This document shows, piece by piece, positions 1 through 49,192 of a DNA stretch of 49,192 nucleotides (positions within the stretch are counted from its first letter, which is position 1; the number at the start of each line of letters is the position of its first letter). The stretch spans positions 1-49,192 of the forward strand of contig NZ_MDWE01000019.1 of the NCBI RefSeq assembly GCF_001715195.1, written 5' to 3'. This DNA is from Rhodohalobacter halophilus (GTDB lineage Bacteria; Bacteroidota; Rhodothermia; Balneolales; Balneolaceae). Position numbers and translations under genes: made by a program. Under the pieces are notes generated by a model. That model was not told where the DNA came from, did no database searches, and saw nothing but the letters and a program-made list of their open reading frames with translations.

Positions 1-35
1 CCCATCTGGGGCATCACGACTTCAACCTTTGCCAT
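1..35 (-). CDS. 2-oxoacid dehydrogenase E2 (dihydrolipoamide acyltransferase), 5' end only
   Basis: Reading the minus strand from the ATG at 35-33 gives MAKVEVVMPQMG, which then leaves the window. This is the opening of the lipoyl domain of 2-oxoacid dehydrogenase E2 subunits, whose usual start is close to MA-x-VEVVMPKMGES. The protein would carry acyl groups on a lipoyl-lysine in the pyruvate, 2-oxoglutarate or branched-chain complex; 11 codons cannot tell which. It is divergent from the small membrane protein at 303. The identification rests only on this short but characteristic stretch. Confidence 0.7.
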   Translation of the reverse strand, partial: MAKVEVVMPQM

Positions 36-302
36 GTTGATTTTTACTTAATTTCTGATTGTGAATATGTTTTTTACGCAATAAAATTACGACCTGAAAG
101 ATCAGAATAATCACTATCAGATCAAAATTGAGACCGTAACTTCTGTCAGTTTTATTCTCCGGAAAAACGCTTTTTTAAAAAGTATCTCCGCGATTATTAA
201 ATTCTCGGTTGCAATAAGAGTTATGACATCAATCCGGTTATTTCGGTTTATCCTGCAAACTCCTATACTCCAACGTTGCATATTCTAACCCGATCTGTTT
301 AC
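36..302. other. Divergent intergenic region, no recognisable element
   Basis: This AT-rich gap separates the minus-strand E2 start from the plus-strand membrane protein, so it should hold both promoters. I found no exact TAnnTTTG box on either strand, no strong hairpin with a T-run and no RNA gene. Confidence 0.5.
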
Positions 303-680
303 ATGCTGCCATTTTTTATCATCTTTGCTATTACCTGGTTTTTAAATCTTTTCTTTCCCTGGTGGATTGGAGTTGCACCGGCGCTCATTATTGGAGCCCT
401 CATGCTGGATCGATGGGTCCACGCATTTCTGATCGGTTTTGCCGGAGTAGGCTCAGCCTGGTTTGTTCAGGCATTCTATATCCATGTATTAAATGAGGGA
501 ATACTTACCGGCCGAATTGCTGAGATGCTGCAGGTTCACACTTCAGAAAATGTCTTAATCCTCACATTTGTGATTGGGGGACTGATGGGTGCCGTAGCAG
601 CCACTACGGGATATTTTTTCAAATCAGCCTTCAAACCTGATTTAATTCTCGGCACAAAACATGCCAAACATTTGAAATAA
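303..680 (+). CDS. Small four-helix integral membrane protein of unknown function
   Basis: The protein is about 125 residues and almost entirely hydrophobic. Four membrane segments can be read: LPFFIIFAITWFLNLFF, IGVAPALIIGALML, FLIGFAGVGSAWFVQAFYI and VLILTFVIGGLMGAVAATTGYFF, with a short basic C-terminal tail ending KHAKHLK. I chose the ATG at 303; a TTG at 276 is in frame but would add nine polar residues without a better ribosome site. It lies 16 nt upstream of the AbgT-type transporter on the same strand and is probably co-transcribed with it. I do not recognise a family. An accessory role for the transporter is only a suggestion from position. Confidence 0.7.
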   Translation: MLPFFIIFAITWFLNLFFPWWIGVAPALIIGALMLDRWVHAFLIGFAGVGSAWFVQAFYIHVLNEGILTGRIAEMLQVHTSENVLILTFVIGGLMGAVAATTGYFFKSAFKPDLILGTKHAKHLK

Positions 681-696
681 AAAGCCTTTCAATTTT

Positions 697-2406
697 ATGA
701 GTGAATATCCAAAAACTGATGATCCCAATGTGCCTGAGCAGGGCACCGAGAAAAAGTCGTTATTCACAAGGTTTCTCGATTTTGTAGAGTGGCTTGGAAA
801 CCTGCTGCCTCACCCTGTAACACTTTTCGCTCTTTTTGCTTTTGGTGTAGTGTTACTCAGCGGATTTGCAGAATGGATGGAATGGAGTGCTGCCGATCCA
901 CGACCCGAAGGTTCCGGCGGAAGAGCTCCGGACGGCATCATCCGGCCGGTTAGCCTGCTAAATGCGGAAGGACTTCGAATGATTGTCACAAATATGGTCT
1001 CCAACTTCACCGGTTTTGCACCGCTCGGGGTGGTTCTGGTAGCCTTGCTGGGTGTGGGTGTTGCTGAGCATTCAGGCTTGATCAGTGCCGTTATACGGGG
1101 CATTGTGTTGAAAGCAGCAGCATTCAAACCTGAAGGTGAAATCGGATCAGGAATTACAGCTATACCAAAAAAGATTTTCCGGTTCATTGTAACCCCCAAA
1201 AACCTGGTTACCATTGCGATCTGTTTTTCGGCGGTCATTTCAAACACGGCCTCAGAGATGGGATATGTTGTGCTCGTTCCTCTCTCCGCAGTTATTTTTC
1301 ACTCTATGGGGCGCCACCCGATGGCGGGTCTTGCGTGTGCTTTTGCCTGTGTTTCAGGTGGATATAGCGCCAATCTTCTATTGGGAACCATCGATCCGCT
1401 GCTGGCCGGACTTACCCAGGAAGCAGCCAACCTGATCGATCCCGACTATGTAGTAGTTGCCACCGCAAACTACTACTTCATGTTTGTAAGCACCTTTATG
1501 ATTACAGCTCTCGGCGCGTTTGTTACACTCCGTATTGTTGAGCCAAAACTTGGAGAATATGACGAAAGCATGGCGATGGAAGATCTTTCTGAGGAAGCTT
1601 CTATGGATCCGTTGACTGAAAAGGAGATCCGGGCGCTTAAATGGACCGGCGTCTCCATCGTTATTATGTTTGGAATTTTAGCACTCACAATTGTTCCTGA
1701 AAACGGAATTTTAAGAAACCCCGAAACCGGCGACTGGAAAGATTCCCCATTCCTTCGCGGCGTGGTGACATTTATTTTCATCTGCTTCCTTATACCCGGA
1801 TTTGTCTACGGAAAACTTGTGGGCACCATGGAGTCGGACCGCGACATCATTAAGGGAATGTCGAATGCGATGTCTACACTCGGCCTTTATATTGTGATTG
1901 TTTTCTTTGCTGCACAGTTTGTCGCCTATTTTGGATGGAGTAATCTAGGGCAGATTTTTGCTGTAAAGGGGGCTGAATTCCTGCAGAGTATGGGAGCCAC
2001 AGGGCCCATTATTTTCATCGGATTTATTCTGGTCTCGGGTTCCGTGAACCTGATGCTCGGTTCCGCCTCTGCTCAGTGGGCCGTTACCGCACCCATCTTC
2101 GTCCCCATGCTGATGCTGATCGGATACACGCCCGAAGTGATTCAGGCTGCCTATCGAATTGGCGACTCTGTAACAAACATCATCACCCCGATGATGAGCT
2201 ACTTCGGTTTGATCCTCGCTTTTGCCAATAAGTACGACAAAGACCTGGGAATCGGAACCATTATCGCGATGATGCTTCCATACAGTATTTTCTTCCTCAT
2301 AGGATGGATTATTCTATTTTATATCATGGTCTTTGGCCTGGGAATTCCTGTCGGGCCGGGAGAGGAGATCTACTACATGATTGATGGAGCTTCAGGAGGA
2401 AATTGA
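697..2406 (+). CDS. AbgT family transporter
   Basis: This is a 569-residue polytopic inner-membrane protein. The N-terminal FLDFVEWLGNLLPHPVTLFALFAF, the GFAPLGVVLVALLGVGVAEHSG segment and the C-terminal SVNLMLGSASAQWAVTAPIF and GDSVTNIITPMMSYF segments are typical of the AbgT family. Founding members take up p-aminobenzoyl-glutamate in E. coli; others export sulfonamides using the ion gradient. The two repeated GSAS/TAPIF and NIITPMM hairpin regions are the expected substrate and ion sites. Length is slightly above the usual 500-510 because of a hydrophilic loop near residues 60-80 and an acidic cytosolic loop near 285-310. Substrate is not predictable: folate breakdown products, small peptides or drug export are all possible. 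Family confidence is high, substrate confidence low. Confidence 0.93.
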   Translation: MSEYPKTDDPNVPEQGTEKKSLFTRFLDFVEWLGNLLPHPVTLFALFAFGVVLLSGFAEWMEWSAADPRPEGSGGRAPDGIIRPVSLLNAEGLRMIVTNMVSNFTGFAPLGVVLVALLGVGVAEHSGLISAVIRGIVLKAAAFKPEGEIGSGITAIPKKIFRFIVTPKNLVTIAICFSAVISNTASEMGYVVLVPLSAVIFHSMGRHPMAGLACAFACVSGGYSANLLLGTIDPLLAGLTQEAANLIDPDYVVVATANYYFMFVSTFMITALGAFVTLRIVEPKLGEYDESMAMEDLSEEASMDPLTEKEIRALKWTGVSIVIMFGILALTIVPENGILRNPETGDWKDSPFLRGVVTFIFICFLIPGFVYGKLVGTMESDRDIIKGMSNAMSTLGLYIVIVFFAAQFVAYFGWSNLGQIFAVKGAEFLQSMGATGPIIFIGFILVSGSVNLMLGSASAQWAVTAPIFVPMLMLIGYTPEVIQAAYRIGDSVTNIITPMMSYFGLILAFANKYDKDLGIGTIIAMMLPYSIFFLIGWIILFYIMVFGLGIPVGPGEEIYYMIDGASGGN

Positions 2407-2448
2407 GACGAGCAGCTCAAATCAAATTTATTAAAATCTCAATGAACG

Positions 2449-2479
2449 TTGAATCGAAACTCTCGACTGCTTATCTTTG
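2449..2479 (+). promoter_or_regulatory. Predicted carAB promoter (TTG - 20 nt - TATCTTTG)
   Basis: TATCTTTG at 2472-2479 matches the Bacteroidota -7 consensus TAnnTTTG exactly, and a TTG at 2449-2451 lies 20 nt upstream, within the usual spacing of the -33 element. Transcription would start near 2485, giving a leader of roughly 230 nt before carA. Confidence 0.5.
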
Positions 2480-2577
2480 TCAAACTTCAAAAAAGCTCGT
2501 AGAAAAATCTTTCAGACAGCAATCCATAGATTAGAAACTTTGCCAACGCACACCCAAAAATGGAGGTCGTGCAATTA

Positions 2578-2727
2578 ATGGCATTCCTCATAGTTAATAC
2601 AGTTTCATTAATCCGACGCGGTTTCCGTAGTCGGATTTTTTTTGAGCAAAATTTTGAAGTTACAGCTCTAAAATCCTTCCAACCTACCACACAAAAACCC
2701 AGAAACAGAACTGATTCATGTCTCTAA
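2578..2727 (+). CDS. Possible car leader peptide (49 codons) reading through the attenuator
   Basis: A GGAGG at 2562-2566 lies 11 nt before an ATG at 2578. The frame stays open for 49 codons, passes through the whole terminator hairpin and stops at 2725-2727, overlapping the carA start by 10 nt. Residues 13-19 are RRGFRSR, so four arginine codons (2614-2619, 2626-2628, 2632-2634) fall in the hairpin. An in-frame ATG at 2560 would add six residues. The arrangement recalls E. coli pyrL, which is translated through the pyrBI attenuator. The peptide may be fortuitous: a GC-rich stem tends to give CGN codons. Confidence 0.35.
   Translation: MAFLIVNTVSLIRRGFRSRIFFEQNFEVTALKSFQPTTQKPRNRTDSCL
2610..2643 (+). 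terminator. Intrinsic terminator / candidate attenuator upstream of carA
   Basis: AATCCGAC (2610-2617) pairs perfectly with GTCGGATT (2630-2637). The stem extends inward with a G-U pair and CGG/CCG around a TTT loop, leaving one bulged A, and runs into eight T residues at 2636-2643. Confidence 0.75.
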
Positions 2728-3821
2728 ATCCAAGAAAAAAAGCCATATTAGCACTTAGCGACGGAACTGTTGTTCACGGCCGGGCCATTGGCCATGACGG
2801 CATCACCGGTGGCGAACTCTGCTTTAACACGAGTATGACCGGCTACCAGGAAATTTTCACCGACCCCAGCTATTTCGGGCAGCTGATGATGATGACCTAC
2901 CCGCACATTGGAAACTACGGAACCCAGCCACGCGACGATGAAGCCCGAAAAGTGATGGTGGCAGGAGTCATCTGCCGAGCTTTTTCTGATGAGTATAGCA
3001 ACCCGATGGCTGACCGAAGTCTTCAGGAGTATCTTGAGGACAATGAAATTACGGGTATCTCCGGGGTTGATACACGAATGCTGGTTCGTCACATCCGCGA
3101 ACAGGGAGTGATGAATGCAGTCATATCCAGTACAGAGCTCGACGAGAAAAAGCTTGTTGAAATGGCCAAAAACTGGGACGACATGGAGGGGCTTGAGCTC
3201 GCCACGAAAGTAACTCGTTCCGAAGCCCAAACCGTAAATGGAAAGGACGAATTTCGCGTAGCTGCATTTGACTACGGCATTAAGCAAAACATCATCAACA
3301 ACTTGAACAAACGCGGATGCACACTCCGGATCTTTCCGGCCAAAACATCAGCAGATGAGATCAAAGAGTGGGAAGCCGACGGCTACTTTTTCAGCAACGG
3401 CCCGGGCGACCCCACAGCAACGGCAGAATATGCCCTTGAAGCTGTGAATTATGCAAAAAGTACCGGCAAGCCGATGTTCGGGATCTGCCTCGGCCATCAG
3501 TTAATGGCGCTCAGCGAAGGACTCAAAACCACCAAGATGTTTGTTGGTCACCGCGGAGCCAATCAACCCGTAAAAAATTTGGCTACCGGTCTGGTGGAAA
3601 TTTCTACACAAAACCACGGATTTGCCGTGGATGAGGATTCGCTGGATGAAAAGATCGCCGATGTGACTCACATCAACCTGAACGACGGCACGATTGAAGG
3701 ATTAAAGTTTAAGAACTTTCCGGGCTTTTCGGTGCAATATCACCCCGAAGCTTCTCCCGGCCCGCATGATTCAGCGTACCTGTTCGATCAGTTTATCGAC
3801 ATGATGAAGGAGCAAAAATAG
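2718..3821 (+). CDS. carA: Carbamoyl-phosphate synthase small (glutaminase) subunit
   Basis: CarA hydrolyses glutamine and channels ammonia to CarB, making carbamoyl phosphate for pyrimidine and arginine synthesis in the cytosol. The 367 residues include the N-terminal small-subunit domain with GELCFNTSMTGYQEI and DPSYFGQ, then a class I glutamine amidotransferase domain from about residue 185. The nucleophile is Cys257 in MFGICLGHQLMAL, and His342 and Glu344 in QYHPEASPGP complete the triad. Length is normal for the family. carB follows 92 nt downstream in the same direction. The ATG overlaps the end of the possible leader ORF, so translation could be coupled to it. Regulation through the leader hairpin is likely from the layout but unproven. 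Confidence 0.97.
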   Translation: MSLNPRKKAILALSDGTVVHGRAIGHDGITGGELCFNTSMTGYQEIFTDPSYFGQLMMMTYPHIGNYGTQPRDDEARKVMVAGVICRAFSDEYSNPMADRSLQEYLEDNEITGISGVDTRMLVRHIREQGVMNAVISSTELDEKKLVEMAKNWDDMEGLELATKVTRSEAQTVNGKDEFRVAAFDYGIKQNIINNLNKRGCTLRIFPAKTSADEIKEWEADGYFFSNGPGDPTATAEYALEAVNYAKSTGKPMFGICLGHQLMALSEGLKTTKMFVGHRGANQPVKNLATGLVEISTQNHGFAVDEDSLDEKIADVTHINLNDGTIEGLKFKNFPGFSVQYHPEASPGPHDSAYLFDQFIDMMKEQK

Positions 3822-3913
3822 ATGTAAGATTTGAGTCTTGAGATTTAAAGGCTCTTTACAGCTATACAAACAACGATCCAACTTTTTAAAACGACTACAA
3901 AAAACCTCGAAAA

Positions 3914-6742
3914 ATGCCCAGACGCGACGATATCAACAAAATTTTGATCATTGGTTCAGGACCTATTGTAATTGGCCAGGCTTGCGAATTTGACTACTCC
4001 GGCTCTCAGGCTTGCCGATCCCTGCAGGAGGAGGGATATAAGATTGTGCTCATCAACTCGAACCCGGCAACAATTATGACGGATCCGATTATGGCCGATG
4101 CCGTTTATATGCTTCCTATGACCACCGATTCCATCCGGGAAATTGTAGCGAAAGAAAAACCGGATGCCGTGCTTCCAACCATGGGCGGACAAACCGGTTT
4201 AAATCTCTGCCGAGATCTCGAGAAAGAGAATTTCTGGAAAGAAAATGATATTAAGATCATCGGGGTAGATATAGACGCTGTTGAACTGACTGAAGATCGA
4301 CAGCTATTCCGAGATAAGATGGAGGAGATTGGGATCGAGCAGTGTAAAAGCCGCACTGCCCAATCGCTGCTTGACGCCAAAGAGATTAAGGAAGAGCTGG
4401 GCGGCTTACCGATTGTTATACGTCCGTCATTTACAATGGGCGGAGCCGGCGGCGGTATCGTATGGAACGAAGATGAATTTGAACGAAAAGTACTCCGTGG
4501 GCTGGAACTGAGTCCCGTTCACCAGGTACTAATCGAGGAGTCTATTTTTGGATGGAAAGAGTACGAGCTGGAGCTTCTGCGGGATGCAAACGACAATGTG
4601 ATCATCATCTGCTCCATCGAAAATATGGATCCGATGGGGGTTCACACCGGGGATTCGGTAACCGTAGCACCAACACAAACGCTGTCTGACAAACAGTTGC
4701 AACACATGCGTGATGCAGCGATCAAGATGATGCGGAGTATCGGAACCTTTGCGGGTGGCTGTAATGTGCAGTTTGCCATGGAACCGGGAAGTGACCGATT
4801 AGTAGCCATCGAAATCAACCCGCGGGTGAGCCGCTCTTCAGCACTTGCCTCCAAAGCTACCGGCTACCCAATCGCGAAAGTGGCCACGAAGCTGGCCGTT
4901 GGTTACACACTGGATGAACTCAAAAATCAGATTACCGGAACCACATCGGCCTGCTTTGAGCCAAGTATCGATTATGTAGTCTGCAAAATTCCGAGATTTA
5001 ACTTCGACAAATTCCCCGGCGTGGATGAAGAGCTGACTACACAGATGAAAGCGGTGGGAGAGGTGATGTCGATCGGGCGAAACTTCCCCGAAGCCTTAAA
5101 CAAAGCGTGGCAGTCACTGGAAGTTGGCCGCGATGGCTTAGGAGCCGATGGCTACGAAGAGTTCGACCGAAAGACAGTGCGCGATCGACTCCTTAAGCCC
5201 TATTGGGATCGCTCCATGCAAATCCGAAATGCATTCAAACTGGGCGCTTCCGTCGAAGAAATTGCCGACATCACCAAAGTAGATCCTTGGTTTTTGCAAC
5301 AGATCCGATACATGGTCTCGTTGGAAAACCGGACTGAAGGTCAAACTCTCAAAGAGATCTCCAAAGACGATTTCTTTGAGCTGAAACAGGCCGGTTTTTC
5401 TGATTCACAGATCGCGTATTTACTGAGCAAGAGCGGTGAAAAAGTGGACGACAAGAAAGTCCGTGACCGACGAAAAGAACTTGGCCTCACCCCATCCTTC
5501 AAGATGGTGGATACTTGTGCTGCGGAATTCCCGGCGCAAACCCCATACTACTATTCTGCTTACGAAGGGGAAAACGAAAGTGAAATGACTGACAAGAAGA
5601 AAGTCCTGATTCTGGGAAGCGGCCCGAACCGAATTGGACAGGGAATTGAATTTGATTATTCCTGCACGCACGCCGTTTTGGCTGCCAAGGAAATGGGATA
5701 CGAGGCTATCATGGTGAACTGTAATCCCGAAACGGTATCCACCGACTTCGATTTTGCTGACAAGCTTTACTTTGAGCCGGTATACTGGGAGCGGGTTTTG
5801 GATATCATCGACCACGAAAAACCGGAAGGAGTCATTCTTCAGGTGGGGGGACAAACGGCCCTTAAGCTTGGCAAGCGATTTGTGGAAGAAGGCATCAAGA
5901 TCTTTGGAACTGATTTTGCCATGATAGATTTTGCCGAAGACCGGGGCGAGTTCTCCAAATTCCTCAAGAAGCTGGACATCCCATTCCCGGAGTATGGAAC
6001 CGCAAGAGAAGTGGAAGAGGCGGTTAAAATTGCCGGCAGAATTGGGTATCCGGTTCTCATCCGCCCAAGTTATGTACTCGGCGGACAGGGAATGCGAATC
6101 GCGGTAAAAGAAGAAGAGCTACGAAAATATGTTGCAAACATCCTGAAAACCCATCCCGAAAATGCCTTCCTGATCGATAAATACCTGGAGCACGCCATTG
6201 AGGTGGATGTAGATTCGGTATATGATGGCGGTCAGCTACACATTGCAGGCATCATGCAGCATATTGAGCCGGCCGGGGTTCACTCCGGAGATTCGACAGC
6301 AGTCGTACCACCATACTCGCTAAGCGATGAGGTCATTAAAACGATTGAGGAGTACCAGAAGAAAATTGCTGAAAATATGGAGATCCTCGGATTCCTGAAT
6401 GTGCAGTATGCGGTCAAGGATGAGAAAGTATATGTATTGGAAGCCAATCCCCGAACCACCCGAACCATCCCGTTCCTGGCCAAAGCCACACAGCGACCGG
6501 AAGCCGCGATTGGGGTGAAGGTGATGCTTGGTGCTAAACTCAAAGAGTTTGATCTGGAATCGAAGCTGGTGAACTGGGCAATTAAAGAGCCGGTGTTCCC
6601 ATTTGATAAATTCCCGGAAGTGAAGAAGGAGCTGGGTCCCGAGATGAAATCAACCGGAGAAAGTATTTACTTCGCAAAGGATTTCAATGATGAACACTTT
6701 AAGAAGCCGTATGAGTTTAAGAGCTTGTACCTCTCAAAATAG
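3914..6742 (+). CDS. carB: Carbamoyl-phosphate synthase large subunit lacking the allosteric domain
   Basis: CarB makes carbamoyl phosphate from bicarbonate, ammonia and two ATP. Two homologous ATP-grasp halves are visible: the first from [21 protein letters not shown] with [12 protein letters not shown] and [20 protein letters not shown], the second from about residue 556 with [32 protein letters not shown] and [18 protein letters not shown]. An oligomerisation segment lies near residues 400-550. The protein stops at residue 942 (KSLYLSK), where the E. coli enzyme (1073 residues) begins its C-terminal MGS-like domain that binds UMP, IMP and ornithine. That domain is absent, and I see no separate gene for it downstream. 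The stop is clean, with no sign of a frameshift. Shorter CarB forms are familiar in Bacteroidota, so this is probably native. Confidence 0.96.
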
Positions 6743-6886
6743 AATCATCACGGCTCAAGCTTAAGGGACTGAATAGTTCATCATAGTTGTGCGGTTGTGG
6801 ATAGTTCAGGATTGGGACTCCATCGAATGATTATTCTGTCAATTAAAAGGTGAACTTTGTATCATCAAATAAATTGACAAGACTCT

Positions 6887-8071
6887 ATGATGGAAAAAAA
6901 TCTCATTGTTGCTTTCGGCGGCGCCTCCCCGGAACACGAAGTATCCGTTCTGACAGCCATGCAGGCTATTCATGCCCTTGAAGGTTCAGATTATAATATT
7001 ATCCCGCTCTACATTGCAAAGAGCGGAAAGTGGTTTACCGGAGCTCCTCTGCTCGATTTAAAACAGTATGAGGATCTCGGTAAACTGACTGAAAACGCGA
7101 CCCCTTGCCATTTTACTCATAATGAACTGGGGCAAACCGTTCTTGAGGAAAAGAAGGGAGGACTCTTTTCGAGAGCCGCTCAGCATATCGTGTATGCAGT
7201 ACTGACGTCATTTCACGGTTCTGCAGGCGAAAACGGCTCATTTCAAGGCGTTTGCGAACAGTTTAACATTCCATACACAGGCAGCGGTGTAATGGGTTCG
7301 GCCGTTGGCATGGATAAAGTCACGGCTAAGTCTCTCTGCAGATCTGCCGGAATTCCTGTTGTGGAAGGCATTCATTTTACTGAATCGAACTGGATAGAAA
7401 ATCAGGGAAAGATTTTAAATAAAGTTGAAACGCTGAACTATCCGTGTGTGGTGAAGCCTGTTCACCTAGGCAGCAGTATCGGGGTTGAAGTTGTAAACGA
7501 CAAAGAAAAATTGATTGAAGCTGTTGAAACAGCTTTTCGATATGATAATCACTTATTGATAGAAAAGGCTATATCTCCACTAACAGAAATTAATTGTTCT
7601 GTAAAGGGCACGGCCGAAAAACCGGTTGCAAGCGTATGTGAACGTCCGCTCGGTACCGAAGAACTGCTTTCTTTTGCAGATAAATATATGAGAGATGATG
7701 CTTCAAAAGGGATGGCATCCGCTGATCGTGAAATTCCTGCAAACATTTCCGAATCTCTCTCAAATTCAATTCAGGAAACATCTAAAAAAATCTTCCGGTT
7801 ATTTAACTGCAGCGGGCTGGCACGTCTCGACTTTCTGGTAGAGTCAGAAACCGAAAATTTCTACTTTAACGAAATTAACACCATACCCGGTTCTTTTTCG
7901 TTCTACCTTTGGAAAGAGTCAGGAATCGGGTTCGACAGCCTGCTCACTGAAATGATCGATATTGCCGTTACAAACCATCAGAAAAAAAATGGCAGGGTTT
8001 TAACATACGACACAAACTTACTGAGCCAAAAAGCTGTTAAAGGCATCAAAGGTCTAAAAGGGAATAAATAA
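6887..8071 (+). CDS. ddl: D-alanine--D-alanine ligase
   Basis: Ddl joins two D-alanines with ATP to make the dipeptide end of the peptidoglycan precursor, in the cytosol. The N-terminus holds GGASPEHEVSVLTA (residues 11-24) with the conserved Glu16. The ATP-grasp core shows PCVVKPVHLGSSIGV, LIEKAI and a metal-binding NEINTIPGSFSFYLW near the end. The PGSFSFYLW form is found in a branch of Ddl-like ligases distinct from E. coli DdlB (PGFT), so D-Ala-D-Ala specificity is likely but not certain. At 394 residues it is longer than DdlB (about 306). Two ATGs in tandem (6887, 6890) can both serve. A GAACTTTG at about 6852-6859 is a one-mismatch -7 box. The next gene starts 3 nt after the stop. Confidence 0.9.
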   Translation: MMEKNLIVAFGGASPEHEVSVLTAMQAIHALEGSDYNIIPLYIAKSGKWFTGAPLLDLKQYEDLGKLTENATPCHFTHNELGQTVLEEKKGGLFSRAAQHIVYAVLTSFHGSAGENGSFQGVCEQFNIPYTGSGVMGSAVGMDKVTAKSLCRSAGIPVVEGIHFTESNWIENQGKILNKVETLNYPCVVKPVHLGSSIGVEVVNDKEKLIEAVETAFRYDNHLLIEKAISPLTEINCSVKGTAEKPVASVCERPLGTEELLSFADKYMRDDASKGMASADREIPANISESLSNSIQETSKKIFRLFNCSGLARLDFLVESETENFYFNEINTIPGSFSFYLWKESGIGFDSLLTEMIDIAVTNHQKKNGRVLTYDTNLLSQKAVKGIKGLKGNK

Positions 8072-8074
8072 GCT

Positions 8075-9568
8075 ATGATCTCACGAACATTTACCTCATA
8101 CTTGCTGCTCATTTCGTTGTTTTTAATCCTTCAAAGTTGCGGCACTACAGACACTGTCACAGTTGTCGACCGATCGCCTGAAAGTGCAGCGGACACAACG
8201 GACCAAGAAGCTGTTTTGCAACCTCAGGATGAATTTATGCAGCTGAGCATTGGTTTACTTGAACCGGTTACCAATCTGGATCCGCTTTTTGCTGAAAATT
8301 TAAGCTCATTGCGGGTTATTTCACTCATTTATGACGGTCTCTTTGAATTAAATGATAACGGTGAACCGGAGCCAAAACTGGTCACAAATACCGAAGTATC
8401 CGAAGACGGCAGACAGTATCTCCTTACAATCAATCGTGACCTCTATTTTCACGACAGTAATGTTTTCAGTGCAGGTGTAGGCCGGAGAATTCAAGCTCAA
8501 GATGTAAAATGGGCATTTGAACGAACAGCAAGAAATGGAGTACCACACACAGCTGCACAGCTTTTGATGAATGTTCGGGGATTTGAAAACTACTATTTGG
8601 AGCAACGGAATGTATATGATCCGGATCAACGGGTAATTTCTGGAGTATCAGGGATTGAAGTTATCAACAACGCAACAATTCGTTTTACACTAAAACATCC
8701 TGACGACCAGTTTTTACACAAACTCGCATCACCCTACCTCTCAATTTATCCGAGAGAAGCAGTTGAAAATCGTGAGCCGGGTTTAAAAAATCAGCCGGTT
8801 GGTACCGGACCGTATATATTAAACGAGAAAAGTGAAAACGCAGTCATACTGGCTCGAAATCCATCCCCGCGTTTTACCGAGCAGGTTGGAAGCTATCCAA
8901 TCAACAGAATTAATTTCAGTTTTTTCAGCAGCGAGTCTGAAATTTTTCAACAGTTTGCCCGTCAAAATATCGATTGGATTCCTGAAATGAGTCCGCTAAT
9001 TCAGCAGCAAGTCGTAAACACAGAAGGTCAAATCACGAGCTCTTACAGTGGACAGTTTCAGCTGATCGAGCATTCTGCTCAAAGACTTACCAACGTTTAT
9101 TTGAATGGGAATAGTGAGCAGAATCTGGATGCATTTAAATATCGATTAAACAATTTAGAAAGAGATCAGCTATCACTGAGTGGAGATATCCGTTTTCAGA
9201 AGTATGAAACTCTCGATAACGAAGAAAACGAAGTGAACAGCGGTGAGTTTTATATCGTGTTTACTGACAATCCATTTGCACGAATCATTTTCAACGATCT
9301 AAATAACTCACTTTTTGGAGGTGACTCATCACTCACTTTCCTTGATATCCGGACTCCAACTCCCGAAACAATCCTGTATAGCCGCTCAGCAGATCATATT
9401 CACAATGAATTTCTAGGTTTTTCTAAAGAAAATCTTTGGCTCACCGCCAAAACCACGATTTTTGGAATCCATCACAACTATGTAAAAGGCTTGAGTTCTA
9501 CTGCAGTACCTTGGAAACTGTCGGTTGAAAATGTAGAGGTTGATGAATCTGACAGGGACGATTCATGA
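8075..9568 (+). CDS. Peptide-type ABC solute-binding lipoprotein (SBP family 5), orphan
   Basis: The start encodes a lipoprotein signal with lipobox LQSC (Cys22). The mature part follows the family 5 (OppA/DppA-like) pattern: LDPLFAENLSSLRVISLIYDGLFEL, then the QAQDVKWAFERTAR helix, a PVGTGPYIL segment and the second lobe. Such proteins normally capture peptides for an ABC importer. No permease or ATPase genes are nearby, and the C-terminal third is divergent and ends early (497 residues), so binding may serve another purpose such as peptidoglycan-peptide capture. It lies 3 nt after ddl and overlaps nadK by 4 nt, so it belongs to that transcript. Family assignment is firm; ligand is unknown. 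Confidence 0.88.
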   Translation: MISRTFTSYLLLISLFLILQSCGTTDTVTVVDRSPESAADTTDQEAVLQPQDEFMQLSIGLLEPVTNLDPLFAENLSSLRVISLIYDGLFELNDNGEPEPKLVTNTEVSEDGRQYLLTINRDLYFHDSNVFSAGVGRRIQAQDVKWAFERTARNGVPHTAAQLLMNVRGFENYYLEQRNVYDPDQRVISGVSGIEVINNATIRFTLKHPDDQFLHKLASPYLSIYPREAVENREPGLKNQPVGTGPYILNEKSENAVILARNPSPRFTEQVGSYPINRINFSFFSSESEIFQQFARQNIDWIPEMSPLIQQQVVNTEGQITSSYSGQFQLIEHSAQRLTNVYLNGNSEQNLDAFKYRLNNLERDQLSLSGDIRFQKYETLDNEENEVNSGEFYIVFTDNPFARIIFNDLNNSLFGGDSSLTFLDIRTPTPETILYSRSADHIHNEFLGFSKENLWLTAKTTIFGIHHNYVKGLSSTAVPWKLSVENVEVDESDRDDS

Positions 9569-10434
9569 AATTTTCCATTTTAGCAAATCCAGACAAATAC
9601 TCAGTACAGGAACCGATAGATCAGATTTTTAAGTGGTGCGAAGAGAATAACCATTCACTTTATGTGCCTCTTTCTCTCAAATCACACTTTCCCGATCTGG
9701 ACTCCTCCAAAAGCGCCACGGCTCTAAAATCTGAGACAGATGCTGTACAAGAGAGTGATATCGTCATTGCGGTTGGAGGGGACGGAACGCTTCTTCACAC
9801 GGCACATCTAATTAAAAATGATAACCGGCCTGTACTTGGCATCAACTCCGGCAAGCTTGGTTTCATGGCCAACATTCAGCCTGATATGATTGATCATACA
9901 CTGGAACAGGTTGTTGCCGAAAATTATAAAATAGATGAGCGGAGAATGCTCAAAGCCACATCTTCGGGTGGCAACTCCTATTATGCCCTGAACGAGTTTC
10001 TATTTACAAAGAAAGAAACTTCTTCAATGATAACCCTCCAAGCAGATTATGATGGTGAGTTCATCAACAGTTACTGGGCCGATGGGCTTTTAGTTTCCAC
10101 GCCAACCGGTTCTACGGCTTATAATCTATCAGCCGGAGGCTCTATTGTTATGCCATCCACACCGGTAATGCTACTCACCCCCATCAACCCTCACACGCTC
10201 ACAACCCGCCCCCTGGTTCTGCCCGATAACAAGACATTGACTATTCGAAGTGCTGAGAGCGGTAAAAATACACTTTTTGCCTATGACGGAATTATACAAC
10301 CCAGCGAATCAGAGTTTGAGGTAAACATTGTGCGAAGTGATTTTTCCATTCGCTTAATTCAGCTTCCCGATCAAAATTATTTTGAAACCCTGCGAAATAA
10401 GTTAATGTGGGGAATGGATCGTAGAAAAGGATAA
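9565..10434 (+). CDS. nadK: NAD kinase
   Basis: NadK phosphorylates NAD to NADP. The 289 residues carry the diagnostic GGDGT at 71-75 (catalytic Asp73), followed by PVLGINSGKLGFMANI. Also present are the NEFLFTK segment (NE motif) and WADGLLVSTPTGSTAYNLSAGG (the diphosphate-binding region), and MLLTPINPHTLTTRPLVLP. These match the bacterial NadK fold in order and spacing. The ATG overlaps the stop of the solute-binding lipoprotein by 4 nt, a sign of translational coupling. No terminator hairpin is evident after the stop. Confidence 0.95.
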   Translation: MKFSILANPDKYSVQEPIDQIFKWCEENNHSLYVPLSLKSHFPDLDSSKSATALKSETDAVQESDIVIAVGGDGTLLHTAHLIKNDNRPVLGINSGKLGFMANIQPDMIDHTLEQVVAENYKIDERRMLKATSSGGNSYYALNEFLFTKKETSSMITLQADYDGEFINSYWADGLLVSTPTGSTAYNLSAGGSIVMPSTPVMLLTPINPHTLTTRPLVLPDNKTLTIRSAESGKNTLFAYDGIIQPSESEFEVNIVRSDFSIRLIQLPDQNYFETLRNKLMWGMDRRKG

Positions 10435-10563
10435 AACTCTCCAAAATCACTTCAATTACACTCATATTTCCGTTATTTTATAAGGAGCAATCTTCAGGGG
10501 ACCAAACTTGAAATGCATTAACGTCTGCCAAAAAGTTTATTTCTAACTAAAAAACAGAAAATC

Positions 10564-11520
10564 ATGAAAGTAACAGTAGTAGGAGCCGGTGGAAATGTTG
10601 GCTCAACCGTAGCATTTAGCATTGCAGAGCGCGATTTCGCCAAAGAAGTTGTGATGCTCGACATCGAGAAGAAAGACGGCGACAAAACGTTTTACCCTTC
10701 CAAAGGACGGGCGCTCGATCAGTGGGAAACAGCGCCCATTTCCGGTTTTGACACACGCCTGACCGGAACCGTTGATTACAAAGACACCAAAGATTCTGAT
10801 GTTTGTGTGATTACGGCCGGTGTTCCGCGTCGTCCGGGAATGAGCCGGGATGACTTGCTCGAAATTAACAGTAAAATTGTAAAAGGAGTAACCGAAGAGC
10901 TGGTGAAATATTCACCGGACACCATTATTATCGTGGTTTCAAACCCGCTGGACGTGATGACCTATGTGGCACACACCGCCAGCGGCCTCGATAAAAATAA
11001 AGTAATGGGTATGGCCGGTATTCTGGACACCGCCCGATACCGCGCATTCCTGGCAAGCGAATTGGATGTATCACCTAAAGATATTCAGGCACTGCTGATG
11101 GGCGGTCATGGCGACACCATGGTTCCGCTGCCTCGTTACACAACCGTTTCGGGTATTCCGGTTACACAGTTGATCGACAATGACAAACTGGACGCCATTG
11201 TTGAGCGAACCAAGAAAGGCGGCGGCGAAATTGTTGGCCTGATGGGGACATCCGCATGGTACGCACCCGGTGCAGCGGCTGCTCAAATGGTTGAGGCAAT
11301 AATGCTCGATCAAAATCGTATATTCCCATGTGCCGTGTTGCTCGAAGGCGAGTACGACATTAAAGATATCTTCCTGGGCGTACCCGTTAAACTGGGTCAT
11401 GGCGGTATCAAGGAGATTATTGAGGTTGATTTAGACGAATCAGAAACCGAACTTTTAAGAGCATCAGAAAAAGCAGTCCGCTCCACGTTGGATGACTTCA
11501 AAAAGCTGATGGACAAATAA
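10564..11520 (+). CDS. mdh: Malate dehydrogenase, LDH-like type
   Basis: Mdh interconverts malate and oxaloacetate with NAD(H) in the citric acid cycle. The N-terminal Rossmann motif is VVGAGGNVGSTVA. Substrate arginines occur in GVPRRPGMSRDDLLEIN (Arg89 and Arg95), and the arginine rather than glutamine at the first position indicates malate over lactate. VVSNPLDVMTYVA and the catalytic MGGHGDTMVPL (His182) follow. Length (318) is standard for the tetrameric LDH-like MDH typical of Bacteroidota and Chlorobi. It stands alone between nadK and an intrinsic terminator at 11581, so it is likely a single-gene transcript. No exact TAnnTTTG box was found in the 129 nt upstream. Confidence 0.96.
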   Translation: MKVTVVGAGGNVGSTVAFSIAERDFAKEVVMLDIEKKDGDKTFYPSKGRALDQWETAPISGFDTRLTGTVDYKDTKDSDVCVITAGVPRRPGMSRDDLLEINSKIVKGVTEELVKYSPDTIIIVVSNPLDVMTYVAHTASGLDKNKVMGMAGILDTARYRAFLASELDVSPKDIQALLMGGHGDTMVPLPRYTTVSGIPVTQLIDNDKLDAIVERTKKGGGEIVGLMGTSAWYAPGAAAAQMVEAIMLDQNRIFPCAVLLEGEYDIKDIFLGVPVKLGHGGIKEIIEVDLDESETELLRASEKAVRSTLDDFKKLMDK

Positions 11521-11580
11521 ACAAACCGCAAATAAAAGAAGACTTGGCTCTTCACTACTTGCATTTAAGCCCTGATATGG

Positions 11581-11602
11581 CCCCGCCGTATTGGGGTTTT
11601 TT
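11581..11602 (+). terminator. Intrinsic terminator after mdh
   Basis: CCCC (11581-11584) pairs with GGGG (11593-11596) around an eight-base loop, followed by TTTTTT. The stem is short, but the T-run and position 61 nt after mdh fit a terminator. Confidence 0.6.
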
Positions 11603-11671
11603 AATTACAGAAGCCTCGAATTAAGAAAACTGTAACAAAATCCGTTAGTTATTCTCTTTATACTATAGCTG

Positions 11672-11707
11672 GTAGGTCAGCTCGTAGAAGCTTCATGAGT
11701 TACCTAC
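11672..11707 (+). repeat. Inverted repeat upstream of the pilin-like cluster
   Basis: GTAGGT (11672-11677) and ACCTAC (11702-11707) form a hairpin whose interior also has CTC/GAG complementarity. It lies 40 nt before the first pilin-like gene, with no T-run, so it is a possible regulatory or mRNA-stability element rather than a terminator. Confidence 0.35.
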
Positions 11708-11747
11708 ATAACTGAATACAAATTCCATTCACCATTAGGCTAGATAT

Positions 11748-12254
11748 ATGATCGGCTACAGTGAAGTTTTACAAACCATGGCAGCGATGATCATCTTTTC
11801 GGTGATTATGATGAACGCCAACCGAATGATTCACCGGAATACGGTGATGCAAATTGACGGTGAATTGGAACAGCAAGTAATTTCGATCGGTCAGGAGATT
11901 ATTGAGGAGGCCAGAACCAAAGCTTACGACAGGGTAACCTACAATAGCTCTACACCGCCTACAATGATCCCAGAAGGCTTTACTCCTTCATCCGACTTTC
12001 CAAACAATAAAGAGCGCCATCAATTTATCGCTTTTGAAGATTACCATGGTTATACAGATACCATTCAAACCTCACACGGTGATTTTATCATTGATGTAGA
12101 AGTCTTCTATGTAGATGATGTTAACTACGAAGAAATTCCAAATCAGTCTACGTTTAAAAAAATTGAAGTTAATATTACAAGTGACTTTTTAAGAAGCGGT
12201 GAACAACCTCGAGGTTACAAATTGGAATTTATACGGAATTATTATGCAGAATAA
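11748..12254 (+). CDS. PilV-like membrane-anchored protein, pilin-like gene 1
   Basis: The 168-residue product begins MIGYSEVLQTMAAMIIFSVIM: one hydrophobic helix at residues 8-24 reaching almost to the N-terminus. An amphipathic helix follows with EQQVISIGQEIIEEARTKAYD, which resembles the 'iaqe-ieea-ska-yd' part of PilV/type II pseudopilins. The rest is a polar, probably beta-rich, exported domain with no cysteines. No canonical prepilin site (G then F-x-x-x-E) is present: after Gly3 the acidic residue is at +3, not +5. An in-frame stop just upstream excludes a longer leader. It is the first of three similar genes in a row. The pilin-like assignment is by architecture, not by a recognised family match. 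Confidence 0.6.
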   Translation: MIGYSEVLQTMAAMIIFSVIMMNANRMIHRNTVMQIDGELEQQVISIGQEIIEEARTKAYDRVTYNSSTPPTMIPEGFTPSSDFPNNKERHQFIAFEDYHGYTDTIQTSHGDFIIDVEVFYVDDVNYEEIPNQSTFKKIEVNITSDFLRSGEQPRGYKLEFIRNYYAE

Positions 12255-12278
12255 CATTTCAATTGTGGAGACTCTGAT

Positions 12279-12926
12279 ATGAATCTCAGCATGGTTACAA
12301 GTTTTATCATTGCCGGCATGATTATGCTGGGCATTGTGATGGTCAACATTAATGTGAGCAATAGTACTGCAGAGCTAACAATTGCGCAGATTACAAGAAG
12401 TCATGTTTCCAGTATTACAGATATGATCAATGATGATTTCTCAAATATGGGTTATGATGTCAACCAAACGACCCAGGAAACAATGGGTGCCATATTAAAC
12501 TGTAAATTGGCTAACCGAATCAGTTTTTATCGAAACATACATGACGACTCAACAGTAACCCCAAAACTGATTGAATGGGAGTTTAAGAAAACTGAGGATG
12601 TACCCGGCACAAGTAATGATGATCACAGGCCGTTGGTTCGTACAGTCTATAATGATGATGGTTCTATTTTAGATCAAACAGATATCCTGCTGGGAGTAAC
12701 CCGTTTCGAACTGACTTACTTTGATGACACCAATTATGGTAAGCCAAAAAGTGAAGGAACGTCTGTTGCCACCGGCTGCTCAGACATCTCTAATGTAAAG
12801 CAAATCCATGTTGAACTGGAGGTGCAAAGTGCAGAAAAAATGTATAAGCGATCAACCGGAGATGGAAGATATGTTTCTTCGGTATGGGATAAGAGATTCA
12901 CTCCGATAAATTTAAATCTCGATTAA
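12279..12926 (+). CDS. PilW-like membrane-anchored protein, pilin-like gene 2
   Basis: The protein (215 residues) starts MNLSMVTSFIIAGMIMLGIVM, a single N-terminal helix, and continues with HVSSITDMINDDFSNMGYD, which recalls the 'l-dir-aGY' segment of PilW-type minor pilins. Two cysteines, in LNCKLAN and TGCSDIS, could form the disulfide loop typical of such proteins. A good ribosome site, GGAG, lies 9 nt before the ATG. In-frame stops upstream rule out an extended signal, and no G-F-x-x-x-E cleavage site exists. It sits 24 nt after gene 1 and 12 nt before gene 3, so the three are an operon. Exported, membrane-tethered location is inferred from the helix. Confidence 0.6.
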   Translation: MNLSMVTSFIIAGMIMLGIVMVNINVSNSTAELTIAQITRSHVSSITDMINDDFSNMGYDVNQTTQETMGAILNCKLANRISFYRNIHDDSTVTPKLIEWEFKKTEDVPGTSNDDHRPLVRTVYNDDGSILDQTDILLGVTRFELTYFDDTNYGKPKSEGTSVATGCSDISNVKQIHVELEVQSAEKMYKRSTGDGRYVSSVWDKRFTPINLNLD

Positions 12927-12938
12927 AACCAATCCACT

Positions 12939-14048
12939 ATGGGACGAGCAATGTTAATTATCTGTGCGGGCGTTTTGATGTCAATCGGTATTATATCGAT
13001 GGGAACAAACAGCACAGCACGTATGATCACTCAGCAAAATGTAGATTATGCCGAATACACGATGGCTAAAAACGCTGCTCACACGGCAGTACAAATGGCT
13101 ATGCAGGAGATCAACAAAGATGACGACTGGCCAAATTCTTACAGTGAAACATCTCCCTGGGTAACCGAAGTACAGGGGTTGGAAGTCAGGTTGCATACCG
13201 TTTACGAACAAAACGACTATTGGACATCCGGAGATCATGATAATATCTGGTTCTACTCCAAAGCACAGCTCGGTAAAGAGTTTGGTAACCGTTTCGTGGA
13301 AGTTCGTAGTCGCTACGAAAAGCGACCGTTTTTTGAACTGGTACCTGATTTTACCGGAGCACTTCAATTACCCACCGACGTAGGTAACTTTAACGTTGAT
13401 GGTGCAGCACATGAGATTAATGGGGTCAATTCTTCTTGCCCGGAAAACAAACCACCTATTACCACACAATCCCAAACTACCAAAGACAAATTGCTTCTTG
13501 AACCCTTGAAGAAGGATGGCGGAGATCTATTAGACGGTGACATCGTAGTCGATTCTGAACTGAATTACGAGCCGACCGATGAGCTTATTGAGCGCTTATT
13601 AAATTCCGGATATGCAGAGACTATTTATGGTGATAAATCTCAGTACGGAACTGCGACCACTCCCGGAGTTTTTCTTGTGGAGGATCAGGTTAAACTCAAA
13701 GGGAATACGGAAGGCTATGGTATTTTAATTATTCGAGATAACGGAAATATGGAAATGGAAAGTGACCCAGAACTAAGTGTTGCCGGTAACTTTACATTTA
13801 ACGGTTTGGTTATTTTTGAAAATGCCAAGCTATTTGACGGCAAGGGTACACCCACAATCAATGGCTCTGTTCTAATTGGAAATACAGGGGATAATTTATT
13901 GGATCCCATCGACATTGATTTGGGTGGAAATATTGAAATCAATTACGATTGTAAGGGCGAGAACTATGCAAAAATGGCTGCTGCCAATGCTGTTGAGCAG
14001 AATAAATACACGATTTTGGTTGCAACAGAAAATATCCGCCGAAACTAA
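12939..14048 (+). CDS. PilX-like membrane-anchored protein with repetitive beta domain, pilin-like gene 3
   Basis: The 369-residue product starts MGRAMLIICAGVLMSIGIISM (one helix). YAEYTMAKNAAHTAVQMAMQEI follows, resembling the 'nAa-tAa-aAl-i' helix of PilX-type minor pilins. The C-terminal half has the pattern GVFLVEDQVKLKGN, GYGILIIRDNGNMEM, FTFNGLVIFENAKL, INGSVLIGNTG. These are short repeats like the beta-helical 'G-lvv-G-l-G' blocks found in PilX-associated and DUF4900-type proteins. Two cysteines (SSCPEN and YDCKGE) bracket this domain. No prepilin peptidase motif is present. It may be the distal adhesive or scaffold member of the trio. Transcription probably ends at the hairpin at 14111, inside the convergent gene. 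Confidence 0.6.
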   Translation: MGRAMLIICAGVLMSIGIISMGTNSTARMITQQNVDYAEYTMAKNAAHTAVQMAMQEINKDDDWPNSYSETSPWVTEVQGLEVRLHTVYEQNDYWTSGDHDNIWFYSKAQLGKEFGNRFVEVRSRYEKRPFFELVPDFTGALQLPTDVGNFNVDGAAHEINGVNSSCPENKPPITTQSQTTKDKLLLEPLKKDGGDLLDGDIVVDSELNYEPTDELIERLLNSGYAETIYGDKSQYGTATTPGVFLVEDQVKLKGNTEGYGILIIRDNGNMEMESDPELSVAGNFTFNGLVIFENAKLFDGKGTPTINGSVLIGNTGDNLLDPIDIDLGGNIEINYDCKGENYAKMAAANAVEQNKYTILVATENIRRN

Positions 14049-14065
14049 TATAATCCCTGATTGAG

Positions 14066-14956
14066 TCAAATTAAATTGATATCAATCCCCAACCCATCAA
14101 TTTCTATACCAAAACTCCGCAAGCTAATTGCGGAGTTTTGTAGTTTTTGGCCGGTGTTATCACCATTCGGACCATAAATCGGATCATCAAAAATTGGATA
14201 TCCGACGTGTTTCAGGTGTAAACGTATCTGATGGGTTCTGCCGGTCACCGGCTCACACCGTACTACGGTTTTTCCGTCATTAATCTCTTCAGGAAAAAAT
14301 TTCGTAACTGCAGATTTAGCTCCTGTCAGTCCTTCACCGCACTCAAACACAAATCCTCTTTTCCTTCGGATGGGCGCCTGAACGGTAACCGGCTCCGACA
14401 TCTCTCCGTGCACAACCGCGTGATATACTTTCCGAACAGTGCCAGACTCAAACGCAACTCTCAATGTTTTGGCTGACTCTTTATGTTTGGCCAGCAGAAC
14501 CACGCCTGAGGTCACGGCATCCAATCTATGAACCATTTTCAGGTTTTTGTAACCCACCTCATCAAGCATGTAGAGTAGCGTGTTTTTGTAGTATCGTCCG
14601 CCCTGGTGCATAGGCAGGGGCGCCGGCTTATAGACTGCCAGCCAGTCATCGGTCTCATCCAAAATACGGACATCCGAAGCCACTGCCGGCTCTTTAACTT
14701 TCGGAGAGTAGTGATGCAGCCTGAGGTGAGGTTTTACGGTAAAGTCAGCAGCAACAGGTTGATTCTCCCTCAAAACCCACCCTCTATGGATACGGTCTGC
14801 CCAATGATCCCGACCCAAATACGGAAACCGCTCATCAAAAAAGTCGAGAACAGTTTTTCCGGAATCAGCGGGTTTAACGCGAATGGTGCGGGTCAGCTCA
14901 TACGGAGCAACCACCCGAACCGGGCACGCTGACTTCTCTCTCTTTAAACTCATCAT
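14066..14956 (-). CDS. RluA-family pseudouridine synthase
   Basis: The enzyme isomerises uridine to pseudouridine in rRNA or tRNA. An S4-like N-terminal segment (VLDFFDERFPYLGRDHWADRI) precedes the catalytic domain with the signature MVHRLDAVTSGVVLLAK, whose aspartate (residue 146 from the chosen start) is the nucleophile. GRTHQIRLHLKHVGYPIFDDPIYG is the second conserved block. An open frame extends upstream to an ATG at 15043, but that would overlap trhO by 146 nt; I take the ATG at 14956 (or 14953), still overlapping trhO by 59 nt. A GTG further in is possible. The last ~26 codons contain a strong hairpin (14111-14139). The target uridine cannot be told from sequence. Confidence 0.88.
   Translation of the reverse strand: MMSLKREKSACPVRVVAPYELTRTIRVKPADSGKTVLDFFDERFPYLGRDHWADRIHRGWVLRENQPVAADFTVKPHLRLHHYSPKVKEPAVASDVRILDETDDWLAVYKPAPLPMHQGGRYYKNTLLYMLDEVGYKNLKMVHRLDAVTSGVVLLAKHKESAKTLRVAFESGTVRKVYHAVVHGEMSEPVTVQAPIRRKRGFVFECGEGLTGAKSAVTKFFPEEINDGKTVVRCEPVTGRTHQIRLHLKHVGYPIFDDPIYGPNGDNTGQKLQNSAISLRSFGIEIDGLGIDINLI
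14111..14139. terminator. Terminator of the pilin-like operon, embedded in the rluA-family 3' coding end
   Basis: AAAACTCCGC (14111-14120) pairs perfectly with GCGGAGTTTT (14130-14139) over a nine-base loop, followed on the plus strand by GTAGTTTTT. It works best for the plus-strand operon ending at 14048, but lies wholly inside the coding sequence of the minus-strand gene. Confidence 0.7.
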
Positions 14957-15881
14957 CAAAGTAGTTGTACCATTTTCTGAACGGACGAAATGCATTGTCG
15001 GGATCGAAAGGGCGCTTGAATTCACTCTGCTTACACTCTTCACTACAGCAACCTTCCATCAATCTTGCACCCTCTTCGGAGCAGACAAACAGTTTATTGC
15101 ACTCCATATTTGCGCAGTTGATGTAATTATCCGCCGGTTTCCCGGTAATTTCGCAGTGCGCCACCGGCTCCAGGTTGTCCTTATTGACCGGAACCACAAG
15201 GCGGTCATCAAACACAAAGCACTTCCCCTTAAAGTGTTCGCCTCCCTCTTCCTTGGCGTAGTTCAAAATTCCGCCATGCAGCTGATTCACATCTTCCCAG
15301 CCCTTCTTCTTCATCAGAACGGAAAACTTCTCGCAACGGATGCCGCCGGTGCAGTACATCAGCACTTTTTTATCTTTCGGAATCTCCTGCTCTTTTTCTT
15401 CAAGCCACTTTGGGAAATCGAAAAAATTTTCAACTTGAGGTTTTACGGCTCCCTCAAAATGGCCCACTTTTGATTCGTAGTCGTTCCGAACGTCGATCAT
15501 CACATAATCCTCGCCGGACTCCATTGTCTTTCTCCACTCATTCGGAGGCATATGATATCCGCCATCCTCGGGGTTCACCCCGTCCATATGCAGAGCTACA
15601 ATCTCTTCACGGACCTTGCACTTCAGCTTGGCGAAAGGTATGGTATCGTGCATGTCTGTTTTAAACTCCGTGTCTTCAAATCCAGGCAGATTCCAAACAT
15701 ACTCTTTATACGCCTGCATCTGCTCAGGCGTACCGCCAAGAGTTCCATTAAGGCCCTCATCACTAATATACACGCGGCCTTTTACCCCAAGATCTTTTAA
15801 AAAGGCTTTATGATCCTCACAAAACTGTTCCGGATTTTCGATATGTTTGAAGTTGTAATAGAGAATCACTTCGTACTTCAT
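14898..15881 (-). CDS. trhO: tRNA uridine(34) hydroxylase (TrhO, rhodanese family)
   Basis: TrhO hydroxylates U34 of certain tRNAs to 5-hydroxyuridine using oxygen. The 327 residues begin MKYEVILYYNFKHIENPEQF and carry GRVYISDEGLNGTLGG, both typical of the YceA/TrhO N-terminal domain. A rhodanese domain follows with active-site Cys177 in LMYCTGGIRCEKF. The C-terminal part is cysteine-rich (CANMECNKLFVCSEEG, GCCSEECKQSEF), as usual for the family, and probably binds metal. It is the upstream gene of a two-gene minus-strand unit with the rluA-family enzyme, which overlaps its last 59 nt. The pairing of two RNA-modifying enzymes suggests coupled expression. Confidence 0.93.
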   Translation of the reverse strand: MKYEVILYYNFKHIENPEQFCEDHKAFLKDLGVKGRVYISDEGLNGTLGGTPEQMQAYKEYVWNLPGFEDTEFKTDMHDTIPFAKLKCKVREEIVALHMDGVNPEDGGYHMPPNEWRKTMESGEDYVMIDVRNDYESKVGHFEGAVKPQVENFFDFPKWLEEKEQEIPKDKKVLMYCTGGIRCEKFSVLMKKKGWEDVNQLHGGILNYAKEEGGEHFKGKCFVFDDRLVVPVNKDNLEPVAHCEITGKPADNYINCANMECNKLFVCSEEGARLMEGCCSEECKQSEFKRPFDPDNAFRPFRKWYNYFDDEFKEREVSVPGSGGCSV

Positions 15882-15984
15882 GGAAATAGACGTTTTATTA
15901 GCGTAGGTCGTTGTACTTCTGTTTATGTGATGACTCCTTGGAGCCGATGAATATTTTGAGTTTGATTCTCAAAAATGAATGAAA

Positions 15985-16086
15985 AAGTCTCCCCTAATAA
16001 GGGGAGATTTAGAGGGGTGTTCATTAAATTTTATAATTATATGATGAACATTCCCCTTACTCCCCCTTTTTTAAGGGGAATTTTAC
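15985..16086. repeat. Dispersed palindromic repeat, copy 1 (CCCCTnn..GGGGA type)
   Basis: Two hairpins point inward: TCTCCCC/GGGGAGA (15988-16007) and CCCCTT/AAGGGG (16063-16078). Between them GGGGTGTTCAT and ATGAACATTCCCC are also complementary, so the whole ~100 bp can fold back. The arrangement 'ccct..agggga-ttt-ag-ggg-tg-tt' recurs at 32908 and 35481. It has no coding capacity and looks like a small non-autonomous or REP-like element. Confidence 0.65.
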
Positions 16087-16171
16087 CAATCAAACCCAAA
16101 CTACCACCTGTTTTTTCACAACCTTAAAATTACGAAATTTTTGACACTATATTATCCTGTAACAACAAAAA

Positions 16172-17926
16172 ATGTCGCTCTCTAAATACCTGACTATACT
16201 TATTCTGATGATTGCTCTCCTGTTCTCAGGAAAAATCGCCTATGCTCAGACGGTTCAGAATCCGGTGTTCAGAGAACTGGATGAAGCTCTTAGCCGGGGA
16301 GAAATATCTAGAGAAAAAGCACTGATCGAAAAGATTCGGGTAAGCTACAATTCAAGAGTATCTCAATTAGATTCAGATAATGATGTGGCCGGGCACGCAG
16401 TCATCAAATGCACTGTACCTCTTCATGCTGAATTTCTGCATCTCAAAGATCAGCTTCCGGCAAGCTCCGTTGCTGAAATTGAACCCTATTTTGAGCGGCC
16501 TGAAAGTTCGCACCTTGAACAGTATCTATCCGATTCAGGCAATTTTATGCTCTTTTACGAGACTGAAGGACAAAATGCAGTTCCTTCAGAGAGTACCATC
16601 GAACCGGGAATACCGGATTATATTTATCTGGCTGCCCAGGCTGCAGATTCATCCTACAGATATCAAGTTGAGCAATTAGGGTTTGTCGATTTTCTTCGTG
16701 GTGAACCGTACGAGATCTACTTTGAGGATATCATTTTCTATGGAACCACTACTTCATCCGGTTCTTCCTCCTACATCACCATCAACAATAATTTTTCTGG
16801 ATTTCCGGAAAATTCACACCCTGACGGAGATGTAATTGGAGCCCTCTATGTAACCATCGCCCATGAAATTAAACACGCCATTCAGTATGCAACCAACCGA
16901 TGGGACGGAAGCGCCGGGAGCTTTGACTGGATTGAGATGGATGCCACCCTGATGGAAGAGATCGTCTATCCGGATGTGAATGACTATTATAACTACATCA
17001 AAGAGGATTTTGACTCCACCATCCCAAGCAGTCAATCCATCTTCGGGTCGCCCGGCACGCCTACTCCCGGAGCCTATTCGCACATCACCTGGATGCTCTA
17101 TTTTGCCGAACAGTATGGAATGGAGTTCTGGGTAGATGTTTGGGAGCAGTTTATTGAAAACCGAACCAAACCCTTTTTTAATGCCGTCCAGCAATCGCTT
17201 ACACAGCGCGACCGAAACCTTGAACGGGAGCATTTAAACAATCTGCTCTGGCATATTGCATCCGGGCCGATCTACTCCGGATACTCCTTCGGTTTTGAAG
17301 ATCGGGAGAACTATCCAACACCGAATTTCACCAACAATCTTGGGCTTGTCCCCGGGCAGACCAACGGTTTTATTCTTCGCCCCATGGCCGCTCACTTTAT
17401 TGAGGCATCCCCCTCAAATGTTGCTCTGGGACAACCGCTATTTACACTTGAGTCTGACCGGGAAGGCATTGGACTTGGAGTGATCGGCTATTTCAGTGAC
17501 GGTTCGACAGATATTCAGCTTGCCCTTAACAGTTCGTCAGAAATCCAATCACTTCAAACCTCCTGGGATTGGAGTGAATTGACCGATTTAGCCATCGCCG
17601 TGGTAAACACCAACCGATCGGGAAATGCAAACTACTTGCTCGTTGTTTCGTCAGCGCTGCCCGAAGAAGATTTGATTGCACAGAATTATCCCAATCCATT
17701 TAATCCGAGCACAAAAATTGAATATGCCATCACAGAGACTCAACCTGTAAAAATTGAGGTTTTTGATGCCATCGGCCGCAAAATTCAAACCTTGGTGGAT
17801 GGGGACCATTCAGCCGGCTTTTACTCGGTCGATTTTGATGGAGCCGGTCTCGCTTCCGGACTCTATATTTACAGAATTACGACCAATCAAACGGTAATGG
17901 ACAAAAAAATGCTATTGATTAAATAG
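16172..17926 (+). CDS. Secreted MXAN_6640-like putative zinc metalloprotease with type IX sorting domain
   Basis: A signal peptide (MSLSKYLTILILMIALLFSGKIAYAQ, about 26 residues, in two parts basic then hydrophobic) leads to a large exported protein. The zincin motif is AHEIKHAIQY, with His231, Glu232 and His235; a glutamate in WIEMDATLMEEIVYP is the likely third ligand. This arrangement matches the MXAN_6640 family of putative metalloproteases. The C-terminal 80 residues begin AQNYPNPFNPSTKIEYAI and end ASGLYIYRI...KKMLLIK, a type A sorting domain that directs export through the type IX secretion system and is usually removed. Substrate is unknown. A palindrome island follows the stop immediately. 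I found no clear promoter box. Confidence 0.88.
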   Translation: MSLSKYLTILILMIALLFSGKIAYAQTVQNPVFRELDEALSRGEISREKALIEKIRVSYNSRVSQLDSDNDVAGHAVIKCTVPLHAEFLHLKDQLPASSVAEIEPYFERPESSHLEQYLSDSGNFMLFYETEGQNAVPSESTIEPGIPDYIYLAAQAADSSYRYQVEQLGFVDFLRGEPYEIYFEDIIFYGTTTSSGSSSYITINNNFSGFPENSHPDGDVIGALYVTIAHEIKHAIQYATNRWDGSAGSFDWIEMDATLMEEIVYPDVNDYYNYIKEDFDSTIPSSQSIFGSPGTPTPGAYSHITWMLYFAEQYGMEFWVDVWEQFIENRTKPFFNAVQQSLTQRDRNLEREHLNNLLWHIASGPIYSGYSFGFEDRENYPTPNFTNNLGLVPGQTNGFILRPMAAHFIEASPSNVALGQPLFTLESDREGIGLGVIGYFSDGSTDIQLALNSSSEIQSLQTSWDWSELTDLAIAVVNTNRSGNANYLLVVSSALPEEDLIAQNYPNPFNPSTKIEYAITETQPVKIEVFDAIGRKIQTLVDGDHSAGFYSVDFDGAGLASGLYIYRITTNQTVMDKKMLLIK

Positions 17927-18351
17927 TCCCGTCAGGCCGTTCTGGCCAATCAGACGGGGTAAGTGTTCAAAACACTCGTGGCACGACTTTGAGGCGTGCC
18001 ACGAGTACACCTTTGCAATAACCATTGGTACAATTACCGCCTCTATTTCGCCATGAGATCCAAACCACACTCTCTATTCGGCGGGAATTTGGTTACAACT
18101 TTTAATTCTATAAACAGGCCACTCCTCCGGAGTGACTCCCAGATTAAACATTCATTATTAAATCCGCCTACATGCTGGCGGGTTCTACTGAGTGTAATTA
18201 AACCGTTCAAATCATTCGATTCAAACCCGTCTGACCGCTTGAAGCGTTTTGACGGGGAAGTGTTCAAAACACTCGTGGCACGACTTTGAGGCGTGCCACA
18301 AGTACTCCTTCCCAATAATCCACCTGATCGACTTTAGCGGTCTGATGAGGA
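17927..18351. repeat. Palindrome island (REP-like cluster, 425 nt) between convergent genes
   Basis: A composite unit occurs twice, at 17928-18006 and 18226-18303. Each has a CCCGTC...GACGGGG hairpin, then AGTGTT...AACACT, then ACTCGTGGCACG paired with CGTGCCACGAGT (12 bp, perfect in the first copy at 17974-18006; one change in the second). Between them are a CACTCC/GGAGTG palindrome near 18119-18135 and a CCGCC/GGCGG pair near 18166-18182. A small frame on either strand is an artefact of the palindromes. The island probably doubles as the terminator for both flanking genes. Confidence 0.7.
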
Positions 18352-19722
18352 TCAATAATTTTCCTTGATAAACTCCAGGACGTTCTGCATTTCCAGCCTC
18401 ATCCGGTTGTTGCTGATCACATAATTGTTATTCAAAAAACTGAAATTTAATCTACGTCCTGAGTCGGTGTAGATATATCCGCTGAGTGCCGTGGTATTGC
18501 TGAGCGTTCCGGTTTTGGCATAGACGTATGGATCTTCACCCTCCGGTGCACGATACAGCCCGCTGATGGTTCCACTCACACCACCGACCGGGAAGTAGCC
18601 GAGCGTTCGCTCTTCCCCGAATTCATCGATCAGTTTTTCCAGCAAAATCACCAGGGAATGAGGAGTAACCAGATTGTATTTCGTCAGTCCGGAACCGTCC
18701 CGCCAATTTGGCCGCTGAGGCAAATCTCCAAAATACTCGTCCAGCACATGATTGATTGCCCGTGATGTATTCATCTCTCCAAACTCCTGCTCAGAGATCA
18801 TCAGCATAAGCTGCTCGGCAATAAAATTGTCGCTAACCACCATAAACCGCTCATACAGAGAGTCGGCCGGTGAGCCATAGAACGTCTCATCAAATTCCAG
18901 ATCAATGGATTCAGCATAGTGTACATTTCGGCCAAGTGTATCGGAGAGCATTTCAACCAAGAGCTCGCTGTCATACACAAAGGGTACATTGCGTTCCTGC
19001 CTTGCCGTGTCAGCCTTTGGTGTATAAAGCATATCGTTTGATCGGTGTGACCGTTTCACCAGCTGAATCTCCTCACCGTTCCACTCATCCCGTTCGATGT
19101 AGCGTTCAAAAAATCCGGGCTTAACAGGAGTCTCCTCATTCAGCTGAACCAATGCGACCTGCTCGGTCTGAAGCCTCATCATGTTGCCATAAATTGGGAG
19201 CGGAGATTTTTCAGGAGCGTAGGCAGCCGGATACCAATCCCACGCCCAGCCTGAGCCAAAGTGTTCGTCCGTATAGTTTTGATCCGTAAAGACAAGCACC
19301 TCATCCCTCTCGGACAGAAAATTATACGTTTCGGTAAAATCGAAGTTAGGGTTCAGAAAACCCGGATCACCCGTTCCCTGAAAATAGAGAGTATCATTCT
19401 GAACCGTATATCGGAGAGAAGGAAGCGTTTCCGGCAGGCTTTTCAAAGATGCATATAACGTCAGAATTTTGGTGTTGGACGCCGGCACATAATAGCGATC
19501 GGAATCTCGTTCATAAATCATCACTTCCGCCTCCGGATCATACAGTGCAAAACCTGTCATACTTTGTGAGAATGCATCAGATTGCTCAAAAAGATCGTGA
19601 ATGGCCGGGGAATCAGCAGGGGGGATATCGCCGTTAATTGTAGTTTCTGAAGTTTGACATGACAGAACAATCAGTGGAATCAGAACGAGGACAAAAAGCT
19701 TTGGGAAGATCGAATGCTTCAT
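18352..19722 (-). CDS. dacB: D-alanyl-D-alanine carboxypeptidase/endopeptidase, PBP4 type (peptidase S13)
   Basis: The protein trims or cleaves peptidoglycan peptides in the periplasm. It begins with a lipoprotein signal (lipobox VLSC, Cys22), so it should be membrane-tethered. The three penicillin-binding motifs are SNTK (Ser82, Lys85) in YVPASNTKILTLYA, SDN in MVVSDNFIAEQLML and KTG in YAKTGTLSNTTALSGYI. WRDGSGLTKYNLVTP is also typical of S13. At 456 residues it is near the family size. A TAGTTTTG box on the minus strand (plus-strand 19778-19785) could be its -7 element. It faces the protease gene across the palindrome island. Confidence 0.93.
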   Translation of the reverse strand: MKHSIFPKLFVLVLIPLIVLSCQTSETTINGDIPPADSPAIHDLFEQSDAFSQSMTGFALYDPEAEVMIYERDSDRYYVPASNTKILTLYASLKSLPETLPSLRYTVQNDTLYFQGTGDPGFLNPNFDFTETYNFLSERDEVLVFTDQNYTDEHFGSGWAWDWYPAAYAPEKSPLPIYGNMMRLQTEQVALVQLNEETPVKPGFFERYIERDEWNGEEIQLVKRSHRSNDMLYTPKADTARQERNVPFVYDSELLVEMLSDTLGRNVHYAESIDLEFDETFYGSPADSLYERFMVVSDNFIAEQLMLMISEQEFGEMNTSRAINHVLDEYFGDLPQRPNWRDGSGLTKYNLVTPHSLVILLEKLIDEFGEERTLGYFPVGGVSGTISGLYRAPEGEDPYVYAKTGTLSNTTALSGYIYTDSGRRLNFSFLNNNYVISNNRMRLEMQNVLEFIKENY

Positions 19723-19886
19723 TAAAAAGTTAATTAATAAGGTTAGAGTGAGTTAAAAAAGCACGCTCCATGCGGAACAAAACTAAAACAAAAATTTGTA
19801 AAAAAATCACTCAATACAAATCGTTAAGTTTTCAAACTCACACAATGAATAGATGTGTATGTTATTCAAACACAACATCTTAACCC

Positions 19887-19894
19887 TATATTTG
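19887..19894 (+). promoter_or_regulatory. Predicted -7 box for susC1-susD1
   Basis: TATATTTG matches TAnnTTTG exactly. No TTG lies at the expected -33 position, only TTA near 19862, so recognition may be weak or need an activator. It implies a leader of about 235 nt. Confidence 0.4.
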
Positions 19895-20007
19895 ATGTAG
19901 AATTAAAGTCACAAATACCGTTTAAGCCATAACTATTTCTCAGGCAAAAAAAAGCGCTTTTTCCATTGAATCTTAATGAGATAATGGTGAATATTCAGGG
20001 TGTTATT

Positions 20008-20127
20008 TTCAGTAAAAACCCAACCTTACTGAATTTGCTCAAAAAATGGTGGGATCCAATCGGGATGATAGCTCAATACCGGGTATCGGATCTCATCCAT
20101 CAACCAAATCTTAATATTAAGAAGGAG
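20008..20127 (+). promoter_or_regulatory. susC1 leader hairpin and palindrome at the ribosome site
   Basis: TTCAGTAA (20008-20015) pairs with TTACTGAA (20026-20033). Further down, the self-complementary CTTAATATTAAG (20110-20121) abuts the strong AAGGAG (20122-20127), four nt before the ATG. Either could modulate translation of susC1. Confidence 0.35.
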
Positions 20128-20131
20128 AATT

Positions 20132-23100
20132 ATGCAAAAAGTGCTACGATTTAGATTACTCTCTTTGCTTGGTTTTATGCTTCTGTTCGGTACTGCTCAG
20201 GCCTTTGCACAAGGTTCTGTATCAGGTACTGTTACGGACGCTGAAACCGGTGAAGAACTGATTGGTGTGAATGTGGTAATACCCGCACTCAGCATCGGCG
20301 ACGCAACAGGCCCTGACGGAACCTATTTGCTGTCTAATGTACCGGAAGGTGAATATCGTATTGAAGCCCGTTATGTTGGATTCAATACCGCCCGCCGCAC
20401 AATCACCGTAGAAGACGGACAGGAAACCATTGTTAATTTTGAAATGAATCCGGCAGTTGATGAGCTTGGTGAAGTTGTCGTAACAGCATTTGGTGTGGAG
20501 AGAGAAAGCCGGTCTATTGGTTACTCAATCCAGGATGTAAGTGCCGAGGATATTGGACGAGCAGGTTCAAATAATTTACTTGGAGCCCTGCAAGGACAAG
20601 TTTCAGGAGTTCAAATTAACCAAGGTGGCGGTGGAGCCGGCCAGGGGATGCAAATCTTTATTCGAGGTTTCAACTCACTGGATCCCGGGGCTGATAACCA
20701 GCCACTATTTGTTGTAGATGGTGTACCTATCGACAACTCCACAAATGAAGCAGCTATTGGTGTTCGTGGTATGTCGAACAGAGCGATGGACCTTAATCCT
20801 AACGACATAGAATCAATTTCAATTCTGAAAAGTGCTCCCGCTACTGCGCTTTATGGTGTAAGAGCTGCGAATGGCGCTGTCATTATCACAACTAAGAAAG
20901 GACAAGCCGGAGATCTACAAATTGATTTTGCTCACAGTATTAGTAGAGAGGATGTAATTAATCGTCCCGATTATCAGGATGTATATGGTCCGGGTTTTGG
21001 TTTTAATTCAGATCCTGATGGGTTTTGGCCTTCCTGGGGAGCACCTTACAGTGAAACTCCCGACTTGACTTACTATAACAACTGGGAAAACTCCATGAGA
21101 ACTGGGATTGGTATTAACAACTCGGTCAGCGTTTCGGGAGGCACAGATAATGTTACATTCTTTACCTCTGTATCAAATTCTAATAACAGGGGAATTCTTC
21201 CGAATAATGATTGGGACCGAACTTCTATCCGAGTTTCAGGTGAACTCTTTCAGGGGCCATTGACCGTTGCTGCAAGTGCCAACTATATCAACTCAGGCGG
21301 TAGCCGTGTGCCATTTATTAACTTTATGGCACGACTCGCATACTGGAATACAAGCGCTGATGTAACCGATTGGAGACATGAAGACGGCACCATGAAATCT
21401 GACAGTCGAGACGGTAGGGGTTCAGGACGTAATCCTATCTACGATGCTGAAGTTAACACTTACGAAGATGACGTAAACCGTTTGATTGGTAACCTCAGAA
21501 CTTCTTATGAGTTTGCAGATTGGATTACCCTTGAGTATATGCTAGGCCTTGACACATATACCGATGAACGAACTGACATTGAGCCCGGACCACGTGGGTT
21601 GGAGAATGAGTTTGTCTGGAGTAGTGTTGGAGGGTATAGACAGGAAGAACGAATTTCCAGAACGGATTTAACTTCCAACCTTGCTTTAAGCATCAATGCT
21701 GACCTGAGTCAGGATATCGGGATGAACTTGCGCGTAGGTAATGACATCTTTGATCGATCATCCAACACTGTGCGTGCCTACGGATCAGGATTTGTCGTTC
21801 CTGAATTCAACCACTTTAGTAATGCAACGAATGTGGATATCTATCAGAGACTTTCTGAAAGACGCCTCATTGGTGTGTATGGTGACCTGAATCTTGACTG
21901 GAATGACATCCTATACCTGAATGTAACCGGTCGGAATGACTGGACATCCACACTTCCTGAAGACAACCGTTCTTTCTTCTATCCTTCTGTTAGTTTAGGA
22001 TATGTTTTCAGCGACATGTTTGAGATGCCTGAATGGATGACATACGGTAAATTCCGTGCTTCTTATGCAGAGGTGGGTAAAGATGCCCCTCCTTACTCCA
22101 CTCAGAGTGTTTTCATATCGCCTTCGATATTCCCACTCGGCGGTCAAACAGGATTCACACGTGGAGCAACCATTGCCTCCAACGACTTGAGGCCTGAGCG
22201 AACAGAGTCCATCGAATTCGGACTGGATATGCGTTTTCTGAATAACCGTTTAGGATTCGATCTTACATGGTATAAGGCGAACAGTAAGGACATGATTATT
22301 CCCGTACCTGTTTCAAACGCTACCGGATCATCCAGGTTTATCACCAATGCCGGAGAAATTGAAAACAGAGGTATTGAGCTTACTGCCCGAGCAACTCCTG
22401 TAACAACCCAGGATTTTCAGTGGAATATTACTTCCAATTTCACTCGAAACAGAAACGAGGTAGTTGGTATTCGGGACGGTGTAGATGCGATTTTCTTAGG
22501 TGATATCGCAGCTTATGTTTATCGTCCGTTTATGCAACTAATCCCGGGTGAGTCCTATGGAGCCATTTGGGGCAGCAGTTATGCCCGATATGGAGCCGAT
22601 CCTGAATCGAATAAAATCGATACCAGTCTCCCGATTATTATCGGCGATGACGGTTTCCCGGTTGTAAATAACGATCCGAAGATTGTAGGAGATGCAACAC
22701 CGGACTGGACCATGAATGTGTTTAACCAGTTCAACTATAAGTCTTGGGATTTTTCTTTCAACATCGATGTTGTTTACGGAGTTGACAAGTACAACAAACT
22801 GGACAACTGGGATGCTGCTTTTGGTCATACCACCAAAACACTGAACAGAGAAGATTATGTTGTGTTTGAAGGCGTACTGGCTGACGGATCTCAGAATACT
22901 CAGGAAGTATGGTTAGGACAGGGTTATGACCCGGTTACTGACAGGAATTACGGAGCAGGTTACCACAGAAACACCTATCGAGGTGTTGTAGAAGAGTCAG
23001 TTGAAGATGCTTCTTACATCAAACTTCGAAGTGTAGCACTCGGGTACTCCTTGCCTCAATCAATTCTTGAGCAAGTACCTTTTACAAGAGTTCGTGCAGG

Positions 23101-23251
23101 GGTGAATGCCAACAACATTCTGCTTTGGACGCCCTTCTCGCAATATGATCCAGAGGCTTTTGTGAGTTCCGGAAGTAACCTGATCGGCCTGGTTGACCTG
23201 GCTTATCCCGGTACGCGCAGCCTTACGTTCTCTCTTAATTTCTCCTTTTAA
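20132..23251 (+). CDS. SusC/RagA-family TonB-dependent outer membrane transporter (SusC1, no STN domain)
   Basis: This 1039-residue outer-membrane barrel imports a substrate with TonB energy, together with its SusD partner. A signal peptide ends near AFAQ (residue 27). Residues 28-115 are a carboxypeptidase-regulatory-like beta domain (GSVSGTVTDAETGEELIGVN...), then the TonB-box-like EVVVTAFG and a plug with RGFNSLDPGADNQPLFVVDG and ALYGVRAANGAVIITTKKG. The rest is the barrel, ending LTFSLNFSF with the usual terminal phenylalanine. There is no N-terminal STN domain, unlike SusC2, so it should not signal directly to FecR. Residues 28-140 are strikingly like the equivalent part of SusC2. The susD1 gene follows within about 20 nt. 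Substrate is not predictable. Confidence 0.95.
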   Translation: MQKVLRFRLLSLLGFMLLFGTAQAFAQGSVSGTVTDAETGEELIGVNVVIPALSIGDATGPDGTYLLSNVPEGEYRIEARYVGFNTARRTITVEDGQETIVNFEMNPAVDELGEVVVTAFGVERESRSIGYSIQDVSAEDIGRAGSNNLLGALQGQVSGVQINQGGGGAGQGMQIFIRGFNSLDPGADNQPLFVVDGVPIDNSTNEAAIGVRGMSNRAMDLNPNDIESISILKSAPATALYGVRAANGAVIITTKKGQAGDLQIDFAHSISREDVINRPDYQDVYGPGFGFNSDPDGFWPSWGAPYSETPDLTYYNNWENSMRTGIGINNSVSVSGGTDNVTFFTSVSNSNNRGILPNNDWDRTSIRVSGELFQGPLTVAASANYINSGGSRVPFINFMARLAYWNTSADVTDWRHEDGTMKSDSRDGRGSGRNPIYDAEVNTYEDDVNRLIGNLRTSYEFADWITLEYMLGLDTYTDERTDIEPGPRGLENEFVWSSVGGYRQEERISRTDLTSNLALSINADLSQDIGMNLRVGNDIFDRSSNTVRAYGSGFVVPEFNHFSNATNVDIYQRLSERRLIGVYGDLNLDWNDILYLNVTGRNDWTSTLPEDNRSFFYPSVSLGYVFSDMFEMPEWMTYGKFRASYAEVGKDAPPYSTQSVFISPSIFPLGGQTGFTRGATIASNDLRPERTESIEFGLDMRFLNNRLGFDLTWYKANSKDMIIPVPVSNATGSSRFITNAGEIENRGIELTARATPVTTQDFQWNITSNFTRNRNEVVGIRDGVDAIFLGDIAAYVYRPFMQLIPGESYGAIWGSSYARYGADPESNKIDTSLPIIIGDDGFPVVNNDPKIVGDATPDWTMNVFNQFNYKSWDFSFNIDVVYGVDKYNKLDNWDAAFGHTTKTLNREDYVVFEGVLADGSQNTQEVWLGQGYDPVTDRNYGAGYHRNTYRGVVEESVEDASYIKLRSVALGYSLPQSILEQVPFTRVRAGVNANNILLWTPFSQYDPEAFVSSGSNLIGLVDLAYPGTRSLTFSLNFSF

Positions 23252-23269
23252 TCCATGAGGTCTTACACA

Positions 23270-24709
23270 ATGAAACAATCAATAAAACTACTTTCTGTAT
23301 TTGTATTGACTACGCTCATGGCATTAGGGTGTAGTGACTACTTAGATATTAACGAAGACCCGAACAATCCTACATCTGCTCCTATTGAGGGTTTGATGTA
23401 TCAGACAACGTTCGAAACCACTCGTAACACACAGCGAGTCGGATCTACTACTTCATTCTTTGTACAGCACTTTGCTTCGCCGAATACTGCCACAAGTACG
23501 GATATTCACGAACCTGTATCGTATGGTGGAACATGGTCTAACCTTTATTTTAACATAGGTGATCTTGTTACACTTATAGGGCAGGCCGATGAAATTGGCG
23601 CACCGCACTATTCAGGTGTTGCTAAAGTACTCAAGGCATACAACCTTAGTCTCTTGGTAAACATGTTCGGTGATGTTCCTTATTCAGAAGCATTCAATTC
23701 AGAAACATTGCAACCTGCATATGATAGTTCAGAAAGCATCTATAATGTTATCCTTCAGGATATCAACGATGCAATTACTGAGTTGGGAGCCGCTGAATCT
23801 GCTGCATCTCCTGCCGGAGACGACATGATTTTCGGTGGTGATCTTGCAGCATGGACTCGCACAGCTTATTCACTTCAAGCTCGTTTTCTGAATCACTACA
23901 GTAAACTCGGCAACTATGATCCAGGAGCGGTATTAGACGCAGTGGACAACGGGTTTACCAGTAATGACGATGACTTTGAGATGGGCTTTTTTGACGAAAG
24001 CAATGCCAGCAACAATCCATGGTATCGTGTTGCCGTAAATAACGCCGGCCTGTTACTGGGCGGATGGTTGTCTGAGCAAACAGTCAATCAGCTGAATGGA
24101 GACACCTACGGAGTATTTGACCCGCGAATCGAGTTCATAACCGAGCCGGTATCCGATGAGGATGATCCACGATTTGGTGAGTATGTTGGAACCAGAAACG
24201 GTGCCGGACGTGGCGATGATCCTGAACAGGGAGTCAGAGCGGTACTTGCTGTAGGTTCATACTATGCATCAGGACCTACCGATCCGCTTGAAAATATGAC
24301 CTACGCAGAACTGAAGTTCATCGAAGCTGAAGCTGCATTAGCAGACAACCAACCAGTTCGTGCCTATGAAGCATACGAAGAAGGCATCCGTTCACATATG
24401 GAAAAACTTGGTGTAGACCAGGCTGCCATTGATGATTACTGGAATGAGCCCGAAGTATCTGACGTAACTCAGTTCGGAATCGACAAAATCATGAAGGAAA
24501 AGTACATTGCTACTTTTCTCAACCCTGAAACATGGAATGATGCGCGCCGTTACGACTACCAATATGCTGATTTCGAAGCACCTGTTAACTCAGCATTGGG
24601 CGGAGAAATGATCCGATTGGTACGCTACCCTGACTCTGAACTACAGAGAAACGAAGCCAACGTGCCAAACCGATCTATGACAGATCGAGTATTCTGGGAT
24701 GCTCAATGA
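23270..24709 (+). CDS. SusD/RagB-family outer membrane lipoprotein (SusD1)
   Basis: SusD-type lipoproteins form the extracellular lid over the SusC barrel and bind the nutrient. From the ATG at 23270 the product begins MKQSIKLLSVFVLTTLMALG then Cys21, a good lipobox (ALGC). An ATG at 23255 is in frame but has no ribosome site, while GAGG lies 10 nt before 23270. The opening DYLDINEDPNNPTSAP and later LVNMFGDVPYSEAFN, YAELKFIEAEAALADNQ and NPETWNDARRYDY are hallmarks of the SusD-like family 2. It is the second gene of the SusC1-SusD1 pair and is followed by a strong terminator. No enzymes for glycan breakdown are adjacent, so a peptide or other oligomer is as likely as a sugar. Confidence 0.93.
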   Translation: MKQSIKLLSVFVLTTLMALGCSDYLDINEDPNNPTSAPIEGLMYQTTFETTRNTQRVGSTTSFFVQHFASPNTATSTDIHEPVSYGGTWSNLYFNIGDLVTLIGQADEIGAPHYSGVAKVLKAYNLSLLVNMFGDVPYSEAFNSETLQPAYDSSESIYNVILQDINDAITELGAAESAASPAGDDMIFGGDLAAWTRTAYSLQARFLNHYSKLGNYDPGAVLDAVDNGFTSNDDDFEMGFFDESNASNNPWYRVAVNNAGLLLGGWLSEQTVNQLNGDTYGVFDPRIEFITEPVSDEDDPRFGEYVGTRNGAGRGDDPEQGVRAVLAVGSYYASGPTDPLENMTYAELKFIEAEAALADNQPVRAYEAYEEGIRSHMEKLGVDQAAIDDYWNEPEVSDVTQFGIDKIMKEKYIATFLNPETWNDARRYDYQYADFEAPVNSALGGEMIRLVRYPDSELQRNEANVPNRSMTDRVFWDAQ

Positions 24710-24740
24710 ACCATTGAGTAATACTTAGCTTATTAAATTA

Positions 24741-24776
24741 AATGCCCGGCATCTTCACTGAAGCCGGGCATTTTTT
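24741..24776 (+). terminator. Intrinsic terminator after susD1
   Basis: AATGCCCGGC (24741-24750) pairs perfectly with GCCGGGCATT (24763-24772) over a 12-base loop, running into TTTTTT at 24771-24776. It closes the susC1-susD1 transcript, 31 nt after the stop. Confidence 0.92.
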
Positions 24777-25038
24777 ATTTTATTCGACTTTAGAAAACTC
24801 TATTCAATCAAAGTCCTCAACAATTTCGAAGACAAGTTTTTTGCAACTCTCTCTTTTTCAATATTCACAAAAAGCTACTTTTATTAATCCTTAAAAAGCG
24901 TTCTTAACTCAAACGAGAGTGGTTTTTAAGTGCCCAAAATCCCCTTCCTCAGTTAATCCTAAGAGCCACATTAACTTAATGTTTGAATATTGTCAGGATT
25001 TTGACCAATATAGTGAGTGGTAAACCAACATATTTCAT
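24777..25038 (+). promoter_or_regulatory. Upstream region of the ECF sigma gene
   Basis: After the terminator this 262-nt stretch contains an inverted repeat CTTAAAAA/TTTTTAAG (24890-24897, 24923-24930). Near the gene there is a one-mismatch -7 box AATGTTTG (24978-24985), immediately followed by an imperfect dyad at 24987-25011. No other feature is visible. Confidence 0.4.
24987..25011 (+). promoter_or_regulatory. Dyad at the sigma gene promoter, possible operator
   Basis: ATATTGTCA (24987-24995) and TGACCAATAT (25002-25011) are inverted repeats differing by one inserted base. The dyad begins one base after a -7-like box and ends 27 nt before the sigma start codon, an ideal place for a repressor or autoregulatory site. 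Confidence 0.35.
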
Positions 25039-25608
25039 ATGCGGGATATTGATACAGATAAATTATTAATTCGACTACGCTTGGGTGACGAGCAGGCATA
25101 TGAGAAAATTTACCACCTCTACCATAAGCGAATCTACTGTTTTGCATTTTCCTATCTAAAAAGTCGTGCGTTATCAGAGGATGCCGTCCAGGTTGTGTTC
25201 ATCAAACTTTGGGAAAATAGAAGTTCGATCTCCTCAAACATAAAAGCTTTTCTCTTTACTACAACCCGCAATCATGTGTTAAATATGATTCGAAACCGGA
25301 AAGGGAAAGTGTTGAAATCCATCAAATACGAGCAACAAAAAACTCCCAGCTCTAATCAACCGGATTATATTATTCTTTACTCACAGTATCAGGCCATCCT
25401 GGATAAAGGGTTGAATCAACTTCCTGAGGGAAAAAGAGAAATATTCAATATGAAATCGAATCTTGGTCTTACCAACAGTGAAATTGCGAATAAGCTGGGA
25501 ATCACGATTCATACTGTGAAATCACAGTATTACCAAGCTTCAAAATTCATAAGAGAGTACCTCAGCCGCCATGCGGGGATTAATACCAATAAAGCCAAAC
25601 ACAGTTAG
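25039..25608 (+). CDS. ECF sigma factor, FecI-like (Bacteroidota expansion family)
   Basis: The 189-residue protein has region 2 near residues 10-90 (LGDEQAYEKIYHLYHKRIYCFAFSYL, SEDAVQVVFIKLWENR, IKAFLFTTTRNHVLNMIR). Region 4 is near 125-180 (LDKGLNQLPEGKREIFNMKS, NSEIANKLGITIHTVKSQYY, a helix-turn-helix). It lacks regions 1 and 3, as ECF factors do. It would direct RNA polymerase to uptake genes when released by its FecR anti-sigma partner. That partner lies downstream but 293 nt away, not overlapping. The gene is preceded by a dyad at 24987-25011. Likely targets are one or both flanking SusC/SusD pairs; this is inference from position. Confidence 0.92.
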   Translation: MRDIDTDKLLIRLRLGDEQAYEKIYHLYHKRIYCFAFSYLKSRALSEDAVQVVFIKLWENRSSISSNIKAFLFTTTRNHVLNMIRNRKGKVLKSIKYEQQKTPSSNQPDYIILYSQYQAILDKGLNQLPEGKREIFNMKSNLGLTNSEIANKLGITIHTVKSQYYQASKFIREYLSRHAGINTNKAKHS

Positions 25609-25901
25609 CTTGGTAAATTCAATTCGATAAAAAGGTATTCAATTATTTGGCATTAAGTCTCTCCTGCCAAGGGCTCCGAGCCGCAAGCGATCCCCGGCGA
25701 TGCGAAAATTTGAGGTCATAATTAAACACTCCTCCCTTTGGTGTCTCGTTGATTAAGTTGTCTTGCCAATTATATAAGCACTCTCCTTACGGGCATGATA
25801 AGCCCACGCTTTCAGGCTAAAGAAAATTAATTTTAAAATCTCACCATACTTTTGCCTTCGGCGTGTGTCTTACTTATAAATCACACCTAAATTACTACTT
25901 G
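25609..25901 (+). other. Gap between sigma and anti-sigma genes
   Basis: The 293-nt gap is unusual for an ECF-FecR pair. It has a GC-richer centre with the small palindrome GGCTCCGAGCC near 25669-25683, and an exact -7 box TACTTTTG at 25847-25854. I see no second gene or terminator with a T-run, though the centre looks unlike its AT-rich flanks. Confidence 0.4.
25847..25854 (+). promoter_or_regulatory. Predicted -7 box for fecR-susC2-susD2
   Basis: TACTTTTG matches TAnnTTTG exactly. The start would be near 25861, giving a leader of about 40 nt if translation begins at the TTG at 25902. No clear TTG at -33 is seen. Confidence 0.4.
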
Positions 25902-26924
25902 TTGAATAAACAACTACTTAAAAAGTTTTTTAGAAATCAGTGCAATCCTGAAGAGTTGGAGCAGGTTTACGATTGGTTTAAGACGGAGGAAGGTGCCGAG
26001 TATCTTGAAATGAAACTAGAACAGGATATGCATCATTATGCAGAAGAGGAGAATCTGCTGCTCTTTACGGATGTCCCTACGGATCAGATGCTTCAAAATA
26101 TTCGAAAAAAAAGGTCCAAGAGCACAAATAAACAGGACAATTATCAATGGCTCATACGTGCTGCAGTTGTGCTATTGGTCTTTTCCGTTCTGGGCGGCAG
26201 TTATTTAATCCTGCAGCATTCAAATCCTGTGAGTGAGCAAACAGCTGAGCAGGTGTACAAAACCATTTCAACCCAAGAAGATCAGCACAGGCTAATAACC
26301 CTGTCTGATGGTACACAAGTTAGGTTGAATTCAAACTCTTCAATCGTACTGCCAGAGATGTTTTCTGATAACGTGAGAGAAGTAGAACTTAAAGGAGAGG
26401 CTTGGTTTCAGGTCACAGAAGATAGTTCCAAACCATTTATTATCCGGGCTGAAAAAGCTCAGGTGAGGGTTTTAGGAACGGAGTTTAATGTGAAAGTAGA
26501 CACTCTCGCCCGTAATGTTCAGGTAGCTGTGGCTGAAGGAAAAGTATCGCTCAATAATCTCGAGCGAAGCGAAAACAGAGCCATACTTACTAAAGATACG
26601 TTTGCACTTTACAACCTTGATAATGATGAAATACTGATTGAGCAAACGCCGGTTATTAACTATTTAAGCTGGATGAATGGCAGGCTCACATTTTACAATG
26701 ATCCCTTATGGCAGGTAAGTCGTTTTCTTGAAAGAAAGTACAACGTTCGAATCCGTTATGATCAACAGCACATAGGCCAGCTTGCATTAAGTCTGGATAT
26801 TGCTGTACAAGACCTTGAATCTATACTCGACATCATCGCCAGTACACTGAATCTCCAGTTCAGCTATAATCAAGATAGGAATGATGTTTTATGGACAAAA
26901 CCTAACAACCCAATCAACTCTTAA
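25902..26924 (+). CDS. FecR-family anti-sigma factor
   Basis: FecR proteins span the inner membrane, hold the ECF sigma factor and release it on a signal from the outer-membrane transporter. The cytoplasmic part begins NKQLLKKFFRNQCNPEELEQVYDWF. A membrane helix follows (WLIRAAVVLLVFSVLGGSYLIL, near residues 85-107). The periplasmic FecR domain has LSDGTQVRLNSNSSIVLP, ELKGEAWFQVTED and FIIRAEKAQVRVLGTEFNV. A C-terminal DUF4974-type domain (LTFYNDPLWQVSRFLERKYNVRI) ends the protein. No ATG is available; a GTG at 25863 would lie at the predicted transcription start, so I prefer TTG at 25902 (or 25899), which matches where the family begins. susC2 starts 8 nt after the stop. Confidence 0.9.
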   Translation: MNKQLLKKFFRNQCNPEELEQVYDWFKTEEGAEYLEMKLEQDMHHYAEEENLLLFTDVPTDQMLQNIRKKRSKSTNKQDNYQWLIRAAVVLLVFSVLGGSYLILQHSNPVSEQTAEQVYKTISTQEDQHRLITLSDGTQVRLNSNSSIVLPEMFSDNVREVELKGEAWFQVTEDSSKPFIIRAEKAQVRVLGTEFNVKVDTLARNVQVAVAEGKVSLNNLERSENRAILTKDTFALYNLDNDEILIEQTPVINYLSWMNGRLTFYNDPLWQVSRFLERKYNVRIRYDQQHIGQLALSLDIAVQDLESILDIIASTLNLQFSYNQDRNDVLWTKPNNPINS

Positions 26925-26932
26925 TCTCAGAT

Positions 26933-29900
26933 ATGATGAAAAAAGCTACACTTCTAAGAATTGAGTGGCTGCATATAGGATTGTGCTCCATCATAATCGG
27001 GCTGATGTTTTCATTTACTTCAAATGCAAACTCTCTGACCTCGGCTATGAATATGGAAGACAATTTCATGTTGCAGCAACAGAAAACTGAATTGTTATCT
27101 CAATTGTATGTCTCAAAATCAGACAGTGAAAATCTTCGGGTTTCTATAAACGTCGACAATAAGCCGTTAATTGACATATTACACAAACTCGCTGAAGAAC
27201 TGAATGTTGGTATATCCATTAATACACAAGTTATTGATGACACATTCATCACATACAATGAACAGGATGTATTAATTTACGACGCTCTGCATGACCTTCT
27301 GGAAGGCACAGGTTTGAATGTGATGCTAAGTGAAGATCAAAAGACTCTCATCCTTTTTGAAGAGGAAAAGAAGATTTCGGATGAAGAGGAAGTGTTTCAA
27401 GGTTCTATCTCAGGACAGGTAACAGACTCTGAAAATGGTGACCCTCTCATTGGGGTAAATGTTGTTATCCCTTCTTTAAACATCGGTGATGCAACAGGTT
27501 CTGATGGTACTTATCTCTTATCTGATATCCCGGAAGGAGAGTATAGAATTGAAGCCAGATATATCGGGTATGATACCGTACGGCGTATCATAACGGTTAC
27601 CTCGGGTGAAGAAACGATTGTAAATTTTGAAATGACTGCTTCTACCAGCGAACTTGATGAACTTGTGGTTACGGCACTCGGTATTACCAGAGATGAACGA
27701 TCCATTGGATACTCTACTCAGTCTGTTTCAAGTGAAAACCTATCCTACGCTAACGAAAAAAACGTAATCGGGTCATTAGCAGGTAAAATTGCCGGAGTTC
27801 AGGTTGTCGGGGCATCGGGTGCGAGTATGGGTGGAACGCAAAAAATTAAGATTCGGGGTGTAAACTCCATCGGGGCAGGTGATGAACCGTTAATCGTAGT
27901 TGACGGAACTCCTATTTCCAATGCAAACTACTCCGGAAGTACCGGACGGGATTATGGAAACTTAGCTCAGGATATTAACCCGGATGATGTGGAGTCGATT
28001 AACGTCTTAAAAGGTCCTGCCGCCTCAGCGCTGTATGGTATACGCGGTCAGTACGGTGTAATTATGATTACTACCAAAAAAGGAAGCAAAGGCAGCGATC
28101 GATTTACAGTGGATCTTAGTACGAGCTTCACCATGGACAGAGTAGGTAATATCATGCCATATCAAAACTTATATGGTGCCGGAAGCATGTCAACATTCCC
28201 GACTCTGCCAAATGGAGATCCATACGTACAAACCAACTATGATGAAAGCTGGGGGCCTCGAATGGACGGGACACCCGTGCGTCATTTTGATAGTTTTTAC
28301 CCACAGGATCCTGAATATGGACAATTGAGACCGTTTATACCCCAACCTGATAACATTAAAGACTTTTTTGAAACCGGTTCAAATTTAAGCCAGGGTGTGG
28401 TTATCTCAGGTGGAAGTGACAATACCCGGTTACGAATTAGCTTTAACAACACCAACATATCCGGGGTTGAGCCTAATACATATCTGAACAGAAATAATGT
28501 TGGGGTAAGTGCGGGTGTTGACCTTTCAGAAAAATGGAATGTATCCACAAATCTAACCTTTGCGACCAACAGTGCCCGAAGACCAGCACAGGGTGTACAA
28601 GCCGGCTCACGATATTTTGGACAGTGGTTCCAGCGAAACCTTGATATCAATCGGCTGAAGGACTATCAATATGATGACGGAACCATAAAACATTGGAACC
28701 TGACAAGCATTCGCGATGCCAATGGAGATGTGGGGCATTTCAGACCTCTTTACTTCAACAATCCGTACTTCGATGCTTACGAAAATACATATGAAGATGG
28801 ACGAGACAGGCTGTTTGGTGATATTGGATTTAGCTACAATGCTCTCCCAAGTCTTGCTATCAGTGGATTTATCCGGGGGGATATGTTTACACAGAACCTT
28901 GAAAGCCGACGTGCATTTGGCGGTACCGGAACCCCATTCTACTCTGTGGGTAAATACCAAAACAAAGAGATGAATTACGAACTCCTTGCTCAATACGAAC
29001 AGAGATGGAGTGAGTTTTCCGTGGATGCCACTGTCGGCGCTAACTTTTATGACAGAAATTATACATATGTCTCCCAGTCAACCTCGGGAGGTTTAACAAC
29101 ACCCGGTTTCTATAACATAGATGCATCTGTTGATCGGCCCAACACAAACTCTTACATGCTTGAAAAACAGGTACTCAGTGCATATGGTTTAGTTTCCTTA
29201 GGTTATTTGGACACCTATTATGTTGACCTTTCAATCAGAAATGACAAATCGTCTGCGCTTCCAGAAAGCGATAATTCATATTGGTATCCTTCAGTATCCT
29301 CAAGTATTGTATTTAGTGAACTGGTAGACTGGGATCAGCTTACACTCGGAAAAGTTCGTGCAAGTTACGCTCAGGCCGGTTCCGATCTATCACCCTACAG
29401 AACCACTCCTTACTTTATTGTTGGAACAGAGTATGGCTCAATTAACACATTGGCCATCCCCTCCACTTTAAACAATCCGAACATAAAACCTGCATTTGCA
29501 CACTCATACGAGGCCGGGTTTGATTTGAGGTTTTTTGACAGAATAGGGGTTGCATTTACCTACTATCACCAAAAAAATGAAAATCAAATCATCAACCTTG
29601 ATGTCTCCGGAACCAGCGGTTATGGAGCTGCAGCTATTAACGCGGGTCTGATTGAGAACAAGGGAATTGAGCTAAGCCTCAACGGACAGCCGATACAAAC
29701 GCAAACATTTAGCTGGGATGCCACCATCAACTTCAACCGAAACAGAAACCAGGTTGTTGAACTTTATGAGGGAATTGATGTTTATGGATATAGCTCCACA
29801 ACATACTCCGGCGTAACAACATACCTCAACTCTTATGAAGGTGAGCCATTTGGAAGTATCGTAGGCCGTGGCTATCAACGAGATGAGGCAACCGGGCAAA

Positions 29901-30526
29901 TACTTCTGGATGATAATAATCTTCCCCTTTATACAGATGGAACAACGAACTTCGGGAGTGCACTGCCTGACTTTACGGGTGGATTCCAGAATGTGTTCAA
30001 CTATCGAAATTTTGAATTTGCTGCAATGATTGACTTCCAGGTAGGCGGTCAGTTTTTCAGCAGATCTCAATCACTGGCTGACAGAACCGGATTATCCAAG
30101 AAAACTGCCGAAATGAATGATCGAGGCAGTAATGTTCGAGATCCAATTGCTGAAGGCGGTGGAGTTAAAGTGACAGGGATTTCCGCATCAACCGGTCAAG
30201 AAGTGGAAGCGTATGTTAACCCAAGAAGCTACTACGGCAGATTAGGCCGCTATATTGCAGAAGAGTACATCTATGATTCATCTTACATTAAGATGAGGGA
30301 GATGAGATTAGGGTATAATCTCGGTTCTGAAATATTAGAACGACTTCCATTCTCTCGTGTAAATGTTTCATTAACAGCTAAAAATCCTTTCATGATTTGG
30401 CAGGATGCTCCAAAAGGATTGGATCCATCTGAGCTCTCTACAGGAAGTATGGCAATCAGCTGGTACGAATCCGGACAGTTAAACACCGTTCGGTCGTATG
30501 GTATCGACATCAACCTATCATTTTAA
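26933..30526 (+). CDS. SusC/RagA-family TonB-dependent transporter with STN signalling domain (SusC2)
   Basis: The 1197-residue barrel is an outer-membrane importer that also signals. After an N-terminal export signal, residues about 67-145 form an STN (secretin and TonB N-terminal) domain: LRVSINVDNKPLIDILHKL, then YNEQDVLIYDALHDLLEGTG and KTLILFEEE. This is the part that contacts FecR in FecA-type systems. A carboxypeptidase-like domain (GSISGQVTDSENGDPLIGVN), the plug (KIRGVNSIGAGDEPLIVVDG, SALYGIRGQYGVIMITTKKG) and a long barrel ending YGIDINLSF follow. The carboxypeptidase-like domain is close to that of SusC1 in amino acids while codons differ, pointing to an old duplication under selection. 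Together with the upstream sigma and FecR it makes a complete signalling chain. Confidence 0.95.
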   Translation: MMKKATLLRIEWLHIGLCSIIIGLMFSFTSNANSLTSAMNMEDNFMLQQQKTELLSQLYVSKSDSENLRVSINVDNKPLIDILHKLAEELNVGISINTQVIDDTFITYNEQDVLIYDALHDLLEGTGLNVMLSEDQKTLILFEEEKKISDEEEVFQGSISGQVTDSENGDPLIGVNVVIPSLNIGDATGSDGTYLLSDIPEGEYRIEARYIGYDTVRRIITVTSGEETIVNFEMTASTSELDELVVTALGITRDERSIGYSTQSVSSENLSYANEKNVIGSLAGKIAGVQVVGASGASMGGTQKIKIRGVNSIGAGDEPLIVVDGTPISNANYSGSTGRDYGNLAQDINPDDVESINVLKGPAASALYGIRGQYGVIMITTKKGSKGSDRFTVDLSTSFTMDRVGNIMPYQNLYGAGSMSTFPTLPNGDPYVQTNYDESWGPRMDGTPVRHFDSFYPQDPEYGQLRPFIPQPDNIKDFFETGSNLSQGVVISGGSDNTRLRISFNNTNISGVEPNTYLNRNNVGVSAGVDLSEKWNVSTNLTFATNSARRPAQGVQAGSRYFGQWFQRNLDINRLKDYQYDDGTIKHWNLTSIRDANGDVGHFRPLYFNNPYFDAYENTYEDGRDRLFGDIGFSYNALPSLAISGFIRGDMFTQNLESRRAFGGTGTPFYSVGKYQNKEMNYELLAQYEQRWSEFSVDATVGANFYDRNYTYVSQSTSGGLTTPGFYNIDASVDRPNTNSYMLEKQVLSAYGLVSLGYLDTYYVDLSIRNDKSSALPESDNSYWYPSVSSSIVFSELVDWDQLTLGKVRASYAQAGSDLSPYRTTPYFIVGTEYGSINTLAIPSTLNNPNIKPAFAHSYEAGFDLRFFDRIGVAFTYYHQKNENQIINLDVSGTSGYGAAAINAGLIENKGIELSLNGQPIQTQTFSWDATINFNRNRNQVVELYEGIDVYGYSSTTYSGVTTYLNSYEGEPFGSIVGRGYQRDEATGQILLDDNNLPLYTDGTTNFGSALPDFTGGFQNVFNYRNFEFAAMIDFQVGGQFFSRSQSLADRTGLSKKTAEMNDRGSNVRDPIAEGGGVKVTGISASTGQEVEAYVNPRSYYGRLGRYIAEEYIYDSSYIKMREMRLGYNLGSEILERLPFSRVNVSLTAKNPFMIWQDAPKGLDPSELSTGSMAISWYESGQLNTVRSYGIDINLSF

Positions 30527-30532
30527 TACACT

Positions 30533-31915
30533 ATGACTATGAAACGAATAATCTTATTAGCACTCACTATATTCTTAGTCAGCGGCTGTGATATTTTGGA
30601 GTTTGATGATGACATCAATAACAATCCAAACTCCCCGAGTGAAGCGTCTGCTCCTCAGCTACTTGCTGGAACAATGCGATATTTGCCAAATCTGAGCTCC
30701 AATACTACAGGGCAATTTTTAGCACAGTATTTGGCAGAAACTCAATACTTAACAGGATCTGTGTATCCGGATGGAGGCACAAGTTTCTACGGACTCTACC
30801 AAAGTCCGCTCATTAGTCTTGAGACTGTTATTAACAACTCAACTGTAGATAATCAACTGGCGGTTGCCAAAATTCTGAAGGCGTATGTATTCTGGCACAC
30901 AACTGACAGATGGGGGGATGTTCCATTTTCTGAAGCACTGCAAGGCTCAGAAAATTTCACCCCTGCATATGATACTCAGGAATCGATCTACAACAATCTT
31001 TTAAGTTTATTGGAAGAGGGTGTTAACCAAATAAATCACTCGCTATCTTTAGAGAATGACATCATGTATGGTGGAGATATGGAGCGGTGGGAAAAGTTTG
31101 GCAATACACTGCGGATGCTCATTTCACTTCGCCTCTCAGAGGTAAATCCTCAATTAGCCGAAAGTGAATTTGTTGACGCATATAACTCCGGAATTTTCAC
31201 TTCGAATGATGACAGTTTTGTTTATCAGCATCTTGATGATCAAAACAATGAGAATTACTGGCACAGCCAAATAGAGAGGAGTGGCCGTGAGTGGTGGGCT
31301 CTTTCTGAAACGTTAGTTGACATCATGGGCCCAACGAATGACCCCAGACTGCCGGTCTATGGAGATCCCGCAAGAACCGATGGTGAGTACAGAGGATTGC
31401 CAATGGGGTCTGAAATTGATTCGGATAACACCGAAAACTTCTCCCTGCTTGGTGAAGAAGTTCGTCAGCAAACATCTCCGGTCAACCTTGTTACGTATCC
31501 GCAGGCACTTTTTGCCATAGCTGAAGCGGCTGAACGTGGTTGGATTACGGATAGTGCCGAAGATGCTTACTACAGTGCAATTGAAAACTCCATCCTTCAA
31601 TGGACAGGCTCTACTGATGATGTTGCAGATTTCATTACTGAGCCGGATGTTGTATATAATGCGGCCAATGCACTCGAGCAAATTGCAACACAGCGCTATG
31701 TCCATCTATTCTTAAATGGATATGAAGCCTGGGCAGAGTGGAGAAGAACCGGTTATCCAAATTTTGTCCAGTCTGATGGAAAAGACGTACCGACCAGACA
31801 AGGATATCCTGCTGATGAAGCCTTCAATAACACTGATAATTATAATGAGGCGATCAACAGACAATTCGGCGGTAACAATTCCATCTATGGCGTAATCTGG
31901 TGGGACGCCAATTAA
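30533..31915 (+). CDS. SusD/RagB-family outer membrane lipoprotein (SusD2)
   Basis: The product opens MTMKRIILLALTIFLVSG then Cys19 (lipobox VSGC); a second ATG six nt later is equally possible. Family 2 SusD features follow: DDDINNNPNSPSEASAPQLLAGTM, ILKAYVFWHTTDRWGDVPFSEAL, NTLRMLISLRLSEVNP, LVTYPQALFAIAEAAERGW and YVHLFLNGYEAWAEWRRTGYPNF. It starts 6 nt after susC2, completing the pair. Overall similarity to SusD1 is modest, so the two systems probably bind different ligands even though the SusC N-terminal domains are close. A bidirectional terminator follows. Confidence 0.93.
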   Translation: MTMKRIILLALTIFLVSGCDILEFDDDINNNPNSPSEASAPQLLAGTMRYLPNLSSNTTGQFLAQYLAETQYLTGSVYPDGGTSFYGLYQSPLISLETVINNSTVDNQLAVAKILKAYVFWHTTDRWGDVPFSEALQGSENFTPAYDTQESIYNNLLSLLEEGVNQINHSLSLENDIMYGGDMERWEKFGNTLRMLISLRLSEVNPQLAESEFVDAYNSGIFTSNDDSFVYQHLDDQNNENYWHSQIERSGREWWALSETLVDIMGPTNDPRLPVYGDPARTDGEYRGLPMGSEIDSDNTENFSLLGEEVRQQTSPVNLVTYPQALFAIAEAAERGWITDSAEDAYYSAIENSILQWTGSTDDVADFITEPDVVYNAANALEQIATQRYVHLFLNGYEAWAEWRRTGYPNFVQSDGKDVPTRQGYPADEAFNNTDNYNEAINRQFGGNNSIYGVIWWDAN

Positions 31916-31934
31916 TCTCAAACTTTCTTAAACC

Positions 31935-31969
31935 AAAACCCGATTTCTTCACAGAAGTCGGGTTTTTTT
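31935..31969. terminator. Bidirectional terminator shared by susD2 and the AraC-MGMT gene
   Basis: AAAACCCGA (31935-31943) pairs with TCGGGTTTT (31958-31966), followed by TTTs on the plus strand. The 3' arm lies inside the last codons of the minus-strand gene, which stops at 31949. Confidence 0.8.
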
Positions 31970-32788
31970 ATTTTGCGCAACCTCTCTTCCAAACATGGCT
32001 ATTTTCCGGTCACTTCCCCACCTGTAATTACCTATCACACCGGTTGAGGCAATCACCCTGTGGCAGGGAATAATAAAGGCGATCGGATTTTTTCCTACAG
32101 CTGAGCCCACAGCACGGTATGCTTTCGGTTTCCCTATATTTTCAGCCAGATTTCCGTACGTTTTTGCTTCACCCGCCGGTATTTCAAGAAGAGCCTTCCA
32201 AACCTTTAGCTGAAATGGGGTCCCTCTCAAATACAATTGAATCGAATGTTTCTCTTGTGAATTTTCATGAAAGAGCCCCAAAACATTCTTATGCATTTCA
32301 TTTCCGGACTGAACCAGCTTCGCTTTTGGAAATTGTTCAGATAAAATGGCTTCGGATCGTTCGCGGTCATTAATGAAGGATACATGACAAACGCCTTTTA
32401 CCGTTGATGCAATAAGAACGTTTCCATAGGGTGTTTCACCGAGGCTGTAGTGAATCGTTAAGCCATTGCCACCATTTTTATACTCGCCCGGCGTCATCGC
32501 TTCAATATTTACAAAAAGATCGTGCAGCCTGCCGGTTCCCGACAGACCGGCCTGATCGCTTACATCAAACAGAGTTCGGTCTTTTTTTAGAAGCTGTTTT
32601 GCATACTCCAAACTTATAAACTGTAAAAATTTTTTCGGACTGACACCGGCCCACTTTGTAAACATCTTCTGGAAATGGTATGAGCTCAACCCAACATGGG
32701 CTGCAACTTCATCGAGCCGGGGCTGGCTTTTGAAGTTCTCACGAAGAAATCTGATCGCTTTTTCTATACGGTCATAATCGGTATGCAT
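31949..32788 (-). CDS. AraC-type regulator fused to methylated-DNA--cysteine methyltransferase (Ada-like)
   Basis: The protein repairs O6-alkylguanine by transferring the alkyl group to its own cysteine. Residues 1-105 are an AraC-type DNA-binding domain (RLDEVAAHVGLSSYHFQKMFTKWAGVSPKKF). Residues 110-270 are the methyltransferase, with RGTPFQLKVWKALLEIPAGE and the active-site IIPCHRVIAS (Cys242). E. coli Ada has a further N-terminal zinc domain that repairs phosphotriesters and triggers the regulon; it is missing here, so how this protein would sense damage is unclear. Its C-terminal residues KKTRLL are encoded by the terminator hairpin. It may regulate itself or other repair genes; none are adjacent. 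Confidence 0.93.
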   Translation of the reverse strand: MHTDYDRIEKAIRFLRENFKSQPRLDEVAAHVGLSSYHFQKMFTKWAGVSPKKFLQFISLEYAKQLLKKDRTLFDVSDQAGLSGTGRLHDLFVNIEAMTPGEYKNGGNGLTIHYSLGETPYGNVLIASTVKGVCHVSFINDRERSEAILSEQFPKAKLVQSGNEMHKNVLGLFHENSQEKHSIQLYLRGTPFQLKVWKALLEIPAGEAKTYGNLAENIGKPKAYRAVGSAVGKNPIAFIIPCHRVIASTGVIGNYRWGSDRKIAMFGREVAQNKKTRLL

Positions 32789-32907
32789 GATGTGAATGTA
32801 GAAATGTTAACCCGGATGGGAAACCCGATTCTTGCGGTTTTTTAAAAAAAAATTGGAGGCTTAATGTAACGTGAGTTCGATATAAAATGAATTTATAGGT
32901 ATAGAAA

Positions 32908-33025
32908 AAGTCCCCTCCTTTTTCAAGAAGGGGATTTAGGGGTGGTTGAAATGAATATTAGATTTAAAGCCTGAAATCATTAGAGCTACCTTCCCGAATG
33001 CCTTCGGAAAGGGGGGAATCATTTT
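32908..33025. repeat. Dispersed palindromic repeat, copy 2
   Basis: Begins AAAGTCCCCTCC and has the stem TCCCC/GGGGA (32911-32934) followed by TTTAGGGGTGGTTGAA, the same block as copy 3. A degenerate second half, CCTTCC...GGGGGGAA, lies near 32989-33017. Confidence 0.65.
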
Positions 33026-33059
33026 CAAGTTTCTTAATTCGAACTCACATTAAAACAAA

Positions 33060-33090
33060 AACCTTGAAGGTTTATAAAATCTCCAAGGTT
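33060..33090. repeat. AACCTTG...CAAGGTT hairpin
   Basis: AACCTTGAAGGTTTA and AAATCTCCAAGGTT form an imperfect stem. It belongs to the same family as the hairpin at 35600-35627 (CCTTGGAGGTTT type). Confidence 0.55.
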
Positions 33091-33111
33091 TAATGATGGA
33101 TTATTTCCTAC

Positions 33112-33140
33112 CCGTCTGACCGCGCGAAGCGGTCTGACGG
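33112..33140. repeat. CCGTCTGACCGC palindrome
   Basis: CCGTCTGACCGC (33112-33123) and GCGGTCTGACGG (33129-33140) pair with one central T-T mismatch. The same motif begins the units of the island at 17928 and 18226. It may end transcription of the acylase gene. Confidence 0.6.
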
Positions 33141-33147
33141 ATGTTAT

Positions 33148-35442
33148 CTATTTCACACCCGGCCTGTACTCCCGAATCATCTGCTCTTCAACATCTTCAT
33201 CCGTAAAAGCAACAGGTGTCATTCTGTTATTGACAAAATTCTGAAGCTGGTCGTTATAGTGCGGGGAATCCTCTTTATTGCTTTGTCCGTATGCCAGTAT
33301 GGTATAAGCTCGTGGAATATCTCCAAACTCGACGGCAAACACCCAGCCGTCGCCGCCCCGGACCTGAAGTTTCTGATCATCCTCTTCATGGTCTGTATAC
33401 CAGATCACTCTGTAGCAACCAAGCAAGCCTGTACATCCGCCCACGGCCAGATCCAGATCGCCAATCACAGCCCGGTGAACTTCGCCCCAGGGGAGGTTCC
33501 AGTGACCGTACCGATCCTTGGCTTCATCTATTGCCCATATAAATGACTCTACAGCGCGGTCATAGTCAGCAAGGCCATAGGGGGTGGATATAGGATTATC
33601 ATACGACCAAGGCTCTTTAAATAGTTTTTCGGGTGTAGCTGAATAACCTACCGACTCAGGCGAACCCTGCACCCGTTCACTGTCGGCCGTTGCCGAATAT
33701 CGGTTCCACCAGGTTTTAAAGAGCACACCTCCGCGGCTGTCTTTAGCAACCGTATTATCCCAATCTTTTATTAATTGAAGCGCCTCGGCAACTTCACCTT
33801 CCGGATTATTCTGTTCAACAGCTCTAATCAGATCATCTTTCACACGGTCGGCCATCAGCATCCGCTCACTGTGCTTCAGCTCTACAATATCTTCAAGCGA
33901 AAACTTCTCATCATTATGGACCAGTTCCAGGGAGTGCTGACTACGGAGCCGCAAAATCGGTTCAGGATAAAATGAAGGGAACATATCGGGAGTCAGCACC
34001 TCATTCAGATTGGTAAAATGGTAGGTGTCGTTCTCATTCCGCAGGTAACCGCCTTCAGGATTCTCGAGCTGCGGAAGCATCTCCCAATCGGTAAAATCTT
34101 GCCACATTTCATCAGACGACGTCACGTGAAAAGCAGTCGTGTCTCCACCGGCTTCATGGGGCCGATCGGGCATACTCGCATTCCAAACATAGAAAATATT
34201 CCCATCCGCATCGGCGTAGGTTAGATTTGATGAAACCCGGGCCCGCATCTGCATCGCCTCTTTCCACTCATCGAGGTTTTGGGCCTTCATCATTTTGAAG
34301 AACTGCTCTCCGGTTCTGAATTCACCGTCACCGGCCGACTTTATCACATAAACCTTGCCATCTTCCCGAAGGATGACCGGGCCGTAAGGTGTAGACCAAA
34401 ACTCACGGGTCTCCGTACCGATTGCCTCCCCAAATTTATATTCTACAGTTACTAATTCTTTTTCAAGCGGGACAGATGCTCCATCCAGTATATAATGATC
34501 CGGCTTGTTCGGATCTGCATCAAACGAATAGACTTCATCCAGATCAGGACTGTTATTTGTGGTTGACCATCCCAGCTTCTCATTAAATCCGCCGATAATT
34601 CCCACAGCCTGACCAATTCTGAAATCCCCGTAAAAATTGAATTTACCCGGCACTTTTACCTGAGCCTCATAATATCCTGCATCCCACGAGAGGTGAGGAT
34701 TTCTCACTAATATCGCATTTCCGGAGGTTGTCCGTTCCGGTGCAAACGCCCATACGTTAGACCCTACATCGGGGTGAGGCTCTTCAGCGCGGGCGGCTAG
34801 CCTGGCCCAGATTGTCTGATCCTCAAGCTGCAGGATTTCATTTTCAGATTGCATCAATGCCAGTTCATTATCACGCTCTTTTTGGCGTTGAAACGCTGAC
34901 AAGAAGGAGCGGACTGACCCGCTGCTTGGAGACACGATGTTTCTGGCATGAACATCATATGCGGTGTAGTGCGGCTTCACCCAGTCATCAAACTCATCCG
35001 GATGCAGTTCGATATATCGATTGACCCCTTTGGCGAAACCCTGAATAAAATCGCGTGTATCCTTTTCCAGATCCTGCCAGGTTTCTACAGCTCTTTTGTA
35101 TTCAAGCTTGCTCGACGCATCACTGTCAATTGCCGATGATCTCTCCGAACCGCTCAGATCATTAAACTTTGCCCACTCCCCTCTGGCCTTCAATAGCAAT
35201 TCGGCTACTCTTTCTCCGTAATCCTCCATTTGAAGATAACCAAGGGCAAATCCCGCTGCCTCGAGATTGTCGGCATTGACGTGTGGAACGCCATATTCTG
35301 TCCGGCGGATGATAACCTGATGAGACAGATCGTCGGGATCCTTTTGTTGTTGAAGATTAGGTTCATTCTCCGTTGCAGAAGAAGTAGCTCCGCACGAAAA
35401 GAGACTAATTGAGAGAAGTATAAGTGGTATTAAATATCGCAT
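33148..35442 (-). CDS. Penicillin acylase family protein (peptidase S45), lipoprotein
   Basis: S45 enzymes are Ntn hydrolases that cleave amide-linked acyl groups, for example from penicillins or acyl-homoserine lactones. The protein starts with a lipobox LFSC (Cys17), so it is tethered in the cell envelope. The alpha chain includes IIRRTEYGVPHVNADN and GYLQMEDYGERVAELL. Autocleavage should occur before Ser228 in PDVGSNVWAFAPERTTSGNA, making that serine the nucleophile, with RNPHLSW and TTNNSPDLDEVY following as expected. YGHWNLPWGEVHRAVIG and a final DWGGCTG-like region close the beta chain. Size (764) is standard. The natural substrate is unknown; acyl-amino acids or quorum lactones are both plausible. 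Confidence 0.93.
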   Translation of the reverse strand: MRYLIPLILLSISLFSCGATSSATENEPNLQQQKDPDDLSHQVIIRRTEYGVPHVNADNLEAAGFALGYLQMEDYGERVAELLLKARGEWAKFNDLSGSERSSAIDSDASSKLEYKRAVETWQDLEKDTRDFIQGFAKGVNRYIELHPDEFDDWVKPHYTAYDVHARNIVSPSSGSVRSFLSAFQRQKERDNELALMQSENEILQLEDQTIWARLAARAEEPHPDVGSNVWAFAPERTTSGNAILVRNPHLSWDAGYYEAQVKVPGKFNFYGDFRIGQAVGIIGGFNEKLGWSTTNNSPDLDEVYSFDADPNKPDHYILDGASVPLEKELVTVEYKFGEAIGTETREFWSTPYGPVILREDGKVYVIKSAGDGEFRTGEQFFKMMKAQNLDEWKEAMQMRARVSSNLTYADADGNIFYVWNASMPDRPHEAGGDTTAFHVTSSDEMWQDFTDWEMLPQLENPEGGYLRNENDTYHFTNLNEVLTPDMFPSFYPEPILRLRSQHSLELVHNDEKFSLEDIVELKHSERMLMADRVKDDLIRAVEQNNPEGEVAEALQLIKDWDNTVAKDSRGGVLFKTWWNRYSATADSERVQGSPESVGYSATPEKLFKEPWSYDNPISTPYGLADYDRAVESFIWAIDEAKDRYGHWNLPWGEVHRAVIGDLDLAVGGCTGLLGCYRVIWYTDHEEDDQKLQVRGGDGWVFAVEFGDIPRAYTILAYGQSNKEDSPHYNDQLQNFVNNRMTPVAFTDEDVEEQMIREYRPGVK

Positions 35443-35480
35443 GTGAATGGTTTGATTTTATTTGAGAACTAAGATGAAAA

Positions 35481-35597
35481 GCTCCCCTCCTTTTCAAGGA
35501 GGGGATTTAGGGGTGGTTGAAACCAAAAATCGGAACAGGTTCGAAGTCTAACCTGATCAAGACTAACTACCCATCCCCCTATGAAGGGGGATTTTTA
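35481..35597. repeat. Dispersed palindromic repeat, copy 3 (best preserved)
   Basis: TCCCCTCCTT (35483-35492) and AAGGAGGGGA (35496-35505) form a perfect 10-bp stem, then TTTAGGGGTGGTTGAA. At the other end ATCCCCCT (35573-35580) and AGGGGGAT (35585-35592) form a perfect 8-bp stem. Hairpins at both ends with a short unique middle match the general form of copy 1. Confidence 0.7.
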
Positions 35598-35599
35598 AA

Positions 35600-35627
35600 C
35601 TTTGGAAGTTTTTGAAACCTCCAAGGT
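35600..35627. repeat. CCTTGGAGGTTT-type hairpin, likely terminator of the amidohydrolase gene
   Basis: CTTTGGAAGTTT and AAACCTCCAAGG form an imperfect stem 5 nt from the amidohydrolase stop codon. The family also occurs at 33060-33090. Confidence 0.55.
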
Positions 35628-35631
35628 GTAT

Positions 35632-37221
35632 TTAATCAATTTGATTGCGGAGTACTTTACCAACCAGATCAGACGAAAACTCTCCGCCTTTCACCGCAAA
35701 CTTTCCGCTAATCAATACGTACTCAACTCCTTCCGATAGCTGGTGTGGATCATCAAATGTGGCTTTGTCCTGAATCCGGTCCAGATCAAAAATGGTGATG
35801 TCTGCAATTTGTCCGGTTTTAATCACACCGCGATCATGAAGATTAAACACCGATGCGGGCAGACTGGTCATACTTCGGATTGCAAAAGCCAAATCAACAG
35901 TTCTGTTTTCTTTCACATATTTTGAAATTTTTCTGGGGAAAGAGCCATAATTTCGCGGATGCACCACGCCTTCACCCATCTCAACCAAACCGCCATCCGA
36001 GCTGGTCATCATCCACGGCTGTTTCATAAATCGGGCCACATCATCTTCGTGCATATTGAATGAGACTATCTGTGGATTTCTTTCCTTAATCAGGTTCAGA
36101 GCTGCATCAATCGGGTTTTCACCCATCTGATCGGCGATAGCACTCAATCTAAGACCTTCGTATGATCGGTCAGGTGAATACGATGCAATCTGAATACTCT
36201 CAGCACCACCGCGCCTGGCAAGGTTTGCCTCCATCTCAACTTTAATATCGTCAATCAGTTCAGCATCGTCGAGCCGGTTCAGCATTTCGGCTCGGCCACC
36301 TTCACGTGCCCAGGATGGGATCAGCACAGCCGTCAGGTTTGTTGATGACGCCGGATAAGGGTATTGGTCGGCAAACACCTCGACCCCTCGATCACGGGCG
36401 CGTTCTACCCGGCTTACAACCGCTGCTGAATATCCCCACACTCCGGTTCCCAAAGCTTTAATGTGAGTAACAATTCCCGGAAGTTCTGCCTCTTCTGCAA
36501 TTCGGATCACCTCATCCACAGAGTAGATCAATCCAACATTATAGTCCGATTCATCCCGGATATGACTGCTGTAGACTCCATTATATTTTGATGCCACCTT
36601 TGCCAATTCAATCACCTCTTCCGTTTCCGCATAGGCGGCGGGTGTATAAAATAGTCCGCTAGACAGGCCAAATGCACCTGCTTTCATACCCTCTTCCACA
36701 ATAGATTTCATCCGCTCCAATTCGCCTGCATTAGGTGCACGATTTTCTTGGCCTAACACCTCCCTTCTTACACTGCCATGCGGAACAAACTGAACGACAT
36801 TTAAACCCAGTCCATGCTCTTCGAGAGCTTCGCGTTGTCCTGCAATATCGATGCTGCCTCCACCATCCGGATTGATCATAACCGTCGTCAATCCCTGGGC
36901 CAGCAGCGGTTGACCATGACTCAATGACTCATCGGCAAGTCCGGGACCTGAATGAGAATGGACATCAATAAATCCGGGCGAAACATATAGGCCGGAGGCG
37001 TCAATCACTTCATCGGCCGTTACGTTATCTGATTTTCCAATCCAAACAATCCGGTCGCCATTTATTCCAATATCTGCATAGTACCAAGGGTTACCGGTAC
37101 CGTCCAGCACTTTCCCGTTTTTGATGAGGATGTCGAAGGTATCAGTTAATTGTTGGGCTTTTAAATTAACTGGCTGAGCAAACCAACTGATCAGAAGTAG
37201 AAGAAGAGTAATCGTTTTCAT
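35632..37221 (-). CDS. Secreted N-acyl-D-amino-acid deacylase-like amidohydrolase
   Basis: The 529-residue protein has a signal peptide ending near LKAQ and the D-aminoacylase branch of the amidohydrolase fold. PGFIDVHSHSGPG supplies the HxH metal ligands, YSSHIRDESDYN and GIVTHIKALG further ligands, and MMTSSDGGLVEMGEG the catalytic aspartate. The C-terminal strand domain ends with IADITIFD and SGKFAVKGG. Characterised D-aminoacylases have a metal-binding cysteine in a TTVV-GNCG segment; here the equivalent reads TTVMINPDGGGS, without cysteine, so metal binding and specificity may differ. D-amino-acid derivatives or dipeptides are possible substrates. The export signal is unusual for this mostly cytosolic group. 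Confidence 0.87.
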   Translation of the reverse strand: MKTITLLLLLISWFAQPVNLKAQQLTDTFDILIKNGKVLDGTGNPWYYADIGINGDRIVWIGKSDNVTADEVIDASGLYVSPGFIDVHSHSGPGLADESLSHGQPLLAQGLTTVMINPDGGGSIDIAGQREALEEHGLGLNVVQFVPHGSVRREVLGQENRAPNAGELERMKSIVEEGMKAGAFGLSSGLFYTPAAYAETEEVIELAKVASKYNGVYSSHIRDESDYNVGLIYSVDEVIRIAEEAELPGIVTHIKALGTGVWGYSAAVVSRVERARDRGVEVFADQYPYPASSTNLTAVLIPSWAREGGRAEMLNRLDDAELIDDIKVEMEANLARRGGAESIQIASYSPDRSYEGLRLSAIADQMGENPIDAALNLIKERNPQIVSFNMHEDDVARFMKQPWMMTSSDGGLVEMGEGVVHPRNYGSFPRKISKYVKENRTVDLAFAIRSMTSLPASVFNLHDRGVIKTGQIADITIFDLDRIQDKATFDDPHQLSEGVEYVLISGKFAVKGGEFSSDLVGKVLRNQID

Positions 37222-37282
37222 AACAAAACTTTATCAATGGAAATTTTACAGAAATTGAGCTTAATATCTATAGAGCAAATCA

Positions 37283-37312
37283 AAAAAGCCTGGCGGAACT
37301 ACCAGGCTTTTT
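37283..37312 (-). terminator. Terminator after the S9 peptidase gene
   Basis: AAAAAGCCTGG (37283-37293) pairs perfectly with CCAGGCTTTTT (37302-37312). On the minus strand the stem runs into TTTTTT. It separates the S9 peptidase transcript from the amidohydrolase gene downstream. Confidence 0.9.
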
Positions 37313-37326
37313 AATATCAGAGTTCA

Positions 37327-39816
37327 TTACTTCACATGAACATCCAGCCAGTCAACCCATCGAGTCCACATATCGAGAAGGGTCTCTTCTGCAGCCGGTC
37401 CGTGTGCTTCATGCGGATACATATACATGGCCGCCGTTTTTCCGATTCCGTTCAGCGCGTGGAACATTCTGCGCGAGTTCGTCGGCCAGGTTCCAACATT
37501 TTGGTCTTCAGCACCATGATACATCAGCAGGGCTCCATCCAGCCTGTCTGCCCAGAAGATAGGTGACATCTGCATATATCGATCCATTCCTCTCCACAGA
37601 TCGCTGCGTTCCCGCTGGAATCCAAGTGGAGTAAGTGTTCGGTTGTAGTTACCGGCGCCGGCAATTCCGGCTTTGAAGAAAGAGGTATGAATCATCGCAT
37701 TGGATGTACCAAATGCACCGTAACTGTGTCCGCCAATCGCCATTCGATGACGATCAACATATCCGCGAGCTTCACTGCTGTCAATTACAGCCGTACTGTT
37801 CTGAACAATACTCCATACAAAATTATCATTCGACGTGCCGCTATCACCTACTATCGGCCAATCCGGTTTCAATACCGCATACCCGGCTTTTGCCATAATA
37901 TCGGCCGTCCGGGTTCCGATTCTCGGATAGCTGTTTTTGTTGTGCCGCCGTAGACTTTCATTATAATCTTCCTGATCATTATACTCGCGAGGGTAGTGCC
38001 AGATAAATCCGGGGAGGGGTTCGCCATCCCATTCAGGCGGCATAACCACTTCCATCCAGAATTCAATGCCGTCAGCTCTTGTCACTTTAAAACGATCGCG
38101 GGGTGCTTTGGCAAGAGCTTCATTATAGTCCCGGTTTTCCGTCAGCTGAGTTCGATCATTTGAATTCAGATCAACAATCCAGAAGTTCGGATACTCATCT
38201 GATGACTGACGCTCGATAATAATCTGGTCAGAATTGGATGTCAGAATCGACTCTACAGATTCGTAATAATCCTCCGAGCTTTGGAAAATTCGTTCGCTTT
38301 CCCCCGTCTCAATCTCCACACGGTCAATAAACGGGCGGGGAGCCTTTTCTTCTACATTTTCAAAGTATTCTGTTCCGGTAAGAAATACGTGAGAGCCTTC
38401 ATCATTCAGCCGAACTGCCCACCGGCCTGCAGGTGATGTTTGATAAGAAAGGTTTCCGGGGTTCGCGTAAAAATCATTTGTGTCGTATCGGTAGATTCTG
38501 AACGTCTCCTCTGTATTATCAGCGTAAACGGCAAAGAGCTCTTCGTTCCCGCCTCTTCGCTGGGTAATAAACAGAATATCACTATCAGCAGAGTAAGCGA
38601 CAGATCGCATTTCACGCTCCGACTCATAAATCACATTCTGATCATTCTCACCAAATGGCGGCAGCCATTGGATCACACGATCTGCAATTTTTGACTCTTC
38701 AGAGTCTTCTTCCTCTTCAGATTGATCTTCTGTCTCTTCTTCATCTTTTTCTTCGGGTTTAACCAATAAACTCAAACCTTCTCCGTCCGGACGCCACTGG
38801 ATATTTCTTCGGCCATTATCCTCCATGTACTCCTCATCCGAATCGCCCTCATTCGCTTCACTTGTCCGAAGGGTGACAAGAGCCTCTCCATCCAAATCCC
38901 AGATCTCTTCCGTCCAGCCAAACCGGCTTACCGGCACGATATAGGAAAATGGTTTTTGAATGGTTTGTACGATGACATGATCGCCGGAAGGCGCAGCATC
39001 TACATTTCGAATCATAGCCGGCGAACCGATATTTCTGGCTCTGCGGTTTTGCGTGTCAATTTTCACCAGCTGTCCGGTGATGTAGTACTCAAGCAGTTCA
39101 CCTTCAAACCGGTCTTCAAGTAGTGATTGATAGGTTCTGAGACTGTTATTGCCATCTGTGGTCGATCGAACAATCAACTCGGATGGGGTTTCCGGCCGAA
39201 CAGGCTCACTGCCCCGACGTTCAGGAATAAGAACCGCAAAAAGAGATCGGCTGTCGGCAGCCCACTGAATGGAGTTATGCATTGTTGCCAAAAGCGGTCT
39301 TCGGGTGATCTGCCTTGAATTCCCTGAACTTAAATCCGTTACGTAGATGTGTGTGGCATCTTCCGTATGACCGAGCCAAGCAATCTTTGAAGCATCCGGT
39401 GCCCACTCCACATTACTGATAGTGATATTATTCGGAGTTCGAAGCTCTCTGATTTCACCCGTTCGGGTATCCACCAGTTCGAGTCCGGTTGTGGCTCGCT
39501 GAGTCGTAAGAGATCGACCTCGATTAGCTTTTTTATCAATCTGCAGACCGGCAATATTGTAGTACGGTTTGGCAAAACTTGAAAGCGGAGTAATTCCCGA
39601 TCGCTTTCGATTCACAACAAAATTTCCATCGGGGCTAAAGTGATCAAACGAAACGTTTAAATGACTCGGTGCCAGAATTTCTTCAGAAATTTCTTCCGGT
39701 GGCGTGAGGTAGCTGTCGCTGAAATTTGGAGATTCCTGAGCTTTTCCAACCGTAACGATTAAAAAAAAGATCAGAGATGCAAAACAAAATTTCAATAAAT
39801 GGTTAAAATTAATCAT
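37327..39816 (-). CDS. Secreted prolyl-oligopeptidase family (S9) peptidase
   Basis: An N-terminal export signal ends near VGKAQ. Residues 50-560 form a beta-propeller with repeats such as NITISNVEWAPDASKIAWLG and SIQWAADSRSLFAV. The C-terminal alpha/beta hydrolase carries Ser698 in AIGGHSYGAFGTSN, the aspartate in MYHGAEDQNVGTWPTNS and the histidine in YPHEAHGPA. The overall layout resembles S9D glutamyl endopeptidases of Bacteroidota and plastids, so it may cut after glutamate. A highly acidic insertion (KDEEETEDQSEEEEDSEE, near residues 352-370) lies in the propeller and could be a surface loop. It probably digests peptides in the periplasm or outside the cell. Confidence 0.92.
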   Translation of the reverse strand: MINFNHLLKFCFASLIFFLIVTVGKAQESPNFSDSYLTPPEEISEEILAPSHLNVSFDHFSPDGNFVVNRKRSGITPLSSFAKPYYNIAGLQIDKKANRGRSLTTQRATTGLELVDTRTGEIRELRTPNNITISNVEWAPDASKIAWLGHTEDATHIYVTDLSSGNSRQITRRPLLATMHNSIQWAADSRSLFAVLIPERRGSEPVRPETPSELIVRSTTDGNNSLRTYQSLLEDRFEGELLEYYITGQLVKIDTQNRRARNIGSPAMIRNVDAAPSGDHVIVQTIQKPFSYIVPVSRFGWTEEIWDLDGEALVTLRTSEANEGDSDEEYMEDNGRRNIQWRPDGEGLSLLVKPEEKDEEETEDQSEEEEDSEESKIADRVIQWLPPFGENDQNVIYESEREMRSVAYSADSDILFITQRRGGNEELFAVYADNTEETFRIYRYDTNDFYANPGNLSYQTSPAGRWAVRLNDEGSHVFLTGTEYFENVEEKAPRPFIDRVEIETGESERIFQSSEDYYESVESILTSNSDQIIIERQSSDEYPNFWIVDLNSNDRTQLTENRDYNEALAKAPRDRFKVTRADGIEFWMEVVMPPEWDGEPLPGFIWHYPREYNDQEDYNESLRRHNKNSYPRIGTRTADIMAKAGYAVLKPDWPIVGDSGTSNDNFVWSIVQNSTAVIDSSEARGYVDRHRMAIGGHSYGAFGTSNAMIHTSFFKAGIAGAGNYNRTLTPLGFQRERSDLWRGMDRYMQMSPIFWADRLDGALLMYHGAEDQNVGTWPTNSRRMFHALNGIGKTAAMYMYPHEAHGPAAEETLLDMWTRWVDWLDVHVK

Positions 39817-39896
39817 GTTATGGCGTTCATTATGGTTTATGTATATGGTATCAACACTCTACAAACATTCTCGAAGACAGACAATTCACATTTACA

Positions 39897-39904
39897 TAAT
39901 TTTG
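39897..39904 (+). promoter_or_regulatory. Candidate -7 box for the hypothetical gene at 39984
   Basis: TAATTTTG matches TAnnTTTG; no TTG is seen at -33. The implied leader is about 75 nt. Confidence 0.3.
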
Positions 39905-39983
39905 CCAAACTATTCTCATTTCCATTTCTTTCAAAAAAAGGGTACAATTTCAATGAGTTATGCAAGCTAATTGAGACTCAATC

Positions 39984-40541
39984 ATGCAAAAGATTTCTGA
40001 CTTCGTTTTTTCTTATCCGCCCAATTTACAGGAGCTCGATCTTGCCACAATGGTGAGCATGTATCGTGACCGGGGAGAACCACGCCGCGCTGCCCCCGGA
40101 AAATATCTGGCTTGCGCCATTACAAAAAAACTAATTAAGGAGGCAAAGTGGTGGTTTGGACTCTACTACAGCCAATCGGCATGGGATGATCTGCTCACAA
40201 AAGGCTCGAACGGATATCCATTAACGGAGGCTGAGCTGAATGCGCTTGGATTGATCGTTACTTCCGAAGAACCCCCTCATAGAGAGTACGTCGAGAAAAA
40301 TATTGGCATTCTCCCAAAGCTGGCCTACCTAATTGTCAACGACATTAAACAGTTTGGGCTGATTGAGGAGGATGGCCAGGGTTTTCTGAACATTACATCG
40401 CACGGAGAGCAGGCTCTCCAGGGAATTTCTCGCCGTATCTACGGAAAGAGATTTGTCCCGGAAATGCTTCATGCATACCATCAAGATCCATCCCTCTCAA
40501 AAGATGACCGGACCGGGAGCGATCAGCCCTCACTTTTTTAA
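39984..40541 (+). CDS. Hypothetical protein with possible winged-helix C-terminal half
   Basis: I do not recognise this 185-residue protein. It is soluble, with no signal or membrane segment. The N-terminal half is rich in aromatic and basic residues (KKLIKEAKWWFGLYYSQSAWDD). The stretch near residues 110-150, LPKLAYLIVNDIKQFGLIEEDGQGFLNITSHGEQAL, has the rhythm of a winged-helix domain (helix, GLIxxD hairpin, IT-x-x-G-x-x-A-L). A DNA-binding role is thus possible but unproven. An exact -7 box TAATTTTG at 39897-39904 could serve it. The gene precedes argS by 122 nt and is divergent from the S9 peptidase. The C-terminal tail is polar and likely disordered. Confidence 0.65.
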   Translation: MQKISDFVFSYPPNLQELDLATMVSMYRDRGEPRRAAPGKYLACAITKKLIKEAKWWFGLYYSQSAWDDLLTKGSNGYPLTEAELNALGLIVTSEEPPHREYVEKNIGILPKLAYLIVNDIKQFGLIEEDGQGFLNITSHGEQALQGISRRIYGKRFVPEMLHAYHQDPSLSKDDRTGSDQPSLF

Positions 40542-40663
40542 TTCGGTTTCTGCCAAGAAATCAGCGTCAAAAAATCATATCTTCCATGCTGATTGCGGCA
40601 AACATTTTAGCCTTGCCATGAACAATTTTCAGCAATAACAGCACCTGAAGTAACCGGTATACG

Positions 40664-42298
40664 ATGGATCAATATCTGCAAGAAGCAATTCGAAAGGCTC
40701 TTTTGAACATGAATCTGGATGAGGATCAGATTCCCAAAATTGTGATTGAAACCCCTCGGGACCCCTCTCACGGAGATTCTGCAACCAACATTGCCATGCA
40801 GCTCGCTAAACCGCTTCGCAATAATCCGAGAAAAATTGCAGAGCAGCTTATTGACGAGATGAACCTGGACTCAAAAAAAGTCTCTTCGGTTGAAATTGCA
40901 GGGCCCGGCTTCATCAACTTCCGATATGCCACTGATTACCTCTACGACGAGCTGGAACACATATTGAGCAGCGGGGACTATTTTGGACGTTCCGATCAAA
41001 ATAGTGGCAAGCGCATTTTGGTAGAGTTTGTCAGTGCAAATCCAACCGGGCCGCTAACGGTTGGTCACGGCCGAAATGCTGTTCTGGGGGATACGGTTGC
41101 CCGGCTTTTTGAATGGACAGGTGCTGAGGTACAGCGCGAATATTACTTCAACAATGCCGGGCGGCAAATGCGCGTGCTGGGACAGAGCGTTCAGGCACGC
41201 TACCTCGAAGAACTTGGAAAAGATGCCGAGCTGCCGGAGGGCGGTTACGAGGGTGAATACATCAAAGAGATTGCTAAAACATTGGTCGAAAAGCATGGCG
41301 ATTCACTTCTAAATGAGGTTGATGAGTCGATCTTTAAAGCTGAAGCAGAGTCGGCAATTTTTGATGAGATCCGTAAAACTCTGGAGCGAATGAACATTGT
41401 AATGGACTCCTTTTTCAATGAAAACACTCTCTATGAAAACGGCTCCATCGACAAAACCATCGAAGAGTTTAGAAAAAAGGGTGTAGCGTACGACAAAGAC
41501 GGGGCCGTTTGGTTTAAAACCACAAAGTTTGGCAAGGATAAGGATACTGTGCTGGTAAAAAGCACCGGAGAACCCACCTATCGTCTGCCGGACATAGCCT
41601 ATCACGCCAACAAACTGGATCGTGGATTTGACCTCTGCCTGGATGTATTTGGCGCCGATCACATCGACACCTATCCCGATGTGTTAAACGGCATCTCGGT
41701 GCTGGGTTACGACAAACAGAGAGTCGATGTACTGGTCTATCAGTTTGTGACACTGGTCAAAGATGGCAAACCGTTCAAAATGAGTACACGAAAAGCCAAC
41801 TTCGTAACGCTTGATGAATTGATGGATGAAGTTGGAGAAGATGTTACCCGTTTCTTCTTTTTGATGCGTTCGCCCAATACCCACCTCGAGTTTGATGTGG
41901 CTCAGGCTAAAGAAGCAGGGGAGAAAAACCCGGTTTTTTATCTGCAATATGCTCACGCCCGCATTCAGTCGATTTTGAGAAAAGCGGCTGATGTTGCTGA
42001 CTTTTCAGAAAATGCTGATTTATCACAGCTCGTTCATGATGCTGAAGTAGCCCTGATCAAAAAGCTGCTTGGATTTCCCGAGGCGATTGAGCTTGCTACC
42101 AAGCACCGAGAACCTCATCGCGTCATTACCTATTTGAACGAACTGGCCTCCGGCTTCACAACCTTTTATCACGATTGCAGAATCTTGACGGATGATAAAA
42201 AACTGATGCAGGCCAGAACAGAATTAGCCAGGGCAACCGCTCAGGTATTGGCAAACGGTCTTTCAATTCTGGGAATTTCCGCTCCGGATCGGATGTAA
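40664..42298 (+). CDS. argS: Arginine--tRNA ligase
   Basis: ArgS charges tRNA-Arg. The N-terminal Add1 domain (residues 1-110) includes DPSHGDSATNIAMQLAKPL and VEIAGPGFINF. The catalytic core has the HIGH-equivalent VSANPTGPLTVGHGRNAVLGD (split here as VSANPTGPL and TVGHGRNAV, His135) and the KMSKS-equivalent KMSTRKANF (Lys372). The C-terminal anticodon-binding domain holds FYLQYAHARIQSILRKA and the DALR-type ending AQVLANGLSILGISAPDRM. Length (544) is normal for class Ia ArgRS of this group. A 15-bp perfect hairpin follows the stop and likely terminates it. No promoter box was identified upstream. Confidence 0.97.
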   Translation: MDQYLQEAIRKALLNMNLDEDQIPKIVIETPRDPSHGDSATNIAMQLAKPLRNNPRKIAEQLIDEMNLDSKKVSSVEIAGPGFINFRYATDYLYDELEHILSSGDYFGRSDQNSGKRILVEFVSANPTGPLTVGHGRNAVLGDTVARLFEWTGAEVQREYYFNNAGRQMRVLGQSVQARYLEELGKDAELPEGGYEGEYIKEIAKTLVEKHGDSLLNEVDESIFKAEAESAIFDEIRKTLERMNIVMDSFFNENTLYENGSIDKTIEEFRKKGVAYDKDGAVWFKTTKFGKDKDTVLVKSTGEPTYRLPDIAYHANKLDRGFDLCLDVFGADHIDTYPDVLNGISVLGYDKQRVDVLVYQFVTLVKDGKPFKMSTRKANFVTLDELMDEVGEDVTRFFFLMRSPNTHLEFDVAQAKEAGEKNPVFYLQYAHARIQSILRKAADVADFSENADLSQLVHDAEVALIKKLLGFPEAIELATKHREPHRVITYLNELASGFTTFYHDCRILTDDKKLMQARTELARATAQVLANGLSILGISAPDRM

Positions 42299-42302
42299 TA
42301 TC

Positions 42303-42335
42303 AGACCTGTCAGGTTTCAAAAACCTGACAGGTCT
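42303..42335. repeat. Perfect 15-bp inverted repeat between convergent genes, likely bidirectional terminator
   Basis: AGACCTGTCAGGTTT (42303-42317) and AAACCTGACAGGTCT (42321-42335) are exact complements with a three-base loop. It is REP-like and occupies nearly all of the 45 nt between argS and the methyltransferase. Confidence 0.8.
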
Positions 42336-42343
42336 TGGTTAAT

Positions 42344-43207
42344 TCAATTAGGTTTTAATTTCGTAAAACAAACAATCCCTTTTGTAAACTGCTCTTCAAC
42401 CTTAAAGCCGGCTCTTCTGAATAGTAAATTGCTTTCATCAACAGACCAGAACTGCAGGCCTCCCCACTCAGCTGACTCCTGAAACAGCCGGCCATACCAC
42501 GATCCCGCTTTGATCAGATGCATCATAAATAGTGTACCGTCACTTTTTAAAACCCGCCTGCACTCATAAAGAACTTTCAATTCGTCCGTCAGTTCATTCA
42601 GGGTGCCTCCCATACTGAGGCCATCAAACGTACCGGCAAAAAAGGGCAGATTCCGGCCATCTGCTTTCACCAGATAGAGATCAACCTGTTCAGCTTCCGC
42701 TTTTAGCCGGGCCTCCTGCAGCATCACATCAGAAAAATCAACGGCTACCTGTTCGCTTTTTGGCTCATGCTTCTTCAGCGTACGTGCATAGAGCGCCGTC
42801 GAACAGCCTACATCCAGATACCATTTCTGTGGCTGCGGGTTCATCCATTCTATCAAAAGCTCCTGCTCTTTTTCAATCGGAAACTCTTCACCTGTGAGAA
42901 GGGACAAGGATCGTTTTCTCCACAAATCTTCATAAACCGATGCAGTCAGTTTCCAGTGGTTGGTACTCTGTGCAATCGAATACTCCAGCTCATCCGGCAG
43001 CAGGTCAATCACATTGTTTGTGATTTTATACTCATCTCCCTTGGCAGATGCAATGGACCCGTTAAACGGCGTAGCAAGTTTCGATACTTTGGAAGGGATT
43101 TCGATAACCTCCCGATCGTGACGTGGTGACCGGACTTGTAGTTTCATATTGAGCAATACTGAATTTTCAGGATGAACAGTTAGCTGCACTACCCGCAACC
43201 CTTCCAT
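42344..43207 (-). CDS. Class I SAM-dependent methyltransferase with degenerate Trm112-like N-terminus
   Basis: The catalytic domain shows motif I WYLDVGCSTALYARTL, then an acidic loop VAVDFSDVMLQEARLKA, and LVKADGRNLPFFAGTFDGLSMGGTLNEL (a UbiE/Methyltransf_11-type order). The target is unknown. Upstream, residues about 22-72 (MKLQVRSPRHDRE, YKITNNVIDLLPDE) follow the pattern of a Trm112/YcaR-like domain (y-I-dgIpdlLP) but without its zinc cysteines. Two starts are possible, ATG 43207 or ATG 43147; the second would begin just at that domain. The gene lies 44 nt after the DUF62 gene on the minus strand and may share the dnaN transcript. Confidence 0.82.
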   Translation of the reverse strand: MEGLRVVQLTVHPENSVLLNMKLQVRSPRHDREVIEIPSKVSKLATPFNGSIASAKGDEYKITNNVIDLLPDELEYSIAQSTNHWKLTASVYEDLWRKRSLSLLTGEEFPIEKEQELLIEWMNPQPQKWYLDVGCSTALYARTLKKHEPKSEQVAVDFSDVMLQEARLKAEAEQVDLYLVKADGRNLPFFAGTFDGLSMGGTLNELTDELKVLYECRRVLKSDGTLFMMHLIKAGSWYGRLFQESAEWGGLQFWSVDESNLLFRRAGFKVEEQFTKGIVCFTKLKPN

Positions 43208-43251
43208 AGTACGTCAGGGCGTTGTCAGAGTTGCAGCCGTGACAAATCTCT

Positions 43252-44040
43252 CTATTTCTGTATGATGATGGAGATCTGTGCACCTTTCTGAACACCTAAC
43301 ATCTCCTGTGCGTTGCCTTTGTTGATGGCAATTTCCAATGTATCTGAACTCCCGATATATGCCGCCGGCTCGCCATCCTCCACACTGTTGAAGGTGGGCA
43401 CAATCTTATCCAAAATAGTATTGCCGGCATAAATTCTGAACCGTGATGAGTTCACGGACTCCCTGATCATCTCAGATGTGATATTGGTAACCAAATTTCC
43501 GTACCGGTCGATATGAATCACCCAGCCCTGAATTCCATCCCGGTCTGAAATAGGTACCGCCCAGCGATAGGTCACCAACTCTTCAACAGGTTCCCCCAGA
43601 TCACTTAAAGACACACCGTTAGCCAAATGTGCCGCTACAGGAGCAAATATATCTCGTCCGTGAAAAGTGTTTGATGGTTTTTTTTTCCAGAATTTTGAAT
43701 TACTGAGCCGATAGGCTTCGTACTCGTATTCATCCCCGATCAAAGAAAAGATACCGTTGTCGGGCCCTACAAAAAGCTGGTCTTGAATTTTTACTGCAAC
43801 GGCATGCCGCTCTGTACCAACACCCGGATCAACTACCACCAGATGAACGGTTCCCGGAGGAAATTCCATACTGGCATTTTTTAACACCCAGGCGCCGGCC
43901 ATAATATCCTGTGGCGGAATTTGGTGGGAAATATCAATAAAGCGAAGATCCGGGCTAACCTCCAGCATCACCGCCTTCATTACACTTACGTAGTGATCTT
44001 GCAGCCCAAAGTCTGTAGTAAGTGTAACAATATTCGACAT
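43252..44040 (-). CDS. SAM hydrolase / SAM-hydroxide adenosyltransferase (DUF62 family)
   Basis: Members of this family split S-adenosylmethionine into adenosine and methionine using water; fluorinase and chlorinase are rare relatives. The 262 residues begin IVTLTTDFGLQDHYVSVMKAV with the conserved TDFG and DHYV. IDISHQIPPQDI, VHLVVVDPGVGTERHAV and GPDNGIFSLI make up the N-terminal active site, and FHGRDIFAPVAAHL plus IDRYGNLVTNI mark the C-terminal domain. The 20-residue loop of the fluorinase is not evident, so the hydrolase is the better call. The gene begins 6 nt after dnaN ends, so the two are co-transcribed. The link to the clamp is unexplained. Confidence 0.92.
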   Translation of the reverse strand: MSNIVTLTTDFGLQDHYVSVMKAVMLEVSPDLRFIDISHQIPPQDIMAGAWVLKNASMEFPPGTVHLVVVDPGVGTERHAVAVKIQDQLFVGPDNGIFSLIGDEYEYEAYRLSNSKFWKKKPSNTFHGRDIFAPVAAHLANGVSLSDLGEPVEELVTYRWAVPISDRDGIQGWVIHIDRYGNLVTNITSEMIRESVNSSRFRIYAGNTILDKIVPTFNSVEDGEPAAYIGSSDTLEIAINKGNAQEMLGVQKGAQISIIIQK

Positions 44041-44046
44041 GACAGC

Positions 44047-45162
44047 CTATGCATAGTTGTTGAGCATCACCGGCATTACAAGCATCAGCATCTCTTCACC
44101 TTCGTCCTCTTCCACCGGCTTTACAATTCCTGCACGATTTGGTGTCGAAAATTCAAATTTAGCTTCATCTCCATCTACATTAGAGAGAACATCAGCCAGA
44201 TACTTAGCGTTGAACCCGATTTCCATATCATCAAAACTGTAATCGCACGCAATTGTTTCCTTCGCCTCGCTGCTCATGTCGATATCTTCGGCACGAATGG
44301 TGAGTTTGTCGGCTCCCAGTTGCAGGCGGATTTGTCGGGTTGTGGAGCTTGAAAAAACAGAGACTCGCTTAACGGTAGCCAGCATCTGATTTTTATCAAC
44401 GCTTAGCTCTTTGTCATTGTCACGCGGAATCACAGACTCGTAATTTGGATACTGCTCATTGATCAGTCGGGTGATAATAATTGTGTTGCCGCTCTTGAAT
44501 TGTGCGTGATCATCGGAAACCGTCAGCTCACAATCTGCGCCATCCAGAGCTTTTGATACCAGGCTCAGTGCTTTGTCCGGCACGATAAATGAGACGGGTT
44601 TATCGGATGTCAGATTTCGGTTTACGAATCGAACCAGCCGGTGCCCGTCTGTAGCCACAAACTTACTTTCAGCCTCTCCGATATCAAAATAAACCCCCAT
44701 CATAGCCGGGCGAAGATCATCGGTCGAGACAGCAAACATCGTTTTGCCGATAGCGTTCTGAATCAACTCCGTCTCAGTATTCAGGGTCTGTCCCTCGTTC
44801 ATATTGGGAATTTCCGGAAACTCATCGGCCTCTTCGCCCATCAGCTTATAATTTCCCTTGTCGGTTTTGAACTTCACATTGTGCGAAGCATCCACTTCAA
44901 AGAAAACCGATATATCCGGCAGCTGTCTCAATGTTTCCAGAAGACGCTTGGCGGGAATTGCCACAGCACCTTCTTCTTCAATTTCGGCATCAATATATTC
45001 AATGATGGAAATCTCCAGGTCGGTTGCCGTCAACTTCAGCCGTCCGTCTTCCGATTCGAACAGAACAGTCTCTAAAATAGGAAGTGTTGCTTTGCTTGGA
45101 ACCGCACCGAAAACTGCTGAGAGTCCCTGGTTTAAATCACTGCTGGATACATTAAATTTCAT
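44047..45162 (-). CDS. dnaN: DNA polymerase III beta subunit (sliding clamp)
   Basis: DnaN is the ring that holds replicative polymerase on DNA. The 371 residues show the three clamp domains: MKFNVSSSDLNQGLSAVFGAVPSK and LPILETVLFE, then AVSTDDLRPAMMGVYF with VATDGHRLVRF, then NEQYPNYESVIPRDND and GFNAKYLADVLSNVDGDEA. The usual C-terminal peptide-binding hydrophobic tail is present as MLMLVMPVML. It is not accompanied by dnaA or recF here, so it is not next to the origin as in many bacteria. DUF62 and a methyltransferase lie downstream. The ATG at 45162 is divergent from miaA across about 200 nt with no exact -7 box. Confidence 0.97.
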   Translation of the reverse strand: MKFNVSSSDLNQGLSAVFGAVPSKATLPILETVLFESEDGRLKLTATDLEISIIEYIDAEIEEEGAVAIPAKRLLETLRQLPDISVFFEVDASHNVKFKTDKGNYKLMGEEADEFPEIPNMNEGQTLNTETELIQNAIGKTMFAVSTDDLRPAMMGVYFDIGEAESKFVATDGHRLVRFVNRNLTSDKPVSFIVPDKALSLVSKALDGADCELTVSDDHAQFKSGNTIIITRLINEQYPNYESVIPRDNDKELSVDKNQMLATVKRVSVFSSSTTRQIRLQLGADKLTIRAEDIDMSSEAKETIACDYSFDDMEIGFNAKYLADVLSNVDGDEAKFEFSTPNRAGIVKPVEEDEGEEMLMLVMPVMLNNYA

Positions 45163-45368
45163 AATCAGATATCAATCTATTTTAAAGGTCTGATGAGTCT
45201 CTTTTTTTTGAAAATTGCAGGCTCTTTCAAAAAGCCCATACTAACAAATCCTGCCCCTTCCTGCAACTGTAAAGTAAGGTCTTTGGCAGACAATTTCATC
45301 GGTTAAACTGCTTTAGCTACAGGATTTCTATCTGTAGAGTTCCGTGATATCCGGTATCTTACATCACC
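45163..45368. other. Divergent dnaN-miaA intergenic region
   Basis: The 206-nt gap must contain both promoters, but I found no exact TAnnTTTG box, no strong hairpin and no RNA gene. Confidence 0.5.
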
Positions 45369-46301
45369 ATGAAAAAACGAATCATTATTGCCGGCCCCAC
45401 AGCTTCGGGCAAAAGCTCGCTGGCCATTGCACTTGCTTTAAGAAACAACTCAGAAATCATCTCTGTAGATTCACGCCAGTGCTATAAAAAAATTGATATC
45501 GGCACAGCAAAGCCAACACCTGACGAGCTCCGGCTGGTTCCACACCACAACATCTCCGAACTGGATTTGAATGAAGAGGACAGTGTTGCAAAATTCAGAG
45601 AACGTGCGCTGGCAACCGCCGATAAGATTGAATCGGGTGGAAAAAATGTGATATTTTGTGGCGGCAGCACACTTCACCTTAAGTCGCTGATTCAGCCCCT
45701 CGATGACATTCCCGCTTCGGATAAGAAAAATATTGAATCTTTAAATTTGCAGGCAGACCGGGAGGGAGTAGAAAATCTCTACAATAGATTGAAGGAAGTT
45801 GACCCCGATTATGCAGAACGAATGGATGGCATGAACCGCCAACGAATCATTCGTGCGCTCGATGTTTGGCAGCAAACAGGGAAACCGTTTAGCAGCTTTC
45901 ACTCAAATAATGAGATTGAACTTCCCGAACATGTTTACTTTTTTGCACTGCATCATCCGCGCAAGATTCTGCACAAACGAATTGAAAAGCGTACCGATGA
46001 GATGATACGACGGGGATTGGCAGAAGAGACAAAATCTTTGCTTGAACAAGGATATAGCCCGGATCTCCAGGCACTTCAAACCGTTGGGTACCGGCAGGCA
46101 ATTCAATTTCTAAATGGTGAAATTTCAGAACAGCAAATGATCGCCGACATAAAAACAGCAACCCGAAGATATGCCAAGCGGCAGATCACATGGCTGCGGC
46201 GGTGGCCATTTGTCGAGTGGATCAACCGCCATGAAAAATCTGAGGAAGAGTGTGTTCAATACATCCAACAACGGGTAGCAGCTAAGTCGCAGAAAGGTTA
46301 A
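45369..46301 (+). CDS. miaA: tRNA dimethylallyltransferase
   Basis: MiaA adds a dimethylallyl group to A37 of tRNAs reading UNN codons. The P-loop is GPTASGKSS (residues 9-17). DSRQCYKKIDIGTAKPT, VPHHNISELDLNEEDSVAKF, IFCGGSTLHLKSL and RMDGMNRQRIIRALDVWQQTGKP are all conserved family blocks, and RRYAKRQITWLRRWP is the C-terminal signature. Length (310) is normal. It starts a dense plus-strand run; purS follows 35 nt after the stop. The start at 45369 has no clear ribosome site, common in this window. Confidence 0.97.
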   Translation: MKKRIIIAGPTASGKSSLAIALALRNNSEIISVDSRQCYKKIDIGTAKPTPDELRLVPHHNISELDLNEEDSVAKFRERALATADKIESGGKNVIFCGGSTLHLKSLIQPLDDIPASDKKNIESLNLQADREGVENLYNRLKEVDPDYAERMDGMNRQRIIRALDVWQQTGKPFSSFHSNNEIELPEHVYFFALHHPRKILHKRIEKRTDEMIRRGLAEETKSLLEQGYSPDLQALQTVGYRQAIQFLNGEISEQQMIADIKTATRRYAKRQITWLRRWPFVEWINRHEKSEEECVQYIQQRVAAKSQKG

Positions 46302-46336
46302 CTTATACACATTCCTAAAACCGCCAAAAACCACTT

Positions 46337-46585
46337 ATGTACAAAGCAATAGTTAACGTTACGCTGAGAAAATCGATCCTCGATCCAAAAGGAAAAGCTA
46401 CCCACCATGCGCTTCAGAATTTGGGATTGACGGACATCAATAATGTACGGATCGGCAAACTGATTGAGCTCGATATTGATGCAAGCTCTAAAGATGAAGC
46501 GCAAAAAATTGCCGATACTGCCTGCTCTCAACTTCTGGCTAATGAGGTAATGGAAGATTACACCATTCAGATCGAAAAACAGTAA
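46337..46585 (+). CDS. purS: Phosphoribosylformylglycinamidine synthase subunit PurS
   Basis: PurS is the 82-residue structural subunit that links the PurL and PurQ subunits of the FGAM synthase complex in purine synthesis. The sequence begins MYKAIVNVTLRKSILDPKGKATHHALQ, with the typical RKSILDPQG-like turn, and continues with VRIGKLIELDID and EVMEDYTIQIEKQ. Size and the beginning-to-end pattern match PurS. purQ lies 345 nt downstream, with clpS inserted between them; purL is not in the window. Confidence 0.95.
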   Translation: MYKAIVNVTLRKSILDPKGKATHHALQNLGLTDINNVRIGKLIELDIDASSKDEAQKIADTACSQLLANEVMEDYTIQIEKQ

Positions 46586-46592
46586 TACAGCT

Positions 46593-46925
46593 ATGTTCTC
46601 AATCACAAACGTATGGATGACTCAATGTTCGGCAGACAAACCTGCCGAAACTCCCGATGCGGATGTGCTTGAGAAAACGGAAGAGGATGAATCGATCGAC
46701 ACTCCCTGGCGTGTCATCTTATATGATGATGATGTTCACACATTTGATGAAGTGATCAATCAATTAATTAAAGCGCTTGGGTGCAGTGTTCAACAGGCCG
46801 AAAATTACACCTTACAGGTTCATAACGAAGGAAAGGCCACTGTTTTTGAAGGCAGCTTTGAAGAGTGTCTGAAGGTCAATTCCGTTTTACAGGAAATTCA
46901 ACTTATCACAGAAATTAAAGGGTAA
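46593..46925 (+). CDS. clpS: ClpS-like Clp protease adaptor
   Basis: ClpS delivers N-end-rule substrates to the ClpAP (or ClpCP) protease. After a 35-residue acidic, flexible N-terminal part, the core reads PWRVILYDDDVHTFDEVINQLIKALGCS then AENYTLQVHNEGKATVFEGSFEEC. The DDD-x-HTF and VHNEGKA segments correspond to the residues that form the N-degron pocket and contact the Clp N-domain. The in-frame ATG at 46617 is an alternative start within the flexible part. The gene sits 7 nt after purS and 4 nt before purQ, so it is embedded in a purine operon, with which it has no known functional link. Confidence 0.9.
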   Translation: MFSITNVWMTQCSADKPAETPDADVLEKTEEDESIDTPWRVILYDDDVHTFDEVINQLIKALGCSVQQAENYTLQVHNEGKATVFEGSFEECLKVNSVLQEIQLITEIKG

Positions 46926-46929
46926 TACC

Positions 46930-47631
46930 GTGTCAAAAAAAATTGGAGTGATCGTTTTCCCGGGATCTAATTGCGATCACGATGCATACCACGCAATGAA
47001 ACATGTAATGAACGCAGAAACCAAATTTCTGTGGCATAAAGATACCGACCTGTCAGACATCGATCTGCTGATTGTTCCCGGCGGCTTCTCCTATGGCGAT
47101 TACCTCCGGTCCGGTGCCATTGCCCGCTTCTCTCCGATTATGAACTCTGTTGTGGAGTACGCTCAAAAAGGGAATCCGGTTCTCGGAATTTGTAACGGCT
47201 TCCAGATTTTACTTGAATCGAGCCTGCTGCCGGGTGCCATGCTTCATAATGAAAAGCTCCGCTTTGTTTGCAAGAATGTACATATTCGAGTTGAAAGCAC
47301 CCGATCACTCTTTACCGGGGCTATGCAGAAAGGGCAGGTAATCAATATTCCCGTCTCGCACGGCGAAGGAAATTATTTTATTGACGAGGATGGACTTGCT
47401 TCACTCGAAGAGAACGATCAGATTGCGTTCCGGTATTGCGATGAAGAAGGAAATTTGACAGTTGAATCCAATTTTAACGGTTCTGTCTCCGCGATTGCAG
47501 GAGTCACCAACAAGCCGGGGAATGTACTCGGTATGATGCCGCACCCTGAAAGAGCTATGGAAAAAGTGCTCGGCTCTGATGACGGAAAACTCTTCTTCGA
47601 TTCTGTTTTTGACCGATTGGAAATCGCTTAA
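46930..47631 (+). CDS. purQ: Phosphoribosylformylglycinamidine synthase subunit PurQ (glutaminase)
   Basis: PurQ releases ammonia from glutamine for FGAM synthase. Translation starts at a GTG (46930). The 233 residues open KKIGVIVFPGSNCDHDAYHA, with the class I amidotransferase nucleophile Cys88 in PVLGICNGFQILLE. The His-Glu pair appears in GMMPHPERAME, and GGFSYGDYLRSGAIARFSPIM is typical of PurQ. It follows clpS by 4 nt and ends 3 nt before the M42 peptidase start, so the run is one operon. The PurL catalytic subunit must be elsewhere. Confidence 0.96.
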   Translation: MSKKIGVIVFPGSNCDHDAYHAMKHVMNAETKFLWHKDTDLSDIDLLIVPGGFSYGDYLRSGAIARFSPIMNSVVEYAQKGNPVLGICNGFQILLESSLLPGAMLHNEKLRFVCKNVHIRVESTRSLFTGAMQKGQVINIPVSHGEGNYFIDEDGLASLEENDQIAFRYCDEEGNLTVESNFNGSVSAIAGVTNKPGNVLGMMPHPERAMEKVLGSDDGKLFFDSVFDRLEIA

Positions 47632-47634
47632 TTG

Positions 47635-48678
47635 ATGAGCCTCAACGTCGACTTACTCAACGAGATTATTGCCGCACCCGGTGCACCGGGACATGAATCG
47701 GGTATTCGGGATACCATTGTGAAGCATGTTAAACCCCATGTGGATGAGTATCAAACCGATCGCATGGGCAATCTGATTGTTCGTTTAAAAGGAGACGGGC
47801 CAAAAGTGATGGCCTCGGCCCACATGGACGAAATCTCACTTATTTCAACCCATGTTGACAATAACGGGTTTATCCGGTTTTCTACGTTGGGCGGGTTTGA
47901 TCCTGAAACGCTCATCACCCAACGGGTATTAATTCACGGAAAGGAGACAATCCCAGGAGTGATTGGATCAAAACCGATTCACATTCAAACCGAGAGTGAG
48001 AAAAAGTCCAAATCAAATCTCAAGAACCTATTTATTGATACCGGGCTACCTGCAGACAAGGTAAAAGAACTCATTCCCAACGGCACACCCATCACCAGAG
48101 ACAGGGATCTTCTCAAACTCGGTGACTGTTTCTCATCAAAATCCCTTGATAACCGCATTTCTGTTTACATTCTGATTGAAGCCATTCGTCGGGCATCCAA
48201 TACAAATTGTGATTTTTACGGTGTATTTACCGTTCAGGAAGAGGTTGGGATTCGCGGAGCACGGGTGGCGGCACAGTCAATTCAACCCGATATCGGGCTG
48301 AATCTTGATGTGACCCTGGCCAACGACCTGCCCGGTGTTGGCGATCATGAAGTGTGTACAAAACTGGGGGAGGGAATCGGTATTAAGATTATGGATAAGA
48401 GCGTAATCTGCACACCTTCACTTGTAAATTTTATCGAGCAATTAGCTGATGATCATAACGTTTCGTATCAGCGAGAGGTATTAACAGCAGGCGGAACCGA
48501 CACCTCAGCCATGCAGTACCTGGTTGGAATTGGAAGTCATGTCACCTCAATCTCATGCCCGGTTCGCTATATCCATAGCACGGCAGAGACCTGCTCCATC
48601 AAAGATGTGGAGGCCGGTATCGAACTGACTGCACTCTGTATTGAGAATATTGGTTCATACAAATTTACAGATGAATAG
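47635..48678 (+). CDS. M42-family aminopeptidase
   Basis: M42 enzymes are cobalt- or zinc-dependent aminopeptidases that assemble into tetrahedral dodecamers in the cytosol and trim peptides. Metal and catalytic residues can be read in order: [11 protein letters not shown] (His and Asp), [16 protein letters not shown] (Asp), [12 protein letters not shown] (Glu-Glu), [10 protein letters not shown] (Asp) and YIHSTAETC (His). A TTG at 47632 is in frame, but the ATG at 47635 is the sensible start. Length (347) is standard. It begins 3 nt after purQ and its stop overlaps the lptB start by 8 nt. A link with the neighbouring ClpS in peptide turnover is possible but is only inference. Confidence 0.95.
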
Positions 48679-49192
48679 AACAGATCAACATACCGACCCC
48701 ATGAAGCTTCACAGCCATGATCTGGTCAAAAGTTATCGCAAGCGTGTGGTTGTGGATAATGTGTCGATCAATGTAAATCAGGGTGAAATTGTAGGGCTTC
48801 TCGGCCCGAATGGAGCCGGTAAAACAACCACCTTCAATATGTTTACCGGCATTGTCAAACCCAATTCCGGCAGTGTCTATCTCAATGAAAAAAACATTAC
48901 ACGCAAGCCGATGTATCAGCGGGCACGAATGGGAGTGGGGTACCTGGCACAGGAGGCGAGTGTCTTTAGAAATTTATCGGTTCGGGATAATCTGCGATCG
49001 ATTCTCGAATTTCATAAATATTCTAAAAAAGAGATCAAGCAACGTGTGGATGAACTTGTAGAAGAGTTCGGCTTACAAAAAGTTGTAAACAACAAGGGCT
49101 ACAGTCTCTCAGGTGGCGAACGGCGACGTACAGAAATTGCCCGTGCGTTAGTAACTGACCCAAAATTTATTCTGTTGGATGAGCCGTTTGCC
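48671..49192 (+). CDS. lptB: LPS export ABC transporter ATP-binding protein, 5' part
   Basis: LptB powers extraction of lipopolysaccharide from the inner membrane through the Lpt bridge. The 174 codons in the window show the Walker A motif [14 protein letters not shown], the Q-loop [15 protein letters not shown], the signature [17 protein letters not shown] and the Walker [10 protein letters not shown] at the window edge. The order and the phrases LAQEASVFR and [11 protein letters not shown] are LptB-specific among ABC ATPases. The ATG at 48671 overlaps the M42 stop; an in-frame ATG at 48701 ([15 protein letters not shown]) is the start most like other LptB proteins. The gene continues beyond 49192. 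Confidence 0.95.

Follow-up and report, generated by a model that had tools for sequence, protein, structure and literature searches.

The three adjacent genes p1, p2 and p3 probably encode minor pilins that take the places of PilV, PilW and PilX (GspI, GspJ and GspK) in a type IV filament with subunits that carry no class III leader. They lie in the window, that is, the whole stretch of 49,192 nucleotides of Rhodohalobacter halophilus DNA that was analyzed. Gene content and order, leaderless starts, the scarcity of prepilin peptidase, a pilin-type profile of the major pilin and pilin-like models of p2 and p3 were established computationally. The trio seems to act as type IV minor pilins do, within a widespread type IVa-like machine; two defining features of such pili, the class III leader and a prepilin peptidase, were looked for in this genome and not found. 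More broadly, these genes probably belong to a large lineage of type IV pili, present in several classes of the phylum, whose fibre and tip are made of pilins that are never processed; the leader, prepilin peptidase and probably N-methylation, which are regarded as fundamental to all type IV filaments, would be dispensable, and an M-G-Q-Q-Q start would replace them. The sequence-only reading had suggested that the trio may make a pilin-like tip or surface structure that bypasses prepilin peptidase, a proposal now supported by the p2 and p3 models, by the place of the trio in pilus operons of relatives and by the general lack of a peptidase match in those lineages.

Genes p1, p2 and p3 and their predicted products

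The three open reading frames, with the N-terminal helices ascribed to them earlier, were found at positions 11748-14048:

p1: 11748..12254, + strand, 168 aa, ATG start; leaderless N-terminal helix and periplasmic domain, probable PilV/GspI-position minor pilin
p2: 12279..12926, + strand, 215 aa, ATG start; probable PilW/GspJ-position minor pilin
p3: 12939..14048, + strand, 369 aa, ATG start; probable PilX/GspK-position minor pilin with a predicted ComZ-like pilin fold and beta-solenoid insert, candidate tip protein
p3 residues 131-342: 13329..13964, + strand; predicted beta-solenoid insert, from a low-confidence model compared with the beta-helices of ice-binding proteins

In the window, the nearest in-frame stop was located three codons 5′ of the start for p1 (TAG 11736), eight codons for p2 (TAA 12252) and four codons for p3 (TAA 12924), and a scan found no alternative ATG, GTG or TTG between the upstream stop and the start of any of them. 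An in-frame leader is therefore not possible for p1, p2 or p3, which extends to p3 an exclusion previously stated for the first two genes. None of the three proteins has the pattern G-[FMLIAVWYST]-x-x-x-E within its first 40 residues, in agreement with the earlier claim that the trio lacks G-F-x-x-x-E. In the p1 family alignment, position 6 was D or E in 28 of 31 rows (hand count), and this acidic residue would become position 5 should the Met be removed, where it might stand in for Glu5. Cysteines were located at positions 75 and 167 of p2 and at positions 9 (within the helix), 167 and 338 of p3, and p1 had none; two genes thus have cysteine pairs, as had been described, but it is p3 that combines a pair with the beta domain. 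By our reading of the open reading frame list, a malate dehydrogenase-like gene precedes the trio.

Pfam and NCBIfam scans of p1-p3 gave no match over a cut-off, and scans of their relatives gave scattered weak matches only. Searching the PDB with the p1, p2 and p3 profiles returned no significant match, and neither did hhalign comparison of the p1 and p2 profiles with canonical PilV and PilW alignments. Matches to unrelated single-pass families, which would have spoken against the pilin assignment, did not appear over a cut-off in Pfam or NCBIfam. We rejected the possibility that p1-p3 are such unrelated proteins on these scans and on the predicted folds, which point to pilins.

The AlphaFold2 model of p2 (pLDDT 66, from a shallow alignment of three sequences) matched EpsJ (2ret_F) with a Z score of 10.0 and an rmsd of 3.1 over 136 aligned residues. 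Its top ten structure matches, at Z 8.0-10.0, were XcpW/EpsJ/GspJ minor pseudopilins and a Thermus pilin-like protein, followed by a gap to Z 3.0 in the next row. The predicted fold and middle place of p2 in the trio fit the GspJ/PilW minor pilins, with the class III leader absent. In the p3 model (pLDDT 56, from a shallow alignment of four sequences), two parts were matched separately: the pilin part by PilA of S. sanguinis (7o5y_A; Z 10.9, rmsd 2.9, 103 aligned) and the solenoid part, residues 131-342, by an ice-binding beta-helix (5uyt; Z 7.6, rmsd 3.6, 148 aligned) and by FfIBP (4nu2; Z 6.6, rmsd 3.4, 142 aligned). The whole model, at this pLDDT of 56, matched Thermus ComZ (6qvi) with Z 8.2 and an rmsd of 12.0 over 234 aligned residues. 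These matches are suggestive, and not proof, of a ComZ-like p3, namely a pilin with an inserted beta-solenoid. The p2 and p3 models point to a type IV pilin fold at modest confidence; the PDB profile searches with p1-p3 did not reach one. The placing of p1 as a putative PilV/GspI-position pilin comes from gene order and sequence pattern.

Pilus machinery and gene order in the genome and its relatives

The earlier statement that no pilus ATPase, peptidase or platform gene is present holds for the window but not for the rest of the 3.12 Mb genome (92 contigs, 97.8% complete), where two T2SSE-family ATPases and one PilC were found, all on contig C64. The PilB of this contig matched PF00437 (5.4e-101) and, under that model's curated cut-off, TIGR02538 (1.7e-133); its PilT matched TIGR01420 (2.4e-91) with 306.5 bits, just under the cut-off of 319.1, and its PilC matched PF00482 over the cut-off (1.3e-28). 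In order, the genes encode a response regulator, a histidine kinase, PilC, PilB, a cNMP-binding protein and PilT, followed by the beginning of a PilM-like gene; the last is cut by the contig end, was matched by no profile and is called PilM-like by its position and its relatives. A search for pilB, pilC and pilD elsewhere in the genome, proposed earlier as a check, thus recovered PilB- and PilC-like genes (and a PilT-like one) but no match to Peptidase_A24 (PF01478) in this 97.8% complete assembly. No match to N_methyl (PF07963) was found in it, and pilin profile searches did not find an MGQQQ-type major pilin there. One pilin-profile match on contig C45 (E 0.001) was rejected as the genome's own major pilin, since the frame encodes a membrane protein that does not begin with MGQQQ. 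Beside PilC/PilB, this genome encodes a response regulator, a histidine kinase that includes a cNMP-binding domain and, as a further gene, a cNMP-binding protein (L003:4709-6696 and 10294-10797). By eye, several relatives have a small protein similar to the C64 cNMP-binding protein encoded between PilB and PilT.

Homologues of p3 were present in 53 of the 92 genomes of the family. Conservation of the trio order among relatives, another proposed check, was borne out: p1-p2-p3 stood in the same order in all ten p3 neighbourhoods inspected from these 53 genomes, several of which hold a second trio. In named genomes, a sequence search found only three loci, all of them in Balneolaceae MAGs. In four family genomes (L069-L072), a single operon encodes an MGQQQLLL protein of ~140 residues, PilC, PilB, p1, p2, p3 and PilT-like, PilM-like, PilO-like and secretin-like proteins; the operon in relatives comprises the leaderless major pilin (M-G-Q-Q-Q...), PilC, PilB, p1-p2-p3, PilT, PilM/N-like, PilO and secretin. 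Among the machine products of locus L080, from a relative, PilO was matched at 4.8e-6, secretin (PF00263) at 4.2e-30 and PilN weakly, under the cut-off, at 0.0059. The secretin-like protein of that locus (L080:6954-8795) also gave a weak C-terminal SPOR match below the cut-off (0.032).

Among 36 machine loci, hand-picked from the matches, 17 contained pilC together with p1, p2 and p3, and among these 17 are loci from further families of the class and from further classes of the phylum. Within the family, p3 tracks PilC, which was found in 44 of the 45 good genomes that have p3 and in 14 of the 21 that lack it; G058 (96% complete) has copies of the trio or p3, yet no PilC match. In a quick PilC tree, a branch with full support set 59 machine-type rows apart, and the L133 row on its other side is the canonical PilC of G025.

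In the window and in several relatives, the trio stands apart from the machine genes, and in five of the ten p3 neighbourhoods it is flanked by genes for exported proteins (L052 by Pfam; L053, L055, L056 and L057 by eye). The flanks in L052:89-16096 encode an Invasin_D3 protein of 1,739 aa that has a type IX sorting tail, a DUF4402 protein and a SPOR-domain protein of 1,549 aa. A chaperone-usher system beside the trio in L052-L057 was considered and rejected, as Pfam scanning of five L052 proteins gave DUF4402 and SPOR/Ig-type exported proteins and no chaperone or usher. A second, diverged trio stands in tandem in several Balneolaceae (L053:6303-8660, L055:7311-9596, L056:10640-13050), and the third protein of this trio, which is longer (430 aa in L053), matched DUF4900 above the cut-off. 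In another family, two full p1-p2-p3 trios lie in tandem within the machine operon of G156 (L118:9436-14246). The trio appears to have moved away from the machine and to have been duplicated in part of the Balneolaceae, which would fit exchangeable tips. Could the second tandem trio provide exchangeable pilus tips?

Leaderless starts, prepilin peptidase and alternative explanations

Over all loci, the hydrophobic helix core began no more than 15 residues after the earliest possible start in 98 of 100 distinct major pilins, 51 of 54 p1, 54 of 54 p2 and 54 of 56 p3 proteins; the seven exceptions had a frame able to start earlier or a helix called elsewhere. The start was MGQQQ in 88 of the 98 short-start major pilins. 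For the trio relatives it was M-G in 50 of 54 p3 and MN in 38 of 54 p2 proteins, and MV, MS, MI, MA or others in p1. Some second pilins beside the MGQQQ gene begin with MANKE, still a short start (L073:16556-16924, L096:2011-2373, L107:967-1329). In other classes of the phylum, three to four nearly identical MGQQQ pilin genes stand in tandem before PilC (L172:9082-10432, L174:8319-10463).

When the major-pilin profile (28 rows) was compared with the PDB, six sequences were matched at E<=1 (best 0.0028), namely PilE1, geopilin (three sequences), Thermus PilA5 and one 'uncharacterized protein'. All six matches begin at profile position 9, which is paired with chain residue 6 in four of them. Taking chain residue 6 as mature numbering, which is our assumption, position 4 corresponds to residue 1, so that the leaderless pilin would start three residues before the mature pilin. 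Against the canonical prepilins of the phylum, the same profile gave an hhalign E of 5e-5 with a probability of 66. MacB_PCD was weakly matched by 16 of the 28 major pilins (best E 7e-5), one member scoring 15.6 bits vs a cut-off of 27.

Prepilin peptidase tracks canonical prepilins and not the leaderless pilin. The class sample of 244 genomes held the leaderless pilin in 157, PilC in 164, the A24 peptidase in 19 and N_methyl prepilins in 27. PilC was found in 144 of the 157 genomes that have the leaderless pilin and in 20 of the 87 that lack it (p 1e-28), A24 in 15/157 vs 4/87 (p 0.22), and A24 in 16 of the 27 N_methyl genomes vs 3 of the 217 others (p 2e-15), all three p values ignoring shared ancestry. 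No A24 match was thus found in 142 of the 157 leaderless-pilin genomes, and 14 of the 19 A24-positive genomes carry a second PilC of canonical type. The recall of PF01478 is imperfect: 11 of the 27 N_methyl genomes of the class gave no A24 match, and the control Lactococcus lactis matched PF00482 and PF07963 but not PF01478. At a recall of 16/27, about 93 of the 157 leaderless-pilin genomes would be expected to show an A24 match if each had the enzyme, vs 15 observed. Six single-contig genomes with the leaderless pilin (G041, G094, G120, G156, G189 and G247) gave no A24 match. In a phylum draw of 394 genomes, the leaderless pilin occurred in 129, 55 of them outside the class, A24 in 51 and both in 15.

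Several other explanations were weighed against these data. A divergent or non-homologous peptidase could still remove the first one to three residues (Met-Gly, Met-Gly-Gln) and perhaps modify the new N-terminus, so that processing would be replaced and not skipped; we regard this as unlikely. The near-invariance of M-G-Q-Q-Q and the frequent M-G of p3 imply that something reads the N-terminus, which argues for replaced processing, as does the imperfect recall of PF01478. The p1 and p2 proteins, however, have no common start, a GxGD pattern scan of the 36 machine loci and C64 found no polytopic A24-like protein, and no extra conserved gene was seen by eye in the machine operons inspected. A noncanonical cleavage site in the trio proteins themselves is conceivable. 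Ordinary type IV prepilins with miscalled starts are an extremely improbable explanation: annotation errors often lie behind short starts, but the near upstream stops and the lack of alternative starts in the window stand against it, and nearly all relatives are equally short. For the window, wrong start codons are ruled out by the in-frame stops, barring a non-standard start or a frameshift.

Two further alternatives concern the structure that is built. A type II secretion-like pseudopilus in place of a retractile pilus seems unlikely; GspJ/EpsJ is the best likeness of p2, and p3 occupies the GspK position, but the machine operons include the PilT-family ATPase (2.4e-91, just under the curated cut-off) and a PilO-family match, and ComZ, the closest analogue of p3, is described in the available text as a competence-pilus protein (PMC6561018). 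It is improbable that the trio no longer serves the pilus and instead anchors surface structures of its own next to large exported proteins, the machine genes of the Balneolaceae being unrelated to it. Such a departure would agree with the exported-protein genes around the trio in half of the ten p3 neighbourhoods, with the trio copies of G058 and with the malate dehydrogenase-like gene before the trio in the window, but not with the trio standing inside the machine operon in four family genomes and in other classes, nor with p3 tracking PilC.

Returning to leaderless minor pilins as the preferred reading, we infer that a filament forms without N-terminal processing of its subunits. Each trio protein would start where cleavage leaves a canonical pilin, or a few residues earlier, and the mature N-terminus may lack the initiator Met where residue 2 is small. 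The uncleaved helix would serve as a signal anchor in the inner membrane, N-terminus in and C-terminus out, so that subunits would wait there in a state that canonical pilins reach only after cleavage. PilC and PilB would extract the subunits and assemble them into a fibre, primed and capped by a p1-p2-p3 complex, which would exit via the PilQ-type secretin and be retracted by PilT. At the tip, the beta-solenoid of p3 would act as an adhesin or a DNA/surface receptor and touch the target, its putative ligand being a surface, a cell or DNA. A widespread leaderless system, if true, would reveal what pilin biology cannot do without: how an uncleaved helix is inserted, extracted and packed, and what purpose Glu5 and N-methylation have.

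Comparison with known systems

Pieced together from this genome and its relatives, the system resembles the type IVa pilus: it has PilB, PilT, PilC, PilM/N-like, PilO, a secretin and a major pilin, along with three minor pilins in the V-W-X order, PilV-PilW-PilX being the canonical operon order of minor pilins. It differs in lacking the class III leader and G-F-x-x-x-E and, mostly, a prepilin peptidase match. Canonical type IV pilins carry Glu5, where the leaderless major pilin has Leu in the register of the PDB alignment. The GspI-GspJ-GspK tip of type II secretion systems likewise has a small, a middle-sized and a large subunit, the large one with an inserted domain, and the p2 model matches EpsJ/XcpW/GspJ; unlike that tip, the trio is leaderless and linked to a PilT-like ATPase. 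The predicted insert of p3 is a beta-solenoid, whereas GspK has an alpha domain according to the available text of PMC6561018.

The available passages of PMC6668835 and PMC4471445 treat removal of the leader by prepilin peptidase as a core step in making type IV filaments. The MSH loci lack a prepilin peptidase, but MSH genomes encode one elsewhere (PMC6668835). Nanoarchaeota and clusters of Ca. Nanohaloarchaeota are likewise reported with no prepilin peptidase detected (PMC4471445, PMC9563170), but their pilins are not described as leaderless in the available text. Another Bacteroidota type IV filament-like system, the T2SS-like cluster of Cytophaga hutchinsonii, includes the Peptidase_A24 gene CHU_3197 and T2S-G (PMC5553014), and from the available text it seems closer to the canonical accessory systems of the A24-positive genomes. 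The pil gene set of Melioribacter roseus was judged probably incomplete, with leaderless pilins unrecognised, in the available text of PMC3534657; these genes probably represent the same system as the one described here. In the open-licence PMC literature without preprints, as far as its text was available, we found no description of leaderless type IV pilins or of a peptidase-free type IV pilus in this phylum.

The available text of PMC6561018 describes ComZ of Thermus thermophilus as a pseudopilin-like domain with a beta-solenoid, closest to FfIBP, inserted before the last strand; ComZ was proposed for the tip of the competence pilus, and PilFind, a leader-based finder, did not identify it, presumably because key motifs are absent. 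ComZ and the low-confidence p3 model are alike in combining a pilin fold with a solenoid, and FfIBP matches both solenoids, the one predicted for p3 being shorter. The control Thermus composti, the only Thermus genome searched, gave matches for prepilin peptidase and N_methyl; ComZ would therefore work beside canonical pilins, unlike p3.
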